A model generated the notes under the pieces. It was not told the DNA's origin, did not search any database, and saw only the letters and a list, made by a program, of their open reading frames with translations. From positions 1-64,000 of the forward strand of contig JAJEGJ010000001.1 of assembly GCA_022819905.1 (NCBI GenBank): a stretch of 64,000 bases of DNA. Reading direction: 5' to 3'. Positions 1 to 64,000 of the stretch are shown here, piece after piece; within the stretch, counting starts at the first letter, position 1, and every line of letters starts with the position of its first letter. Made by a program: the position numbers and the translations under genes. Source of the DNA: Alphaproteobacteria bacterium (GTDB lineage: Bacteria > Pseudomonadota > Alphaproteobacteria > TMED109).

Positions 1-380
1 AGCCCGTTGGCGGCGACCGGAAAGGCGCCGTCCGAGATCGACCCGACCCGAGCGCCGCGGGCTGCGGCCCGCTTCAGCGATACTGCGAGTCCCTCGGAAT
101 CATAGTCGTGGGATCGTTCACCACCGACCACCGCGAGCAGATCCGGTGGCGTGCCTGATGAACTCCGGGATGCCAGCGGCAACGCCGAGAGACGGATATC
201 GCTGGACGAGGGCACACCGTCCACGGATGCCAAGTGATCGAAGTCAGCAGACAGGCGCCACGCGTAAGCGGTCCGGCCGAGGACCATGTTGGCCGCTCGC
301 AGGGCGTCCACCGCACAGGACAGGGCCAGCAGCGAAAAACCCGGCACCAGTAAGAATTCCACCTGAACCGACTTGTCCAT
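1..380 (-). CDS. GlxA/AraC-family transcriptional regulator, N-terminal part (cut by window edge)
   Basis: Reading left from an ATG at 380 gives an open frame of 126 codons that runs off the window. It begins MDKSVQVEFLLVPGF and continues with SCAVDALRAANMV, the typical start of the DJ-1/PfpI-like sensor domain of GlxA/GbdR-type AraC regulators. Only this domain is visible; the expected C-terminal AraC helix-turn-helix lies outside. The same architecture is seen whole in the regulator at 3802-4794, so the two are paralogues. It is divergent from the flavoenzyme at 521, separated by 140 bp, so it probably controls that gene. Regulators of this family are known to control glycine betaine, sarcosine or carnitine catabolism in other bacteria; the ligand here is unknown. 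Confidence 0.75.
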   Translation of the reverse strand, partial: MDKSVQVEFLLVPGFSLLALSCAVDALRAANMVLGRTAYAWRLSADFDHLASVDGVPSSSDIRLSALPLASRSSSGTPPDLLAVVGGERSHDYDSEGLAVSLKRAAARGARVGSISDGAFPVAANG

Positions 381-452
381 CGCTCCCGGTCCCCTGAAAT
401 GCGGACACGCAGTGGCACAATAATGCCCTTTGTTGTCCGGTAAGTTGTTTTG

Positions 453-464
453 TCGAACATTCGA
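453..464. promoter_or_regulatory. Short inverted repeat in divergent promoter region
   Basis: TCGAA-CA-TTCGA, 5-bp perfect arms with a 2-bp spacer, lies midway between the divergent start codons at 380 and 521. This is a position where the regulator could bind. The arms are short and the call rests only on symmetry and location. Confidence 0.22.
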
Positions 465-520
465 AATACGCAGAATGGGCCGACTTCCGCTCTTGCGGCC
501 CCGCCGGATGAGGCATTTCC

Positions 521-1864
521 ATGAGTTTTCCCACACATGTCCGCTATGTCGTGATCGGCGCGGGAGTCCACGGGCTGTCGACCGCCTGGCGACTCGCTGA
601 GCAATTGGCGGCGGCCGGCAAGGGCGTCGGCTCGGATATCCTGGTGATCGACAAGACCGCCATCGCCGCCGGTGCGAGCGGCATCGCCTGCGGCGTCGTG
701 CGGAACAACTATTTCCAGCCCGCGATGCGCGAATTGATGGCGCACAGCGTGGATGTCTGGGAATCTGATCCAAAGGCCTTCAGTTATCACCCGGTCGGCT
801 ACATGCAGGTCAGCCACGAGGCCATGCGTGAAGATGTGACCAGCATCTACGAGCAGCAGAAGGCGATCGGTTACCCCTCCGAGTTCATCGAGGGCCAGGA
901 AGACTGCACGGCCTACATGCGCGACCTTCTGAACGACTGGCGTGCCGAAGGCATCACCTCCGTCCTGCACGAGAAGAAGGGCGGCTATGCGAACAACACC
1001 GCCGCCATCTACGGCCTGGCGGACAAGGCTGAGGCCCGGGGCGTGCGCATTCTCACCGGTATGTCGGTCAACGGATTCGAGCGTGGCAGCCAGACCGGCG
1101 CGGTGACAGCCGTCGTTACCGATCGGGGCACGATCAAATGCGACCAGGTGGTCGTGGCCGTGGGCCCTTGGGTCAAGACGATCTGGGACCTACTTGAGTT
1201 GCCGCGCGAAGTGTCGATCAAGGGCCCTGACGGTACGATGCACCACGGGATTCCGACCTGGCGCTACTGGTGCCTGGAGGAGGGGGTCATCGGGGTCGAT
1301 CCCGACCTGCAGAAGCTCAACGGCGGCGGCATGCCGCCGGTGATCCATGTCGACACCGACGTGCCGCTCCGCTCCGATGTCGATGGGTCGGTCATCACCG
1401 AAGAACCTTGGGGGATCTATTACAAGCCGGATTTCCATTTTGGCGGAGTCCAGGGCGGCGGCATGCCGTACGAGGTGAAGACTCCGGCTGACGACGTGGC
1501 GATCGATCCCTACGGCCCTGATTCGCCAGAGTTCGTGGTCGGTCCCGACTTCGCCCACATGTGGTGTTCGGCCCTGGCCTTCTGCCAGGAACGCTTCTCC
1601 GGCCAGATCGGGAAATTCAAGAAAGAGCCGTCCGGTGGCTTGGGCTGCTTCACTCCGGACAGCTTTCCGGTATTCGACACCTTCTGCGAGAACGTCTACG
1701 TCATCGCCGACAGCAATCACGGGTTCAAGATGATCGGCGTCGGGCACCTGGTCGCCGACGAGATTTTGGGCCGGGAGCAGGCCCTGCTGGAGCCGTTCCG
1801 GTTCAGCCGCTATGCGGACGGGAAGCTGCACCCGCTGAGCAACAGCCCGTTTCCCTGGAGCTGA
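521..1864 (+). CDS. FAD-dependent oxidoreductase, DAO/sarcosine oxidase beta-like family
   Basis: The 447-aa protein starts with a Rossmann FAD-binding motif, GAGVHG at residues 13-18. A GASGIACGVVRNNYF stretch follows where DAO-family enzymes have their second flavin contact, and a GPWVK segment sits before the substrate domain. The C-terminal DSNHGFKMIGVG block is typical of the FAD-binding end of D-amino-acid oxidase/sarcosine oxidase relatives. The start is supported by a GATGAGG ribosome-binding site 8 nt upstream. It stands alone, divergent from a GlxA-type regulator and convergent with the ammonium transporter unit. It probably oxidises a secondary or tertiary amine or amino acid; the substrate is not visible. 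It is distinct from the beta subunit at 4868-6118. Confidence 0.8.
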   Translation: MSFPTHVRYVVIGAGVHGLSTAWRLAEQLAAAGKGVGSDILVIDKTAIAAGASGIACGVVRNNYFQPAMRELMAHSVDVWESDPKAFSYHPVGYMQVSHEAMREDVTSIYEQQKAIGYPSEFIEGQEDCTAYMRDLLNDWRAEGITSVLHEKKGGYANNTAAIYGLADKAEARGVRILTGMSVNGFERGSQTGAVTAVVTDRGTIKCDQVVVAVGPWVKTIWDLLELPREVSIKGPDGTMHHGIPTWRYWCLEEGVIGVDPDLQKLNGGGMPPVIHVDTDVPLRSDVDGSVITEEPWGIYYKPDFHFGGVQGGGMPYEVKTPADDVAIDPYGPDSPEFVVGPDFAHMWCSALAFCQERFSGQIGKFKKEPSGGLGCFTPDSFPVFDTFCENVYVIADSNHGFKMIGVGHLVADEILGREQALLEPFRFSRYADGKLHPLSNSPFPWS

Positions 1865-1909
1865 TCGCCCGGCAACGCAAGGACCGGGACGAGGACACCG
1901 CGGTGTAGA

Positions 1910-1937
1910 AAGGGGGCGCGGACGCCCGCGCCCCCTT
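1910..1937. terminator. Strong hairpin between convergent genes
   Basis: A perfect 12-bp stem (AAGGGGGCGCGG pairing with CCGCGCCCCCTT) with a 4-nt ACGC loop sits between the flavoenzyme stop at 1864 and the end of the small membrane gene at 1942. A-residues flank one side and T-residues the other, so it could terminate from both directions. Confidence 0.7.
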
Positions 1938-1941
1938 CAAG

Positions 1942-2160
1942 TTAGTCGCCGTCGAGCGCTTCGTTGACGCTGGCGTCGTCGCCGTGCTGGCGCACGATGC
2001 CGTCATATTCCTCGTTTTCGGCACGCATCTGCAGAAGATGCCAGCCGAGCCACAGTATTACGCCCGCGAGCACGAACAGCCCTTCCGTACCTTGAAACGG
2101 GTAGATGGCGCCGATGTCCTTCAGATCGACCGCCCAGCTTTCGATACCTGTCGTAGCCAT
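1942..2160 (-). CDS. Small single-pass membrane protein downstream of the ammonium transporter
   Basis: This 72-aa frame has one clear hydrophobic segment (about residues 27-43, GLFVLAGVILWLGWHLL). An acidic, polar C-terminal tail of about 28 residues follows (ENEEYDG ... SVNEALDGD). A strong AGAGGAGA ribosome-binding site precedes the ATG. It follows the amt gene on the same strand by 80 bp, with a large hairpin in between and a terminator after it. I do not recognise the family. Position and size suggest a partner or regulator of the transporter, but that is inference. Confidence 0.6.
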   Translation of the reverse strand: MATTGIESWAVDLKDIGAIYPFQGTEGLFVLAGVILWLGWHLLQMRAENEEYDGIVRQHGDDASVNEALDGD

Positions 2161-2184
2161 GCTTCAGTCTCCTCTCTGGCCGCT

Positions 2185-2214
2185 GGCCCGCCGGCAGATG
2201 CCTGCCGGCGGGCC
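2185..2214 (-). terminator. Perfect hairpin between amt and the small membrane gene
   Basis: A 13-bp perfect GC-rich stem (GGCCCGCCGGCAG and its complement) with a 4-nt loop lies 27 nt after the amt stop and ends 24 nt before the small gene's start. It lacks a U-run. It may act as a partial terminator, attenuator or mRNA 3'-end stabiliser that sets the ratio of the two products. Confidence 0.5.
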
Positions 2215-2240
2215 CTCAGGCAAATGGGGTAGCGAACCTG

Positions 2241-3593
2241 TCAGACGGCCGCCTTCTCGGTTGAGCGGACATCGGCCGCAGCCGCCTGCTCTTCCCGGTT
2301 GGACTTGAAGTCAAGACCCAGCAGCTCGACCCGCCTTGGAATCCGCAGCAGGTCCATTGCCGCCAGGATCTTGGCCACGATCCAGCCCGGCACGAACCCC
2401 AGCACGAAGAACATGATGATCGCGCCGATGAACTGGCCAAGCGGATTGATTGCGGCAAAGCCTTCGTACGGCGAACTCGGGTGACCCCACAGCACGAAGC
2501 CGCAAATCACCAGACCGATGAAGCCGGCGTAACCGTGGACGGCCACTGCGCCGACCGCGTCGTCGATCTTGAACTTCTCTTCCACCCAGTAATGCAGCTT
2601 GTAGGCACAGTAGGTGCCGATGCCGCCGATGATCATCGCGTGGATCGGGTGATACAGGTCGTTCCCGGCCGACGCCGTGATGATGCCGGCAAGTCCACCG
2701 GAATAGGTCCAGAAAGGATTGCCCTTGGAGGCGAGGAAGCCGACCAGCAATCCGCCCGAAAGCGACATCAGGAAATTCACCGTGATGGCACCGAGTGTCG
2801 TCGGGGTCAGGTAAATCGTTGTCGCTGTCCAGGTATCGCCGGTGATCTGCCCGCCAATGCCGCCAGGATCGATGATCGGAACGTTGCAGGCCACGTAGAA
2901 GCCCCAGAATCCCGCGTAGATCAAGAACAGGCCGAGACACACCATCCAAGGGTTGTGTGGATTGATGCTTCGGGGGGTGCCGTCCTTGGCGAACTTGCCA
3001 AGCCGCGGCCCCAGGACGACAAGGACACCCAGGGCGAATCCCCCTGCGATCGCGTGAATCACGCCGGAGGCGTACGCGTCGTGGTAGCCGAGCAACTGGA
3101 CCATCCAGCCGCCGTAGTGCCAGCCCCAGGCCGCGTCGATAATCCATGCGACCGATCCGATGACCACCGCAAGGACCCAGAACGCGCCAGACTTGATCCG
3201 TTCGATGACGGAGCCGGAGACAATGGAAGCTGCCGTCCAGGAGAACAGCAGGAAGGCTGCCCAAAATACGCCGGTGATGCGGTCGCCGGTGTTCGGTCCC
3301 ATGTTCTCGGACCAGGCGGTGTTGGCGGCCGCCATTTCGGTATCGAGGCCGCCGGTGATGAACGGACCGTTCGGCATCGCCCAGTACAACCACCAGCCGA
3401 AGAAGAAGAACGTGATCGTCACCAACGGGATCAGCATCGTGTTCTTCATCAGCGTATGCAGGTGATTGCGCCGCCTACTGGCGCCGACCTCGTACATGCA
3501 AAAGCCGATATGAATAAAAAACATCAACGGTATGGTCGCCCAGTAATAGAACTCGGTGAACACCGTTGTCAGGGCATTAAGATTGCCTTCCAC
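2241..3593 (-). CDS. amt: Ammonium transporter, Amt family (marine subtype)
   Basis: A 450-aa polytopic membrane protein of the Amt/Mep/Rh family, which passes NH3/NH4+ (and often methylammonium) across the inner membrane. The two pore histidines are visible in IHAIAGG and VHGYAGF. The N-terminal FFIHIGFCMYEVGASRRRN block resembles the branch known as the marine-subtype ammonium transporter. I chose the GTG at 3593 because GGGGGAG lies about 7 nt upstream; an in-frame upstream extension is open but not Amt-like. No GlnK/PII gene is adjacent. It lies behind a GlxA-type regulator, with GAATTGG repeats upstream, and near an amine oxidase operon, so uptake of methylated ammonium is a plausible role. 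Confidence 0.9.
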   Translation of the reverse strand: MEGNLNALTTVFTEFYYWATIPLMFFIHIGFCMYEVGASRRRNHLHTLMKNTMLIPLVTITFFFFGWWLYWAMPNGPFITGGLDTEMAAANTAWSENMGPNTGDRITGVFWAAFLLFSWTAASIVSGSVIERIKSGAFWVLAVVIGSVAWIIDAAWGWHYGGWMVQLLGYHDAYASGVIHAIAGGFALGVLVVLGPRLGKFAKDGTPRSINPHNPWMVCLGLFLIYAGFWGFYVACNVPIIDPGGIGGQITGDTWTATTIYLTPTTLGAITVNFLMSLSGGLLVGFLASKGNPFWTYSGGLAGIITASAGNDLYHPIHAMIIGGIGTYCAYKLHYWVEEKFKIDDAVGAVAVHGYAGFIGLVICGFVLWGHPSSPYEGFAAINPLGQFIGAIIMFFVLGFVPGWIVAKILAAMDLLRIPRRVELLGLDFKSNREEQAAAADVRSTEKAAV

Positions 3594-3753
3594 GGTTTTG
3601 GCTCCCCCGGTTACTCGAACGGCTGTCTCATCGCGCCGCGCTCCGTGGGTCGTACCGAAAGAACCGGTTCCAACCAACTGTCCGCCGGCCGGCAACTATC
3701 CGTTCTCGGGCAGCATGGCGCTTTCCATCGGATACTTCAATCATTTCGGCGGC

Positions 3754-3780
3754 GAATTGGTCAGAATTGGTCTGGATTGG
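3754..3780. repeat. Three GAATTGG-type iterons spaced one helical turn apart
   Basis: GAATTGG (3754), GAATTGG (3764) and GGATTGG (3774) recur with an exact 10-bp period, about 160-190 bp upstream of the amt start and just after the stop of the GlxA-type regulator. Helical phasing is what cooperative binding of a regulator would need. Confidence 0.45.
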
Positions 3781-3801
3781 AAGCGTTTCAATCTTTCCAA
3801 G

Positions 3802-4794
3802 TCAGTGTCCGTGCAGCGTTTCCAAGCGGTCGCGTGACGGTGCCGCGCCGTACCGCTGACGGTAGGCGGTCGCGAAATGCGCCGCGCCGGAAAAGCCCGT
3901 GGCGATCGCGATCTCGAGGACCGGCAGGCTGGTCTGATGCAGCAATTCCCGGGATTTTTCGAGGCGGAGGGCCCGGTAGAACCCCCCGGCGCTGCGGCCC
4001 AGCCCGGCCTTGAACTGGCGGTTCAGCTGACGGACGCTCACGCCGACCACCTGGGCGAGAACGGTGAGGGGCAGCGGGTCCGCGACATGGTTTTCCATGA
4101 CCTCGATTGCGGCCAGAACGGCGGGACGGTTGGTGCCGTAGCGCTGCGCCAGTCCGGCCCGCTGCGGGCCTCCGGCCGGCCGTACATCAGTGTGCATGAA
4201 CCAGTCACTGACCTTCCGGGCGAAGTCCGGGCCGTGATGTTCGGCGATCAAAGCATGCATCATGTCCAGCGGAGCCGTCCCACCGGCACATGTCATCCGG
4301 TCCCGGTCCACGACATAGAGGGTGCGTTCGAGAAGGAGACCGGGATGACGCTCGGCGAGGGCGGCATAGTGCTCCCAGTGAACTGTCATCCGCCGGTTGT
4401 CCATGACGCCGGCGTTGGCAAGGATCGCCGGTCCGCCAGACACACCTCCCAGCATGCAGCCGTGCTGCGCCTGCCGCCTTAGCCACCGGAACAGTCGGGG
4501 ACTGCGAAAGCCGACCGGGTCGCCGCCTGCGACGACAAACGCGAGATCGAAGGTGTCCGTCGTTTCCTGCAGGTCGCCGACCGCGACCGCGGCTGCGGAC
4601 GAGCTGTTCAGGTTCTTCGTGGTTCCCGGTCCGGCGGCGAAATGGAACAGTTCGTATATGCGCCTGCCGGCCAGCAGGTTGGCCGCGCGCAGGGGCTCGG
4701 TCACGGCCGCGAACGACATCAGGGCGAACCCCTCGACCAAGACGAAGGCAATGCGGCGTTTGGCCAACCGGGACTCCGACATGTCCGGAATCAT
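3802..4794 (-). CDS. GlxA/GbdR-type AraC-family transcriptional regulator
   Basis: A 330-aa DNA-binding regulator. Residues from about 12 to 195 form the DJ-1/PfpI-like sensor domain (RRIAFVLVEGFALMSFAA; GGVSGGPAILANAG, with no catalytic cysteine at the elbow). The C-terminal 110 residues are an AraC domain with two helix-turn-helices, including LTVLAQVVGVSVRQLNRQF and the signature ending GFSGAAHFATAYRQRYG. The ATG at 4794 has AAGGA about 10 nt upstream; a second possible ATG is at 4782. It is divergent from the amine oxidase operon starting at 4868 with only 73 bp between. Relatives such as GbdR and SouR sense glycine betaine, dimethylglycine or sarcosine; the effector here may be a methylamine-derived amino acid. 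Confidence 0.88.
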   Translation of the reverse strand: MIPDMSESRLAKRRIAFVLVEGFALMSFAAVTEPLRAANLLAGRRIYELFHFAAGPGTTKNLNSSSAAAVAVGDLQETTDTFDLAFVVAGGDPVGFRSPRLFRWLRRQAQHGCMLGGVSGGPAILANAGVMDNRRMTVHWEHYAALAERHPGLLLERTLYVVDRDRMTCAGGTAPLDMMHALIAEHHGPDFARKVSDWFMHTDVRPAGGPQRAGLAQRYGTNRPAVLAAIEVMENHVADPLPLTVLAQVVGVSVRQLNRQFKAGLGRSAGGFYRALRLEKSRELLHQTSLPVLEIAIATGFSGAAHFATAYRQRYGAAPSRDRLETLHGH

Positions 4795-4867
4795 AAAAGA
4801 GTCGTCCTTTTTCAGAAAGCACCAGCGGGGCGACCGGCGCATCAATCAGGTCTGGGTAGAGGACGTC

Positions 4868-6118
4868 ATGCGCTATTCCGTCCTGCAGATCTTGAAGGAA
4901 GGCTTGACCGGCAACCGCGGCTGGAAGCCGGTGTGGCGCGAGCCGGACCCGAAGCGGCACTACGACACGGTCATCGTGGGCGGTGGCGGACACGGCATGG
5001 CCGCGGCCTACTATCTGGCAACGGTCCACGGGCTGACCGATATCGCGGTGCTGGAAAAAGGCTGGATCGGCTGCGGCAATGTCGGCCGCAACACGACGAT
5101 TATCCGTTCCAACTACCTGCTGCCCGGCAACGAGCCTTTCTACGAACTGTCGATGAAGCTGTGGGAGGGCCTGGAACAGGACATCAACTACAACGCCATG
5201 GTGTCGCAGCGCGGGCTGATCAACCTGTTCCACACCGACCCACAGCGTGATGCCGCTGTCCGGCGCGGTAATGCGATGCTCCTGGCCGGAGCGGGTGCGG
5301 TGCTGCTGGACCGCGACGCCCTCCGGCGAAAGTGCCCCTTCCTGGACTTCGACAACGAGCGCTTCCCGATCAAGGGAGGCCTGTGGCAGCCGCGCGGCGG
5401 CACGGTGCGGCACGATGCGGTCGTTTGGGGTTATGCCCGGGGCGCCGACCAGCGGGGCGTCGACGTGATCCAGAACTGCGAAGTCACCGGGTTCGATATC
5501 CGTGACGGCGTTTGCCGAGGGGTCGAGACCACCCGCGGGGCAATCGGCGCCGACAAGGTGGCAGTATGTGTGGCCGGCTCGTCCGGTCAGGTGATGGGCC
5601 TTGCGGGATTGCGGCTGCCGATCGAAAGCCACGTGCTGCAGGCCTGCGTGACCGAAGGGCTGAAACCGGCGATTCCCGGGGTGATTACCTTCGGCGCCGG
5701 GCATTTCTACGTCAGCCAATCGGACAAGGGCGGCCTCGTCTTCGGCGGCGACATCGACGGCTACAACACCTACGCGCAGCGGGGCAACCTGCCCACCGTG
5801 GAGGATGTCTGCGAGGGCGGCATGGCGCTGATGCCGATGATCGGGCGGGCGCGTGTGCTGCGCATGTGGGGTGGTGTCGTCGACATGTCGATGGACGGGT
5901 CGCCCTTCATCGACAGGACGCCGGTCGAAGGCCTCTTTTTCAGCGGTGGCTGGTGCTACGGCGGCTTCAAGGCAGTCCCGGCGGGCGGCTACTGCCTCGC
6001 CCACCTGATGGCGACCGGCGCGCCGCATCGGGTGGCTGAGGCGATGCGGCTTGACCGTTTCGTGACCGGCGCCGTGATCGACGAGAAGGGCATGGGCGCC
6101 CAGGCCAACCTCCACTAG
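4868..6118 (+). CDS. mgdA: Sarcosine oxidase beta-type subunit; probable N-methylglutamate dehydrogenase subunit A
   Basis: A 416-aa FAD/FMN subunit of the heterotetrameric sarcosine oxidase (SoxB)/N-methylglutamate dehydrogenase (MgdA) family. It has the FAD motif GGGGHG near residue 39, GNVGRNTTIIRSNY, and an RHD motif with His182 in the place where SoxB enzymes carry covalent FMN. Length equals the family norm. The ATG at 4868 follows AGAGG; an open frame further upstream overlaps the divergent regulator and is not SoxB-like. It is the first gene of a four-gene operon. I prefer MgdA over SoxB because MgsABC and a GmaS-type enzyme occur in this window and no folate genes (glyA, purU, folD) accompany the operon. 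Sarcosine oxidase remains possible. Confidence 0.85.
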   Translation: MRYSVLQILKEGLTGNRGWKPVWREPDPKRHYDTVIVGGGGHGMAAAYYLATVHGLTDIAVLEKGWIGCGNVGRNTTIIRSNYLLPGNEPFYELSMKLWEGLEQDINYNAMVSQRGLINLFHTDPQRDAAVRRGNAMLLAGAGAVLLDRDALRRKCPFLDFDNERFPIKGGLWQPRGGTVRHDAVVWGYARGADQRGVDVIQNCEVTGFDIRDGVCRGVETTRGAIGADKVAVCVAGSSGQVMGLAGLRLPIESHVLQACVTEGLKPAIPGVITFGAGHFYVSQSDKGGLVFGGDIDGYNTYAQRGNLPTVEDVCEGGMALMPMIGRARVLRMWGGVVDMSMDGSPFIDRTPVEGLFFSGGWCYGGFKAVPAGGYCLAHLMATGAPHRVAEAMRLDRFVTGAVIDEKGMGAQANLH

Positions 6119-6355
6119 CCGGGCCGGGAGGGGAAAAGACCATGTTGTTGTCGCAATCCAGACTGCTCACCGGAGGGTGGCCACTCTGGTGGCGGACGGC
6201 CGAAGCTTCCGACGTCGGGCCCGACAGGTCGACCGGGGGAACTCCGTGAACGCGCTGTTCGGATCGGGGCGGCGGCGTGCGACGTGGGCAGGATCAATGG
6301 CTGAGCGGCTTCGGGGAAGTCGCCCGCAGGCAGTGACGACCGGCGGGGTGAAGGA

Positions 6356-6643
6356 ATGATCATTGACCACCCGCTGCTTGGCCCGCGCGACGCGGCGGAG
6401 TTCGTGTATCTCGGCGATGCCTGCCTGATCGACCGGCCCGATCCGGGGGACGAGAACGCGGCGCGGCTGTTCCACGATTACCTCCACATCCGGGACAATC
6501 CTGCCGGCGAGCACCGGGAACTCTGGTTTCACGAACACGGCGATCGGTCCTGGCTGGTCGTGACCCGCAACACGCTGACCCACGAGATCGTGCGCGTCGA
6601 ATTGGCGCGTGATGTCGCGCTTGCCCGGGGGCGGGACCGGTGA
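6356..6643 (+). CDS. mgdB: Sarcosine oxidase delta-type subunit; probable N-methylglutamate dehydrogenase subunit B, zinc ligands lost
   Basis: A 95-aa protein with the delta-subunit signature GPRDAAEFVYLGDA, a central YLHIRDNPAGEHRELW block and THEI near the end. Classical SoxD binds structural zinc with Cys6, Cys9, His59 and Cys63. Here the aligned positions are His5, Leu8, His59 and Asp63, so three of four ligands have changed. The ATG has GAAGGA directly upstream. A 237-bp gap separates it from the beta gene, and its stop overlaps the GTG start of the alpha gene (GTGA). The loss of cysteines may mark the N-methylglutamate dehydrogenase branch rather than sarcosine oxidase. Confidence 0.85.
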   Translation: MIIDHPLLGPRDAAEFVYLGDACLIDRPDPGDENAARLFHDYLHIRDNPAGEHRELWFHEHGDRSWLVVTRNTLTHEIVRVELARDVALARGRDR

Positions 6644-9588
6644 GCGGTCCGTTCCGCCTCGACGGCGGCGCGATCGAGCGCGGCCGAACTCTGGCCTTTC
6701 GCTTCGACGGCCGGCGCCTGACGGGGCGTCCCGGTGACACACTGGCCTCGGCGCTGCTCGCCAATGGGGTCCGGCTGGTGGCCCGGAGTTTCAAGTATCA
6801 CCGGCCTCGAGGCGTGTTCTCGGCTGGTTCGGAAGAGCCGAACGCGCTGGTCGAATTACGGAGCGGGGCCTACCGGGAGCCCAATACGCGGGCGACCGTC
6901 GCCGAGTTGTTCGACGGGCTGGAGGCCACCAGCCAGAACTACCTGGGCTCGCTGCGCCATGATCTGCTGGCGGTCAATGACCTGCTCGCGCCCTTCCTTT
7001 CGGCCGGCTTCTATTACAAGACGTTCATGTGGCCCAGGTCTTTCTGGGAGCGGGTCTACGAGCCGGCCATCCGGGCATCTGCCGGGCTCGGCCGCCTGTC
7101 AGGCGAAGCCGATCCGGATAGCTACGACAAGGGATTCCTGCACTGCGACCTGCTCATTGTCGGTGCGGGACCCGCGGGCCTTGCCGCCGCACTCGAAGCC
7201 GGACGCAGCGGGGCGCGGGTCATCCTTGCCGACGAGGATTTCCTCATGGGTGGCCGGCTGAACGCCGAATCCCACGAAGTGAACGGCCGGCCCGGGGCGG
7301 CCTGGGCTGCCGATGCCGTACGCGAACTGGCTTCCGTGCACAGCGTCCGCCTGATGCCGCGAACCACGGTGATTGGCGCCTACGACCATGGTGTCTACGG
7401 CGCGCTGGAACGCCGGACCGATCATTTGGCCGCCGCCAGGGGCAAACCCCGGCAGATCCTGTGGCGGCTCTATACCAGGCGGGCCATCCTGTGCGCGGGA
7501 GCCTCGGAGCGACCCATTGCGTTCGGTGGCAACGACCGGCCCGGGATCATGCTGGCGGGCGCGGTCCGTGCCTACGCCAACCGGTTCGCTGTCGGTACCG
7601 GCCGCCGGGTCGGGGTGTTCACCAACAACGACGACGGGTGGCGTACGGCTGGCGACCTCTCCGCCAAAGGCGTCCCGATCGCCGCCGTCATCGACGTGCG
7701 GGACGGGGAACCGGCAGCAGCCGTCGCCGACGCCAGGATCCGGATGAACAGCCGGGTCGTGACCACCTGGGGCCGTCACGGCCTGAGGGGGATCACGCTG
7801 GCGACGGGCGAGCGGATCGCGCTGGACTGCCTTGCGGTTGCCGGCGGCTGGAACCCGAACGTCCATCTGACCTGCCATCACGGTGGCAGGCCGGTCTGGC
7901 GTGACGCGATTGCCAGTTTTGTGCCCGGCGACCGGCTCCCCGGCGGCATGAGCGTCGCCGGCGCTGCCGACGGCTGCCTCACGACGGCGGGCGCTCTCGC
8001 CGACGGGCATCGGGCGGCCGTTGCAGCGCTCGGTGAACTCGGGCTTGCCGCCGCCGCAGGCGAGCCGCCGGTCGCGAGCGACGAGGCGACCGGGGCCGCA
8101 TCCTTCTGGCATGTCCGAGAGAGCCGAGGCCGGGCCTGGCTGGATCTGCAGAACGACGTGACCGTGAAAGACGTGGAGCTGGCGCACCGCGAGGGCTTCC
8201 GCTCGGTTGAACTGTTGAAGCGCTACACCACGCTCGGCATGGCGACCGACCAGGGCAGGACAGCGAACGTCCTGGCGCTCGCCATCATGGCCGGATTGAC
8301 CGGCCGCACCATCCAGGAGACCGGCACGACCGCGTTCCGGCCCCCCTACACGCCGGTGCCGATCGCGGCCTTCGCCGGGCGGTCCCGGGGCAAGGACTTC
8401 CGCCCGACCCGACTGACGCCGAGCCACGACTGGGCGGAGGGGCAGGGGGCCGTCTTCGTTGATGCCGGCATGTGGCTGCGCGCCCAGTGGTTTCCGCGGT
8501 CAGGTGAGACCCACTGGCGGCAGTCCGTCGATCGGGAGGTGACCGACACCCGCGGCTCGGTCGGGATCTGCGATGTCACGACCCTGGGGAAAATCGATAT
8601 CCAGGGACGTGACGCTGCCGAGTTTCTGAACCGGATCTACGCCAACGGTTTCGCCAAGCTCGCGGTCGGCAAGGTGCGCTACGGGCTGATGCTGCGCGAA
8701 GACGGTATCGCCTACGACGATGGCACGACGGCCCGCCTCGCCGAGCACCATTTCGTCATGACGACGACGACGGCGAACGCGGTTCTCGTGTTCCGCAACA
8801 TGGAATTCGCCCGCCAGTGCCTGTGGCCGGGATTGGACGTCCACCTGATCTCGGTGACCGAACAGTGGGCGCAGTACGCAGTAGCCGGCCCGAATTCGCG
8901 CAGGCTGCTGGAGAAGATCGTCGATCCGGAACACGACATTTCCAACGAGGCATTTCCATTCATGGCGTGTGCCGAGATCAGCGTGTGTGGCGGCACCCCG
9001 GCCCGACTCTTCCGCATCTCCTTCTCCGGTGAACTGGCCTATGAGCTTGCCGTCGCGGCGCGATACGGCGAAGCCCTGATGGAGGTGCTGCTGGCGGCCG
9101 GCGAGGAGTTCGATGCGGTGGCCTACGGCACCGAGGCGCTCGGTGTCATGCGCATCGAGAAGGGACATGCCGCCGGCAACGAACTGAACGGCCAGACGAC
9201 CGCTCGCATGCTGGGCATGCAGCGCATGGTGTCGAAGCGGAAGGACTGTATCGGCAACGTGCTGTCCGAACGCCCGGAGATGAACCGCGACGACGGGATG
9301 GAGCTGATGGGCTTCAAACCGCTCGGTTCCGGCGATGAACTGACGGCCGGCGCACACCTTCTGGCGCTCGACGCGCCAGCCGACACGGTGAACGACGAGG
9401 GATGGATCTCCTCAGTGGCGTATTCGCCGACGCTGGAAACGTCCATTGGTCTAGGTTTTGTCCGGCAAGGGCACGCCCGCATCGGCGAGACCCTCCGGGC
9501 CTGGGACGCCCTGCAAGGCAGCGATGTTCGCGTCGAGATCGTATCGCCGCATTTCCACGATCCGGACGGGGAGCTGCTGCGTGCCTGA
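6640..9588 (+). CDS. mgdC: Sarcosine oxidase alpha-type subunit; probable N-methylglutamate dehydrogenase subunit C
   Basis: At 982 aa this is the largest subunit of the complex. The N-terminal ferredoxin-fold part carries RPGDTLASALLANG and RSFKYHRPRG. A Rossmann dinucleotide-binding motif, VGAGPAG, lies near residue 174. The C-terminal third (from about residue 596) is a GcvT-like aminomethyltransferase/tetrahydrofolate-binding domain, as in SoxA, where the released C1 unit is trapped. The GTG start overlaps the delta stop by 4 bp; the stop overlaps the gamma gene by 8 bp, so the operon is translationally coupled. Substrate is the same question as for the beta subunit: N-methylglutamate (preferred) or sarcosine. 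Confidence 0.87.
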   Translation: MSGPFRLDGGAIERGRTLAFRFDGRRLTGRPGDTLASALLANGVRLVARSFKYHRPRGVFSAGSEEPNALVELRSGAYREPNTRATVAELFDGLEATSQNYLGSLRHDLLAVNDLLAPFLSAGFYYKTFMWPRSFWERVYEPAIRASAGLGRLSGEADPDSYDKGFLHCDLLIVGAGPAGLAAALEAGRSGARVILADEDFLMGGRLNAESHEVNGRPGAAWAADAVRELASVHSVRLMPRTTVIGAYDHGVYGALERRTDHLAAARGKPRQILWRLYTRRAILCAGASERPIAFGGNDRPGIMLAGAVRAYANRFAVGTGRRVGVFTNNDDGWRTAGDLSAKGVPIAAVIDVRDGEPAAAVADARIRMNSRVVTTWGRHGLRGITLATGERIALDCLAVAGGWNPNVHLTCHHGGRPVWRDAIASFVPGDRLPGGMSVAGAADGCLTTAGALADGHRAAVAALGELGLAAAAGEPPVASDEATGAASFWHVRESRGRAWLDLQNDVTVKDVELAHREGFRSVELLKRYTTLGMATDQGRTANVLALAIMAGLTGRTIQETGTTAFRPPYTPVPIAAFAGRSRGKDFRPTRLTPSHDWAEGQGAVFVDAGMWLRAQWFPRSGETHWRQSVDREVTDTRGSVGICDVTTLGKIDIQGRDAAEFLNRIYANGFAKLAVGKVRYGLMLREDGIAYDDGTTARLAEHHFVMTTTTANAVLVFRNMEFARQCLWPGLDVHLISVTEQWAQYAVAGPNSRRLLEKIVDPEHDISNEAFPFMACAEISVCGGTPARLFRISFSGELAYELAVAARYGEALMEVLLAAGEEFDAVAYGTEALGVMRIEKGHAAGNELNGQTTARMLGMQRMVSKRKDCIGNVLSERPEMNRDDGMELMGFKPLGSGDELTAGAHLLALDAPADTVNDEGWISSVAYSPTLETSIGLGFVRQGHARIGETLRAWDALQGSDVRVEIVSPHFHDPDGELLRA

Positions 9589-10156
9589 CTGGAAACTCTC
9601 GGCACGGGCGCCGCTCGATGGCCACGAGCGCAACATCGGCACCGTCGCCGTTGCCGAAGTCACCGATCTGGCGCTCGTTTCGGCAGCCGTCCCACGGGGT
9701 GGCGACGAGGCCTTCGCGGCTGCACTTGCAGGCGGATTCGGCGCGACGCGGCCGGTGACCGGGGACTCGACGCTGGGCAACAGGCATGCGGCTCGGGTCC
9801 TCGGCATGCAGCCGGACCAGGTGTTCATCCTGTTCGCACCACCGGACCCGGACAGGCCGGCCGGAACCGTTGCAGCGGCCCTTGCATCCGCCGCCTACGT
9901 CACCGATCAGTCGGACAGCTGGGTGATCTTGCGGATGACCGGCGCCGGCGTTCGCACGGCCCTGGAACGCATATGTCCCCTTGACCTCGATGACCGGGTC
10001 TTCCCGTTACATCGTGTGGCGCGCACCGCGATGGAGCATCTCTCCGTGATCGTTCTGCGCGACGGGGCGGACAGCTTCCTGCTGATGAGCCCGCGTTCGT
10101 CAGCGCGGTCCTTCCGGCATGCGGTGGAACTATCGCTCGAGCATGTGTCGGAATAG
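9581..10156 (+). CDS. mgdD: Sarcosine oxidase gamma-type subunit; probable N-methylglutamate dehydrogenase subunit D
   Basis: A 191-aa protein, last in the operon, beginning at a GTG that overlaps the alpha stop by 8 bp. The GATRPVTGDS region and the pattern of a single truncated GcvT-like domain (SDSWVILRMTG, ERICPLDLDD, VARTAMEH) are those of SoxG/MgdD, which helps form the folate-binding and tunnel region of the complex. No catalytic residue is known for this subunit. An upstream in-frame extension to 9458 overlaps the alpha gene and is not conserved-looking. Confidence 0.83.
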   Translation: MPDWKLSARAPLDGHERNIGTVAVAEVTDLALVSAAVPRGGDEAFAAALAGGFGATRPVTGDSTLGNRHAARVLGMQPDQVFILFAPPDPDRPAGTVAAALASAAYVTDQSDSWVILRMTGAGVRTALERICPLDLDDRVFPLHRVARTAMEHLSVIVLRDGADSFLLMSPRSSARSFRHAVELSLEHVSE

Positions 10157-10340
10157 GAGCCCGCGCCGAACGCCGGGACGCCGCGTGACTCGCAGCAATG
10201 CCGACACACCAATTGCCGGAGCCGGAGGCGTCGGGCCCATCGTTCAACCGGCCGCCGACCGCGGGAATTCCCCAAGTTCGAGCTTCCCGGCCGCACCGGG
10301 AAACTGACGCCGTCGACCTCACCAGCCCGGGGACGATCGG

Positions 10341-10356
10341 CTGGAGGGCCCTCCAG
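10341..10356. terminator. 16-bp perfect palindrome between convergent operons
   Basis: CTGGAGGGCCCTCCAG is perfectly self-complementary. It lies 185 bp after the amine oxidase operon and 31 bp after the end of mxaL, where the two operons converge. It could fold as a 6-bp stem with a GGCC loop. There is no U-run. Confidence 0.25.
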
Positions 10357-10387
10357 TCAGACGGTCTCCTGAGCGGGGGATTTTTCG

Positions 10388-11434
10388 CTAGGCACGGTCC
10401 GGCACGCCGGCAGGAACCGGGACTCCCTGTTCGGGACGGGACGTCCCGGCGGAGCGGCCGCGCCGCCATCTTCCCGACAGGAGGTAGCTCCCGGCCAGGA
10501 GCAGGGCGGCCGTGCCGGCGAGCAGGGGCCGAAGGTCGCGCGACACGTCGGCGTCATTGGCCAGCTCGGGATGCTGAAGTGCCTGCTTGAGGTCGACTGT
10601 GTCTCCCACTCGCCGATAGTGCAGCCGCAGCTCGTTCGCCAGGGACCGGAGGTAGCCCTCGCGCAGCATCGAAAGATGTTCGGTACCCGAAGCGATGCGA
10701 GCCGCCACGTCTCCGGTCTCATCTCCTGCGTAGCTCTCCGGAATGTCCGTCGGCCGCCCGAGCGAGAGTTCGTCCACCTGAATGACCTCGTCCGCTCCCC
10801 AATGCCCGAGATTCCGGCCCTGCGGGTCAAGTTTGGGGATCGGCACCGGCACCGGGCCGCCCACACCGGCGAGCAATCCCCGGACCGCGCCGCGATCGCC
10901 CGAGAATCGCGGCCGAAGTTCAGCATGCAGGGGCGGGGCCTCGTGTCCGTCGGTGACGAACACGAGCGAGGTGGTCGGGCCGAGAGCCTTGGCGATCGTG
11001 AGCCCGGAGTGGACTCCTTTGGCGATTTCGCTGCGGGCTGCCCAGGCCATGCGCCAGTCCACCGCATCCACAACGCTCGAAATGTCGGCGTAGTTCGCAC
11101 ACACCTCGACCGGCGCGAGCACGAGAAAGGCCCGATGACCGGTGAACAGGGCCAGCCCGATCTCGGAGCCGCAGGGGAGGGCCGCCGTCGCTTCGAGCAC
11201 CGCGTCCTTGGCAAGCGCCAGTCGCGTCGTTGGCACGTCGTCCGGGTGCATGGCGTCACCGACATTCATGCTCTGGGTGATGTCGAACACGATCAGGTGC
11301 CGGAACACCTCGGACGACAGTGGCAGCACCGGTCTGGCGAGGGCGGCCACCGCCAGCGCCAAGGCCAACGTCAGCAACCCGAGCTGACCGCTCGCCAGGC
11401 GGCTGCGGCGGCCGGGCAAACCCGCGAAGCTCAT
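10388..11434 (-). CDS. mxaL: MxaL, von Willebrand factor A protein of methanol dehydrogenase maturation
   Basis: A 348-aa membrane-anchored vWA protein. Two hydrophobic segments flank the domain: one near the start (LLTLALALAVAALARPVL) and one near residue 305 (AALLLAGSYLL). The MIDAS motif is VFDITQSMNVGD, the DxTxS variant I associate with MxaL. The ATG overlaps the mxaK stop (ATGA). Last gene of a six-gene mxaRSACKL operon. In known methylotrophs MxaA, C, K and L are needed to insert calcium into the MxaFI methanol dehydrogenase in the periplasm. Confidence 0.82.
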   Translation of the reverse strand: MSFAGLPGRRSRLASGQLGLLTLALALAVAALARPVLPLSSEVFRHLIVFDITQSMNVGDAMHPDDVPTTRLALAKDAVLEATAALPCGSEIGLALFTGHRAFLVLAPVEVCANYADISSVVDAVDWRMAWAARSEIAKGVHSGLTIAKALGPTTSLVFVTDGHEAPPLHAELRPRFSGDRGAVRGLLAGVGGPVPVPIPKLDPQGRNLGHWGADEVIQVDELSLGRPTDIPESYAGDETGDVAARIASGTEHLSMLREGYLRSLANELRLHYRRVGDTVDLKQALQHPELANDADVSRDLRPLLAGTAALLLAGSYLLSGRWRRGRSAGTSRPEQGVPVPAGVPDRA

Positions 11435-12084
11435 GGCAGGCCCTCGTAGGTTCGGGCCGCTTGTCGCGCCTGCGGGCTGCGTTCGGGGTTGCGCTCGTTC
11501 TCGTAGTCGACCGCGGCAATGTCCGGGAGCATCTCGAGTGCGCGGGACAGGTTGTGGCGGGCGTCCCAGTGGCGGGGGTCGCGGGCAAGAATCTCGCGGT
11601 AGTTTTGCTTCGCGAGCTCCACGAGAGACACCGAGGACTGCATTTCGTCCGCCCGCTCAAGTGCTACCGCCTGCTCCAGGTAAAGGTTCGCGAGATTGAA
11701 GAGTTGCACGGCGCGCAACTCCGGCTCCTCGTCCAGCGCGACTGCGCCGTACGCAGCAACCGCCGCGCTGAGCTCCCCGCCTGCATGCAGCCGGTAGGCA
11801 CGGGCGAGCGCACCGCGGAGGGTGTCGCGTTCCGCGACGAACGCAATCTGGTTCTGGGCCAGCGCCCGGCTGACTCGCCGGTCATCGAGCAGACCGTGCA
11901 GATCGAGGGCGAAGGCTCCCGCCAGCGGCAGGAGTGCAGCCAGGTACCACCAATGGCTCCGACCGGCGAGGCCGGCTCGCCTGTGGGGAGGCGCTCCCGG
12001 GTGGCCTCGCGCGCGTTGGCCGGTCGGCCCAGCGTCAGGTTCCGGGTCGCCTGTGCGCGCCCGCCTGCGGTTCGGTCCTACCAT
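11431..12084 (-). CDS. mxaK: MxaK-like membrane-anchored TPR-type protein
   Basis: The ATG at 12084 gives 217 aa, with a 7-bp overlap into mxaC; a longer frame upstream is low-complexity and unlikely. One transmembrane segment (WWYLAALLPLAGAFALDL) follows a basic N-terminus. The remainder is alanine-rich and helical, with tetratricopeptide character (AVQLFNLANLYLEQA, NYREILARDPRHWDARHNL). Size and place between the two vWA proteins match MxaK. The overlap with mxaL (ATGA) shows coupled translation. Confidence 0.75.
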   Translation of the reverse strand: MVGPNRRRARTGDPEPDAGPTGQRARGHPGAPPHRRAGLAGRSHWWYLAALLPLAGAFALDLHGLLDDRRVSRALAQNQIAFVAERDTLRGALARAYRLHAGGELSAAVAAYGAVALDEEPELRAVQLFNLANLYLEQAVALERADEMQSSVSLVELAKQNYREILARDPRHWDARHNLSRALEMLPDIAAVDYENERNPERSPQARQAARTYEGLP

Positions 12085-13091
12085 GCCGACCGTTCCGAGA
12101 GTTTCGCCCCGACCAGCAGGACGAGGCCCGCCAGGGCGGCTGCAAGGCACGCGGACGTGAGATCAAGCCTGGCGATGGTCTCCAGGTAACGCACGGGAAG
12201 GTTCTGCAGGCGGTTCACGTCGGCGATCGCCCGCTCGAGATCCTCCGGGTTCTCGGCCGTATAGGCTCGGTACGAGCTGCCCAGGCTGGAGAAGAACGTG
12301 TGCAGCGTGCGCTCCGGCGTCATCCGCAAGGCGGCAGCGTCATCGCCAGGTTCGGACGCGGCAAGGATCGCGGGGCCGCGCTCCGATCGGATGTAGATCC
12401 AGTACAGCGAGGCTCGCAACCGCTGCATCCGATGGACGATGCGGAGCCTCGGGGTCTGTGAAATCTCCCCTGCGCCGTCGGAGACCAGCACCACGATCCG
12501 TGCCCCGGTATACGGCTCGCCCTCGAAGTAATCGAGCGCCTGCTCCAGCGCGGCGCCGATGTTGGTTTCCGCGAGCCCGCGTCCCACGTCGCCCGCAGCG
12601 ATCGACGCGTGCACGACCGCGTGGCGATCGGTGGGTCGCAGCACCGGGATCGGAAAGGTGCTGAACGCGACCATCCCGAACAAGTCATTGCGCCGTTCGG
12701 CGACGAACTTTGACAGGAGTTCGCGCGCTACCTCCCCCTTGGGCCGATATATCCCCTGGTTCGTCGCGCTTGCGGCGGTCCTGCGCGCGAACGGTTGATC
12801 CATGCTGGTGCTCCGGTCGACCAGCAGCACCATGTGCGCACCGTGTCCGAGCCGCTCAACCTGGTACGCGGACCGGTGCAAGCCGCTTGCGGCGAGCACC
12901 AGCGATATGATCGCGAGGCTTCCAATCGCGCGGAGGAGACAGTCGGTCCAGCGTGAGACGGGATCGGGCGGCAGCAGCCCGAGCCACGAGTACGGCACGG
13001 CCGATGTGATCGGCCGGAAGAAGGGCAGCACCGCCAGCGGAAGGAGCGCCAGCACCCAGCCGTGCACCACTCCGAGCGTGATCCCGAACAT
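12078..13091 (-). CDS. mxaC: MxaC, von Willebrand factor A protein of methanol dehydrogenase maturation
   Basis: At 337 aa, with N-terminal hydrophobic stretches (GWVLALLPLAVLPFF; IGSLAIISLVLAASG), a vWA domain with a complete MIDAS start DRSTSMD near residue 105, and a C-terminal transmembrane segment (CLAAALAGLVLLVGA). I chose the ATG at 13091, which follows the mxaA stop after 2 bp; the frame is open slightly further upstream. MxaC acts with MxaA, K and L in calcium insertion or activation of methanol dehydrogenase in characterised methylotrophs. Confidence 0.82.
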   Translation of the reverse strand: MFGITLGVVHGWVLALLPLAVLPFFRPITSAVPYSWLGLLPPDPVSRWTDCLLRAIGSLAIISLVLAASGLHRSAYQVERLGHGAHMVLLVDRSTSMDQPFARRTAASATNQGIYRPKGEVARELLSKFVAERRNDLFGMVAFSTFPIPVLRPTDRHAVVHASIAAGDVGRGLAETNIGAALEQALDYFEGEPYTGARIVVLVSDGAGEISQTPRLRIVHRMQRLRASLYWIYIRSERGPAILAASEPGDDAAALRMTPERTLHTFFSSLGSSYRAYTAENPEDLERAIADVNRLQNLPVRYLETIARLDLTSACLAAALAGLVLLVGAKLSERSAW

Positions 13092-13093
13092 GC

Positions 13094-14020
13094 TCACGGG
13101 ATGCGTTCCGCGTCGCGGCACGCCCGGCACAAGTCGCGCACGCTGTCCAGGTTCCGGGAGTCCGCGGTGGCGTCGGTGCCGTTGCCGTAGAACACCGCTC
13201 CCGATTCCGCGAAGAGTGCCGAGATCGGCGCTCGAAGCGGATTGAAGCGGGGGTGCTCGACGAAGAAACGATCGAGATCGTGCGCGAACACGGCCCGGCC
13301 TGCGGTGGCGTTGAAAGCAGTGTGCATCTCGACCAGCACGTCTGCGTACGCCACGGGCGCCTCGGGCCCCCTCATCCGGCGCTGGATACGGCGGTAGGCA
13401 CGCTCGAAGTGCCCGTGCGTACGCATTCCGAATCGCCCCGCCAGGTGCCGCCGGGCGATCAGCGCGACCAGACCAAGCAGCAGCACGCCCAGTGCAGTGA
13501 CGCGTGCCGTGCGCTTCGTGGTCGAAGCAGGTTCGGGGAGCAGCGCCGGCCGCAGATCCGGCAGGCGCCCGGGCGGCCGGTTCTCGGGGGTCAGCATCGG
13601 CGAGATCGAGAACGCCCAGCCGGGAACCACGACAGGGAAGTCATCCTCGGGTCCGACGATCCGAAGACTCAACGGTGGCGTGCCGGCCCCAATCACGCTC
13701 TGGGCCGCATTCACCACCTGGAAGCGGAGGCGAATGGTGTGGCGGGAGGTGCCGTCCCGGTTCCTGCCCTCGTGCGTCACGTCATTGAGGGACAGCCAAC
13801 GGCTCATACGCCCCGGTTCCGGGATGGATTGGAGGTCCAGCTCGAAGCCGGGATCCAGCGCCAGTGACACCTCGTGCTCGATCGTGTCGCCGATCACGTA
13901 CCCGAACGACCTCGGGGTCTTCACCGACAGATGCTCGACGGCGGCATCCGCGGGCGGTGACAGGGTCAACAGGAATCCTGTCAGCACGGCCGCAAGCCCC
14001 AGGCGGACGTGTCCGCTCAC
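13094..14020 (-). CDS. mxaA: MxaA-like periplasmic/membrane protein of methanol dehydrogenase maturation
   Basis: Starting at the GTG at 14020, the 308-aa protein has a signal peptide (GLAAVLTGFLLTLSPPADAA). A beta-rich periplasmic domain with FGYVIGDTIEHEVSL follows, then a transmembrane helix near residue 190 (ALGVLLLGLVALIA) and a cytoplasmic tail with HTAFNATAGRAVFAHDLDRF. This layout and the C-terminal signature match MxaA. Upstream codons to 14308 stay open but look non-coding. It is separated from mxaS by 339 bp, unusual for this operon; spacing to mxaC is 2 bp. Confidence 0.78.
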   Translation of the reverse strand: MSGHVRLGLAAVLTGFLLTLSPPADAAVEHLSVKTPRSFGYVIGDTIEHEVSLALDPGFELDLQSIPEPGRMSRWLSLNDVTHEGRNRDGTSRHTIRLRFQVVNAAQSVIGAGTPPLSLRIVGPEDDFPVVVPGWAFSISPMLTPENRPPGRLPDLRPALLPEPASTTKRTARVTALGVLLLGLVALIARRHLAGRFGMRTHGHFERAYRRIQRRMRGPEAPVAYADVLVEMHTAFNATAGRAVFAHDLDRFFVEHPRFNPLRAPISALFAESGAVFYGNGTDATADSRNLDSVRDLCRACRDAERIP

Positions 14021-14359
14021 GGTCGGTACTGAGCTGACAGGCCGGGCCCCGGGAAGGTCGGTTCGCCAACTGCAGCTGGTTTTACTGGACGCAATCCGGC
14101 CGGACACGAATTCGGTACGGGCATGCCTTGGCAGCCACTCGGATCGAATCGGTGCACGGGAAATGGGGGAGCCCGCGCCACCGAGCGAACCGGAGCTCTC
14201 GCCGATGACCCCGCCTCGCGCTGCGTCAAGACCCTGCCGAGCCTCAACACGAGAGCTGGTCGCAGCTCCGGCGGTCACCGCGCGCATGAAATGTCTGCCC
14301 TGGAACAAGCACCCGCAACGCTGGCCGCTGGGATCGACTCAAGGAACGGCAACATGGCG
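14021..14359 (-). other. Gap inside the mxa operon
   Basis: 339 bp between mxaS and mxaA. One frame stays open through it in continuity with mxaA, but its translation is compositionally unlike a domain (many Arg, Ser, Pro, Gly; no motif). I see no hairpin or second gene. Confidence 0.5.
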
Positions 14360-15253
14360 TTACGGACTGAAGTACCGATTGACGCGGTCGACATCGAAAC
14401 GGTCGGTGAGCACCAAGGGAGGGGCGCCGTGCGCAGCGAGGCAGTCGAACACCGCGGTCTTTCTCTGCTCTGCCTGCGCCCGCAGCCGATGCCGCAACGA
14501 AGGGCGCATCAACAGCGTCCGCTCCTCTCCGGTCTCCGGATCCAGAACCCGCACGAGCCCCACCCGTGGCGCTGGCTCCGATTCACGGCTGTCCTCGAGG
14601 ACGACCGGAACGACCTGGTGGCGTGCCGCGCGGGCAAGGATGGACTCGAGCAGGGCAAGCGGGAAGTGGAAGTCGGAGACCAGGAAGACGAGCGCGCGCC
14701 GGTTTCCGATCAGCGGGATCGCCTCCAGGAGACCTTCGGACCCGTGCCCGCGCGGGATGAAATCGCGCAGCCGAGCGGCCAGGTCGAGATACGCGCCTGA
14801 CATCCTGGTCGGCGGCAGCAGGAGCTCTCGGCGCACATTCACGTCGCAGCCGATGAAGGCGAAGGCGTCGCCAGCGCGCCCGGCGGAAAAGCCAAGTGCC
14901 GACACGAGCGAGGCCAGGGCCTCGATTCGATCCCCCTGACCACGGAATCCGAGCGAAGCGGACAGGTCCGCAACCACGTAGATGCGGACCGATGCGCGCT
15001 GGCGATAGCGTCGCACCAACAGCCGCCTGAGCGGATCCCGCGAGCTCGCCAGCAGATCCAGCCGTCGCGGATCGCGCCCGTCGAGCAGTGTCGTTCGGAC
15101 CAGCGGCTCCAGGCCGCCGCCGGTCTCCGTTCCCGCGTGCATGCCCGGACGGATGCTTCGCGCGCGACGGTTCAAGCGGTAGCCGACCTCGGCAGGCGCT
15201 GGTGAACGTCCATTCGGAAACTGCCCGGGAGACGGCCCGTGCGATTCGTTCAT
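14360..15253 (-). CDS. mxaS: MxaS, DUF58-domain protein of methanol dehydrogenase maturation
   Basis: A 297-aa protein. Residues from about 25 contain RSIRPGMH followed by the DUF58 core: LRRLLVRRYRQRASVRIYVV, then a vWA-like DLSASLGF motif and LVFLVSDFHFP. Proteins of this type work with a MoxR ATPase. The ATG overlaps the mxaR stop by 4 bp (ATGA), which settles the start against a longer frame running back into mxaR. DUF58-MoxR pairs are common in many bacteria; the vWA and MxaA/MxaK neighbours make this the methanol dehydrogenase version. Confidence 0.82.
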   Translation of the reverse strand: MNESHGPSPGQFPNGRSPAPAEVGYRLNRRARSIRPGMHAGTETGGGLEPLVRTTLLDGRDPRRLDLLASSRDPLRRLLVRRYRQRASVRIYVVADLSASLGFRGQGDRIEALASLVSALGFSAGRAGDAFAFIGCDVNVRRELLLPPTRMSGAYLDLAARLRDFIPRGHGSEGLLEAIPLIGNRRALVFLVSDFHFPLALLESILARAARHQVVPVVLEDSRESEPAPRVGLVRVLDPETGEERTLLMRPSLRHRLRAQAEQRKTAVFDCLAAHGAPPLVLTDRFDVDRVNRYFSP

Positions 15254-16272
15254 GGCGACGCGACGGCTTCCAGGATGGCCGACGTGAACGGTCCCGCGAT
15301 CTCCGACCGGCGCATCTCGTAAATCGGATTGAAGAAGATGCGGTGCGCGATCGTCGGCTCGAACACCGTGTGAATGTCCTCGGGGACGACCTCCGACCGT
15401 CCGGCCAGCCACGCGGCGACCCGAGCCGCCCGCAGCAGCATGCTCATGCCGCGCGGACTCGCCCCCGCCTGGACGAGTTCGGCGGCGGTCACGCCCTCAA
15501 GCTCGATGCCGAACGCCGCCGGGTTTCGGGTCGCGGCGCAGAGGTCGAGCGCATAGCGCAGCAGCGTCTCGGACGTTCCTACCGACGCCTGGATACGCGC
15601 GGCCGCGTCGTTGAGCTCGTGAAACGGTACGGTCGCCGGTTCCATCTCGTTGATCAGCGCGGCCACGTCGTGGTACCGGGTGTCGACCATGAGCTCGCGG
15701 AGCAGCCCGGGATCATCCGGCATCTCGATGGTGATCTCCATGAAGAACCGGTCGCGCACGGCTGCCGGAATCTCGAACGTCTCTTCGCGCTCGACGCGGT
15801 TGCGATCGGCAAAGACCTGCAGGTGGGGAAACTGGTGCTCCGTGTTGAAGGCGTTCACGTGGCGCTCCGCCATCGCCCGCAGCATGAGCGAATGAACCTG
15901 TGGCCGCGCCCGGTTGATTTCGTTGAAGAAGAAGATGGAAAGGTCGGGGCCGTGCCTGAGCAGCGGACCGGCCTCGACGCGTGGCTGGCCGTCCCGGGTG
16001 ACGTAGGTGTAGTAGAGGAGATCGCTCGGCATCAGGTCGACGGTGCCTTCGATGCGCTCGAATGCGCCGCCGATACCTCGAGCGAGGGTCTGGAGGAGTG
16101 TCGTCTTGCCCACGCCCACGTCCCCTTCGAGCAGGACATGGCCGCGTGCAAAGGTCGCGAGCAGCAACAGGCGCACGGCCCGCTCCTGCCCGATCATGAT
16201 CCGATTGGCACTGGCATCGAGCCGAAGGGCCCGATCGCGCCATGAATCAATCTCGGTTCCAGCTTCGATCAT
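15250..16272 (-). CDS. mxaR: MxaR, MoxR-family AAA+ ATPase
   Basis: A 340-aa cytoplasmic ATPase with Walker A GDVGVGKTT at residues 50-58. The Walker B region is LSIFFFNEINRARPQVH, with Asn117 where AAA+ proteins normally have Asp; the catalytic Glu118 is kept. The VFADRNRVEREETFEIPAAVRDRFF segment is the sensor 1/arginine-finger part. AAGGAG lies 6 nt before the ATG at 16272. It leads the mxaRSACKL operon. MoxR ATPases act as chaperones with vWA partners; here the presumed client is methanol dehydrogenase, whose structural genes are not in the window. Confidence 0.87.
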   Translation of the reverse strand: MIEAGTEIDSWRDRALRLDASANRIMIGQERAVRLLLLATFARGHVLLEGDVGVGKTTLLQTLARGIGGAFERIEGTVDLMPSDLLYYTYVTRDGQPRVEAGPLLRHGPDLSIFFFNEINRARPQVHSLMLRAMAERHVNAFNTEHQFPHLQVFADRNRVEREETFEIPAAVRDRFFMEITIEMPDDPGLLRELMVDTRYHDVAALINEMEPATVPFHELNDAAARIQASVGTSETLLRYALDLCAATRNPAAFGIELEGVTAAELVQAGASPRGMSMLLRAARVAAWLAGRSEVVPEDIHTVFEPTIAHRIFFNPIYEMRRSEIAGPFTSAILEAVASP

Positions 16273-16607
16273 CAGCTCCTTGACGACGCTCGCACCGGAT
16301 CAGGGAGCCTTCCGACGTCGGATCGCCAGGCGTCGGAGGCTGGCACCGATGATCCGGCCACCCTGGATGGCGGACACAAGACCGGACTGACCCGTGCCCG
16401 GAAAGTCGGATCACTTTATCCGAGAAAGCCGACCCTCAGGCGCTTCATGATGATTCGGTGAAGTCCGCAACAGGCGGCGAGAGGTCGCGCGTGAAGTGGG
16501 ACCGGGAGCGGGAAGCGGCTTGGGCTGCCCCTGTCGGCTCCCTATACTCGGACGTCCCTGCCGGATCCCGTGCCGCCGGGCAGCCCGCAGCAAACCGGGG
16601 CCGCGCC
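16273..16607. other. Divergent control region between mxaR and the 2-oxoglutarate oxygenase
   Basis: 335 bp without a gene. It holds a 12-bp palindrome TCCGACGTCGGA (16311-16322), with a further CGTCGGA half at 16331-16337, on the mxaR side. A good sigma70-like promoter (16520-16548) reads right. On the minus strand a ten-codon frame resembling the start of an oxidoreductase stops at once and is not counted as a gene. Confidence 0.5.
16520..16548 (+). promoter_or_regulatory. Sigma70-like promoter of the 2-oxoglutarate oxygenase
   Basis: -35 TTGGGC (16520-16525) and -10 TATACT (16543-16548) are separated by exactly 17 bp. The predicted transcription start near 16555 leaves a leader of about 50 nt before the ATG at 16608. 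Confidence 0.6.
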
Positions 16608-17699
16608 ATGAGCCGCGCCACATCCGCTCAAATTCCTGTCAAGGCCGGCGCATTCACGGCGGTGCCGGTCGTCGATATCGGTGCTCGGACCGACGGTCCC
16701 GTGGCCCGGCAAGCGCTCGCGACACGGCTCGGCGAGATCAGCCACCAGGTCGGTTTCGTGATCGTCACGTGTCATGGCATCGCGCCCGAAGTGATCCACG
16801 ACGTCTTCGGGCACGCAGCCCGCTTCTTTGCCCTGCCCGACGCTGACAAACGCAGCATCGACAAGCGCAACTCGCCTCATTTCCGCGGCTGGGAGCCGGT
16901 CGGCAGCGAATCCACCAACAACCGGCCAGACATCCGTGAGCAGATCGACCTGTGGACCGATCATCCGGCCCGGCCCCCTGATGCAGAACCGCACTACCTG
17001 CGGCTGCTGGGGCCGAACCAGTGGCCATCGGAAGAACTGGCGCCGGGATTCAGGCCGGCGCTGGAACGCTGGTTCATCGAAATGGCGATGCTGGCGGACG
17101 ATCTGTTGCGTCTCCTCGCCCTCAGTCTGGGACTCGCCGAAAACCATTTCGACGACGTGTTCGGAACCGAGCGAATGTCGCTGACCAAGCTGATCAGCTA
17201 CCCCGAGACGCCCCCGGGCCAATTCGGCGTCAACGCGCATCACGATACCGGGTTCATGACCATCCTCGCGCCCGGCACGATCGCGGGCCTCGAGGTCGAG
17301 AACGCCAACGGGGACTGGATCCCGGTCCCGGTGATACCGGACTCGCTGGTCGTCAATCTCGGGGAAATCCTCCAGGCCATCACCGGCAACTATTTTGTCG
17401 CCACTCCGCATCGGGTGGTTACCCGCGAACCGCGGCTCTCGGCCGGCTACTTCCATGGCCCTTCGCTGGACATGCGACTCGAACCGCTCGATCTGCATCC
17501 CCGTTTCGCAGAAGCGGTGGCCCGCAGTCCGCGTCACGCTGGCGCGGGCTTCATGGCCCAGCGCGACGAGACCGAGGCGGGCGTCGGCGACATGGAGAGC
17601 AAGCACCATCCCCGCACCTACGGCGAGCAGCTTTGGAACTACTTTGCACGCAGCTATCCCGATAACGTCGCGCGGCACTGGCCGGCCCCGGTTCGCTAG
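16608..17699 (+). CDS. 2-oxoglutarate/Fe(II) dioxygenase, isopenicillin N synthase-like
   Basis: A 363-aa non-haem iron oxygenase. The N-terminal VPVVDIG and HQVGFVIVTCHGI are typical of the isopenicillin N synthase/gibberellin oxidase family. The iron ligands are visible as HHD in NAHHDTGFMTIL (about residue 211) and the distal His in TPHRVV (about 267), followed by the 2-oxoglutarate-binding RLS-type segment. The ATG at 16608 follows a predicted promoter. It is divergent from the mxa operon and followed by an alpha/beta hydrolase. Substrate is unknown; such enzymes hydroxylate, dealkylate or cyclise small molecules. Confidence 0.85.
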   Translation: MSRATSAQIPVKAGAFTAVPVVDIGARTDGPVARQALATRLGEISHQVGFVIVTCHGIAPEVIHDVFGHAARFFALPDADKRSIDKRNSPHFRGWEPVGSESTNNRPDIREQIDLWTDHPARPPDAEPHYLRLLGPNQWPSEELAPGFRPALERWFIEMAMLADDLLRLLALSLGLAENHFDDVFGTERMSLTKLISYPETPPGQFGVNAHHDTGFMTILAPGTIAGLEVENANGDWIPVPVIPDSLVVNLGEILQAITGNYFVATPHRVVTREPRLSAGYFHGPSLDMRLEPLDLHPRFAEAVARSPRHAGAGFMAQRDETEAGVGDMESKHHPRTYGEQLWNYFARSYPDNVARHWPAPVR

Positions 17700-17849
17700 G
17701 CAAGCTTGACGGCTGATTGAACCGATTCAGGCATGTGTGCTGGGATCGGTCAGGCCTCCGCATCGCGCACTCTGGCGGGGTAGGGGCGAAGGCCCGCCCT
17801 CTGCGGGTAGAGGGCGCGGTGGCAGGTGTTGGCTCGAGAGGAACGACTC

Positions 17850-18749
17850 ATGGCTGTCCGGACGATCCCCGAGCCCAATGACGCAGCGACAGTGGAACTT
17901 GCGGATGGCGGCACGATCCTGCTGCGGCGCCACGGCAATCCGGACGGCGCGCGCATTGTGCTCAGCCACGGGAGCAGCTTCTCTGCGGACGCATACTTCC
18001 CGTTCTGGTCGCTCTTGCTTCGAGACTATGACGTCGTTGTTTACGACCTTCGAAACCACGGACTGAACCCGCTGGGCGATCTTGGCAGCCATCACATGCC
18101 GATGATGGTCTGGGACAACCTTCGTGTCGTCCGCGCCATCGACCGGTACTTTGGCCCGAAGCCGAAGATCGGCATTTACCACTCTGTCTCGGCCGCCATC
18201 GCGGTCTTTCAGGCGGTCGAGGAAGGCAGCTTCACGGGTCTGGTCTTGTTCGATCCCCCGGTTTGTCCACCCGGCCTGCCGGAAGCGCGGGAGCGGGCTA
18301 TCCGTCTAGCCGGCGCCCGGATGTCGGAGCGGGCAGCCACACGACAAGGCGCCTTTGAGCGCTGGGAGGATCTGGCCGAGACCTACAAGAATTCTCCCGT
18401 GTTCGCACTGATGCAGCACGAAGACATCGACCTCTTGGCAAGAACGACGCTGCGGCCCTGCGAGGCAGGTTTCGAACTCTGCTGTCCACCGGCGTACGAA
18501 GCCAAGCTGTTCGAACAGTTGTACAAATGGGCACTGGCGATCGACATCTTCACGTTCGACTTCCCACTCAAGGTGATCGGCGGGGACCCCTTGGCCAAGT
18601 TCTCGTTTCTACCGACCGTCAGCCTTCAGGAAATCGAGCTGCTGGACTACGACTTCGTGCCGGATACGACTCACCTGCTCCAGCTTGAACAGCCGACGGT
18701 GTGCGCCGAACTTGCGATGGAATTCCTGGAGCGGTCGAAGCTCGTTTGA
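17850..18749 (+). CDS. Alpha/beta hydrolase
   Basis: At 299 aa, an alpha/beta-fold hydrolase. The oxyanion-hole motif is HGSSFSAD, the nucleophile elbow is YHSVSA (an atypical G-x-S-x-G with Ser instead of the last Gly), and the catalytic His is in PDTTHLLQLEQP. The ATG at 17850 is preceded by GAGAGGAACGAC, a good ribosome-binding site. It follows the dioxygenase by 150 bp on the same strand. Whether it cleaves an ester, amide or C-C bond cannot be read from sequence. Confidence 0.83.
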   Translation: MAVRTIPEPNDAATVELADGGTILLRRHGNPDGARIVLSHGSSFSADAYFPFWSLLLRDYDVVVYDLRNHGLNPLGDLGSHHMPMMVWDNLRVVRAIDRYFGPKPKIGIYHSVSAAIAVFQAVEEGSFTGLVLFDPPVCPPGLPEARERAIRLAGARMSERAATRQGAFERWEDLAETYKNSPVFALMQHEDIDLLARTTLRPCEAGFELCCPPAYEAKLFEQLYKWALAIDIFTFDFPLKVIGGDPLAKFSFLPTVSLQEIELLDYDFVPDTTHLLQLEQPTVCAELAMEFLERSKLV

Positions 18750-19590
18750 TTGTTGCCGGGCAAGACACGGAACGGCGGTCGCTGCGCCTGGTGGAAATGC
18801 CCTGGGCCGCGGTGAACGCGCGGCGCCGTTCCGCCGGCGCCTTTCCGAGTTCCACGTCGCCCAGCCGCCGATGCGGAAGGCAGACGAAGCCGTGCCAGGT
18901 GTCAGTTCTTGCGGCTCGACGTATGCGTGCTGAGAAGGGTGGTCGGGCGCGTCTGGATCAGCGCCTGCCGCCTGGGCCAAGATCGCAGCGGGCCGGCCGC
19001 TGTCCGGATGCTCTCGGTGGGAAACGGCATGCACCGGCGGGCTGGCGACCGCGCCGATACCTGTTGTCGGTACAGTGCTTCGTGCACGAAGCGGTCCCGA
19101 CACCGCCTGACGGCCGGCGCCATGGATCAGGGAATCCATCGAGACCATGTCTGGGGGTGAGCGGCAGCGATGCCGACGGATCAACAGGCAGGCGGACGAT
19201 CAATCGACGGTGCCATTCCGCGGAGCCAGGAACGAGTTACCCGAAGGGGGCGTCCGCTCAACGCGGCGGCTGTCGCGTGTCACGGTGGGACGGTCTTTGG
19301 GGCGTGGAAGCTGACGGGTGGTGTTAAACGGCCTGTACTTGGTACCTTCGCGGGCGCCGGTAGCGTGAAGAGACATCATAGGTCGGGCCGGTGTGCAGAC
19401 AGACCGTCTGAATGTCCCTCCACGCTTCGCTCCAGCGAATCGGTCCGTGAGGAGTCGCCGACCGCGTCACAGGCAGTCGGTCGGACGCTTTCGCTGGCTG
19501 CGATTCGGCGTTCGGGTGGGTAGTGGTGGAGTCGATTTCGCCCTTTGCCGCCAATGTCGATTCGTCGGGGCGATGATAGGCGGAGCATCT

Positions 19591-19611
19591 TGCGAATGCA
19601 ATGCATTCGCA
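19591..19611. promoter_or_regulatory. 21-bp perfect palindrome, probable operator
   Basis: TGCGAATGCA-A-TGCATTCGCA: two perfect 10-bp arms around one central base, 158 bp upstream of the aminotransferase start. Odd-length palindromes of this size are typical operators of GntR-, TetR- or LacI-type dimers. No such regulator gene is adjacent. Confidence 0.6.
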
Positions 19612-19624
19612 TAATTCCTGCACG

Positions 19625-19661
19625 CGATGTTGCGCGGTCGGCATGGGGCCGTGCAGCATCG
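19625..19661 (+). promoter_or_regulatory. Leader hairpin upstream of the aminotransferase
   Basis: The RNA of 19625-19637 (CGATGTTGCGCGG) can pair with 19649-19661 (CCGTGCAGCATCG) over 13 positions with two G-U pairs, leaving an 11-nt loop. CGGCAT in the loop can alternatively pair with ATGCCG at 19665-19670, so two exclusive folds are possible. Function is unknown. Confidence 0.35.
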
Positions 19662-19768
19662 TCGAATGCCGTCTGCTGGCCTGTTCGGCCCGTTCGGCAG
19701 AGATCGCTGCCTGGTTGGGCGGTCTCCGTGGGACCGTAGATCGATTGACTGGAAGGAACGCCGACAGC

Positions 19769-20938
19769 ATGACCCGAGTGAACGCCTCCGGGCTTCCGAG
19801 CCAGCGCCATCTCTTCGACATTCCCGATGACGTGGCCTACCTGAACTGCGCCTACATGGGGCCCCTGTTGCACGCGGCAGTTGAAGCCGGGGAGCGGGGC
19901 GTCCGGTCAAAGGCGCGTCCATGGGGAATCGGCCCTGACGATTTCTTCAGAGATGGAGAACGCGCCCGGGAGCTCTTTGCGCGGATGATTGGCGCCGATG
20001 CGGAAGGCGTTGCGCTGGTTCCTTCGGCCAGCTACGGACTGTCGTGCGCTGCCCGAAACGTACGGCTCTCGCCCGGTGACCGAATCATCGTGCTGGCGGA
20101 TCAATTTCCCTCGAATGTCTACGTTTGGCGCGAGGCTGCGCGCTCCAGCGGCGCCTCGCTGGTAACGATCGCACGGCCCGCTGACGACGACTGGTCTGAT
20201 GCGGTGCTCGCTGCGGTCGACGAACGCACCGCCGTGGTCGCGCTGCCACACTGCCACTGGACCGACGGCGGCCTGCTGAATCTCAATCGGATCGGCGCAC
20301 GCTGTCGAGAAGTGGGTGCCACGCTGGTTCTGGACCTCACGCAGTCGGCTGGCGCGCTGCGGTTTGACACGACCGAAGTGCAGCCGGATTACGTCGTCTG
20401 CGCAGGCTACAAATGGTTGCTTGGACCCTATTCCTTGGGCTTTCTCTGGGTGGCGCCAGCACATCGTGACGGCAAGCCCATCGAGTACAACTGGTCGGTG
20501 CGGGCGGGTGCGGAGGACTTCGCGCGGCTCGTCAGCTATCGGGACGAATACCGGCCGGGAGCCCGTCGTTTCGACGTGGGAGAGAACGCGAATTTCGTGC
20601 TGGTTCCCATGCTCAACACGGCACTTGAGCAAATCCTCGAATGGGGCGTGACTGCGATCGAGGAGACGCTCGCGCTACGTACCGCTCGAATCGCGGAACG
20701 GGTTACCGGCCTCGGATTCAGGGCACTTCCCGAAGCGGCACGGGCAGGACATTTTCTCGGTCTCCGGTTTCCCGGTGGCGAACCGCCGGACGGCCTTGCC
20801 TCGGAATTCGCAGCGGAACGGGTCTACGTCAGTGTCCGTGGATCGTCCATTCGGGTGACACCCCACCTCTACAACACGGATGCGGACGTCGAGCGGTTCC
20901 TCGAAGTGCTCGGCAGGCTGGTCCACGCCAACCGCTGA
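19769..20938 (+). CDS. Class V PLP-dependent aminotransferase
   Basis: A 389-aa fold-type I PLP enzyme. The Schiff-base lysine is K215 in CAGYKWLLGP, the pyridine-N contact is D189 in LVLDLTQSAGA, and PSASYGLS near residue 85 is the phosphate-binding turn. The closest families are kynureninase/cysteine desulfurase-like class V enzymes; no persulfide cysteine loop is evident, so a desulfurase is unlikely. The ATG at 19769 has GGAAGGA upstream. An operator-like palindrome and a leader hairpin precede it, and a PhyH dioxygenase follows 167 bp downstream on the same strand. Confidence 0.83.
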   Translation: MTRVNASGLPSQRHLFDIPDDVAYLNCAYMGPLLHAAVEAGERGVRSKARPWGIGPDDFFRDGERARELFARMIGADAEGVALVPSASYGLSCAARNVRLSPGDRIIVLADQFPSNVYVWREAARSSGASLVTIARPADDDWSDAVLAAVDERTAVVALPHCHWTDGGLLNLNRIGARCREVGATLVLDLTQSAGALRFDTTEVQPDYVVCAGYKWLLGPYSLGFLWVAPAHRDGKPIEYNWSVRAGAEDFARLVSYRDEYRPGARRFDVGENANFVLVPMLNTALEQILEWGVTAIEETLALRTARIAERVTGLGFRALPEAARAGHFLGLRFPGGEPPDGLASEFAAERVYVSVRGSSIRVTPHLYNTDADVERFLEVLGRLVHANR

Positions 20939-21105
20939 CCCTGGACTGGGTCCGCCAGCGACTACTCCCTGTTGGCCTGCCTGGTCAGGTGACACCTCTG
21001 CGCGACTGGCGATGCAGCCAAGGCTCCCGGTCCAGCTATCATCGGCACATCAGGCTCAGCCGGTCTTCGCGGCACTCGCGATGCGGCAACGGAGTTGAAC
21101 CGCCA

Positions 21106-22119
21106 ATGCTCCCCGAAGCCGTTCTTGCGCACTCCGCCGTGCAACTGACCGAGGACCAGCGCCGGCACTACTTCGCGCAGGGCTACGTCGCACTTCCCAA
21201 TGCCATTGGGTCCAGCTGGACCAGGAAGTTGCAGGCTGCGGCGCGGGAACTCGTGGAGGAGAGCCGGCGGTGCTCCTCATCAGGCAGCGTCTTCGAGCTG
21301 GAGGAGGGGCACTCCGCTGAGTCCCCCCGGCTGCACCGCGTCTACAGCCCCCAGGATCATCATCCCGTGTTCTGGGACTTCATCTGCAGCGAGGAGATGA
21401 CGGCCCTGGCGGCGGACGTCGTCGGGCCGGACGTCAAGTTTCATCACGCCAAGCTCAATCTGAAGTCGGCGCGCGGCAGCAGGGGATTCGATTGGCATCA
21501 GGACATTCAGGCGTGGCCGCATACCGACTACAGCCCGGTCACGATCGGGGTCTACATCGAAGGCTGTGACGCGGATCAGGGCCCGCTTGCGATGGTTCCC
21601 GGCAGCCACCACGGCAAGCTCTACAGCATGTATGACGAGGCTGGCTCGTTTGCGGTCCGAATCGCGCCCGAGGAACTGGCGTGGCTCGACGCTGGCGTGG
21701 TGGATGCACCTACGGGACCGGCTGGCACCGCGGTACTTCTCGGTTGCAGGACAATCCACGGCTCGGTGCGGAACAATTCCCTCCGGGACCGTCCGCTATT
21801 GCTGGTGGTCTATTCGAGCGCTGACTCCTTCGCCTACACCGCGAGTCCGATCGACAGTCCGCGCCTGGGAGAAATCGTACGTGGCAGCCCGGCGCAGTAC
21901 GCGAGTTTCGACATCCGTCCCTGCGAACTGCCGCCGGACTGGGCCAGGCAGGGTTATGGCGGACCCTGGAAGCGCCAGCAGGCGGCCGAGCGGACGCAGG
22001 CGTCTGATGCTCGTCGCTCGGCCGCGGGGAGCGACCAGGAAACTCGGCCCGGGCGAGTGACCCCTGAAACCAACGCTACGAGAGATTCGACTACGCGGGA
22101 CCCAACGTCGCCGTCGTGA
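21106..22119 (+). CDS. Phytanoyl-CoA dioxygenase (PhyH) family protein
   Basis: A 337-aa 2-oxoglutarate/Fe(II) oxygenase. The iron-binding HxD is H131/D133 in FDWHQDIQAWPHTD; the distal histidine is H218 in TIHGSVRNNS; the AMVPGSHHGK turn is typical of PhyH. The final 50 residues are polar, low-complexity and look like a dispensable tail. The ATG at 21106 has GGAG upstream; an open frame back to 20641 overlaps the aminotransferase and is not PhyH-like. It is convergent with a second PhyH gene. Natural substrates of bacterial PhyH proteins are varied; none can be assigned. Confidence 0.82.
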   Translation: MLPEAVLAHSAVQLTEDQRRHYFAQGYVALPNAIGSSWTRKLQAAARELVEESRRCSSSGSVFELEEGHSAESPRLHRVYSPQDHHPVFWDFICSEEMTALAADVVGPDVKFHHAKLNLKSARGSRGFDWHQDIQAWPHTDYSPVTIGVYIEGCDADQGPLAMVPGSHHGKLYSMYDEAGSFAVRIAPEELAWLDAGVVDAPTGPAGTAVLLGCRTIHGSVRNNSLRDRPLLLVVYSSADSFAYTASPIDSPRLGEIVRGSPAQYASFDIRPCELPPDWARQGYGGPWKRQQAAERTQASDARRSAAGSDQETRPGRVTPETNATRDSTTRDPTSPS

Positions 22120-22252
22120 TGCGAGGCTGACCGCGGCGGGTCCACCCTCGCCGGCACGTTGGCGATCAGCCGGCGCACGTCCGGACAGGAACTCCGCCGG
22201 GTGGCGGCGCGATTCGGCGGCAATCCGCTCCCGGACCCGGTGCGATTCCGGC

Positions 22253-23044
22253 TCAGGCGGCGTGCGGGACGGTCGACGCGCCGATGCAGTCGTCCTCAAG
22301 CGCCTGGATCGGCGCAAAGTCTCGATGCGCCACCCAAGCCGGGCGCTGGAAGCGACGAATGTGGTTGTCCACGTGACACAGCGACAGGTAGACGATGGTG
22401 CGGCTCAACGGACTGATGTTCGGCGGACTGGCGTGCACCATCAGTGACGAAAACAGCAGCACGCCCCCTGGAGACCCCGTCGGGGCGACGCAGCCGCCGT
22501 GGTCGGAGAGCTCCTTCACCTTCTCCTCGCTCAAGGTCCACAGGGGATAGCTCGTCGTCTGCTTGTCGTGCACCGCATTCACCACCCCGTGCTTGTGGCT
22601 GCGCGGGATGAGCAGGAGGGGGCCGTTGGCAGCTGTCACCTCATCGATGAAAACGGCAATGTTCATGGCCCGCGGCTCGGGCATCTCGTCGTCCCGATGC
22701 CAGGTGCCGAAGTCCTGGTGCCATTGCCAGACCTCCCCGTTGAAGGCGGCCTTCGCATTGACCTTGAACTGGTGCATGTAGACCGGTCCGTCGAGAAGCT
22801 GCATCACCGGCGTGATCAGGCGCGGATGACGACCGAGTCGCCGGAAGGTTTCGTGATACTCGTGCGCGGCAAATGCCGTTCGCGCCACACCGCTCGACTC
22901 TCGCCACACCTCGGGACGTTCCAGAGCAAGCACTTCGTCCGCCGCTGTCCGCAGCAGACTGGCCTCCTCCGGGGTGAACACTTCCGGCAGGAACAGATAG
23001 CCCTCGGTATCAAAGTGGGCGAGTTGCTCTCTAGAGAGGTTCAT
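22253..23044 (-). CDS. Phytanoyl-CoA dioxygenase family protein, ectoine hydroxylase-like
   Basis: At 263 aa. The signature WQWHQDFGTWHRDDEMPEP closely resembles the ectoine hydroxylase (EctD) motif, with iron ligands H109 and D111 and the distal His in MVHASPPNIS. IPRSHKHG is the PhyH turn. GGGAG precedes the ATG at 23044. There are no ectABC genes here, so hydroxylation of ectoine is not supported by context; a related small cyclic or amino-acid substrate is possible. It is divergent from the mgs operon. Confidence 0.83.
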   Translation of the reverse strand: MNLSREQLAHFDTEGYLFLPEVFTPEEASLLRTAADEVLALERPEVWRESSGVARTAFAAHEYHETFRRLGRHPRLITPVMQLLDGPVYMHQFKVNAKAAFNGEVWQWHQDFGTWHRDDEMPEPRAMNIAVFIDEVTAANGPLLLIPRSHKHGVVNAVHDKQTTSYPLWTLSEEKVKELSDHGGCVAPTGSPGGVLLFSSLMVHASPPNISPLSRTIVYLSLCHVDNHIRRFQRPAWVAHRDFAPIQALEDDCIGASTVPHAA

Positions 23045-23443
23045 TTGCTGCTCCCTCGCGGAACGCGGACATCGGATTCGACGCGTCGGAATGCCAGAGA
23101 GACTGTCCGAATCCGGGGAGAATCGCAAGCGGCTTCGCACCGCTTGAAAAAGCCGCCGAGCCCCGGCTGGCAACGCTTTCCCGTCGTTTGGCCACGCCGC
23201 TTGGCGCCATCGCGTTCAGGTGCGCCGACCTGCGGCAGGGACACCTGCGAAAAGCCCTTCCCCGCGGCCGGTGCCCGCTAGTCGGTTCGGATGCATTCGC
23301 CTGGACGCAGCACGTCGTCACCGTTCTCGGTCAGGTCCTTCCGGGACGGCCCCGACCGTGCCCGGATTCTGTTGGCAACGCGATGCACTCCGAGATATCG
23401 TGCTTTCCGGAATCGCCGACTCTGATGCAGGGTTGGATTGCAC
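23045..23443. other. Divergent control region between the PhyH gene and mgsA
   Basis: 399 bp with no convincing gene. It contains a 7-bp stem (CAAGCGG/CCGCTTG, 23126-23146). It also has the 10-mer ATGCATTCGC (23291-23300), which also forms one half of the palindrome at 19591-19611. A long leader for mgsA is possible. Confidence 0.45.
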
Positions 23444-24352
23444 ATGTGTGGAATCGTAGGACTTTTTCTCAAGAATCCGGCGCTCCGAGACCGCCTTGGG
23501 AGCCATTTCGCGACCATGCTCACGGGGATGGGAGAGCGTGGCCCCGACAGCGCCGGAATCGCCGTGTATCAGGACGATGAGAACGGGTTCCGGTGCAGGG
23601 TGACGTTGTTTCATCCTGACGCGGGGTTTCCGTGGCAGGAGGTGGCGAAGGGTCTGTCCGGGCAACTCGAGACCGAGGTCAACGTCGTCGTCAAGGGAAA
23701 CCATGCGCTACTCGAGGCTGACGGGGACGTGTCCACCGTCACCCGTCAGCTGACCGACGTCAGCCCGGACATTCGTCTTGTCGGCTACGGCAAGTCCATT
23801 GCGGTCTTCAAGGACAAGGGCAGCGCGGGCGACATCGCGGCGCGTTACGGTCTCGCAGAGATGGCCGGGACGCACGCGATCGGACACACGCGGATGGCGA
23901 CGGAAAGTGACGTCACCACGGCGCACGCGCACCCGTTCATTGCCGACGAGGATGTGTGCCTGGTGCACAACGGATCGCTCAGCAACTACAATCGGCTGCG
24001 CGGCTGGCTGGCCAGGCGAGGCATGCGGTTCGAGACCGATAACGATACCGAAGTGGCGGCGCGCTATTTCGCCTACCGGCTGCAACAGGGAGCCGACCTC
24101 AAGGAAGCGATGGAAGCCGGTCTCCACGACCTCGACGGCTTCTTTACCTTCGCGGCCGGCACGCGCACCGGTTTCGCCGTGCTTCGAGACGGATTTTCCT
24201 GCAAGCCGGCGGTACTGGCGGAGACCGGCGACTGGGTGGCCATGGCTTCTGAATTCCGGTCGCTCGCGGACCTGCCCGGCGTCGACGATGCGAGAATCTG
24301 GGAACCGGAACCGCAGGTGGTGTACGACTGGACGCTGGAGCACGGCGCATGA
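23444..24352 (+). CDS. mgsA: Class II glutamine amidotransferase; N-methylglutamate synthase subunit A
   Basis: The protein is 302 aa, starting MCGIVGLF so that processing exposes catalytic Cys1, as in Ntn-type amidotransferases. ERGPDSAG, HTRMAT and VHNGSLSNYN are the usual glutamine-site motifs. It corresponds to the amidotransferase domain of glutamate synthase as a separate gene. The ATG at 23444 is chosen over a TTG two codons earlier because Cys must be residue 2. Overlap ATGA with the next gene shows coupling. With the next two genes it forms MgsABC, which moves methylamine nitrogen from gamma-glutamylmethylamide to make N-methylglutamate. A GlxBCD role in plain ammonium assimilation is the alternative. 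Confidence 0.87.
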   Translation: MCGIVGLFLKNPALRDRLGSHFATMLTGMGERGPDSAGIAVYQDDENGFRCRVTLFHPDAGFPWQEVAKGLSGQLETEVNVVVKGNHALLEADGDVSTVTRQLTDVSPDIRLVGYGKSIAVFKDKGSAGDIAARYGLAEMAGTHAIGHTRMATESDVTTAHAHPFIADEDVCLVHNGSLSNYNRLRGWLARRGMRFETDNDTEVAARYFAYRLQQGADLKEAMEAGLHDLDGFFTFAAGTRTGFAVLRDGFSCKPAVLAETGDWVAMASEFRSLADLPGVDDARIWEPEPQVVYDWTLEHGA

Positions 24353-25032
24353 ATACGGTGAGCCTGTCGCTGACGAGTGTTCGGGAACTGAACGAGCAGC
24401 TACGTGGGGCTCCGGACGCCGGGTCGGCGCCAGGCTGGCGCGTCACCGATCCCAAGGGAGCACATGCCGTGGCCGCCGGTCTGACGGGCCACGTCCAAGT
24501 CCAGATCGATGGCCATGTGGGGTACTACTGTGCCGGGATGAACCAGCACGCCGCAATCACTGTCGACGGGCACTGCGGGACGGGAGTGGCCGAGAACATG
24601 ATGTCCGGCATCGTCCGTATCCGGGGCAACGCGTCACAGAGCGCCGGCGCCTCCGGTCACGGCGGCATGCTGGTCATCGAGGGCAATGCCGGACCACGCT
24701 GCGGGATTTCGATGAAGGGCATTGACATCGTCGTGGGCGGGAAAACCGGCCACATGAGCGGCTTCATGGCGCAGTCGGGAAACCTGGTCATCTGTGGAGA
24801 TGCGGGGCACGATCTCGGAGACTCCATCTATGAAGCCGTGATTTATGTCGGTGGTTCTGCAGCAAGCCTGGGTGCCGACTGCGTCGAGAAGGAAATGACC
24901 CCGAAGCACCGTTCGCGTCTTCAGGACCTCCTGTCACGGGCCGGGATGGAACGGGACCTGGACCGGTTCCGGCGTTTCGGTTCGGCGCGAAAGCTGTACC
25001 ACTTTCACGTTGATCACGCCGATTCGTATTAG
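24349..25032 (+). CDS. mgsB: Glutamate synthase GXGXG-domain protein; N-methylglutamate synthase subunit B
   Basis: A 227-aa right-handed beta-helix protein equal to the C-terminal GXGXG domain of the glutamate synthase large subunit, here free-standing. Repeating Gly turns are visible (GHVGYYCAGMN, GNASQSAGASGHGGM, GDAGHDLGDS). It has no catalytic residues of its own and is a structural subunit that couples the amidotransferase to the FMN synthase. It overlaps mgsA by 4 bp and mgsC follows after 8 bp. Confidence 0.87.
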   Translation: MNTVSLSLTSVRELNEQLRGAPDAGSAPGWRVTDPKGAHAVAAGLTGHVQVQIDGHVGYYCAGMNQHAAITVDGHCGTGVAENMMSGIVRIRGNASQSAGASGHGGMLVIEGNAGPRCGISMKGIDIVVGGKTGHMSGFMAQSGNLVICGDAGHDLGDSIYEAVIYVGGSAASLGADCVEKEMTPKHRSRLQDLLSRAGMERDLDRFRRFGSARKLYHFHVDHADSY

Positions 25033-25040
25033 GAAGCATC

Positions 25041-26360
25041 GTGGCAGTCGTTGACCCGCGCGGGTTGAGGCCCTCCCACACCTTTCCAGCCCACGTGCTG
25101 GCCGAGATCCATCGCGCTGCCGATCAGGGCGTCTACGAGATCAGGGGATTTGGCACCAAGCGCCCGCTTCCCGGTTTCGACGATCTGGTCTTTCTGGGAG
25201 CGTCCATGTCTCGCTACCCCCTGGAGGGTTACCGGGAACGCTGCGACACCGGGGTGACACTGGGGACCCGCTTCGCTTCCAGACCGATCGAACTGAAGAT
25301 TCCGATCACGATCGCAGGCATGAGTTTCGGTGCCCTTGGTGCCAACGCGAAGGAGGCGATCGGTCGTGCCTGCACGGCGATGGGAACAAGTTCCACCACC
25401 GGTGACGGCGGTATGACCGAGGAGGAACGGCAGTCTTCGGAGACCCTTGTGTATCAGGTGCTCCCGTCGCGCTACGGAATGAACCCCGATGACTTGCGAC
25501 GCGCAGACGCCATCGAGATTGTCGTCGGACAAGGAGCGAAACCCGGAGGTGGCGGCGTACTGCTTGGCCAGAAGATCACCGAGCGCGTCGCCGGCATGAG
25601 AGATCTTCCGGAGGGCATCGACCAGCGCAGCGCGTGCCGGCATCCGGACTGGACCGGCCCCGACGACCTCGCGATCAAGATTCAGGAGCTGCGGGAAATC
25701 ACCGGCTGGGAGAAGCCGGTGTATGTGAAGATCGGTGCGTCCCGTCCGACGTACGATGTGGCGCTTGCCGTAAAGGCGGGTGCCGACGTGATCGTCCTGG
25801 ACGGCATGCAAGGCGGGACGGCTGCGACGCAGGATGTGTTTATCGAGCACGTCGGGATTCCGACCCTTCCGGCGCTGCGCCAAGCGGTTGAGGCGCTGCA
25901 GGCCCTCGACGTGCACCGGGAAGTTCAACTGGTCGTATCGGGGGGCATCCGCTCGGGCGCCGACGTCGCCAAGGCCTTGGCAATGGGCGCGGATGCGGTC
26001 TCCATCGGCTCCGCCGCGATGGTCGCCCTGGGCTGCAACAAGGCCGTGCACGTCGAGGACTATCAGGCCATCGGGACGGAGCCCGGCTACTGCCATCATT
26101 GCCACACCGGGCGCTGTCCGGTCGGCGTGACAACACAGGACCCGGTCCTGGAAGCCAGGCTCCGGCCCGAGCAAGGTGCGCGGTGGCTGCGGAACTATCT
26201 GACCGCCATGATCCTTGAACTGCAAACGATCGCTCGCGCCAACGGCAAGAGCCACGTGCTCAATCTCGAGCCCGAGGATATGGCGGCACTGACCGTCGAG
26301 GCCGCCGCAATGGCGGGAATCCCGCTCGCCGGAACCAGCTGGATTCCCGGCAAAGGGTGA
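25041..26360 (+). CDS. mgsC: FMN-binding glutamate synthase domain protein; N-methylglutamate synthase subunit C
   Basis: A 439-aa TIM-barrel synthase subunit. ITIAGMSFGALGANAKEAIG is the first FMN-site strand, GQGAKPGGGGVL the substrate loop, VVSGGIRSGADVAKALAMGA the phosphate-binding site, and YCHHCHTGRCPVGV the cysteine cluster that holds 3Fe-4S. The GTG start has AGGAAG 4 nt upstream. In MgsABC this subunit forms N-methylglutamate from 2-oxoglutarate and the released methylamine. No GltD-type NAD(P)H subunit is adjacent, so the electron donor is not encoded here. Confidence 0.88.
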   Translation: MAVVDPRGLRPSHTFPAHVLAEIHRAADQGVYEIRGFGTKRPLPGFDDLVFLGASMSRYPLEGYRERCDTGVTLGTRFASRPIELKIPITIAGMSFGALGANAKEAIGRACTAMGTSSTTGDGGMTEEERQSSETLVYQVLPSRYGMNPDDLRRADAIEIVVGQGAKPGGGGVLLGQKITERVAGMRDLPEGIDQRSACRHPDWTGPDDLAIKIQELREITGWEKPVYVKIGASRPTYDVALAVKAGADVIVLDGMQGGTAATQDVFIEHVGIPTLPALRQAVEALQALDVHREVQLVVSGGIRSGADVAKALAMGADAVSIGSAAMVALGCNKAVHVEDYQAIGTEPGYCHHCHTGRCPVGVTTQDPVLEARLRPEQGARWLRNYLTAMILELQTIARANGKSHVLNLEPEDMAALTVEAAAMAGIPLAGTSWIPGKG

Positions 26361-26434
26361 CCGAAAAGACTCGGGGCAACGCCACCAGCCTTGCCGACCG
26401 GGCAGGGCGACGGGAAAAACGTTAGGGGGTCAGC

Positions 26435-27742
26435 ATGGCCATCGATCTGGCAAAAGTCGCAAAGGAAAACGGAATCCGTTACTTCCTTGTCAGTTTTGTC
26501 GATTTGTTCGGCGTATTGCGCGCGAAGTTGGTGCCGGCGCATGCCATCGGCGCCATGCAGGTCGACGGCGCGGGGTTTGCCGGCTTCGCCGCGTGGCTAG
26601 ACATGACGCCCGCCGATCCAGACATGTTCGCCATTCCGGATCCGGCGAGTCTCATCCAACTGCCCTGGAACCGTGAGGTCGGCTGGCTGGCGGCGGACTT
26701 GTGGATGGACGGGAAGGAGGTCGCGGCATCTCCGCGCGCCGTCCTCAAGAACCAGATCGCACGCGCGTCCGCACATGGTTACCGCATGAAGACCGGCGTC
26801 GAATGCGAGTACTTCCTTCTGGCGGCGGACGACGACGCGATTTCGGACGCGCGCGACGTGCAGTCGAAACCCTGCTACGACCAGACCGCGCTGATGCGCC
26901 GCTACGACGTGATCAGCGAGATCTGCGACGCCATGATCGAGCTGGGCTGGAACCCGTATCAGAACGACCATGAAGACGCCAACGGGCAGTTCGAGATGAA
27001 TTGGGAGTACGCGGACTGCCTCACGACGGCGGATCGGCACGCGTTCTTCAAGTACATGGTCAAATCGATCGCAGAAAAGCACGGGTACCGCGCGACGTTC
27101 ATGCCCAAACCGTTTCCGCACCTGACCGGCAGCGGCTGCCACTGCCATGTCTCGATCTGGGATCCCGACGGGAAGGTCAACCTCTTCGACGATGACGACG
27201 GCGAGCTGGGCCTCTCCGCGCTGGCCTACAGTTTCCTCGGCGGCATCCTCCATTCCGCGGACGCGATGTGCGCGCTGTTCAACCCCACGGTCAACAGCTA
27301 CAAGCGGATCGATGCGGCGGTCACCCAGTCCGGCGCCACCTGGTCGCCCAACGCGATCAGCTATTCGGGCAACAACCGCACGCACATGGTGCGGATTCCC
27401 GAACCGGGACGCTTTGAACTCAGGCTCATGGACGGGTCGGCCAATCCGTATCTGTTGCAGGCAGGCGTTCTCGCGGCGGGGCTTGACGGGATCACGAATC
27501 GGCGTGACCCAGGCAAGCGCTTGGACGTGAACATGTACACCGAGGGCGGGCGCCTTCGGCGCCTGCGCAAGTTGCCGGTCAACTTGCTCGATGCATTGCG
27601 ACTGTTCGAGAAAAGCCGGGTTGCCCGCGAGGCCCTGGGGGCCGAGTTCGTGGCGAGCTACGCGAAACTCAAGAACGAGGAGTGGCGGAGTTACGCGACG
27701 ACGCTATCGCGCTGGGAATTCGAACACACCCTGGACTGCTGA
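26435..27742 (+). CDS. gmaS: GlnT-family glutamine synthetase; probable gamma-glutamylmethylamide synthetase
   Basis: At 435 aa, a glutamine synthetase-fold ATP ligase of the short GlnT/GmaS branch. Motifs: GVECEYFLLA (metal glutamates), YQNDHEDANGQFEMNW, the ammonia/ATP site GSGCHCHVSIWD, NNRTHMVRIP, and FELRLMDGSANPYL. No adenylylation-site loop of GlnA is visible. AGGGGG precedes the ATG. It follows mgsC by 74 bp and is most likely co-transcribed. With mgsABC it fits GmaS, which joins methylamine to glutamate; the same gene set in rhizobia (glnT with glxBCD) has been linked to nitrogen assimilation, which is the alternative. Confidence 0.85.
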   Translation: MAIDLAKVAKENGIRYFLVSFVDLFGVLRAKLVPAHAIGAMQVDGAGFAGFAAWLDMTPADPDMFAIPDPASLIQLPWNREVGWLAADLWMDGKEVAASPRAVLKNQIARASAHGYRMKTGVECEYFLLAADDDAISDARDVQSKPCYDQTALMRRYDVISEICDAMIELGWNPYQNDHEDANGQFEMNWEYADCLTTADRHAFFKYMVKSIAEKHGYRATFMPKPFPHLTGSGCHCHVSIWDPDGKVNLFDDDDGELGLSALAYSFLGGILHSADAMCALFNPTVNSYKRIDAAVTQSGATWSPNAISYSGNNRTHMVRIPEPGRFELRLMDGSANPYLLQAGVLAAGLDGITNRRDPGKRLDVNMYTEGGRLRRLRKLPVNLLDALRLFEKSRVAREALGAEFVASYAKLKNEEWRSYATTLSRWEFEHTLDC

Positions 27743-28157
27743 CATGGCGGGCGTTCCGGACTCGCGGTGCTGGAGCGCGGCCGCCGTTTGGGCCCGGGCC
27801 CGCCGCCCGCTTCGCGGCCCTGCATCCACTGCCAACCCGGGCAGTCGACCATTCCGTGCCGGCGCGCACGTCCCGCCTTCAACCGATTTCCGATCCAGTC
27901 ATTCCGCTCCGAAGAGGCGCTGCGCGAGCTGAAGGTCGCGTCTGACAGCATCGTCGACGGAGTTCCCCGCCACGCTTGGCTGCAGCGCCGCTGCGGGTGC
28001 CGGCCGCTCGACTCCGGGGGCGCACAACTGCTGTACGCGGCGGTCGCGAACGCGCCGGTTGCCGGGCAAGTGCGAAGCGGAGCAGGGTCGCCGACGCGGT
28101 ACGATGAACCGGACGGGTGTCGCGCCAGCGACAGGGGAAATGTTTCGGACCGCAGCC
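27743..28157. other. Convergent intergenic region after gmaS
   Basis: 415 bp between gmaS and the MMPL exporter. A 12-bp GGGCCCGGGCCC palindrome lies near 27790 and a 6-bp hairpin near 28118. One frame (27767-28192, plus) is open, but its composition is not convincing and it overlaps the exporter end. No gene assigned. Confidence 0.4.
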
Positions 28158-30488
28158 TTAGGCCGGCGTCTCCGATGCCCCGCCTGTCGTAGTCCCGGAC
28201 TTCTTCCGGTCGAGTGCGATCAGAATGGCCGGAAGAAGCAGGAAATCCGCAAGCAGCGCCAGCACGATCGTCATGGTCACCATCACGCCCAGCGTCCAGC
28301 TGACCTCGAAACCGGACGTGGCAAATATCAGGAAGCCGGCCGACAGGACCGCGGTCGTGGTCCATAGCGCCCTGCCTACGGTGCGGAACGTTTCGCGCAC
28401 GGCATCGCTGCTCGATTGACCCTCTCGTCGGGCCTGCCGGTACTTGGTCAGGAAGTGGATCGTATCGTCAACCACGATCCCGAAGGCAATGGCCGTCATG
28501 ATCGAGCCAGCCAATCCGACTTGGCCCACCAGATACCCCCACAGTCCGAACGTCATGATCGCGGGAATGAAGTTCGGAATGAGGCTCACCAGGCCCAATT
28601 TCACGCTTCTGAACACCACGATCAAGATTAATGAAATCAGGGCCATCGCGATGATCGTTCCCCGCAGCATGCTGTAGATGTTGCGCTGGAAAAGATCGGA
28701 GAAGACGATACTGAATCCCGTCGCTTCGGTGGCGAGGTCGGGTGCGTTGGCCTGCAGCCACGCCTGTGCGCGCGCGTCCAGTTCGAGCAGCGCCTGCGAG
28801 GAGACGCCCCCAACGGTGACCGTCAATCGCGTAGCCGACTTGCCGACATCGATGCGGTCGTTCAGGTCGGCTCCGAACGGAAGCGACAGCTCGTACAGCA
28901 GGAGGTACTGGGCGGCGAGCTCCGGATCGTCAGGCAACAGGTAGAGCGCAGCGTCGTCGCCGTGCATGTTCTTGTTGAGGCGCTTCATGATGTCTGAGAA
29001 GGCCTGAACATGGGTCACATCGGGCTGCTCGCGGTACCATTCCGCAAAGGCGTCTACTGCCTGCAGGTACGCCGGTTCGGTGATGGCCCCTTCCGATCCG
29101 GCATTCATCGAATATTCCAGCTTGTACAAGCCGTTCAAATTCTCAAGAATGAAGTCGGTGTCCTGCCGGAACTCGTAGCGATCATCGAAATACTCGGGCC
29201 AGTTATCCGTAAGTACGTTTCGGGGTACGCCCGCGATGAGGGCCGCGACCAGTACCACCATCACGCACAGCAGCGTGGTCGGGCGTTTAACCACGAAGGC
29301 GCCGAAACGATCGAAGAACGGTGTCCGCTCGGAGCGGGCCGCGGGCGCCCGCAGGGGCAGGATCGACAGCAGGGCCGGCAGGAGCGTGACCGAATAGACG
29401 AAAGCCATAAGGACGCCGAATGCGACAAAATTTCCGAGCACATGGAACGGCGGCGAATCGGACGCGTTCAGGCTGAGAAACCCGATGATCGTCGTCAACG
29501 AGGTCAGGAACACCGGATAGACGTTGGCGTGGAACGCCCCTGCGATGGCGGCGTTCTTCTCCATCCCGTGACTCATGCGGTGCAGGGTGGCGGTCACGAT
29601 GTGGACAGAGTGCGCGATCGCCACGGTCATGACGATGATCGGGACCCCGGCGTTTGCCGGGCTGAACATCGTCCCCAGCCAACCTGCGACGCCCATCGTG
29701 GTGTTGACGATGAACATGAGCAGGACCGCGAGGGCGATCGTGCCGTAGAGGGATCGGAGTAGGAGGGCGGCGGCCGCGACGATGACGAGGAATACGACCG
29801 GCCCCAGGATCTCGAGGTCGTCCTTCGTGGCGTCCGCAAAGGTCCGGCTCATGACCACGTCGCCGGTCATGTAGTAGGCGATGTCCGTATGTTGCTCGCG
29901 TGCCTCGTCCAGGACGCTGTTCAGGTAGTCGGTAATCTCGACCACCGCGGCGTCCTCGTTGTCCGGCAAGACAAAATTGATTGCCAGTCCCCCGACCCGT
30001 CCATCCAGGGATACGAGGCGTCCAGCAACTTCGATTTCGTTGAGGGCGATGGCTTCCACGCGGGCCAGGTCTGCGTCGCTCAGCGAGCCGGCGTCCTCCA
30101 CGAGCGGCTCGACGATCAGGTCGTCCCCCAATGCCTCGCTGTGTGAGTAGTTGGTGAGCGAATTGACACGGCTCGAATAGGGTGCGCGCCAGGCGGTTTC
30201 GGTCATTTCCTCGAGGGCGCCGAGACCTTTCCGGGTGAAGATTGATCCATCATTCGGGGCCAGTGCGATCAACACAGCTCGCGATTCCGAATAGGTCCTC
30301 TCCAGTTGGTCCAGGATTGCCAGCTGGGGGTCGTCTTCGTTGAACATGATGCGGTAGTCATTTGAAATGCCGATAAAGACGGCCCCCGCAGATACCGTCA
30401 GCATTACCAACCCGGCGACGGCAGCTACCAGCCATCGCCGTCGCATAACTACGTCAAGGTAGTGGTCGAGTTGTGCACGATTGAACAT
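28158..30488 (-). CDS. MMPL/RND-family transporter
   Basis: A 776-aa inner-membrane protein with the RND plan: a first transmembrane helix near residue 20, a large periplasmic loop, five helices (about 230-390), a second periplasmic loop, and five more helices at the C-terminus (about 610-765). Repeated signatures include GVPIIVMTVAIAHSVH with FLTSLTTIIGFLSL, and GSIMTAIAFGIVVDDTIHF with TTTAVLSAGF. The length and single-polypeptide layout match the hydrophobe-exporter/MMPL group (hopanoid, lipid or sterol export) rather than multidrug AcrB. The start at 30488 is the only good ATG. Upstream and co-oriented is an MpaB-like oxygenase, which may act on the exported or modified lipid. Confidence 0.87.
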   Translation of the reverse strand: MFNRAQLDHYLDVVMRRRWLVAAVAGLVMLTVSAGAVFIGISNDYRIMFNEDDPQLAILDQLERTYSESRAVLIALAPNDGSIFTRKGLGALEEMTETAWRAPYSSRVNSLTNYSHSEALGDDLIVEPLVEDAGSLSDADLARVEAIALNEIEVAGRLVSLDGRVGGLAINFVLPDNEDAAVVEITDYLNSVLDEAREQHTDIAYYMTGDVVMSRTFADATKDDLEILGPVVFLVIVAAAALLLRSLYGTIALAVLLMFIVNTTMGVAGWLGTMFSPANAGVPIIVMTVAIAHSVHIVTATLHRMSHGMEKNAAIAGAFHANVYPVFLTSLTTIIGFLSLNASDSPPFHVLGNFVAFGVLMAFVYSVTLLPALLSILPLRAPAARSERTPFFDRFGAFVVKRPTTLLCVMVVLVAALIAGVPRNVLTDNWPEYFDDRYEFRQDTDFILENLNGLYKLEYSMNAGSEGAITEPAYLQAVDAFAEWYREQPDVTHVQAFSDIMKRLNKNMHGDDAALYLLPDDPELAAQYLLLYELSLPFGADLNDRIDVGKSATRLTVTVGGVSSQALLELDARAQAWLQANAPDLATEATGFSIVFSDLFQRNIYSMLRGTIIAMALISLILIVVFRSVKLGLVSLIPNFIPAIMTFGLWGYLVGQVGLAGSIMTAIAFGIVVDDTIHFLTKYRQARREGQSSSDAVRETFRTVGRALWTTTAVLSAGFLIFATSGFEVSWTLGVMVTMTIVLALLADFLLLPAILIALDRKKSGTTTGGASETPA

Positions 30489-30655
30489 CTTGGTGGTTGT
30501 CCTGGAGACTGGGGGCTACCGGCCTAACCGGGGTGCACGGAGGGCGGCCCCGTCTGCGCAGACTTGGCTGCTGGTGATTGGTCGATCGAAGTCCGGGCGC
30601 GTTCCCGCCCCGTGTGACCTGGCTCGGCGGCTCGGGCGTGACCTCATGGCGGCGT

Positions 30656-31834
30656 TCACCAGTCGCTGGATTTGACGTGTTTGACGTGGTCTGGAAGCCG
30701 GTAACTCATGCCGGAGTCGTCAAATGCCGAAATTTGAAGAAGCAGGGAGAAATTCTCCGACCTGGCGATCTGGGCAGCCTTCAGAAGCGCCCGAACCCGC
30801 TGATCCAGGCGGTAGAGAAACAGGGTTCCGATGCCAGCACTCTTCGGATAACCCAGGCCTTTCGCGAGTTCGTTTCCGATGAGAGCACGCGAGAGTCGGA
30901 ATGCCAAAGCAGTTAGGGAGCGTCGCTCCTTTGGGTCCGTGATCCCCGCAATCAAGGGAGCGGAATTGATCAGGGCATTGGCCATCAGCACGGAGTCTTC
31001 ATCGGGCGGCGGTTCGCACAAACGCCCGATCGCGTACAGTTCGCTGGCCATCTTCCCGTTCGTGTAGAGGATGCTCTCCGGGATTCCCATCACATGGCCG
31101 GCGTACCGCCATACGTCGAGAATGCTGTCCCGGGATTCCTCGTCGAACCGCGCGCCAACCAGGACCGAGTACTGCAGCAGACGCATGGAGAACACCGAGA
31201 TGGCATAGCCCAGGTGAGCCGCACTAATCGGGGCGCCCCAGGCGGCCTCGTCCCATTCTTCGAAATTTCTCAGCAACTGCCTGATCCGCGCATGCACGAA
31301 GCGGATGCGGATCGAGAGCCGGAAACCGTCACCGTCCCGGTGCAGGCCGCCGGGGAAGAAAATCTCCACCAGCTGCCGGTTGTTCTGCTTCAGGCGTCGG
31401 TGGGTGTGGACGACTCGGCCGGTAATGGCGAAGGACTTGCTGATCAAGGTCGCGAACCCCTCGACAAGGACGCCGCAAATGAACGCAAGAAGGATGTGCT
31501 GGGTGTTCGCGTGAAAGGCGCTTACGCCGGGGCGGAAGGCCTCGAAGTCCAGCCAGTCGGGGGTCCCCAGATTGTCGAAGAATTTCCGCAACGCTTCCGG
31601 CGCTTCGCGCAGGTCTTCCTGCTGCATGATGCCGGCTTCGACGAACTTGTGCAGTTTGCTTGCTTCCAATCCAGCCAGTTCTTCCATGATCGGGTCGAGG
31701 ACGGGATCACCGATGGTCGTGTGCCGGATGTAGTTCGTTGCCAGGGACTCGTTCGCCGACAGGGCTTTCGCATAGCCATCGACATACGCCGTCGGAATTC
31801 GCAGCTCTACCTCAGATTGGTCGAGTGCGGGCAT
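30656..31834 (-). CDS. MpaB/DUF2236-family oxygenase-like protein
   Basis: A 392-aa helical protein of the DUF2236/MpaB group, which includes rubber oxygenase Lcp, a b-type haem enzyme. The key segment is FRLSIRIRFVHARIRQLL, where His181 is the candidate axial haem ligand, preceded by ITGRVVHTHRRL, a region comparable to the Arg/Lys/Thr site of Lcp. I chose the ATG at 31834, which has GAGGAA 7 nt upstream, over a TTG at 31885. No signal peptide is seen. It lies 167 bp upstream of an MMPL exporter on the same strand. Substrate unknown. Confidence 0.75.
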   Translation of the reverse strand: MPALDQSEVELRIPTAYVDGYAKALSANESLATNYIRHTTIGDPVLDPIMEELAGLEASKLHKFVEAGIMQQEDLREAPEALRKFFDNLGTPDWLDFEAFRPGVSAFHANTQHILLAFICGVLVEGFATLISKSFAITGRVVHTHRRLKQNNRQLVEIFFPGGLHRDGDGFRLSIRIRFVHARIRQLLRNFEEWDEAAWGAPISAAHLGYAISVFSMRLLQYSVLVGARFDEESRDSILDVWRYAGHVMGIPESILYTNGKMASELYAIGRLCEPPPDEDSVLMANALINSAPLIAGITDPKERRSLTALAFRLSRALIGNELAKGLGYPKSAGIGTLFLYRLDQRVRALLKAAQIARSENFSLLLQISAFDDSGMSYRLPDHVKHVKSSDW

Positions 31835-32337
31835 CGAGGCTTCCTCAGGAACGTCGGTCAGGCGATAGGAGGGAAGATGCGACAAGCAAAATAGGGCTGC
31901 AAATTCATGGGTTAGAGCGCCGGTTCAACTGAAAGCGCGGCATCTCGCTGCTTTTGACAGACTCAGGTGGGCAGCATAGTTGCTATGCCGAGCGATTGAT
32001 AGTCAGGAAGTATTACGTCTCTTCCCGCGTTCGATATCCTGGACGAGCCCCTCCGCCGCGACTGATGAATAGTGTTTCCATGACATGACGAAGCTATCCA
32101 ATGCGAGCCAGGACAAATTCGATTGTCAAGCGGAACCGATCGTGTTGACGCGCGTCTGAACGTTGCCCGAGAGCTACCGTAGTGCGGTTGTCCTGCTTGG
32201 GATCCGTGCGGCAGGGGGCTCCGTTGAGAGCTGACTCGACCGGCGTGTGGCCATGAACCTGCAGGGGCACCAGCACCGGGCGAGCATTCCGGCAACACCA
32301 GCGGCGTCTGCGGCGCCCGACTGCCCGTGAGGTTTCG
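31835..32337. other. Intergenic region with an inverted repeat upstream of the MpaB-like gene
   Basis: 503 bp without a believable gene. It carries the perfect inverted repeat GCATAG-TTG-CTATGC (31974-31988) about 140 bp upstream of the MpaB-like start, in relatively AT-rich sequence, so it probably includes the promoter. Nothing else was recognised. Confidence 0.45.
31974..31988. promoter_or_regulatory. Inverted repeat, possible operator
   Basis: Perfect 6-bp arms GCATAG/CTATGC with a 3-bp spacer in the upstream region of the MpaB-like gene. It could be an operator; evidence is symmetry and position only. Confidence 0.3.
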
Positions 32338-33357
32338 TCAGTGCAGGAAATCGCTGCGTAGCAGCTGCTCCGCGATCTGCACCGCGTTCAGCGCCGCCCC
32401 TTTGCCGACATTGTCCGCAACGGTCCAGAATTGCAGCCCGTGATCGACCGTCGGGTCGGACCGGATTCGCGACACGAACACCGGATCCTCGTGTACGCAG
32501 TCGATCGGTGTCGCATACATCTGGACATCATCGGCATCGACGACCTCCACACCGGGGGCCACCATGAGCGCGTCGGTCGCGTCAGAGGGCGAAATCGGGC
32601 CCGCAAACTCCACGTTCACCGCTTCCGCGTGCCCGATGAACACCGGCACCCGCACGCAAGTCGCGGCAAGAGCGATCTCCGGATCGAGGATCTTCCGGGT
32701 CTCGTGCACCATCTTCCACTCTTCGCGCGTGGATCCGTCGTCCTCGAACACGTCGATGTGCGGGACCACGTTGAACGCAATGCGCCGGGGGAGCCGTTCG
32801 ATCGCGGCCTGTTCGTTGAACAGCTCCCCGCGAACCTGGGCTTCCAGCTCTTCCATGGCGCCCATGCCGGCCCCCGACACGGACTGATACGTCGAGACCA
32901 CCACGCGCCGGATCGGAACGATGTCATGCAGGGGCTTCAGCGCAACGACCAGCTGAATGGTTGAACAATTGGGATTCGCGACGATGTTGCGCTGCCCGAC
33001 CCGTCGCAGCGCGTCGGCATTGACTTCCGGGACCACGAGCGGAACGTCTTCCTCCATCCGGAAATAGGAGGAGTTGTCCACGACGATCGTGCCGGCCGCC
33101 GCCGCCCGCGGCGCGTGTTCCGCGGAGACACTGCCACCCGCGGAGAACAGGGCAAGATCGGTTTCCGCGAAGTCAAAGTCCTCGAGAGACTGCACCGTAA
33201 GCGTTCGGTCTTCGCCGAAGGACACCTTGCGGCCACGGGACCGCGATGAGGCCAGCGCAACCACGGACGAAGCCGGAAAGTTCCGTGCGTCCAGCGTGTG
33301 CAACATCCGCCGACCGACGGCACCGGTCGCCCCGACCACGGCAACTCGGACACTCAT
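32338..33357 (-). CDS. asd: Aspartate-semialdehyde dehydrogenase
   Basis: A 339-aa NADPH-dependent enzyme that reduces aspartyl phosphate to aspartate semialdehyde, for lysine, methionine, threonine and diaminopimelate synthesis. The N-terminal VAVVGATGAVGRRML is the dinucleotide site, C131 in NPNCST is the catalytic cysteine, and YQSVSGAGMGAMEEL is the substrate loop. The ATG at 33357 is used; a GTG two codons earlier is also open. It is the last gene of the leu-asd group, 112 bp after leuB, a common order in alphaproteobacteria. Confidence 0.95.
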   Translation of the reverse strand: MSVRVAVVGATGAVGRRMLHTLDARNFPASSVVALASSRSRGRKVSFGEDRTLTVQSLEDFDFAETDLALFSAGGSVSAEHAPRAAAAGTIVVDNSSYFRMEEDVPLVVPEVNADALRRVGQRNIVANPNCSTIQLVVALKPLHDIVPIRRVVVSTYQSVSGAGMGAMEELEAQVRGELFNEQAAIERLPRRIAFNVVPHIDVFEDDGSTREEWKMVHETRKILDPEIALAATCVRVPVFIGHAEAVNVEFAGPISPSDATDALMVAPGVEVVDADDVQMYATPIDCVHEDPVFVSRIRSDPTVDHGLQFWTVADNVGKGAALNAVQIAEQLLRSDFLH

Positions 33358-33469
33358 CGGCACAGCATCCGGATTCGGTTCCGCAGCTGTGAGGCCCTGT
33401 GTCGGCAGTATCCGATCGGATCCCTCAAGCAGAAGTTGTCCGTCTTCACGGGATTGATTCCGGCCCGGC

Positions 33470-34588
33470 TCACGCAGCGAGCCGGTCGAGCTCAGCGCAG
33501 ATTGCCCGGCCCATGTCCTCGGTGGAGACGGCGGTCAGACCGGGCTGGAGAATGTCGGCAGTCCGAAGACCGCTGTCCAGGACATTGCCGACAGCCCGCT
33601 CAATCAATTCGGCGTCCGCATCCTGTTCCAGCGAATGCCGGAGCAGCATGGCAAGCGACAGCACCATGGCGATGGGATTGGCCTTTCCTTCGCCGGCAAT
33701 GTCAGGCGCGCTTCCGTGGACGGGTTCGTAGAGGGCGGCCCGGGAACCGCCTGGCCCCAACGCGCCGAGCGAAGCCGACGGCAGCATGCCGAGTGATCCC
33801 GTCAGCTGCGCCGAGATGTCGGAGAGCAGATCGCCGAACAGGTTGCTGGTCACCACGACATCAAACTGGTGCGGGTCACGGACCAGCTGCATGGCGCAGT
33901 TGTCGGCGTACATGTGGTGGAGCTCGACATCGGCAAAATCGGCGTCACGAAGCTCCTGAATCTCCTCGCGCCACAGGCCGCCCGATTCCATCACGTTGGC
34001 TTTTTCGACCGAGTGGACCTTCCCTGCACGCCCACGCGCAAGTTCGAATGCCACCGCTCCCACGCGCCGAATCTCTGGCGTGGTGTAGACCTCGGTATTG
34101 ACCCCCCGGCGGGTGCCGTCAGGGAGCGTCTCGACGCCCCTGGGCTCTCCGAAATAGATGCCGCCGGTGAGTTCGCGGATGATCATGAGATCGAGGCCGC
34201 GCAGGACTTCGGGCTTCAGGCTCGAGGCATCGCTCAGAGCGTCGAACACCTTGGCGGGGCGCAGGTTCGCAAACAGGTCGAGTTGCTTGCGGAGGCCAAG
34301 GATCGCGCGCTCGGGCCGGAGGGAAAAATCGAGGGCCTCCCACTGCGGGCCACCGACCGCCCCGAGGAGCACGGCATCCGACCCCTGGGCGGCCTCCATG
34401 GTCGCGTCGGGCAGCGGATGGCCGGTGGCCTCATAGGCCGCGCCACCAATCAATGCCTCGGACACGTCGAAACCGACGAACCGGCGGTGGTCAAGCCACT
34501 CCACCACGCGCCGCGCTTCGTTCGCCACTTCAGGCCCGATCCCGTCCCCCGCGAGGAGCACGACGCGCCGGTTGCTTGCCATCGTCAT
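33470..34588 (-). CDS. leuB: 3-isopropylmalate dehydrogenase
   Basis: A 372-aa enzyme of leucine synthesis that oxidatively decarboxylates 3-isopropylmalate. The motifs are [11 protein letters not shown] at the start, [14 protein letters not shown] for substrate arginines, [14 protein letters not shown], and the metal/cofactor region [16 protein letters not shown] with [15 protein letters not shown]. The ATG at 34588 overlaps the leuD stop (ATGA); an ATG two codons in (34582) is an alternative. The much longer open frame upstream is the other frame of leuD/leuC. Confidence 0.95.
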
Positions 34589-35202
34589 GGGCCCGGAACG
34601 AGCCAGGGCCGGGAGTCTGCCGCCCGTGCCTCGTAGGACTCGATGTGAAGGGTGCGCTCGAGGGTGAGCCCGATGTCGTCGAGGCCGTTGAGCAGACAAT
34701 GCCTGCGGTGGGCATCGACCTCGAAGGCGAGGACCGTGCCGTCCGCTCGCGTGATGGTGCATTGCTCCAGGTCGACGATCATGCGAGCGGTTGCGGGCTC
34801 GCTTGCATCCTTCATCAGGGTTTCGACGTCCGCTTCCGGCAAAGCGACCAGCAGGATTCCGTTCTTCGAACTGTTGTTGAAGAAAATGTCGGCGAACGAC
34901 GGCGCCACCACACAACGGATGCCAAAGTCGGCAAGCGCCCACGGCGCGTGCTCGCGCGACGACCCGCACCCGAAATTGGTGCCGGCAATCAGAATCTCCG
35001 CGTCCCGCCACGGGGAGCGGTTGAGCACAAACGTGTCGATCTCGCCGCCGTCCTGCGTGCGCCGACGGTCGTGGAAGAGAAACTTGCCGAGGCCGGTTCG
35101 CTGAATGGTTTTCAGGAACTGCTTCGGAATGATCATGTCGGTGTCGACATTCGCCATCGGGAGCGCGGCAGCGACCCCCCCCAGGCGGACAAAAGCATCC
35201 AT
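34585..35202 (-). CDS. leuD: 3-isopropylmalate dehydratase small subunit
   Basis: At 205 aa, the swivelling small subunit of isopropylmalate isomerase. [13 protein letters not shown] and [17 protein letters not shown] are the diagnostic motifs. It overlaps leuC by 1 bp (TGATG) and leuB by 4 bp, so leuC, leuD and leuB are translated as a coupled set. Confidence 0.95.
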
Positions 35203-36626
35203 CAGGCAGCACCTCCGGCCAGTGCCCGGTGGTCCGCAATCATGCCGCGGATGGCACTCGCTGCAGCCGTTGCCGGACTCGCCAGGTGGGTGCGCCCACC
35301 GCGTCCCTGACGGCCCTCGAAATTACGATTGGAAGTCGATACGCAACGCTCGCCCGGCGCCAGCTGGTCGGGGTTCATTCCGAGGCACATCGAGCAGCCG
35401 GGCTCGCGCCAGTCGAACCCGGCATCGACCAGGATCCGGTCCAGCCCCTCGGCTTCCGCCTGTTCCTTCACCAAGCCCGATCCCGGCACGACCATGGCCT
35501 GCACACGATCGGCCACGGTCTGGCCGCGGGCAACGGCGGCGGCAGCCCGGATATCCTCGATTCGGGCGTTCGTGCACGATCCGATGAAGACCCGGTCGAT
35601 AGGAACCTCTGCCAGCTTCGTTCCCGGTGCCAGGTCCATGTAGGCAAGTCCTCGCTCCATGATCTCGCGACGATCCGGGTCCGCCTCGGCGGCCGGGTCC
35701 GGCACGGTCGCGTCGATCGCGACCGCGTCCTGCGGACTCGTTCCCCATGTCACGTGTGGCTTGAGTTCCGCGACATCCAGTTCCACTTCGCGGTCGAATG
35801 TCGCTGCGGGGTCAGTCGGCAATGTGCGCCAGTCGGCGCAGGCCGCTTCCCAGGCATCTCCGGCGGGTGCCATCGGCCGTCCCTGGAGGTAGTCGAACGT
35901 CGTCGCGTCGGGAGCGATCAGTCCTGCCCGCGCGCCGGCCTCGATCGACATGTTGCAGACCGTCATGCGCCCCTCCATCGATAAGGCGCGAATCGCGGCA
36001 CCGGCGTACTCGATCACGTGCCCCGTGCCGCCGGCCGCGCCGATGCGGCCGATCACGCTGAGGATCAGATCCTTGGCATCCACGCTGACCGGCGGTTGGC
36101 CGGTGATGGTGATCCGCATGGTTTTCGGTCGGCGCTGGAGCAGCGTCTGCGTGGCTAGCACGTGCTCAACTTCGCTGGTGCCGATCCCGAAGGCGAGAGC
36201 ACCGAACGCGCCATGGGTCGCGGTGTGGCTGTCGCCGCAGACCACCGTCGTTCCGGGCAGTGTGAACCCCTGTTCGGGACCGATGACATGCACGATTCCC
36301 TGCCGAGCATCGAGCAACGGCAGATACGGGATCGCGAACTCCCGGACATTGTCCTCGAGCGTGGCGACCTGCAGGCGAGCGGTCTCGTCGGCAATTCCAC
36401 GAACCCGACCTTCGGTCGGAACGTTGTGATCGGCGACCGCCAGCGCCAGTTCGGGGCGCCGGACTGGTCGCCCGGCCGTGCGGAGCCCCTCGAAAGCCTG
36501 CGGACTGGTGACTTCGTGAACGAGGTGACGGTCGATGTAAAGGAGTGTGACCCCGTCGTCGCGGGTCTCAACGACGTGGCGATCCCAGATTTTCGCAAAC
36601 AGGGTCTGCGGATCGGTGGGGGGCAT
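35202..36626 (-). CDS. leuC: 3-isopropylmalate dehydratase large subunit
   Basis: A 474-aa aconitase-family protein with a 4Fe-4S cluster. The cluster cysteines appear in [13 protein letters not shown] and [32 protein letters not shown] is the family signature, and [15 protein letters not shown] lies near the end. The start is the ATG at 36626, 8 bp after the rplS stop; the frame is open far upstream through rplS but in a shadow frame. With LeuD it isomerises 2- to 3-isopropylmalate. Confidence 0.95.
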
Positions 36627-36634
36627 GACCGGCG

Positions 36635-37039
36635 TCAGTCCTCGTCGGCCGGCGCTGTCTTGGTGGCGCGGCCGGTAGCGGTCCGGCGGCGCTCGCGAAT
36701 CCGCGCCGACTTCCCGGAACGTTCGCGCAGGTAGTACAGCTTGGCGCGCCGTACGCGGCCCTGACGCACGACCTCGATGCTCTCGATGATCGGCGCGTAC
36801 AGCGGGAAGACGCGCTCCACGCCCTCGCCATAGCTCACCTTTCGGACGGTGAACGTCGAGCCCATGCCGCGGCTGGTGCGGCTGATGCAGACCCCCTCGA
36901 ACGCCTGTACGCGCTGGCGCGAACCTTCGGTCACGCGGACGCTCACCCGCACGGTGTCCCCAGGCCTGAAATCCGGTGCCGAGTGCCGCGCCTTGGCCTC
37001 GGCAATCTGCTCTCGCTCGATCGCGTCGATGACGTTCAT
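36635..37039 (-). CDS. rplS: 50S ribosomal protein L19
   Basis: A 134-aa ribosomal protein. [26 protein letters not shown] and [20 protein letters not shown]-type blocks (here [20 protein letters not shown]) are the L19 core, and [18 protein letters not shown] is the basic C-terminal signature. A short acidic tail follows. The ATG overlaps the trmD stop by 4 bp. Located in the usual rpsP-rimM-trmD-rplS operon. Confidence 0.96.
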
Positions 37040-37782
37040 CGGTCGTTCTCCTGGCCGCTCGCGGGGCCGTCTGGTTGGCGGGTCCGGAGGTGCTCCCGCC
37101 AAAGGTCCGGACGCCGTGCCCGGGTACTTTGTTCCGACGCGGCGCGCCGCCAACGTGCGATCGCGGCGTGGTCGCCCGACACCAGCACCGCCGGCGGCGC
37201 GCGGCCTTCGAACGTGCGCGGCCGCGTGTACTGGGGATGCTCGAGCAAACCGTCCTCGAACGATTCGTTTGCAAGGCGCTCGACTGTTCCGGTAACCCCG
37301 GGCAGCAACCGCACTACAGCATCGATGACCGCCAGCGCCGCCGGCTCACCGCCGGACAACACGTAGTCACCGATCGAAATCTCCTCCACGTCGCGCGCCT
37401 CGAGGAAGCGCTCGTCGATTCCCTCGTAGCGTCCGCACACCAGGCGCACCCCTGGCCCGGCCACGAGAGCCCGAACCCGCGCCTGCGTGAGGGGTTGCCC
37501 TCGCGCCGACAGCGCCAGCGCAGGCCCCGGTGCGGTGGCGTGCGCGTCGAAGGCGGCGGCAAGAACGTCGGGGCGCATGACCATACCCCCGCCGTCCCCG
37601 AAGGCCGGTCCGTCTACTGAGGCGTGTTTATCGCTTGCGAAGCGACGAATGTCCACTGTCGCGATTGACCAGACTCCGGCCTCCATGGCGCGGCCGGCCA
37701 GCGAATGCCCGAGGGGCCCCGGAAACATCTCGGGAAAGATCGTAAAGACAGTGGCCCGCCAGGGCGCATCACGTGTCGTCAT
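37036..37782 (-). CDS. trmD: tRNA (guanine-N1-)-methyltransferase
   Basis: This 248-aa SPOUT-class enzyme makes m1G37 in tRNA, using S-adenosylmethionine. [46 protein letters not shown] and [16 protein letters not shown] form the trefoil-knot signature, and [12 protein letters not shown] is the C-terminal motif. The ATG at 37782 overlaps rimM by 14 bp; overlap ATGA with rplS. Confidence 0.95.
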
Positions 37783-38365
37783 GCTGGATGCCTGCGGTCG
37801 CCGGAGGAGGATCATTCGCCGTCTCGGTGGCGAACCACCGAGCGTCCGCCCGGAGGAAACCTCCGGCAAGGTCCACAGCCGGCACGGCTTCGCTGGTAAA
37901 CGGGACGAATACCGAGGGTCGGTTCGTCGGCTTGACTTCCAGGAGGTCGCCGGCACCGAAATTGTGCACCGCGACGACCGTACCCTGCGGTCGGTCCGCG
38001 GTGTCGCGGACCCTCAGGCCCATCAGATCAGCGTGGTAGTAACTGCCGGATTCCGGAACGGGGAGCCTGCTGCGGGGAACCGTCAGCTCGCTGCCGGCGA
38101 GAGCCGCTGCCACGGTACGGTCATCGACCCCGTCAAGTTCGCAAAGGGCGTGCGCGCCGTCGGTCGCGAGCACCCGCACCCGGGTGACCCTTCCGTCCGA
38201 CAGGCGCACCGGGCCGGCGCGGGACAAGGCGTCGGCCTCTTCCACGTACAGGCGACACCGAACGGCGCCGCGGAGGCCATGCGCCCGAACGATGCGCGCG
38301 AGCACAATCCCGCGGGCCGCGCAAGTACCCCGCGTCGGGTCGTCGCTCGGCGGGGGTCGGCTCAT
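37769..38365 (-). CDS. rimM: Ribosome maturation factor RimM
   Basis: A 198-aa 16S rRNA processing factor with an N-terminal barrel ([19 protein letters not shown]) and a PRC-barrel C-terminal part ([33 protein letters not shown]-like [11 protein letters not shown]). It follows the nnrU-like gene by 22 bp and overlaps trmD. Confidence 0.93.
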
Positions 38366-38387
38366 GCTGGGACAGGTCCACTGCGGG

Positions 38388-38939
38388 CTACAGGAGGTTG
38401 CCGTACACCAGCCCGTGAACCCATCCGATGATGACGGCCGCTAGGACGGAAGCGGAAAGCCCCAGCAGGTCGAGGTGGAGCGCCGCGACCCGCTTCGAAT
38501 TCGGCGGCCCCCATCCCTCCACGAATGCCCACGTGAGAGCCCACGCTCCGAGGCCCCCGAACAGCACGAGGCCGTGCACGGCAGCACCGTGGAGCAAATG
38601 CCCAGCGCTCCACAGGGCGACCCCGGCAAGCTGCGGATGCCGGACCCATCGACGCAGACGCGACGGGTAGACGCTCGACAGGAACAGCACGACCGAGGCG
38701 AAGGCAAGCCCGGTGCCCAGCCACGCGACCGATGGCGGGACGGCGTACACGGGAATGACGGGGGCGACTCGCCAGCCCCAGACCATGAGGCCCACGGCAA
38801 TCAGGGCACCCACGGCGAAGAGTGCCCGGTACGGCAGTTCGCCCAGGATTCGGGTGAGGGCGGCGCGGGCCGACCCGCGCAGCATCGGCAGCAGGTGCAG
38901 GGCTACGAAGAGGCCGACGCCGGCCGCCAGTGCAAACAT
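38388..38939 (-). CDS. NnrU-family membrane protein
   Basis: A 183-aa integral membrane protein with about five hydrophobic segments. HLLPMLRGSAR near the start, PYRALFAVGALIAVGLMVWGW, the HPQLAGVALWSAGHLL segment and a closing helix WALTWAFVEGWG mark the NnrU/zeta-carotene isomerase-like family. NnrU was named for a link with nitric oxide reduction, but most members have no proven role. It is inserted between rpsP (3-bp gap) and rimM (22-bp gap), which are normally adjacent, so it is expressed with ribosomal genes here. Confidence 0.82.
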   Translation of the reverse strand: MFALAAGVGLFVALHLLPMLRGSARAALTRILGELPYRALFAVGALIAVGLMVWGWRVAPVIPVYAVPPSVAWLGTGLAFASVVLFLSSVYPSRLRRWVRHPQLAGVALWSAGHLLHGAAVHGLVLFGGLGAWALTWAFVEGWGPPNSKRVAALHLDLLGLSASVLAAVIIGWVHGLVYGNLL

Positions 38940-38942
38940 GGT

Positions 38943-39269
38943 TCAGGCGGTAGGTTCGGCCGCCGTGTCCTCGGGGTCGGCCGAAGCGGCCGGCACGGCG
39001 CCGAACTTGGCAGGCCGTGGCAGCACGCCGGCGTCGACAAGAAACCGCTTGATCCGGTCCGTTGGATTCGCGCCGCGCTCCATCCAGTGTTGAATACGGT
39101 CAAGATCCAGGTTGACCCGGTCGTCAGCGTCCTTGGGCCGCAAGGGGTGGTATGTGCCCACCCGTTCGATGAACCGGCCATCGCGCGGACTCCGGGAGTC
39201 GGCCACGACGATCCGGTAGTGCGGGTTTTTCTTGGCCCCGCCACGGCTCAAACGAATCTTCAGCGACAT
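38943..39269 (-). CDS. rpsP: 30S ribosomal protein S16
   Basis: A 108-aa ribosomal protein. [35 protein letters not shown] (read in two parts: [19 protein letters not shown] and [18 protein letters not shown]) is the S16 signature. The C-terminal [16 protein letters not shown] is an acidic tail, common in alphaproteobacteria. I chose the ATG at 39269, the canonical start of the family, over a GTG three codons earlier. First gene of the operon, with a good promoter upstream. Confidence 0.95.
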
Positions 39270-39374
39270 GCTGTGCACTCAAGAAAAACAGGAACGAGCG
39301 CCCAGAAACTACGGAGCGGCACCACGTTGCCGCTTGGCAGGGTGTGTGGGTGGCGGCGGGCGTTCGTGCAGGCC

Positions 39375-39403
39375 TGTTTATGCGAGCACCCGCGCGAAGT
39401 CAA
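39375..39403 (-). promoter_or_regulatory. Sigma70-like promoter of the rpsP ribosomal operon
   Basis: On the minus strand -35 TTGACT (39403-39398) and -10 TAAACA (39380-39375) are 17 bp apart. The start near 39368 gives a leader of about 100 nt before rpsP, suitable for a highly expressed ribosomal operon. Confidence 0.6.
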
Positions 39404-39461
39404 TTGTGCGGCCGACGTCAATCGACCGCGTCGTGCCCGCGTGCGCGCGAACGAAGCCCTC

Positions 39462-40271
39462 CTACGTGGCGTGGAGCGCCATCCACGCTAGAAGACCGGC
39501 CAGCACGAACCGGTAGATCACGAACGGCAGGAAGCTCCGTTGCCGCAGCCAGCGCATCAGCAGCCAGATCGCTGCGAGCGCGGAGACGAACGCCACCACC
39601 AGCACCGTTGCCGCCGCGGTGACCAGCCCGGCATCGCCAGTCTGGGCGAGGCGCCACGCTTCCACGGTCGTGGCGCCCGCGATTGCCGGGAGACCGAGCA
39701 CGAACGCCACGTTGGCCGAGGCAGTCCGGTTCCAGCCGACGATTCGGGCGGCGGTCATCACGCAACCCGCCCGGCTGGCGCCGGGGACGAGTGCGAGAAC
39801 TTGCATCAACCCGATGAACCAGTAGGCGGCGAAGCCGTCCGTCCGGGCAGCCCGCACCCGCAGCCATCCACGGTCTGCCGCCAGCAACAGGACCCCGCCG
39901 CCCGCGGTGGCGGCCGCCATCACGGGAAGCTGCGTGAGTGTCGTCGTGGGCACCTGGATGGCGACAACCACGCCGGCGATGAACAAGGGAACGCTTGCCG
40001 CCAGGATTCGAAGCGCCTCCCGGGCTTCCGCCCGGTCGGAGCGTCTAAGCGCGAGCATCAGGAATCCGTTTGCCAACCTGACCACCTGGCTGCGACAGGC
40101 CACGATGACGGCGACCAGGGTGCCGGTGTGGCTCGCCACGGCGAGCGCGCGCCCTGCGTCAGGCCAGCCGAAGAGCTCCTCCAGCGCGTACAGATGCGCC
40201 GAGGAACTGACGGGAAGAAACTCCGTGGCACCTTGCACGAAACCGTAGATCCACAGTTCGAGCGTGGTCAC
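39462..40271 (-). CDS. uppP: Undecaprenyl-diphosphatase (BacA/UppP)
   Basis: A 269-aa polytopic membrane phosphatase that recycles undecaprenyl pyrophosphate for peptidoglycan synthesis. The two catalytic motifs are present: QGATEFLPVSSSAHL near residue 14 and the P-loop-like PGASRAGCVMTAARI in the second half. Several helices and a C-terminal FVIYRFVLAGL are typical. It ends a minus-strand group tsaD-gpsA-uppP; overexpression of this family is known to give bacitracin resistance. Confidence 0.93.
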   Translation of the reverse strand: MTTLELWIYGFVQGATEFLPVSSSAHLYALEELFGWPDAGRALAVASHTGTLVAVIVACRSQVVRLANGFLMLALRRSDRAEAREALRILAASVPLFIAGVVVAIQVPTTTLTQLPVMAAATAGGGVLLLAADRGWLRVRAARTDGFAAYWFIGLMQVLALVPGASRAGCVMTAARIVGWNRTASANVAFVLGLPAIAGATTVEAWRLAQTGDAGLVTAAATVLVVAFVSALAAIWLLMRWLRQRSFLPFVIYRFVLAGLLAWMALHAT

Positions 40272-40327
40272 GGCGCCCCTCCGTTGCGCCGATTCCGGGC
40301 ACGTGCTGCCGCATCAATCGGGATCAC

Positions 40328-41326
40328 TCAGGCGGCCTCGCCGGCCGCGCGGGGCGGTCGCGCGAGCAGGTCCCCCGCGACCGTTCGGAGGTCGGCGCCA
40401 TCATCGAGGATCTGCACGACGCCTTCGGCGATCGGCATGTCCACGTCAAGGCGTCGAGCGAGCTGCCGGATGGCGCCGGCGCTGGCCGCGCCCTCCACAA
40501 TGGCCCGGCCCTGGGTCCGCGCATTGTCCGCACCCGCGCCGGCACCCAGGCGATGGCCGAACGCATAGTTCCGGGACGCGGCGCTGGTGCAGGTCAGCAC
40601 GATGTCGCCGATCCCCGCGAGCCCGGCAAGGGTTTCCGCGCGCCCCCCGCACGCAATTCCCAGTCGGCGGATCTCCGCAATCCCCCGTGCGATCAAGGCG
40701 GCGCGGGCGTTCTCGCCGTAGCCGGCCCCCATGGCGATGCCGCAGGCGATCGCCAGTACGTTCTTGGCTGCGCCGCCGACCTGCGTCCCGATGGGGTCGT
40801 CATTCGCGTAGATCCGCAGGGCAGACCCGGCGAACACGCCCTGAACCCGGTCCGCGAGGCCGGCATCGTCGGTGGCAAGGGCAAGCGCGGTCGGCAGGCC
40901 CTGCGCCACTTCGCTCGCAAAGGAAGGCCCCGAGAGGATGGCGACCCGGGCCGTCGGGAGGATGTCGGCAATCACCTCGCTCATCAGGTAGCCGCTGGTC
41001 CGTTCAATGCCCTTGGCGCAGAGCACCAGCGCCGCGTCTGCCGGAACCGCTCCACTGAGAAGCGACACGACGGTCCGGACGTGTTGGGCGGGAACGGCGA
41101 CCACCATGACGTCGGCAGCCGCTTCGCGAAGCGCGGCCGTGGCGCGGAGGGCCGGTGGCAAGTCGACACCCGGCAGCAGCTCGGGATTGCAGTGGGTGCG
41201 ATTGATGGCGTCGGCCACTTCCCGCCGCCGCGCCCACAGAATGGTCTCGCCGCCGGTGGCGCGGGCGAGGACCGCGCCGAGAGCGGTACCCCATGCCCCG
41301 GCGCCAATGATCGAGATGCGGGTCAT
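40328..41326 (-). CDS. gpsA: Glycerol-3-phosphate dehydrogenase [NAD(P)+]
   Basis: A 332-aa cytosolic enzyme making glycerol 3-phosphate for phospholipids. IIGAGAWGTALGAVLA is the NAD(P) site; LCAKGIER, SGPSFASEVA and QVGGAAKNVLAIACGIAMG contain the substrate lysines; TCTSAASRNYAFG is the phosphate-binding signature. The ATG overlaps the tsaD stop by 4 bp (ATGA), a usual arrangement in alphaproteobacteria. Confidence 0.95.
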   Translation of the reverse strand: MTRISIIGAGAWGTALGAVLARATGGETILWARRREVADAINRTHCNPELLPGVDLPPALRATAALREAAADVMVVAVPAQHVRTVVSLLSGAVPADAALVLCAKGIERTSGYLMSEVIADILPTARVAILSGPSFASEVAQGLPTALALATDDAGLADRVQGVFAGSALRIYANDDPIGTQVGGAAKNVLAIACGIAMGAGYGENARAALIARGIAEIRRLGIACGGRAETLAGLAGIGDIVLTCTSAASRNYAFGHRLGAGAGADNARTQGRAIVEGAASAGAIRQLARRLDVDMPIAEGVVQILDDGADLRTVAGDLLARPPRAAGEAA

Positions 41327-42366
41327 GGACGGCCCCCGGCCAGCGGCCACCGGGCTCGAGCCGGCTCTTCCAGCGCCGACACCGAGCCTTCCGCCAGTCG
41401 TTCCAGTCCGGCCCAGGCCACCATCGCCGCATTGTCGGTGCACAACTGCGGCGGCGGCGCGACGAGGCGCATCGCGTGGCGCGAGGCAACCACGTCCAGT
41501 CGCGTGCGCAATGACTGGTTTGCGGCCACGCCGCCGGCAAGGACGACGACCGTTCCTGCCGGATGCAGCCTCCGGAAGGCGCGGACGGCCTGCTCCAGGC
41601 GGTCTGCCAGGGTTTCCGCCACCGCCTTCTGAAAGGATGCCGCAAGATCGGCGCGGGTTCGGGTATCGAGGGGGTCCGACCCCTGCCGTCCCGTCACGTG
41701 TACCAATGCGGTCTTCAGGCCGCTGAAGGACAGGTCCGCGTTCGCCTGGCCGGCCAGGGGCCGGGGCAGGGGAAACCGGTCGGGGTCTCCGTCGCGGGCC
41801 GCGCGCTCGATGGCCGGGCCGCCGGGGAAGCCGAGGCCCAGGAGCCGGGCCGCCTTGTCGAATGCCTCTCCGGCAGCATCGTCACGGGTCGTGCCGAGCA
41901 GCCTGTGACGGCCGACGCCGGCCACCGCAACGAACTGGCTGTGCCCCCCGGACACGAGCAGAGCCAGATAGGGAAACTCCACGCGGTCGGTGAGCCTCGG
42001 CGTGAGCGCGTGCGCCTCGAGATGGTTCACGGCGATGTACGGGAGGCCGTGCACGAGGGCGATGCATTTCGCGGTCACGGTACCCACGAGCACGCCGCCG
42101 AGGAGGCCGGGACCCGCGGTCGCGGCGACCGCGTCGAGGTCTTCCCAGGAGCATTCCGCCTCGCGGAGAGCCTCCTGGATCGTCAGGTCGAGGCGGTCGG
42201 CGTGGCTCCGCGCCGCGAGTTCGGGCACGACCCCCCGGAAGGGGGAGTGCTGGGCGTGCTGCGACAGGATGACGTTCGCGCGGATCCGGCGCCGGGAATC
42301 GACGATGGCGGCGGCGGTCTCGTCGCAGCTGCTTTCGATGCCCAGCACGGTCCGGTCGGGTGCCAA
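41323..42366 (-). CDS. tsaD: tRNA N6-adenosine threonylcarbamoyltransferase
   Basis: A 347-aa Kae1/TsaD enzyme for t6A37 of ANN-decoding tRNAs. GIESSCDETAAAIV is the ASKHA start, the metal histidines are H115 and H119 in NHLEAH, and LVSGGHSQF, DDAAGEAFDKAARLLGLG and VLAGGVAANQSLR complete the signature. No ATG is available; the TTG at 42366 is preceded by a GGGGG tract, with a GTG six codons in as alternative. It lies 45 bp after the enolase-superfamily gene. Confidence 0.94.
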   Translation of the reverse strand: MAPDRTVLGIESSCDETAAAIVDSRRRIRANVILSQHAQHSPFRGVVPELAARSHADRLDLTIQEALREAECSWEDLDAVAATAGPGLLGGVLVGTVTAKCIALVHGLPYIAVNHLEAHALTPRLTDRVEFPYLALLVSGGHSQFVAVAGVGRHRLLGTTRDDAAGEAFDKAARLLGLGFPGGPAIERAARDGDPDRFPLPRPLAGQANADLSFSGLKTALVHVTGRQGSDPLDTRTRADLAASFQKAVAETLADRLEQAVRAFRRLHPAGTVVVLAGGVAANQSLRTRLDVVASRHAMRLVAPPPQLCTDNAAMVAWAGLERLAEGSVSALEEPARARWPLAGGRP

Positions 42367-42411
42367 CGTGTCAGCCCCCGCCCGGTCGCCCGGCGCCGCC
42401 CGGGCACCACG

Positions 42412-43497
42412 TCAGGCGGCGAGCTTGCGTACCGCGTCCTCTTCCCATTCGATGCCAGTCCCTGGGCTGGTCGTCACCTGGGCGTAGCCATCCTGCACCT
42501 GCAGCGGTTCTGCGAGAAACGGCGTCGCCCAGTCGACGTACTCGAGCCAGTGGGCGCCCGGCGTCACGCGCATGAGGTGGGATGACACCTCGGGGAACAG
42601 GTGGGTCGACACGGGAAGCTGCGCGCCGTGGGCGACAGCGGCCGCGCGCAACCATCCTGTCACGCCGCCGATGCGCTGGACGTCCGGCATCACGAAGTCC
42701 GCCGCGTCGGCGGCAATCGCAGCCTGCAGGTCCGCCGGGCCGTAGAAGTTCTCGCCGATCTGAATCGGTGTGGCGACGGTTTCGCGGAGCTCCCGGCAGC
42801 CATCGTAGTCGTCGTAGGTGACCGGCTCCTCGAACCAGACCAGGCCGAGGTCGTCGAGCATCGGCAACCGCCGCAGCGCCTCCCGTCGCGACAGGCCCTG
42901 GTTGAAGTCGGACATGAGCAGACAGTCCTCGGGGATGGCTGCGCGCACCGCCTCGAACGCCGCGAGATCGCCGTCCGCGTGATCGCGCCCGAAGCGGATC
43001 TTCATCGCCCGGAAGCCGCCTTCGAGCAGCTCCACGGCCTGGGCGGCCACCGCGTCGGGTTCCATCAGGCCGAGGCCGTTGGAGTTGTAGGCGCGCACCG
43101 GGCCGGGCGTCCCCCCGAGGAGGGCGGCCAGCGGCAGGCCGGCGGCGCGGGCGCAGGCGTCCCAGGCGGCCATGTCGAAGCCCGAGATCGCCTGGAGCGC
43201 GATCCCCTGGGGCCCGTACAGGTTGAGCTCCTGCACCAGTTCGTCGTAGAGCGTCGCGGGCGTGCACGGCCGTCCCTTGACCTTGGCCTCGACCTCTTCG
43301 AGCACGGTCGCCTGCAGGCGCGCTCCGTTGGGCCGGTAGCCGAACAGGTAGCTGCGGCCGGTGACGCCTTCCTCGGTCAGCACGTCGATCAGCAGGAATG
43401 GAGCCTTTGCGAACGAGCCGATGCGGGTGGAGAGCGGGCGCTTCAGCGGGACTTCGACGACGCGCGTGGAGACCGAACGAATGGTGAGCGGGTGCAT
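42412..43497 (-). CDS. Mandelate racemase/muconate lactonizing enzyme family protein (enolase superfamily)
   Basis: At 361 aa, a mandelate-racemase-subgroup enzyme. Its residues match mandelate racemase numbering plus two: K166-x-R168, metal ligands D197, E223 and E249, the D272-H299 dyad, and E319 as electrophile. The usual second lysine is Arg168, so only the His-Asp base seems able to take the alpha proton. This fits a stereospecific acid-sugar dehydratase or epimerase more than a racemase. It ends a minus-strand run with a HisD-type dehydrogenase and an SDR, so sugar-acid or hydroxy-acid breakdown is likely. The substrate cannot be named. Confidence 0.85.
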   Translation of the reverse strand: MHPLTIRSVSTRVVEVPLKRPLSTRIGSFAKAPFLLIDVLTEEGVTGRSYLFGYRPNGARLQATVLEEVEAKVKGRPCTPATLYDELVQELNLYGPQGIALQAISGFDMAAWDACARAAGLPLAALLGGTPGPVRAYNSNGLGLMEPDAVAAQAVELLEGGFRAMKIRFGRDHADGDLAAFEAVRAAIPEDCLLMSDFNQGLSRREALRRLPMLDDLGLVWFEEPVTYDDYDGCRELRETVATPIQIGENFYGPADLQAAIAADAADFVMPDVQRIGGVTGWLRAAAVAHGAQLPVSTHLFPEVSSHLMRVTPGAHWLEYVDWATPFLAEPLQVQDGYAQVTTSPGTGIEWEEDAVRKLAA

Positions 43498-43546
43498 GCT
43501 TGCTCCTGAATCCGGGCGAGGGTGCCGGGCTGGCGGATGGTCTGGC

Positions 43547-44287
43547 TCAGTACGTGGTACGACCGCCCGAGAGATCGAAGGCCGCGGCGGTCGAGAACGA
43601 GCACTCCTCCGACGATAGCCACGCGATGAGGGCGGCGACTTCTTCAGGGCGCCCCATGCGACCGAGCGGGATACGCTCGACCATGTACTTCACCTGCGCT
43701 TCGGTGACCTGGCCCAGTATGGCCGTGTCAATCACCGCCGGCGTGATGCAGTTCACGAGTACGCCGCTGCCGGCCACTTCCTTGCCGAGCGCGCGCGTAA
43801 ACGTGATCACGCCGGCCTTCGACGCACTGTAGTGGGCGGCATTCGGGTTGCCTTCCTTGCCCGCGACGGACGCGATGTTGACGATCCGGCCGTAGCCCGA
43901 GCGCACCATGTGCGGCACGACCGCCCGGCAGCAGAGGAACGTTCCGGTCAGGTTGACTTCGATCACGCGTCGCCATTCGGCCGGGTCCGCTTCGGCGACC
44001 GGAGCGATGTCGCCGGCGATACCCGCGCAGTTCACGAGGATGTCGACACGTCCGTGCCGCTCCGCCGCCGCCGCCGCGGCGGCGGCCACGGCGTCATCGT
44101 CGGCGACGCTGAGGACCGTTGCCGTCCCCCCGGTGCTGTCGGCGGTCTCCGCCAGACCTTCGGCGGCGGCGTCCCAAAGTTCGAGAGCGGCCCCGTCCGC
44201 GCCGAGACGCTTCGCCGTTGCGCGGCCGATGCCACTCGCGGCGCCCGTCACGACGGCGACGCGGCCCTTCAGATCGATCTGGTTCAT
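43547..44287 (-). CDS. Short-chain dehydrogenase/reductase
   Basis: A 246-aa classical SDR with the cofactor motif TGAASGIG (14-21), NCAG (86-89) and a complete active site S140, Y153, K157 (YSASK). The acidic residue D39 after the second strand (ELWDA) favours NAD+ over NADP+. LSGGRTTY closes the chain, as in 3-oxoacyl-ACP reductase-like SDRs. AAGGAG precedes the ATG at 44287. It sits 49 bp upstream of the enolase-superfamily gene and probably acts in the same catabolic route, oxidising a secondary alcohol. Confidence 0.88.
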   Translation of the reverse strand: MNQIDLKGRVAVVTGAASGIGRATAKRLGADGAALELWDAAAEGLAETADSTGGTATVLSVADDDAVAAAAAAAAERHGRVDILVNCAGIAGDIAPVAEADPAEWRRVIEVNLTGTFLCCRAVVPHMVRSGYGRIVNIASVAGKEGNPNAAHYSASKAGVITFTRALGKEVAGSGVLVNCITPAVIDTAILGQVTEAQVKYMVERIPLGRMGRPEEVAALIAWLSSEECSFSTAAAFDLSGGRTTY

Positions 44288-44548
44288 GGACAACTCCTTG
44301 TCTTGATCAGGGTGCCTGCAGCCCCCTGTCAGCGGCTGGGAAGGCAGCGGTGCGGGCTCGTCCGTTCGAGTACTGGGTCCGGTCCCCGCGAGCGACTGCA
44401 GTTCGGTGCTCGGGCCGGCGGCGTGGCGGAGTTTCGCATGCCCGGGCGGGCCGCGCACCCGGAACCCGCCGACCAGCGAGGCTGCCGCGCCGGCCGCCCG
44501 AACCGACTAGGGGGACCACTGCAACGGTATGGATGCAATTGCGGCGGG

Positions 44549-45862
44549 CTAGTCGGCGCCTGGCAGCGCCTCCAACCCCCGGATGTTCATCCCTCCATAC
44601 CGACGCAGACGGATGTCCGCCTGCTCCTTGTGGCCGGCAAAGTGTTCGAGGGCGCAGAGCCGGGAGCAGTACTGGCCGACCGCGACCGAGGCTTCCTCGG
44701 AAATTCGCTGGTAGGTGCATGTCTTGATGAACTTGCCGACCCACAGACCGCCGGTGTACCTGGCCGCCCCACGAGTCGGGAGCGTGTGGTTGGTGCCGAT
44801 CACCTTGTCGCCGTACGACACGTTGGTCTCAGGGCCGAGAAAGAGCGCCCCGTAGTTCGTCAGTCGGTCGAGAAAGTACTGCGGGTCCCGGGTCATCACC
44901 TGGACGTGCTCGGCCGCGATGGCGTCGGCCACCGTAATCATTTCGTCGTACCCGTCGCACACGATCACCTGGCCATAGTCCCGCCAAGCCTGCCCGGCGG
45001 TTTCAGCCGTGGCCAGGGTTTCGAGCTGCCGTTCGACCTCCGTCAGCGTGTCTCGGGCTAGGGCCTCCGAATTCGTCAGCAGGATGGCCGGGGAAGTCGG
45101 TCCGTGTTCGGCCTGCCCGAGCAGGTCGGCCGCGCACAGCTCCCCGTCGACGGAGTCGTCGGCGATGACCAGCGTCTCGGTGGGGCCGGCGAAGAGATCG
45201 ATGCCGACGCGTCCGAACAGTTGCCGCTTGGCCTCGGCGACGAACATGTTGCCCGGCCCGACGAGCATGTCGACCGGAGCGATCGATTCGGTACCTAGTG
45301 CCATGGCGCCGACCGCCTGCACGCCGCCAAGGCAGTAGATCTCGTCAGCTCCGCCGAGGTCCTGGGCAACGACGATCGCCGGATTCGGCTCGCCCTCGTA
45401 GGGTGGCGCGCACGTGATGATCCGCTTCACGCCCGCGACCTTGGCCGTCACCACGCTCATGTGTGCCGAAGCGACCATCGGATATTTGCCGCCGGGAACG
45501 TAGGATCCGACGCTGTTGACAGGGATGTTCTTGTGGCCGAGCACGACGCCCGGCATGGTCTCGTGCTCCACGTCGCGCAGCGCATCCAGCTGGATCGAGG
45601 CAAAGTTGCGGATCTGGGCCTGCGCGAATTCGATGTCGGCGCGTTCGCGCGCGCTCACGCGGGCGTAGCAGGCGTCGATGGCCGCCCGATCGAGGCGGAA
45701 CGTTTCCGGCGACCACCGGTCAAAGCGTTCCGAGTATTCGCGCACGGCGGCGTCCCCGCGCGTTTCGATCTGGGCCAGAATGTCCTCGACCGTCTGCCGT
45801 ACCTTGGCGTCGGCATCCGCCTTGGCGTCGTCGCTGATCCCGGTCTTGAGGTGACGGGCCAT
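44549..45862 (-). CDS. Histidinol dehydrogenase-family protein, probably catabolic
   Basis: A 437-aa member of the HisD fold. The zinc-site Gln and His are in [10 protein letters not shown], the catalytic Glu-His pair in [12 protein letters not shown], and the C-terminal zinc His in [27 protein letters not shown] and [16 protein letters not shown] are family motifs. No other his genes are near and it lies among acid-sugar enzymes. It therefore resembles the HisD paralogues that oxidise other primary alcohols to carboxylates in two steps (for example sulfopropanediol dehydrogenase HpsN). The ATG at 45862 is chosen; a longer upstream frame crosses the divergent promoter. The substrate is unknown. 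Confidence 0.83.
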
Positions 45863-45886
45863 GATGCGTGTCCAGGGATTGAATCG

Positions 45887-45919
45887 GCCGGCGATCGTAG
45901 CACGCCATCGTGCGCCGGC
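45887..45919. promoter_or_regulatory. Inverted repeat in the divergent promoter of the HisD-like and SDR genes
   Basis: GCCGGCG and CGCCGGC, perfect 7-bp arms 19 bp apart, fill the 71-bp space between divergent starts at 45862 and 45934. GCAC/GTGC adds an inner dyad. It could bind a regulator that controls both directions. Confidence 0.35.
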
Positions 45920-45933
45920 TTCGGGAGAGAAGG

Positions 45934-46704
45934 ATGATCGAGACTGACCGAAAGGCGCAGGGACTGCCGGTCTGGGCCCAGGGACTGGATGGCCAGGTTG
46001 CGCTGGTGACCGGCGCCGGGCGCGGCCTGGGCCGGGCGTGTGCGCTGGCATTGGCCGAGGCGGGCGCGGCGGTCGTCGCGGTGGCCCGGACCGAGGCGGA
46101 TCTTCAACGTCTGGCCAGCGAGGCGGCGGCGCCGGTCGAGACCTGGGTCGAGGACGTGACCGACGAAGGCCTACTGGACCGCATTGAAGGGATGGACCGC
46201 CTCGACGTGCTGGTGAACAACGCCGGCACGAATCGGCCGCAACCGTTTCCGGAGGTCACCGACGCGGCCCTTGACCTCCTGCTGGATCTCAACGTGCGTT
46301 CTGCTTTCCGGGTGGCCCGAAGTGCCGCCCGCGTGATGCTTCGCAGAAAATCCGGGTCGATCATCCACATGAGTTCGCAGATGGGTCACGTGGGCGCCGC
46401 CGATCGGACCGTGTACTGCATGACGAAGCATGCAATCGAGGGCCTCACCAAGGCCATGGGCGTCGAGCTCGGACCGCAGGGGATTCGGGTCAATGCGGTG
46501 GCTCCGACGTTCATCGAGACACCAATGACGCGTCCCTACTTGGAGGATCCCGCCTTCGCCGAGTTCGTCCGCAACATGATCAAGATGAACCGGTACGGCA
46601 GCGTCGACGATGTTGCCGCAGCCGTCCTCTATCTGGCCTCCCCGGCATCGAGCATCGTGAACGGTACGAGCCTCAGGGTCGACGGCGGCTGGACTGCGCA
46701 CTGA
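45934..46704 (+). CDS. Short-chain dehydrogenase/reductase
   Basis: A 256-aa SDR with TGAGRGLG (26-33), NNAG (95-98), S147/S148, Y161 and K165 (YCMTK). [20 protein letters not shown] resembles gluconate 5-dehydrogenase and related polyol/keto-acid SDRs. Residue R52 after strand 2 (VAVARTE) suggests NADP preference, opposite to the SDR at 43547. GGGAGAGAAGG precedes the ATG at 45934. It is divergent from the HisD-type gene, convergent with the PdxA-type gene. Confidence 0.87.
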
Positions 46705-46788
46705 TCGCGGCAGCCCGCTCTTCACTGCCCGTCAGTCGCCGGGGGCACGAATCAGGCGACACGGAGGTCCAGACCACGGCCTGCGGCT

Positions 46789-47772
46789 TCAATCAGGTCC
46801 CGGCGTCCCGGCCAGTCGGTCGGCATAGGCAAGCGCCGCGTGCAGGTTGTCGGGTCTCGCGACACCCTGCCAGGCAATGTCGAAAGCGGTCCCATGGTCG
46901 ACCGAGACACGGAGAATCGGAAGCCCCAGCGTCACGTTCACCGCCGCATCGAACGCGTTCAACTTGACCGGGATGTGTCCTTGGTCATGGTACTGGGCCA
47001 CCACCAGATCGGCTTCGCCTGCTGCCGCCAACCGGAACACCGTGTCCGGCGGGTGCGGTCCAGTGACGTCAAGGCCCGTGGCCCGAGCCTGCGCCACAGC
47101 GGGCGCGATTTCTGCCTCGTCCTCCGATCCGAGGATTCCGCCCTCGCCGGCATGGGGGTTGAGGCCAGCGACCCGAATCCGCGGCTCACGGATACCCATC
47201 CGCCGGAAGTGACGCGCACCAGTGTGGATCGCGTCGAGAATTCGCGCTGTGCGGACCCGATCAATTGCCACCTGGAGTGGAACGTGTGCCGAGACATGGA
47301 TCACGGCGAAGTCCGGGGCCGCCAGCAGCATGAAGGGATCATCGACACCGCACAGATGGGCGAGCAGGCCGGTGTGCCCGTCGTACGGATGGCCGGCGAG
47401 GTGGAGCGCCTCCTTGGAAATGGGGGCGGTCACGATGACATCGATCGAGCCGGCGCGGGCCAGTTCCACGGCTCGCACCACTGCGGCATGGCTCGCGGCT
47501 CCGCCGGCGGCCGAGGCGGTGCCGACCGGAGCGGGCCCGTCGGTGGCGCCGGTGTCCTCGAGATCGCACGTCGCGGCAGGATTCGAGCCGCGCCCGAACG
47601 CCTGCTCCGCGCGCCGAAGGGCGGCGATGTCGCCGACGATGACGATCCGGCACCGCGTTTCCGACGGGAGAGCCGCCAGGGCCTTGACGACGATTTCCGG
47701 CCCGATTCCTCCGGGATCACCCAGCGTGACGCCGAACCGCGGCAAACGGGAGGATCGGGTTGCGTCAGGCAT
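46789..47772 (-). CDS. pdxA: PdxA-family 4-hydroxythreonine-4-phosphate dehydrogenase (or PdxA2-type)
   Basis: A 327-aa metal- and NAD-dependent dehydrogenase. FGVTLGDPGGIGPEI is the N-terminal signature, HPYDGHTGLLAHL holds a metal histidine, and LNPHAGEGGILGSED and VAQYHDQGHIPVK hold the others. PdxA works in pyridoxal phosphate synthesis. Close paralogues (PdxA2) oxidise 4-phospho-threonate or erythronate in sugar-acid catabolism, usually beside a DUF1537 kinase, which is not seen here. The neighbours are catabolic dehydrogenases rather than ksgA or surA, so either role is possible. Confidence 0.85.
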   Translation of the reverse strand: MPDATRSSRLPRFGVTLGDPGGIGPEIVVKALAALPSETRCRIVIVGDIAALRRAEQAFGRGSNPAATCDLEDTGATDGPAPVGTASAAGGAASHAAVVRAVELARAGSIDVIVTAPISKEALHLAGHPYDGHTGLLAHLCGVDDPFMLLAAPDFAVIHVSAHVPLQVAIDRVRTARILDAIHTGARHFRRMGIREPRIRVAGLNPHAGEGGILGSEDEAEIAPAVAQARATGLDVTGPHPPDTVFRLAAAGEADLVVAQYHDQGHIPVKLNAFDAAVNVTLGLPILRVSVDHGTAFDIAWQGVARPDNLHAALAYADRLAGTPGPD

Positions 47773-48076
47773 CGAGCGGGCCCAGGTTGAACGTGCGGGG
47801 CATCGGCCCTGCGCATCGACTATACGGCGGAGCGCGGCAACACGACCCGGTTCCGGAATGATCGTGCCGGATGTGCTTGAGCCATGTTCGGCAGGGGCGG
47901 TTCAGCCCCGATGCCGCCGAGTCCGTTGAGCGGTTCGCACGAATGCCATGACTTGCAGCGCGGACCAGAATAGGATTTGATCCGGTTGCTCACGTGCCGT
48001 TGCCGGCAGAGTTGAGCCGGCATCAGGCCGGCGCGCGGCGACCCGCCCGGGGTCGGCGCTTAATCGCCGGTTTCGT
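47773..48076. other. Intergenic region upstream of tRNA-Glu
   Basis: 304 bp between pdxA and tRNA-Glu. No frame is convincing and no clear promoter could be matched, although the tRNA promoter must lie in its right part. Confidence 0.4.
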
Positions 48077-48152
48077 GTCCCCTTCGTCTAGTGGTCCAGG
48101 ACGCCGCCCTTTCACGGCGGAAACACGGGTTCGAGTCCCGTAGGGGGCACCA
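48077..48152 (+). tRNA. tRNA-Glu (anticodon TTC)
   Basis: A complete cloverleaf: acceptor stem GTCCCCT/AGGGGGC, D-arm with AGTGGTCCAGGAC, anticodon stem CCGCC/GGCGG with loop CTTTCAC giving anticodon TTC, and T-arm CGGGTTCGAGTCCCG. The CCA end is encoded (48150-48152). No integrase or duplicated 3' end is nearby. Confidence 0.97.
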
Positions 48153-48323
48153 CAGGCCGCCGCCTTTGTCCAATTACCAAGCCGGCCTCGCGCCGGTTGC
48201 CTGCCGGTGGGGCAGGGAGCGGCGCTGCGGGCATTCGCGGGTCGGGTTGGCCGCGGCACGAACACCTGTATGTGAATGGCCCAGCCGCACTGGCCGGCGG
48301 CGCACAGATCAAGAAAGTCGAAA

Positions 48324-48352
48324 TTGGGTGCCGGGTCCGGCTGCGCTATGGT
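48324..48352 (+). promoter_or_regulatory. Possible sigma70-like promoter of the RraA-aldolase operon
   Basis: TTGGGT (48324-48329) and TATGGT (48347-48352) with a 17-bp spacer lie 47 bp before the ATG at 48399. The boxes are moderate matches. Confidence 0.4.
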
Positions 48353-48398
48353 GTCGCGGTCACCAGAGGGCCGTGACCGTGTTCTCCAGTATGTTTTC

Positions 48399-49082
48399 AT
48401 GATCGGCGACCCGCTCGCCCTCCGGATTCACACGCCGGTCGGCCGGGCAACGCCGGAGCAGGTCGCGGCCGTAACTGGCGCGCCAACCAGTTTCCTCGCC
48501 GATGCTCAACAGGGCTGGAACTGCATGGACGTGGGGATTCGGCCGCTCGACCCGGACATGCGTTTTGCCGGCATTGCCGTCACGGCTTCCGGCGGACCGC
48601 GGGACATTCTTGCGGCGGTGGCGGCACTTGATGTTGTGGCGCCGGGCGACGTCCTGGTGCTGGCAACCGGGCGCGATGAGAGCGGGGCCGTAATCGGCGA
48701 CCATTACGCCGCGGTCGCCAAGCAGAAAGGCGTGGTTGGGATCGTCACCGACGGCTTGGTGCGTGATGCGGCGGGTATCCGCGCCAAAGGCCCTCCGACG
48801 TTTTCGCGGGGACTCCGGCCGAACGGCGGGTACCGCAACGGACCGGGGGAGCTCAACGGCCCCGTCAGCGTAGGCGACGTGGTCGTGCAGCCGGGAGACA
48901 TCGTGGTGGCTGACGAAGATGGCGTGGTGGTGGTGCCCCGCGTCCAGGCTGAACGGGTGATCTCTGCTCTGGCGGACGTGCAGGCGAAGGAAGACGCGCT
49001 TGAGGAGCGGATTGCTCGCGGCGAGGTCACCACCATGTGGGACCGTGCCCGCTACGTGGAACGCGGCGTCGAAGAGATTTGA
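48399..49082 (+). CDS. RraA-like/4-hydroxy-4-methyl-2-oxoglutarate aldolase family protein
   Basis: A 227-aa protein of the RraA/HMG-CHA aldolase group. TDGLVRDAAGI carries the Arg-Asp pair of the class II pyruvate aldolases, and VQPGDIVVADEDGVVVVP is the family signature. Such enzymes split 4-hydroxy-2-oxo acids or decarboxylate oxaloacetate; true RraA (RNase E inhibitor) lacks the aldolase residues. The start at 48399 has only a weak ribosome-binding site. It leads a three-gene operon with a 2-hydroxyacid dehydrogenase (11 bp) and an HpcH-type aldolase, which supports a catabolic role. Confidence 0.84.
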   Translation: MIGDPLALRIHTPVGRATPEQVAAVTGAPTSFLADAQQGWNCMDVGIRPLDPDMRFAGIAVTASGGPRDILAAVAALDVVAPGDVLVLATGRDESGAVIGDHYAAVAKQKGVVGIVTDGLVRDAAGIRAKGPPTFSRGLRPNGGYRNGPGELNGPVSVGDVVVQPGDIVVADEDGVVVVPRVQAERVISALADVQAKEDALEERIARGEVTTMWDRARYVERGVEEI

Positions 49083-49093
49083 GGGACGAGAAT

Positions 49094-50074
49094 ATGGCGA
49101 ATCAGCGCAAAGTGATGCTGGTGCAGGGCATGCCGGCCGCGGGACGATCCCTTCTTGAGGCCCGCGACGACGTCCTGGTCGAGGAGTGCTCCAACGACGA
49201 GCTCGATACGCTTCTCGAGCGGATGAGTGATGTCGCTGCAGTGACCCTGCGCACGACCATCTGTGACCGGAAATTCATTGAGGCGGCGCCGAAGCTGGAA
49301 GCGGTGGCGCGCTTTGGCGTCGGTTACGACTCCGTGGACGTCGAGGCGCTGACCGAGCGTGGCATTCCGCTGCTGATTGCCGGCGAAGCCAACTCAAGGT
49401 CGGTCGCGGAGCACGCCGTCTTCATGATGATGGCGCTTGCCAAGCGCTCCCTCCAATACCACGGTGCGGTGCAGGGGCGCCGCTTCCAGGATCGGTTCGG
49501 GACTGAGCGGGACAACACCGAATTGTTCCGAAAGCGGCTGCTGGTGATCGGGTTCGGCCGAATTGGCACCCGCACGACGTCGATTGGCAAGGGACTTGGA
49601 ATGGCGGTCGACGTCTTCGATCCCTACGTCGAGGACGCTGCCGTGGAACGGGCTGGCGCCCGCCGCGTTGCGCGCCTGGAGGAGGCGCTGCCGACGGCGG
49701 ATTTTGTCACCGTCCACTGTCCCCGGAATGCCGAGACCGAAGGCCTGATCGGTGCCGCCGAGCTCGGTCTGATGAAGCCGACGGCCATCCTCGTCAATAC
49801 TGCCCGCGGGGGAATCATCGACGAGGAAGCGCTGGTCGAAACACTCCGGGGTGGCGGAATTCGTGCAGCAGGCCTTGACGTCTTCGATCTGGAACCGCCG
49901 CCGGACGACCATCCCCTTCTCGATCTCGAAAACGTGCTGTTTTCACCGCACGTGGCCGGTGTAACCAACGAGTCCATGCGTGCCATGGCGGAAGTCACCT
50001 GTCAGAACGTGTTGGACGCGTTCGACGGCCGGATCAAGGCCGGGCACATCGTCAATCCCGAAGTACTGGAGTAG
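49094..50074 (+). CDS. D-isomer-specific 2-hydroxyacid dehydrogenase
   Basis: A 326-aa NAD-dependent dehydrogenase of the D-3-phosphoglycerate/glyoxylate reductase type. FGVGYDSVD is the substrate-domain motif, GFGRIGTRT the nucleotide site, NTARGGIIDEEAL carries the catalytic Arg, and SPHVAGVT the catalytic His. No ACT domain follows, so it is not a regulated SerA. GAGGGACGAG precedes the ATG. It lies between two aldolase-type genes, 5 bp from the next, and may reduce an alpha-keto acid or oxidise a D-hydroxy acid in that route. Confidence 0.87.
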   Translation: MANQRKVMLVQGMPAAGRSLLEARDDVLVEECSNDELDTLLERMSDVAAVTLRTTICDRKFIEAAPKLEAVARFGVGYDSVDVEALTERGIPLLIAGEANSRSVAEHAVFMMMALAKRSLQYHGAVQGRRFQDRFGTERDNTELFRKRLLVIGFGRIGTRTTSIGKGLGMAVDVFDPYVEDAAVERAGARRVARLEEALPTADFVTVHCPRNAETEGLIGAAELGLMKPTAILVNTARGGIIDEEALVETLRGGGIRAAGLDVFDLEPPPDDHPLLDLENVLFSPHVAGVTNESMRAMAEVTCQNVLDAFDGRIKAGHIVNPEVLE

Positions 50075-50079
50075 CAACC

Positions 50080-50850
50080 ATGCGCGAGAACGCCGTTCAG
50101 AAAATTTGGCAGGAAGGCGGCGCCGTTGTGAACGGTTGGCTTGCCATTCCGAACAGCTTCGCTGCCGAGGTCATGGGGGGATGCGGATGGGACTCCGTGA
50201 CCATCGACCTGCAGCATGGACTGAGCGATTTTTCCGACACCGTGCAGATGTTGCAGGCGCTGTCGACTACCCCGGTGACGCCCCTCACGCGGGTCCCGAC
50301 GCTGGAACCCGGAATCATTGGAAGGCTTCTCGACGCCGGGAGCTACGGCATCATCTGTCCGATGGTCAACACGCCCGAGCAGTGCGCGCAGCTGGTTTCC
50401 TACTGCAAGTACACCCCTGAGGGGGCCCGAAGCTTCGGCCCGATTCGGGCTGCGATCTACGGCGGTCCCGATTACCTCGACAAGGCGAACGAGACCATTC
50501 TGGCAATCGCGATGGTCGAGACTGCGGAAGCCGTCGCGAACGTGGACGCAATCGTCGCCACGCCGGGCCTCGACGGAATCTACGTGGGCCCGTCGGACCT
50601 CGCGCTGTCGCTCGGCGAGAGGCCGCAGATGGATACCGACAATCCAGTCGTCACCGAGGCGATGGCGACCATTCTGGCAGCGGCCAAGCGGGCCGGAGTA
50701 CCGGCGGGACTGCATTGCCTCAGCCCGGAGTATTCCCTGCAGAAGATTCGCGAAGGGTTCCAGTTCGTTTCGATCGCGAATGACACGCGCATCCTGACGG
50801 CCGCCGCGCAGGAGCAGATTGCTACCGTCAGGCAGGGTCTCGCCGACTGA
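50080..50850 (+). CDS. HpcH/HpaI-family aldolase
   Basis: A 256-aa class II pyruvate aldolase. H46 is the base, R71 binds the pyruvate carboxylate, and E147 and D173 are the metal ligands, all close to HpaI numbering (45, 70, 149, 175). Residue 45 is Gln (DLQHG) where HpaI has Glu (DxEHA/G), a variant I believe is common in one branch of the family. It would cleave a 4-hydroxy-2-oxo or 2-keto-3-deoxy acid to pyruvate (or a pyruvate analogue) and an aldehyde. Five bp after the dehydrogenase gene; argS follows after 22 bp. Confidence 0.86.
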   Translation: MRENAVQKIWQEGGAVVNGWLAIPNSFAAEVMGGCGWDSVTIDLQHGLSDFSDTVQMLQALSTTPVTPLTRVPTLEPGIIGRLLDAGSYGIICPMVNTPEQCAQLVSYCKYTPEGARSFGPIRAAIYGGPDYLDKANETILAIAMVETAEAVANVDAIVATPGLDGIYVGPSDLALSLGERPQMDTDNPVVTEAMATILAAAKRAGVPAGLHCLSPEYSLQKIREGFQFVSIANDTRILTAAAQEQIATVRQGLAD

Positions 50851-50872
50851 AGTTGCCGCACCGCCGGGAGAC

Positions 50873-52696
50873 GTGATCCAGGCTGTGTCCCGGAAGGAAG
50901 GCCAGCCGGACGTGACGGCCCCGGTGCCCGGTGACGCGCCGATCCCGGCGCTTCGCCGGCACGTCATGGAGGCGGTTCGACAGGTCGCCGGCACGTCGTC
51001 TGTCCCCAGCGGGGACTGGGAGTCGCTGCTGCAGCGCGCGGTGACACTGAGTCCACCGCGCGACCCCGCGCACGGGGACCTTGCCACCAACGCCAGCCTG
51101 GTCCTGGCAAAGCGTGTCGGAATGAGCCCGCGGGAATTCGCCGACCGCCTGGCACGAGCACTGCCTGGGACCGCCGGCATCGAATCTGCGGAAACTGCGG
51201 GCCCCGGTTTCGTCAACCTGCGGATCGCGCCATCGGCATGGATTCCGGCATTGCGGACGGCCGCGGCGGGCGGCGCCGACTACGGTCGTTCCGGGATGGG
51301 CGAAGCGACGCCGATCAATGTCGAATACGTGTCAGCGAACCCGACCGGGCCGCTTCACGTTGGACACGGGCGTGGCGCCGTTCTGGGAGACGCGACCGCG
51401 GCCCTCCTGGCGTTCGCGGGCTTCACGGTCACCCGGGAGTACTACATCAACGACGCTGGCGGCCAGATCGACCAGCTCGCTCGCTCGCTCCATCACCGTT
51501 ACCGCATGGCGGCCGGCGCCGAGAGCGCGCCGCCGGGGGAGGGCCTGTATCCGGGCGAGTACCTCCAGCCGGTGGCTGATGAGCTCTTTGCGATGGACAG
51601 CGGACAGATGGTTTCTGCTGCGGAGAACGTGTGGCTGGAGCAGTTCCGAAAGACCGGTGTCGGCGCGATGATGAAGTTGATCGACCGGGACCTGGAACAA
51701 CTCGGCATTCGCTTCGATGTCTTTGCGTCGGAGCGCGACCTGCGGGAGGCCGGCCGCGTCGACGATGCCGTAGGTGTCCTGGAAGAGCGAGATCTCGTCT
51801 ACACCGGAGTACCGCCCCGGCCCAAGGGTGAGGCCGGTGAGGCGTGGGAGCCTCGTCCCCAACTGCTCTTCCGAGCCAGCCGGTTCGGCGACGATGCCGA
51901 CCGCCCCCTGCGCCGAGCCAACGGTGAATGGACATATTTCGCGGGCGACCTTGCCTACCATTTTGACAAGTTCCGCCGAGGTTTCAGCGAGCAGATCAAC
52001 GTGTGGGGCGCTGACCACGGAGGTTATGCCAAGCGCGTGCGCGCAGGACTCGCTGCCCTCAGCGAGGACTCGGCCAGTCTCGACGTCAAGTTCTGTCAGC
52101 TGGTGAGGGTCACACGTGCCGGGCAACCGGTGCGGATGTCGAAGCGCGACGGCAATATCGTCACGTTGGAGTCCGTCCTTCGCGAGGTCGGTCCGGACGT
52201 GTTCCGCTTCCTTATGCTGATGCGGCGGCCGGATGCGCCGCTCGATTTTGATCTGTCGGAGGCGGTGCGCCAGTCAAAGGACAATCCGGTCTATTACGTC
52301 CAATATGCTCACGCCCGGATCTGTTCGGTGTTCCGACGGGTCCAGGACCATGAGGAACTGAGAGCTCTCGACGTCGCCTCCGAGGCTGAACCGACGTTGC
52401 TCACCGATCCCCGGGAGGTGGCACTGATGCGGGAAGTCGCGCTCTGGCCTGAACAGGTCGAAGCGGCAGCGCGCGCCCGCGAACCTCACCGCATCGCATT
52501 CCAGCTGTCGGAGCTAGCGGCCCGGTACCACGAGCTCTGGACGGCCGGGGCCCGTGGCGAACCGACCTTGCGGACACTGATCCCCGGGGACCGGCCGCGG
52601 ACCGCGGCGCGTCTGCTGCTGGCGGATGCGGTGCGGGCGGTGTTGCGCGCCGGCCTGTCGATTCTGGGCGTGACCCCGGTGGAGGAGATGCGATGA
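50873..52696 (+). CDS. argS: Arginyl-tRNA synthetase
   Basis: A 607-aa class I synthetase. NPTGPLHVGHGRG holds the HIGH-like motif (HVGH), VRMSKRDGN the KMSKS-like motif, and the C-terminal DALRA-type anticodon domain starts near residue 490 (DNPVYYVQYAHARI). GTG at 50873 is preferred because GGGAG lies 5 nt upstream; the open frame further left overlaps the aldolase gene. It overlaps the SPOR gene by 4 bp. The order argS-SPOR-nagZ-scpA-scpB is typical of alphaproteobacteria. Confidence 0.95.
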   Translation: MIQAVSRKEGQPDVTAPVPGDAPIPALRRHVMEAVRQVAGTSSVPSGDWESLLQRAVTLSPPRDPAHGDLATNASLVLAKRVGMSPREFADRLARALPGTAGIESAETAGPGFVNLRIAPSAWIPALRTAAAGGADYGRSGMGEATPINVEYVSANPTGPLHVGHGRGAVLGDATAALLAFAGFTVTREYYINDAGGQIDQLARSLHHRYRMAAGAESAPPGEGLYPGEYLQPVADELFAMDSGQMVSAAENVWLEQFRKTGVGAMMKLIDRDLEQLGIRFDVFASERDLREAGRVDDAVGVLEERDLVYTGVPPRPKGEAGEAWEPRPQLLFRASRFGDDADRPLRRANGEWTYFAGDLAYHFDKFRRGFSEQINVWGADHGGYAKRVRAGLAALSEDSASLDVKFCQLVRVTRAGQPVRMSKRDGNIVTLESVLREVGPDVFRFLMLMRRPDAPLDFDLSEAVRQSKDNPVYYVQYAHARICSVFRRVQDHEELRALDVASEAEPTLLTDPREVALMREVALWPEQVEAAARAREPHRIAFQLSELAARYHELWTAGARGEPTLRTLIPGDRPRTAARLLLADAVRAVLRAGLSILGVTPVEEMR

Positions 52697-53385
52697 ACCG
52701 GGTAGCCGGATTGGTGGTGGCCGCCGTGCTCGTCGGCGGCTTCGGAATCGGTGCCTGGATGTACTTCGAGGGCTACTTCGGGACCGGTGATCGGGACACC
52801 GAATCCGTCCCCGTGGTGGAGCCGTTGCCGGAACCGATCCGCCAACGCCCGGAGGACCCGGGCGGGTACCAGGCCGATTCCCGCGGCAGCGCCCTGCTGG
52901 AGGGTACGGAACCGGATGCCGGTCCGGAACGGCTGCTGCCAAGTTTCGAGGAACCGGTGGCCCGGCCCCGGGTGGAGCCTGCCGAGCCGCCCCCCGAGGC
53001 CGTGCCGGACGCGGAAGCGGCCGCGGCCCAGGACGTTGCGGAAGAACCTGCGGCTCTGGAAGCAGCGGAAGAGCCTGCGATGGCTGCCGAGGAGCGGCCG
53101 AAACTCCCCGAGCCCCGTCATCCCCGCAGTGCATGGAAAGCGTCGGTGCAGTTGCTGGCGATCCGTTCGCGCGACCGCGCCGTCGTGGAGGCGCAGCGCT
53201 TGCTCGCCGCCCATCCCGACGTCTTCGGCAACCTCGATTTCCGCGTGCGGGAGTTCAAGGTGTCGGAACAGGAGCGGGTGCAGCGCCTGCAGGCTGGCCC
53301 CTTCGAGACCAGGAAAGACGCAGGCGAGGTCTGCAACCGGCTGGAGAAACGGGGCGTTCCCTGTTTCGTCGCCAAGGGGCAGTGA
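52693..53385 (+). CDS. SPOR-domain membrane-anchored protein
   Basis: At 230 aa: one N-terminal transmembrane anchor (VAGLVVAAVLVGGFGIGAWMYF), a long Pro/Glu/Ala-rich periplasmic linker (about 30-140), and a C-terminal SPOR domain (WKASVQLLAIRSRDRAVVEA ... RLQAGPFETRKDAGEVCNRL). SPOR domains bind denuded septal peptidoglycan, so a role at the division site is likely. ATGA overlap with argS and GTGA overlap with nagZ. Confidence 0.88.
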   Translation: MNRVAGLVVAAVLVGGFGIGAWMYFEGYFGTGDRDTESVPVVEPLPEPIRQRPEDPGGYQADSRGSALLEGTEPDAGPERLLPSFEEPVARPRVEPAEPPPEAVPDAEAAAAQDVAEEPAALEAAEEPAMAAEERPKLPEPRHPRSAWKASVQLLAIRSRDRAVVEAQRLLAAHPDVFGNLDFRVREFKVSEQERVQRLQAGPFETRKDAGEVCNRLEKRGVPCFVAKGQ

Positions 53386-54395
53386 CCCTTCCGGTCATTT
53401 TCGGCATTGCCGGACCGGAACTTCGCCCTGAAGAGCAAGCGTTATTCAGCGAATTCACTCCGTTCGGCTTCATTCTGTTCGCCCGAAACCTGGACACCCC
53501 CACGCAAACGGTCGGGCTGGTCAATGCGCTCCGGGAGGCGGCCGGAGCTGAAGCGCCGGTCCTGATCGACCAGGAGGGTGGCCGCGTGCAGCGGTTTGGC
53601 CCGCCCCACGCGCCCGCCTATCCGCCGGCTGCCGCGTACGGGCAACTGGCGGCGAGCGATCTCGGTCAGGCGGGCGACACGGTGCGGATCGGGCATGCCC
53701 TGCTGGGCCGCGATCTCGCAAGTCTCGGGATCGATGTGAACTGTGCGCCGGTGCTCGACCTGGCAATGGAAGAAGGCCATGCTGTCATCGGGGATCGCGC
53801 CTTTGCCGGCGATCCCGGCATCGTGGCGGCGCTTGGTCGAGCGGCCATGGACGGGCTGGGGCGCGCGGGTGTGCTCCCGGTCGTCAAGCACATACCCGGC
53901 CATGGCCGCGCCAGGGCCGACAGCCACGAGCAGCTGCCAGTGGTCGAGACTCCGCGACAGGTTCTTGAGGCGACTGATTTCGTCCCGTTCCGCGTGCTTC
54001 GCGATGCGCCGGTCGCCATGACGGCGCACGTGGTCTATGCGGCGCTTGATGCCGATCTGCCCGTTACCGTTTCGCCCAAGGGAATCCGCGAATTCGTGCG
54101 CGGCCGCATCGGCTTTGAGGGCCTGTTGCTGTCGGACGATCTTTGCATGGGAGCGCTTGTCGGCGCGATGGAGCACCGGGCGTGTGCCGCGCTCGCGGCC
54201 GGCTGCGACGTCGTCCTGCACTGCAACGGGAATTTCAACGAAATGACCGCCGTCGCGCGGGCGGTCCCTGCCATGACTGACGAGGCCTCGGCGCGCTGGC
54301 GCACGGCACTGGCTTGGCTGGCGGCGCGCCGGGCGCCGGAACAGGTCCGCAGGCTCGAGTATCGCACCTTCCGCGAGCGTCTTCCGCATGGTTGA
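53382..54395 (+). CDS. nagZ: Beta-N-acetylhexosaminidase (GH3)
   Basis: A 337-aa cytoplasmic enzyme of peptidoglycan recycling. KHIPGHGRARADSHEQLP is the NagZ acid/base signature, and the nucleophile Asp is in LLSDDLCMGAL. QEGGRVQRF is the substrate loop. The GTG at 53382 overlaps the SPOR stop (GTGA), which fixes the start; the open frame further left is a shadow of the SPOR gene. It overlaps the next gene by 8 bp. Confidence 0.92.
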   Translation: MTLPVIFGIAGPELRPEEQALFSEFTPFGFILFARNLDTPTQTVGLVNALREAAGAEAPVLIDQEGGRVQRFGPPHAPAYPPAAAYGQLAASDLGQAGDTVRIGHALLGRDLASLGIDVNCAPVLDLAMEEGHAVIGDRAFAGDPGIVAALGRAAMDGLGRAGVLPVVKHIPGHGRARADSHEQLPVVETPRQVLEATDFVPFRVLRDAPVAMTAHVVYAALDADLPVTVSPKGIREFVRGRIGFEGLLLSDDLCMGALVGAMEHRACAALAAGCDVVLHCNGNFNEMTAVARAVPAMTDEASARWRTALAWLAARRAPEQVRRLEYRTFRERLPHG

Positions 54396-55074
54396 TCAGG
54401 CCGGTGCCATCGCCTACACGCTCTCGGTATGGGCACTGCCGGCGCTGACGGCGATCACGCTCCACGAGGCGGCGCACGGCTACGTCGCGGAACAGTTCGG
54501 CGACGACACGGCGCGTCAGGCAGGCCGGGTGAGCCTCAATCCCCTGCGCCACGTCGATCCGGTAGGGACGGTCCTGCTGCCGCTCGTGCTCTTGTTGATC
54601 TCGCCGCTAGTGTTCGGTTACGCGAAGCCGGTACCGGTGCGTTTCTTCCGCCTGAACCCGAGGCGGATCGGGATCGCGGTGGTGGCGCTGGCGGGGCCGG
54701 GCATGAACCTCGCGCTCGCGTTGCTGGCGGCGCTTCTGCTGCACCTGGTTCCGAGCGTTCCGGTCGGTGGTGGCTGGGTTGCCGACAATCTGGTGAATGC
54801 GCTCTGGATCAACGTGCTCCTGGCGCTCCTCAATCTGCTCCCGGTGCTGCCGCTGGACGGTGGGCGCGTGCTGTACGCCGCGCTGCCGCCCGGGTGGGCG
54901 CGTCGCTGGTCCACGACCGAGCGCTACGGGTTCCCGGTGCTGCTCGCGGGGTTGGTGCTGGTGCCACTTGCGGCATCCGCACTGGGAGCCGAACTTCCCA
55001 TATTTCGGTGGATTCTTGGCGAACCGGCCCAATATGTGGTATCTATCATCATTCGCATGGTGGGGCTTACGTGA
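54388..55074 (+). CDS. Site-2 protease family (M50B) membrane metalloprotease
   Basis: A 228-aa polytopic membrane protein. Zinc motif HEAAH (H26, E27, H30) lies in the first helix and NLLPVLPLDGGRVLY supplies the third ligand. ALAGPGMNLALALLAALLLH is the usual helix. No PDZ domain, so it belongs to the small group of S2P homologues often found before scpA. It overlaps nagZ by 8 bp and scpA by 4 bp (GTGA). Confidence 0.9.
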   Translation: MVDQAGAIAYTLSVWALPALTAITLHEAAHGYVAEQFGDDTARQAGRVSLNPLRHVDPVGTVLLPLVLLLISPLVFGYAKPVPVRFFRLNPRRIGIAVVALAGPGMNLALALLAALLLHLVPSVPVGGGWVADNLVNALWINVLLALLNLLPVLPLDGGRVLYAALPPGWARRWSTTERYGFPVLLAGLVLVPLAASALGAELPIFRWILGEPAQYVVSIIIRMVGLT

Positions 55075-55874
55075 ACGCTCCCGTTCTCGAGTTTGAAGAG
55101 GATCCGCCGCAGCACCGGGCGGCTCCGGACGCATTCTTCCTGTCGTTGGACGCGTACGAGGGGCCGATCGACCTGCTGCTCACGCTCGCGCGCCGCCAGA
55201 AGGTGGATCTGGCCGAAATCTCAATTCTCGAGCTCGCGGAGCAGTATCTCGCCTTCGTCGAAGGGGCGCGCCGCCTCAATCTTGAAGTCGCTGCCGGTCA
55301 TCTGGTGACGGCGGCGTGGTTGGCCTACATGAAGTCGCGGTTGCTGCTTCCCGAATCGGAGGAAGAGGAACTGGCCGGAGAGGAGCTGGCGGAGGCGCTG
55401 CGGTTTCGCATCGTCCGTTTGGACGCCATGCGCCGGCACGGCGAGCTTCTGTTTCGACGGCCGCTTCTCGGACGGGATCGCCATGCCCGCGGTGAGACGC
55501 AGCCGCGCGCCGAGAAGGTAGAGACCGCGGTCGATGCGACGTTCCACGACCTGATCGTCGCCTATGCGGGCATCTGCCGCCGCCGCCAGCCGCCGGCACT
55601 CGCCGTTCGTCCCAAACGCCTCTATTCGGTCAAGACCGCGACCGGCTGGATTCGGAATCGCCTTGGCGGTCTGCAGCAATGGGCGACGCTTGCCGGTTTC
55701 CTGCCGCGCGATGATCCGTCGCCGGTCCGCCGGTCGGCGTATGCCTCGGTGTTTGTGGCCAGCCTGGAACTCGTTCGAGGAGGCGAACTGGACATGCGGC
55801 AAACGCGGCCGTTCGGCCCTGTCCTGGTGCGCTCGCGAACCGGCCCCAATGGAGATCCGGCTCATGCCGCATGA
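55071..55874 (+). CDS. scpA: Segregation and condensation protein A
   Basis: A 267-aa kleisin subunit of the SMC-ScpAB condensin. The N-terminal YEGPIDLLLTLARRQKVDLAEISI and AEQYLAF regions bind SMC; AAWLAYMKSRLLLPE follows. The C-terminal winged helix is less conserved. The GTG at 55071 overlaps the protease stop, which settles the start against a much longer frame in the protease gene. The smc gene is not in the window. Confidence 0.93.
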   Translation: MNAPVLEFEEDPPQHRAAPDAFFLSLDAYEGPIDLLLTLARRQKVDLAEISILELAEQYLAFVEGARRLNLEVAAGHLVTAAWLAYMKSRLLLPESEEEELAGEELAEALRFRIVRLDAMRRHGELLFRRPLLGRDRHARGETQPRAEKVETAVDATFHDLIVAYAGICRRRQPPALAVRPKRLYSVKTATGWIRNRLGGLQQWATLAGFLPRDDPSPVRRSAYASVFVASLELVRGGELDMRQTRPFGPVLVRSRTGPNGDPAHAA

Positions 55875-56601
55875 ATCCCTGGAAGTCCTGACTCGGGGCG
55901 GTTCGACCGAGCCGCAATCCGGCGTCGAGGTGCCCGGGCCGGCATCCCGCGGCATGCCGTGCCCCGTTGACGCTGCTCCGGCGGTGGAGCCCTGCAAAGT
56001 CGATCCGGCGACGTTTGACGCATGCCGCGTGACGGAGGCGCTGCTCTTCGCGAGCGCGGCCCCCGTCCGGACCGGCGAGATCGCCCGCGTGCTGCCCGAA
56101 GGCACGGCGGTCCTGGACGTTCTGACTGCCTTGCGGGAGCAGTACAGGGGGCGCGGCGTGGAGCTCGCGAAGGTCGGAAACGCCTGGGCGTTCCGAACGG
56201 CAAGCGACATTGCCGACCGGCTGACCGTCGAAAAGGTCCGGCGGCGGAAACTGTCCCGCGCCGGACTGGAGACACTGGCAATCGTCGCCTACCACGCCCC
56301 GGTCACGCGGGCCGAAATCGAGGAAATTCGCGGTGTGTCGGTCAGCCCGGGGACCCTCGACATCCTGTTCGAGGAAGGCTGGATCGAACCGCGGGGGCGA
56401 AAACAGGTGCCCGGTCGTCCGACGACATGGCAAACGACCCCGGCCTTCCTCGACCACTTCGGCCTCGAATCCCGGAACGACTTGCCGGGCCTTCGTGATC
56501 TCCAGAAGGCCGGCCTGCTAACCCCGACTGGGGGCTCGATCGTGGCGCCGGCCGACGACCGTCACGACGCGGACACCGCGGCCTTGACGAACACGGCCTA
56601 G
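55864..56601 (+). CDS. scpB: Segregation and condensation protein B
   Basis: At 245 aa: paired winged-helix protein. VTEALLFASAAPVRTGEIARVL begins the first winged helix; LSRAGLETLAIVAYHAPVTRAEIEEIRGV is the strongly conserved second one. The first 45 residues are a disordered extension. The ATG at 55864 overlaps scpA by 11 bp. The tatABC genes that often follow in related genomes are absent; a convergent CCA transferase follows instead. Confidence 0.93.
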   Translation: MPHESLEVLTRGGSTEPQSGVEVPGPASRGMPCPVDAAPAVEPCKVDPATFDACRVTEALLFASAAPVRTGEIARVLPEGTAVLDVLTALREQYRGRGVELAKVGNAWAFRTASDIADRLTVEKVRRRKLSRAGLETLAIVAYHAPVTRAEIEEIRGVSVSPGTLDILFEEGWIEPRGRKQVPGRPTTWQTTPAFLDHFGLESRNDLPGLRDLQKAGLLTPTGGSIVAPADDRHDADTAALTNTA

Positions 56602-56654
56602 CCCTCGCTTCGGCCGGCGGCGATGCCCCGGGGCACGGGGGCGCGGTAGACGGG

Positions 56655-57944
56655 CTAGCCGGCCAGCCGTCGGAGTTCCTCGAGACAGCAGTCCCGGCCG
56701 GGCGTGAAGTCGCCGTCCGCCCACCACGCTTCGACGGCGCGGAGCAGGGCCCGGCGCCTCGGACCTGCGGGTACGCCGAGCCGGACGACGTCGTCGCCGC
56801 CCAGCGGGAAGACCGGCCGCGTCCACGTCTGCATCTCCCGGGCAAGGCGGCGGACGACGTTCGGCGCGGGTGTCCCGGTCCGGGCAGCGCCCAGCAGCAG
56901 GCGATCGAGGGCCCGAGGGCTGCCACCCGCTTCCCAGACGTGCCGTCTGGCCTCGGGCCGGGTTCTCGCCGGTGACCCGGCGACGGCGCTGGCACGCAGG
57001 CGTCGGGACTCGGTCCTGGTGAGTCGAAGGCGAGCTTCGGCTGTCTTGGCTCCCGGCACCGTGTCGACGAGTGCGCAGAGTCGCCGTCCCGGATCGTTGA
57101 GACCGAGCCATCCTTCGAGATGCACCAGCCGACCCAGGGTCTGGAGCCGCCGCCTCGCGGCCCGGGAGGCCGGATTGCTCCAGTTGCCCACCACCCGCTG
57201 GAGGGTACCGGTCGCGGCCATCGCCTCCACGGCCGGAACCGGTTGCTCAGCGGCCAGCAGCCGCAGCAGTTCTGCCCTGATCCGTTCGCCGGACACGAGC
57301 CTCAGACCGGGGAGCGACTTGGCGATCGCATTGAGATTCACGCGATCGTGCGCGCATCCGCCGAACCACGCGAACATGCGAAAGTACCGAAGGATGCGGA
57401 GATAGTCCTCGTGAATTCGGTGTGCCGCGGTACCGATGAAACGCACGTGGCCGCGTGCCAGATCCCGGAGCCCGAGATCGCTGACCCCGAACACACGGAG
57501 ATCGGAGCCGGCGTACAGCGCGTTGATGGTGAAATCGCGGCGCTCCGCATCGGCGATCCAGTCGTCCGAGAAGGCTACCTCGGCGGCTCGCCCGAAGGTC
57601 CGGACATCGCGGCGCAAGGTCGTGACCTCCACGGAACCGGGCTCGTCGCGCGGCGGCAGCGCCGTGATGGTGCCGTGCGCGATGCCGGTGGCGACCGTCC
57701 GTACTCCCGCCTGGCGAAGGCGGCGGCGGACCTCGTCCGGAGGATGCACCGTGGCGACGTCGACATCGAGGGTGTCGCGCGGCGGCGTGAGCAAGGCGTC
57801 ACGGACGCAACCCCCGACGAACAGCGCCCCCGGTCGGGTCTCGGGCGTGTTGAGCAGCGCCATTACCTTCGCGACCAGGGGACGTTTCGGCCACGCGGGT
57901 GGGGTCGTGATCCGACCGATCACCTGCAGGGAGCGGGCTGTCAA
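56655..57944 (-). CDS. CCA tRNA nucleotidyltransferase/poly(A) polymerase family protein
   Basis: A class II nucleotidyltransferase. FVGGCVRDALL and DTLDVDVATVHPPDEV hold the metal aspartates; RRDFTINALYAGSDLRVFG is the neck motif; EDYLRILRYFRMFAWFG is the template-binding motif. It probably adds or repairs tRNA CCA ends, although the tRNA gene here encodes CCA. The start is uncertain: a TTG at 57944 overlaps the DUF6111 stop (TTGA), while a GTG at 57923 would remove seven residues. The final 200 residues are less conserved and arginine-rich. Confidence 0.87.
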   Translation of the reverse strand: MTARSLQVIGRITTPPAWPKRPLVAKVMALLNTPETRPGALFVGGCVRDALLTPPRDTLDVDVATVHPPDEVRRRLRQAGVRTVATGIAHGTITALPPRDEPGSVEVTTLRRDVRTFGRAAEVAFSDDWIADAERRDFTINALYAGSDLRVFGVSDLGLRDLARGHVRFIGTAAHRIHEDYLRILRYFRMFAWFGGCAHDRVNLNAIAKSLPGLRLVSGERIRAELLRLLAAEQPVPAVEAMAATGTLQRVVGNWSNPASRAARRRLQTLGRLVHLEGWLGLNDPGRRLCALVDTVPGAKTAEARLRLTRTESRRLRASAVAGSPARTRPEARRHVWEAGGSPRALDRLLLGAARTGTPAPNVVRRLAREMQTWTRPVFPLGGDDVVRLGVPAGPRRRALLRAVEAWWADGDFTPGRDCCLEELRRLAG

Positions 57945-58219
57945 GGTTCGACGTGACCCGGAATGACGCGGCCGTCCTCGTATTTTGGCGGTACGTAGGT
58001 CCCCTCCGGCGAAGCGCCGGTCGAGAACCGGAAGAAGGCGAGGCCCAAGGCCAGTACCAGCAAACCGGACAGCGCGATCCAGCCCCACGGAGCCTCGCGC
58101 CAGCTCGGCGCCTTCTCGCCTGTCTTGCCGGCGCGCCGGCGGGCGAGGAAGTACCAAACTGCGAACAGGATGATCGGTACCAGGAACGGAAGGATGCGTA
58201 CTAGGAGGGTCCGGATCAC
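57941..58219 (-). CDS. DUF6111-type small membrane protein
   Basis: A 92-aa protein with two transmembrane helices (ILPFLVPIILFAVWYFLA and WIALSGLLVLALGLAFFRF) separated by a basic loop, and a conserved tail YVPPKYEDGRVIPG. This matches the DUF6111 proteins found between the NUDIX and CCA-transferase genes in alphaproteobacteria. The GTG start overlaps the NUDIX stop (GTGA). Function unknown. Confidence 0.82.
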   Translation of the reverse strand: MIRTLLVRILPFLVPIILFAVWYFLARRRAGKTGEKAPSWREAPWGWIALSGLLVLALGLAFFRFSTGASPEGTYVPPKYEDGRVIPGHVEP

Positions 58220-58845
58220 GGGAGCTGCGTCCTCTCGAACAGGTTCACCACCATCCGCGCTGTCGCCCCCCAAATGCGGTGCTCCCGCCACCGAATGTCG
58301 TAGAAGCGGAACGTGCCGTAAGTGGTTTCTCGGGTGGCTTCGGTGTGGTTATCCGGGTTCAGCAGGTAGGCGAGGGGCACTTCGAATGCATCCGCCACCT
58401 CGCGCGTCGCGAGGGTCAGCGTGAAGCCCGGCGTGATTCGCCCCACCACGGGCATCACCGCGTAACCGGTGCCGGTGATGCACGTGTCCAGGCGCCCGAT
58501 GATCTCGACATGCCGACGGAGGAGGCCGATCTCTTCCTCCGTTTCCCGCAGCGCGCAGGCTACGGCATCGGCGTCATCGGGTTCGACGACCCCGCCCGAG
58601 AAGCTCACCTGCGATGGGTGCCTCGGAAGGTCGTCGGCGCGCCTGGTCAGCAGAATGGTCGGGCCCGCCGGCCGGTTCACCAGGCCCACCAGGACTGCCG
58701 CCGGAACAAGGTTCTCAAGCAGCGAATCGGGCAGCTGCACGTCACCGATGACCGCCGGGATGCTTCGTGCCGGCAACGCGCGTTGCAGGCGAGTCTCGAT
58801 CTCTTCGATGGCGGTAGCCTGATCAATGGAGGGTTTCGGTCGCAC
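58216..58845 (-). CDS. NUDIX hydrolase, CoA pyrophosphatase type
   Basis: A 209-aa NUDIX enzyme. LPRHPSQVSFSGG directly before the Nudix box is the coenzyme A diphosphatase signature; the box runs from G84 to about residue 107 with catalytic REtEEE at 100-105. It would split CoA and acyl-CoA to phosphopantetheine and 3',5'-ADP. It starts at a GTG (58845) and overlaps the DUF6111 gene by 4 bp. Confidence 0.9.
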   Translation of the reverse strand: MRPKPSIDQATAIEEIETRLQRALPARSIPAVIGDVQLPDSLLENLVPAAVLVGLVNRPAGPTILLTRRADDLPRHPSQVSFSGGVVEPDDADAVACALRETEEEIGLLRRHVEIIGRLDTCITGTGYAVMPVVGRITPGFTLTLATREVADAFEVPLAYLLNPDNHTEATRETTYGTFRFYDIRWREHRIWGATARMVVNLFERTQLP

Positions 58846-59023
58846 AGTGTTTGCGTGGCAATGATGACCATGGGGCGTGTCGCGTGGCAGATGATCATAG
58901 TGGGATCACCGGGATATCCGACCACATTGTGGACGGAGAGCGTCGCGCGGCCCGATAGGGTCGGATAGATTCACAGCCAAGGCAGTCGATCGGGTAATGC
59001 CGCGTCGACGGGAGGCCCTGCCC

Positions 59024-59308
59024 ATGAGACGCACGATCGGTCGGACCGCGCTGGTCCTGGGAGGCGCGGCCTTCATCGCGGCCCTGCTGGGCCTCGGGCC
59101 CTCGATTGCCCGCCTGTGGTCGCAACTGCATGCGAACAGCCTGGTGGGGCTCCAGGGGTTCGTGGATCGAACGCTGGACCCCGATCCGGGGAACCCGACC
59201 GTCTGGTTCGATCAGGTTCTCCCCATCTTGGCGAGCAGCGTGTTCTACGGGGTCGCGGTCGTCCTCGTCGCAATCGGATTGGGGATCCTGTTGACGGGCC
59301 GATCGTAG
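59024..59308 (+). CDS. Small membrane protein with two transmembrane helices
   Basis: A 94-aa protein with a basic N-terminus. The two helices are TALVLGGAAFIAALLGLGPS and ILASSVFYGVAVVLVAIGLGILL, and a polar loop rich in Asp and Pro lies between them. GGGAGG lies 9 nt upstream of the ATG at 59024. I do not recognise the family. It is divergent from the NUDIX operon and followed by a hairpin. Confidence 0.6.
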   Translation: MRRTIGRTALVLGGAAFIAALLGLGPSIARLWSQLHANSLVGLQGFVDRTLDPDPGNPTVWFDQVLPILASSVFYGVAVVLVAIGLGILLTGRS

Positions 59309-59346
59309 GCGCTGGACCGGTCGGCCGCCTTCACGCGTGCTCCGCT

Positions 59347-59365
59347 GCCCGGCCTGGTGCCGGGC
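59347..59365. terminator. Hairpin between convergent genes
   Basis: GCCCGGC-CTGGT-GCCGGGC: perfect 7-bp GC stem and 5-nt loop, 39 bp after the small membrane gene and 100 bp after the end of the amidase. There is no U-run. Confidence 0.4.
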
Positions 59366-59464
59366 GACCCCCGCGCCGCCGCGCGCCCGGCCGTCAACTT
59401 GCTTCTGCGTTGGAAACGTACGGGCACTGAGGGGTGGCCGCGGCCAATCGCCGGCGGCCGCGGA

Positions 59465-60913
59465 TTACGCGTGGAGCGCTGCGGTGCCCGGTCCCGCCTC
59501 GTGCGAACGGGCGTTGACATGCGTCGGCATGACGAACGGGTTGGCCCGTTCGTAGGCGCGACAGGTGTGGAGGATTCGCTCGTCGTCGAACTTCCGTGCC
59601 ACGATCTGGACGGCAGCCGGCAAGCCGTTTGACGCGAATCCGCAGGGGAGCGCCGCGGCCGGCTGCTGGGTCAAGTTGAACGGGTATGTAAACGGCGACC
59701 ACTCCCACCAGCGAGTCATCCCGCTGCCCAAGGGGACTTCGTGGCCCACTTCGAACGCTGTCAACGGTAGCTGCGGCGTCATCAGGAGGTCGTAGCGTTC
59801 ATGGAAGGCACGCATGTGCCGGCCGAGCGCGTCGCGACTCTGTTCTGCCCGACGATAAGCAAGCGCTGATACGGACTTGCCTCGTTCCGCCAGCTCGAGG
59901 ATCGGAGGATCGACGAGTTCGCGCTGCGCCGGCGACAACCCGTCGGTCGCGAGGGCCAGGGCGACCGTCCACAAGGTCACCATCACGTCGATCGGGTCAT
60001 CGAAGCCCGGGTCCTCCTCGACGACGATTGCGCCTCGGTCGGCAAACCACTGCACCGCCGCATCCACCTGGGCGGTGACCTGCGGATCAACCCTGGCGTA
60101 GCCGAGGGAACGGCTGTAGGCGATCCGCAGACCCTCCACGCTGGAATCGTCAGAAGCGTTCGGGGCAATGGGACGAGCAAGCGGAACCGCCTGCCAGTCG
60201 CGGGCGTCCGGCTGCGAGATGATGTCGAGCATCAGGCACGCATCGTCCACGGTGCGCGCAATCGGGCCCTGGTGCCACAGCGTGCCCGCAGGCGAATGCG
60301 GATGGACGGGTACGGCACCGAACGTGGGTTTGTGGCCGAACAGGCCGCAGAACCCGGCGGGCATGCGGATGGAGCCGCCGCCGTCGGTCGCGAGGTGCAG
60401 CGTGCCCATGCCCAGAGCCGCGGCCGCGGCTGCCCCGCCGCTGGAGCCGCCCGGGGTGCGGGCGGTGTCCCAGGGGTTGACGGTGGTTCCGGTCAGGGGA
60501 CTGTCGGTTACCCCCTTCCAGCCGAATTCGGGTGTCGTGGTCTTGCCGATGAGCACGGCCCCGGCTTCACGGAGGCGGGCGACGGGAGGTCCGTCGACAT
60601 CCCAGGGCTGGTCGGCATCGATGGTCCGCGATCCGCGGCGGGTCGGCCATCCCTTGACGAGAATGAGGTCCTTGACCGTGGTCGGCACACCATCGATCGG
60701 GCTGAGCGGGCGCTCCTCATGCCATCGGCGTTCGGATTGCCGGGCGGCTTCCAGGGCGCTTTCCCCGTCGATCACGCAAAACGCGTTGTAGGTCTTGTCG
60801 AGTTCCCCGATCCGATCGAGGACCGCCTGCGTCACCTCAACCGGAGAGAATCGGCGCGTACCGAAACCGCGGGCGAGGTCCCGGGCGGACATCATGTGGA
60901 GGGCGTTCGACAT
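59465..60913 (-). CDS. Amidase (amidase signature family)
   Basis: A 482-aa amidase-signature hydrolase. The Ser-cisSer-Lys triad is visible as Lys in TTVKDLILVKG, cis-Ser in TPGGSSGGAAAA, and nucleophile Ser in TDGGGSIRMPAGFCGLFG. The relation to GatA is general; no gatB or gatC is adjacent and the substrate pocket region differs, so this is a catabolic or broad amidase. The ATG at 60913 is used; a GTG at 60925 is also open. It follows the molybdenum hydroxylase genes after a strong hairpin. Confidence 0.88.
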   Translation of the reverse strand: MSNALHMMSARDLARGFGTRRFSPVEVTQAVLDRIGELDKTYNAFCVIDGESALEAARQSERRWHEERPLSPIDGVPTTVKDLILVKGWPTRRGSRTIDADQPWDVDGPPVARLREAGAVLIGKTTTPEFGWKGVTDSPLTGTTVNPWDTARTPGGSSGGAAAAAALGMGTLHLATDGGGSIRMPAGFCGLFGHKPTFGAVPVHPHSPAGTLWHQGPIARTVDDACLMLDIISQPDARDWQAVPLARPIAPNASDDSSVEGLRIAYSRSLGYARVDPQVTAQVDAAVQWFADRGAIVVEEDPGFDDPIDVMVTLWTVALALATDGLSPAQRELVDPPILELAERGKSVSALAYRRAEQSRDALGRHMRAFHERYDLLMTPQLPLTAFEVGHEVPLGSGMTRWWEWSPFTYPFNLTQQPAAALPCGFASNGLPAAVQIVARKFDDERILHTCRAYERANPFVMPTHVNARSHEAGPGTAALHA

Positions 60914-60956
60914 CGGGTGCTGCACCGAGAAAGACGTTCGCTGCGATCATGCAGTA

Positions 60957-60990
60957 CTGGAGCTACGCGACCAACGTCGCGTAGCTCCAG
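60957..60990. terminator. 15-bp perfect hairpin after the molybdenum hydroxylase genes
   Basis: CTGGAGCTACGCGAC pairs perfectly with GTCGCGTAGCTCCAG around a CAAC loop, 15 bp past the stop of the large subunit on the minus strand and 44 bp before the amidase start. No U-run follows on either strand, so it may act as an mRNA 3'-end stabiliser or processing site. Confidence 0.5.
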
Positions 60991-61005
60991 CCCCAAGTCA
61001 CGGGG

Positions 61006-63444
61006 TCAGGTCGCCTTGAGGGCAGCCTTCACCGCGTCTGCCGTAATCGGCATGTGCCGCATGCGCACTCCCACGGCGTTGAACACCGCGTTGGCCACGG
61101 CTGGCGCAACGACGGTCGACGAGGGTTCGCCCACGCCGCTTGGGTGGTGCCCGGATTCGACGATCTCAACGTCGATCTCGGGAACCTGGCTCAAGCGGAT
61201 CGGCAGGTAGGTGTCGAAATTGTGCTGCTCGAACGCGCCATCCTTGACAGTGAGTCGCTCGCTCAGCACCTGACTTGCGCCCCACAGCGCCGCGCCCTTG
61301 ATCTGGGCCACGGCGTTGACGGGGTTGATCGCGATTCCCATGTCCATGGCAATCGTGAGTTTCTGCAAGTCAATTTCGCCACTCTCGGGGTCAACCGCGA
61401 CCTCGGCGATGCCGGCCACCCAGGTCGGGCTCTGCCGTTCCTCCGCTGCCGATACGGCGATGCCCATGCCGTGGTTCTTCGGCATGCGCTTTCCGTATCC
61501 TGCCTTGCCGGCAGCGACCCGAAGGACGTTGGCCAGCCGCTTGGCGCCGCCGACCGTTGCCGACTCGTACGGGATCCAGCTGTCCTCGCTTGGCCACGGC
61601 AGCGAAATCCAGAGCCGGTCCATGTAGTAGTCGGAACCGGTGCCGGGCTCGTAGCCGGCGTTCGGGATTCCGCGGCTGGTGCCTTCGCCGGTCAGCATCG
61701 AGAGACGGAACTCCAGCGGATCCTTGCCAATTCGGTGGGCCACTTCGTCGAGGAAGGATTCAACGACGAAGTAGTTGTACGAATTGGAGACGGTCCGGAG
61801 AGCCGACGCCTGCACGGCCCAGGTGGTCTGGTCGTGATTGATGGCGCGCACGCGATGGTTGGCCAGCGTGTACCAGTGGTCGCTGCCGCCGATCGACCAT
61901 TGGTCGATGTCGCGGCCCGAGCCGTCGTCCGCATCCAGCTGGAGCCAGTCGCTCCCGTATGCCTTGCCCACGGAGAACCGCGGACCCATGTAGCCGCACA
62001 CGATGTCGTGCTGCATGGCGGTGAAGGCGCCGCCCTGGATGGAGCCGCGCAGCTTGTGCAGCGTCGGCGTCCGCGGGAAGCTGGTCGCGAAGGTCGTCTC
62101 GCGGGTCTGGAGCAGCTTGACCGGCCGTGCAACCTGGTGGGAGCAGTAGGCTGCGGCGAGGATCTCGTCGTAGTCCTGTTTCCCGCCGAAGCCGCCGCCC
62201 AGCACGCGCTGATGCACGACCACCTTGATCTCCTCCGCAGGCTTGCCGAGGAAGTGCGCGAGGTAGGCGGTAAGGGTCATCCGGGCGAATGACGTGCTCT
62301 GCGTGCCGGTGTGCACGTGCCAGGTGTCCCCGACCTGATGCACGGTGGCGTTGAGAGGCTCCATGGTCGCGTGCACCACCATGTCGGTGGTGTATTCGGA
62401 CTCAAGCACGTCGTCGGCGTTGGCCAGGCTGCCGTCCACGTCTCCCTGGTCCACCCAGGGGGCGCCGACTTCAGGATCCGCCTGGAGTGCCCGGTATTCC
62501 TCGAGCAGCCCCTCCAGCGAGACATCGCCGTGGGGTCCCGGGTCCCATTCGACCTCAAGCGCCTTGGCGGCATTCACAGCGGCCGGGAACGTCTCGGCAA
62601 TCGCGACCACCCATCCGGTGCACTTGCCGAAACTGTCGTCCACGGTGACGGCCTGGATGTAGCCGGGTATGGACTGGGCATTGGTGTCGTCGACCGAAAT
62701 CGCCTTGGCGCCGTAGCGTGCACGTGGCAGCACCAGCGCGCCGTACGCCATGTTCGGGATGAACACGTCGATGCCGTAGCGCGCGCTTCCGTTGGTCTTG
62801 GAAGGAATGTCGTGCGCGGGCATGGACTGCCCGATGATGTTGTAGTCCTCGGGGCTCTTCCGCGGGATGTCGCGGAAGTCGTCGGGGTACGCGAACCGCC
62901 GCTCGATGGTGGTCTGCGACAGGATCTCGCTGTACGAGATTGACCGGCCGGAGACCGAATCGGTGACCCGGCTGCTGGCGGCGACCGCGTCTTCGACATT
63001 CGTCCCGAGGAGTGCTGCACCCGCTTCAACGAGCGCGATACGGCCCGCGGCGCCGGAGCGCGACAGGCGGTCAAACTCGGTGGTGACGCTGCCGCTGTTC
63101 ACCGTGTAGGCGAGGCCGTACACGGCGAAGTTCTCGGCGCTCCCTTCCGGGTAGTCGATCGAGACATCCTGCCAGTCCACCTCGAGCTCGTCCGCGACGA
63201 TCTGCGCGAGCGCGGTGCCGATGTGCTGGCCCATCTCGGCCTTCACCACATGGATCGTGGTGCGGCCGTTCGGCATCATCGTGAACCAGATTGACGGCGT
63301 GAACGCCTCTGCCGGTTCGATCGCGGCATGGGCGCCGGAAATCGTCCCGGTCGTAAAGCCGATGCCGAGTGCGACCCCTGATCCGGTTGCCATCGACCGG
63401 ACCATGAAGTCCCGCCGTGACAGTTGTGTGTCTGTGGTACTCAT
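61006..63444 (-). CDS. iorB: Molybdopterin-binding subunit of a xanthine dehydrogenase-family enzyme, isoquinoline 1-oxidoreductase beta-like
   Basis: An 812-aa large subunit. A twin-arginine signal (SRRDFM at residues 9-14, then a hydrophobic stretch to GAHAA) predicts export to the periplasm. Mo-cofactor motifs include VLGGGFGGKQDYDEI and the C-terminal GVGEPSSTVVAPAVANAV with the presumed catalytic Glu. The architecture without FAD subunit matches the IorAB/aldehyde dehydrogenase branch. The ATG at 63444 lies 1 bp after the small-subunit stop; a longer frame upstream overlaps that gene. Substrate could be an aldehyde or N-heterocycle; no cytochrome gene is adjacent. Confidence 0.88.
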   Translation of the reverse strand: MSTTDTQLSRRDFMVRSMATGSGVALGIGFTTGTISGAHAAIEPAEAFTPSIWFTMMPNGRTTIHVVKAEMGQHIGTALAQIVADELEVDWQDVSIDYPEGSAENFAVYGLAYTVNSGSVTTEFDRLSRSGAAGRIALVEAGAALLGTNVEDAVAASSRVTDSVSGRSISYSEILSQTTIERRFAYPDDFRDIPRKSPEDYNIIGQSMPAHDIPSKTNGSARYGIDVFIPNMAYGALVLPRARYGAKAISVDDTNAQSIPGYIQAVTVDDSFGKCTGWVVAIAETFPAAVNAAKALEVEWDPGPHGDVSLEGLLEEYRALQADPEVGAPWVDQGDVDGSLANADDVLESEYTTDMVVHATMEPLNATVHQVGDTWHVHTGTQSTSFARMTLTAYLAHFLGKPAEEIKVVVHQRVLGGGFGGKQDYDEILAAAYCSHQVARPVKLLQTRETTFATSFPRTPTLHKLRGSIQGGAFTAMQHDIVCGYMGPRFSVGKAYGSDWLQLDADDGSGRDIDQWSIGGSDHWYTLANHRVRAINHDQTTWAVQASALRTVSNSYNYFVVESFLDEVAHRIGKDPLEFRLSMLTGEGTSRGIPNAGYEPGTGSDYYMDRLWISLPWPSEDSWIPYESATVGGAKRLANVLRVAAGKAGYGKRMPKNHGMGIAVSAAEERQSPTWVAGIAEVAVDPESGEIDLQKLTIAMDMGIAINPVNAVAQIKGAALWGASQVLSERLTVKDGAFEQHNFDTYLPIRLSQVPEIDVEIVESGHHPSGVGEPSSTVVAPAVANAVFNAVGVRMRHMPITADAVKAALKAT

Positions 63445-63445
63445 G

Positions 63446-63910
63446 TCAGGCCTCGCTTCCAGCGATTTCGGCGGCGCGTGCGACCGCGCCCACGATGCTT
63501 GAATAGGTTGCGCACCGGCACAGGTTTCCGTCCATGGCCTCGACGATTTCGTCTCGGCTGGGCGAAGGGTTGGCCGAGAGCAGCGCGGCCGCCTGCATGA
63601 TCTGCCCAGACTGGCAATAACCGCACTGCGGCACCTGCATTTCGATCCAGGCCTGCTGGACGGGATGGTTGTCGGCGTAGTGCAAGCCCTCGATGGTGGT
63701 GATCGACGTCCCCTCGACGTCGCCCGCTTGGACCATGCACGATCGCACTGCTTCGCCATTGACGTGGACGGTGCAAGAGCCGCACAGGCCAATGCCGCAC
63801 CCGAATTTCGTTCCGGAGAGGCGCAGTTCCTCCCGAATGATCCACAGGAGCGGTGTATCCGGCGGGGCGTCCACGAGGTAGCTGTATCCGTTGATGGTCA
63901 AGGCAACCAT
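63446..63910 (-). CDS. iorA: (2Fe-2S)-binding subunit, isoquinoline 1-oxidoreductase alpha-like
   Basis: A 154-aa two-cluster ferredoxin subunit. Plant-type cluster cysteines C38, C43, C46 and C58 lie in GCGIGLCGSC and the following strand; the second cluster uses C96, C99, C131 and C133 (QCGYCQSG, NLCRC). It carries electrons from the Mo site of the adjacent large subunit. AGGAGGA lies about 9 nt before the ATG at 63910; a TTG two codons earlier is an alternative. It has no signal and would be co-exported with the large subunit. Confidence 0.9.
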   Translation of the reverse strand: MVALTINGYSYLVDAPPDTPLLWIIREELRLSGTKFGCGIGLCGSCTVHVNGEAVRSCMVQAGDVEGTSITTIEGLHYADNHPVQQAWIEMQVPQCGYCQSGQIMQAAALLSANPSPSRDEIVEAMDGNLCRCATYSSIVGAVARAAEIAGSEA

Positions 63911-64000
63911 CGGCAAATCTCCTCCTCAGGGTTCATTTGGCGCGCCTGGCAACGCGCGTTGCGCACCAGTACGCGTGACATGCCCACCTTCAACCCAAGC

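Follow-up and report, generated by a model that had tools for sequence, protein, structure and literature searches.

The mxaRSACKL genes are known from the mxaFJGIRSACKLD cluster of Methylorubrum, Paracoccus, Methylocystis and Hyphomicrobium, and calcium insertion has been credited to MxaACKL (PMC6028718). Additional mxaRSACKL clusters without mxaFI and mxaD are known in Methylophilaceae, including M. mobilis JLW8 and M. versatilis 301, and two XoxF-only Methylotenera strains that keep mxaRSACKL without mxaD can be grown on methanol plates containing La3+ (PMC4109929). In Sphaerotilus, too, some of the mxa genes have been described in the absence of mxaFI (PMC13300288). Elsewhere, MoxR-vWA pairs such as NorQ-NorD, RavA-ViaA and CbbQ-CbbO insert metal or remodel client proteins (PMC12657314). 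These pairs and the Bat type have an AAA+ ATPase and MIDAS-bearing vWA proteins in common with the Mxa set, and the working principle is likely the same. Our literature search found no test of which enzyme an orphan mxaRSACKL operon serves.

The window analyzed here covers the first 64 kb of contig C78, which is 124 kb long and belongs to an alphaproteobacterial MAG of 3.6 Mb in 123 contigs (96.3% complete). Six intact open reading frames run from 16272 to 10388, all on the minus strand, in the order mxaR-S-A-C-K-L. The first, mxaR (15250..16272), encodes a MoxR-family AAA+ ATPase (AAA_3, 8.7e-26) with an intact Walker A motif, GDVGVGKTT. It is followed by mxaS (14360..15253), a DUF58 protein (3.6e-24) with a MIDAS-like DLSAS motif, whose ATG start at 15253 overlaps the mxaR stop codon. 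The product of mxaA (13094..14020, start codon approximate) matches no Pfam family and is 26-29% identical to known MxaA proteins, with E-values down to 1.7e-34. Next come mxaC (12078..13097), encoding a vWA protein anchored by transmembrane segments (VWA_2, 2e-10; MIDAS motif DRSTS), and mxaK (11431..12084), encoding a small membrane-anchored protein with a TPR-like stretch that gives a weak TPR match. The last gene, mxaL (10388..11434), encodes a second vWA protein (VWA_2, 2.5e-5) with a MIDAS-like DITQS motif. The earlier note had described the genes as tightly coupled, which is correct except between mxaS and mxaA, where about 340 nt separate the genes. At the remaining four junctions the reading frames overlap: with ATGA at R/S and K/L, with GTGA at A/C, and by a few bases at C/K. 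In its six genes, their order, domain make-up and coupling, the operon is like the corresponding part of the mxaFJGIRSACKLD cluster.

The gene assignments were checked by BLASTP against the mxaFJGI-linked operons of Methylobacterium nodulans, Methylocystis iwaonis and Paracoccus methylovorus and against an orphan operon of Caballeronia. The clear best match of each of the six proteins was its own namesake, at identities of 50-57% for MxaR (E down to 1e-137), 36-41% for MxaS, 31-38% for MxaC, 27-31% for MxaK (E down to 6e-14) and 35-41% for MxaL (E down to 1e-61). A comparison of MxaR with 72,556 plasmids was sharply bimodal: 11 records, mostly from methylotrophs, were 50-57% identical, while every other MoxR protein among the matches listed was at most 38% identical. 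In a tree, MxaR fell within an Mxa clade separated with 100/100 support from the four other, generic MoxR proteins of the same genome, which speaks against a generic MoxR-vWA operon; MxaR alone did not settle the position of the window's lineage. Because the namesake matches, the plasmid comparison and the tree agree, we identify the six frames as mxaR, S, A, C, K and L, the complete set in the known order that the earlier note had recognized.

The genes flanking the operon differ from those of the classical cluster. None of mxaF, J, G, I and D is present at the locus. Where mxaFJGI would stand upstream there is, as previously read from the sequence, a divergent 2OG-Fe(II) oxygenase gene (16605..17699, plus strand) with DIOX_N and 2OG-FeII_Oxy domains, and no PQQ dehydrogenase match was found on contig C78, which extends upstream of the operon by over 100 kb. 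Downstream of mxaL, the place of mxaD is taken by convergent soxBDAG sarcosine oxidase genes (4852..10156, plus strand), recognized by matches to DAO, SoxD and TIGR01372 (soxA), with soxG assigned by position only. Both are conserved neighbors: soxBDAG is not part of the system, and the 2OG oxygenase is not known as part of it.

A wider survey shows that this arrangement is not rare. The 87 mxaR loci compared comprise 26 linked to mxaFJGI, 41 without structural genes in the vicinity, six in which xoxF and xoxJ lie no more than 10 kb away and 14 too short to score, so that mxaFJGI is missing from 47 of the 73 scorable loci. The orphan arrangement is therefore not new, given these counts and the Methylophilaceae precedent; the locus is real, yet less unusual than first thought. 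The absence of mxaD is no separate oddity either, since the gene occurs in 26/26 mxaFI-linked loci and 0/41 orphan loci; the relatives' loci L049 and L050 likewise lack it. Of 39 genomes in which the operon is orphan or cut, 33 have no MxaI at all, and MxaI was detected in all three mxaFI-linked controls. Nearly all non-Methylophilaceae genomes of that orphan-operon set encode a XoxF at 67-78% identity (E<=1e-130); the search at this threshold missed most Methylophilaceae XoxF, whose alignments were split, so that a missing hit in that family is no evidence that the gene is lacking. Across 385 genomes sampled class-wide, mxaR was found only in the genus of the window and in one further genome (G308), where mxaFJGI is linked to the operon. 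The Methylophilaceae clusters consist of the same six genes in XoxF-only genomes, whereas the operon studied here has an alphaproteobacterial host, was found in one copy in its genome and forms a separate deep lineage. Within the literature searched, a deep alphaproteobacterial lineage of the orphan operon appears to be new.

The earlier note had considered that the structural genes might lie elsewhere in the genome. This was rejected because MxaI (PF02315) had no match in the whole 96%-complete genome, even at E<=10; MxaI was likewise not found in the two genus relatives searched. The genome does encode a lanthanide-type methanol dehydrogenase. A XoxF of 631 amino acids on contig C62 has a CC pair and the sequence EWDYDG, the D-x-D lanthanide signature, and matches the solved XoxF structure 6DAM with 966 bits. 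Its gene is followed by one for a cytochrome c in the position of XoxG, which scores below the NCBIfam cut-off of TIGR03874, and then by one for a XoxJ-type protein. The D-x-D motif also occurs in each of the genome's five remaining PQQ alcohol dehydrogenases, and contig C96 carries pqqB, C, D and E as a group. The methanol dehydrogenases of this genome are lanthanide-type only, and therefore a six-gene kit known from the calcium enzyme probably serves those. The mxa operon and xoxF are on separate contigs.

Closer linkage between the two is found in other bacteria. Orphan operons of Burkholderiales (Rhizobacter, Variovorax, Paraburkholderia; L086, L098, L114 and L122) have the same six genes, no mxaFI and a XoxF, and lie within 10 kb of xoxF, unlike the operon in the window. 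We scored 399 genomes of the order Burkholderiales, chosen as that of a Rhizobacter genome, for mxaR and for XoxF at >=57% identity. XoxF was present in 33 of 35 mxaR carriers compared with 16 of 364 non-carriers, a count that ignores kinship among the genomes. After removal of genomes with only the Methylophilaceae-like XoxF type, it was found in 21/23 carriers and 15/363 others, and a third of the carriers having both genes (7/21) have mxaR and a XoxF5-like gene within 10 kb of each other. For these counts the top few candidates of each genome were scored; the carriers include four that were known beforehand, and the genomes are not independent of one another.

Phylogenetic analysis of concatenated MxaR, S, C and L placed mxaFI-linked operons on one side and orphan or xox-linked operons on the other, a split with weak support (76/44); mxaFI-linked operons formed one side in 80% of bootstrap trees. 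Forcing the genus of the window together with alphaproteobacterial mxaFI-linked operons was rejected (p-AU 1.4e-5, for a group defined once the first trees were available). The closest relative of the operon was found in a Thiotrichales MAG (95/99). In the XoxF tree, the protein from this genome grouped with XoxF of the same Thiotrichales MAG and of a Competibacteraceae MAG, which also carries an orphan operon, with support of 97-99; XoxF proteins of two Hyphomicrobiales genomes and of another alphaproteobacterium (G035) were at only 63-67% identity. Operon and XoxF thus both have, unexpectedly, gammaproteobacterial kin, a pattern that would be expected had they traveled or evolved together. 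This is supportive rather than decisive because the XoxF set was chosen largely by the presence of mxaR.

The locus holds a genuine, intact mxaRSACKL operon of the orphan lineage in an unexpected host, and we consider it probable that it serves the XoxF encoded on another contig, possibly together with the other D-x-D quinoproteins. The earlier suggestion that the set matures another quinoprotein, such as XoxF, thus gains from genome content, co-occurrence, linkage and two trees, although the client is a matter of inference.

Comparison within the genus bears on whether a different PQQ alcohol dehydrogenase, for example of the C20 or C11 type, is served instead of XoxF. Two genomes, both 92-93% complete, separate the operon from XoxF: G002 has an ortholog of XoxF and no operon, and G006 has the operon and lacks that XoxF. 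A C20-type enzyme is present in all seven genus members, including G006, and our genome has five D-x-D enzymes in addition to its XoxF. However, none of the PQQ alcohol dehydrogenase types follows the operon from member to member of the genus, six types are kept in G002 without it, and where a quinoprotein is linked to the operon in other bacteria it is XoxF with XoxJ. Co-occurrence within the genus did not single out any one client. We regard another PQQ alcohol dehydrogenase as an unlikely client, the best of the alternatives considered.

Another possibility is that the client is not a quinoprotein and that the MoxR-vWA machine has been re-used, for instance for an enzyme encoded nearby. Comparison of the locus in relatives does show stable surroundings: MAGs G001, G003, G005 and G006, four further members of the genus, carry the operon flanked by the same sarcosine oxidase genes on one side and the same 2OG oxygenase gene on the other, with proteins 63-98% identical, so that soxBDAG, the oxygenase and other neighbors are conserved with it in five genomes. 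MoxR-vWA pairs are also known to serve many clients (PMC12657314). Retention of the full six-gene set with Mxa-type sequences and the strong association with XoxF in other bacteria argue against such re-use, which we think quite improbable.

It is very improbable that mxaFI was lost and the operon stayed behind as a relic. Such a history would fit the lack of a linked client and the absence of the operon from the G002 assembly. A clean empty site was sought in the genus, but G002 lacks the sarcosine oxidase flank as well as the operon, and the contig of G004 ends just before the operon. Against a relic stand the six open frames, the intact Walker and MIDAS motifs, the synteny in five genomes and dN/dS values between genus members well below 1, at about 0.10 for mxaR, 0.14-0.24 for mxaC and 0.35 for mxaL, from which the mxa genes are judged to be under purifying selection. 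Least probable of all, and already largely refuted, is a calcium-dependent MxaFI dehydrogenase hidden in the missing part of an incomplete assembly of 123 contigs, given the lack of MxaI here and in both relatives searched, the long upstream side of C78 without a PQQ dehydrogenase and the grouping of the operon away from alphaproteobacterial mxaFI-linked operons.

In the AlphaFold model of MxaA (mean pLDDT 87), a predicted signal peptide and periplasmic Ig-like beta domain are followed by a single transmembrane helix and then a helical domain at the C terminus. Comparison with solved structures gave no solved relative, just the common Ig-like arrangement. A C-terminal CxxC in MxaA was considered as a mark of the orphan lineage and discarded, since MxaA of Methylomonas and of other gammaproteobacterial mxaFI-linked operons also has it; it is missing only from the sampled alphaproteobacterial mxaFI-linked MxaA proteins.

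With XoxF as the favored client, we infer a complex in which MxaR, an AAA+ ATPase and by analogy with other MoxR proteins a hexamer, would be docked to the membrane by the MIDAS-bearing MxaS, MxaC and MxaL. ATP hydrolysis could then be passed via the membrane-spanning MxaA, with its periplasmic Ig-like domain, and via MxaK to the exported apo-enzyme, which would be opened so that metal, presumably lanthanide, and PQQ could be seated. The modeled layout of MxaA seems suited to relay force in this direction, from MxaR to a periplasmic client.

Several observations count against XoxF as the client. In Methylorubrum extorquens, mxaRSACKL expression was lower by log2 4.3-7.0 in a condition with higher xoxF1 (PMC6414531), and because the cluster is so strongly down when xoxF1 is up, XoxF in this organism seems to manage without it. 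According to a recent review, XoxF does not need the Mxa accessory genes (PMC11845868). The 16 Burkholderiales genomes with XoxF and without mxaR, the mismatch in G002 and G006 and the lack of linkage between operon and xoxF in our genome point the same way.

More tentatively, and with somewhat less confidence than we place in XoxF as the client here, orphan mxaRSACKL operons may represent an old ATP-driven maturation lineage dedicated to XoxF and distinct from the calcium lineage, with the genus of the window carrying that lineage alongside a matching XoxF that it has in common with gammaproteobacteria. A phylogenetically separate set that is found with XoxF and without the calcium enzyme makes the need of XoxF for Mxa proteins testable, and concrete strains for this are available.

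Besides XoxF, its lanthanide-type methanol dehydrogenase, the alphaproteobacterial genome G000 encodes five PQQ alcohol dehydrogenases (loci L009, L011, L012, L013 and L015), and the D-x-D lanthanide motif is present in all five. PedF-like or MoxG-like cytochromes adjoin some of these dehydrogenases. On contig C11 (L009 7256-17927), approximately 9 kb separate one PQQ dehydrogenase from a generic MoxR gene.

The spacing between mxaS and mxaA is about 340 nt in G000 (window 14020-14360) and is likewise longer in two genomes of the same genus, G003 and G005, than in a third, G001, where it is about 30 nt. Homology of mxaS in G005 is broken over approximately 100 bp (L038 5923-6025), which could represent an insertion or an assembly error.

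Beyond the mxa genes, a class V aminotransferase and a PhyH-type dioxygenase are encoded side by side at window 20641-22119, downstream of the divergent 2OG-Fe(II) oxygenase and an alpha/beta hydrolase. A second copy of the sarcosine oxidase genes, about 65% identical, was detected elsewhere in genomes of the genus (G003 contig C9, G004 contig C7, G006 contig C41 and G002 contig C10).

An mxaRSACKL operon without linked mxaFJGI was also detected on the mobilizable plasmid p3 of Caballeronia sp. Lep1P3 (L045 9989-15192), with no PQQ dehydrogenase within 10 kb. This operon is flanked by a heavy-metal RND efflux cluster on one side and arsenic genes on the other, and an IS91 transposase adjoins it. 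Some genomes in the Burkholderiales sample (G786, G520) possess four or five separate mxaR copies.
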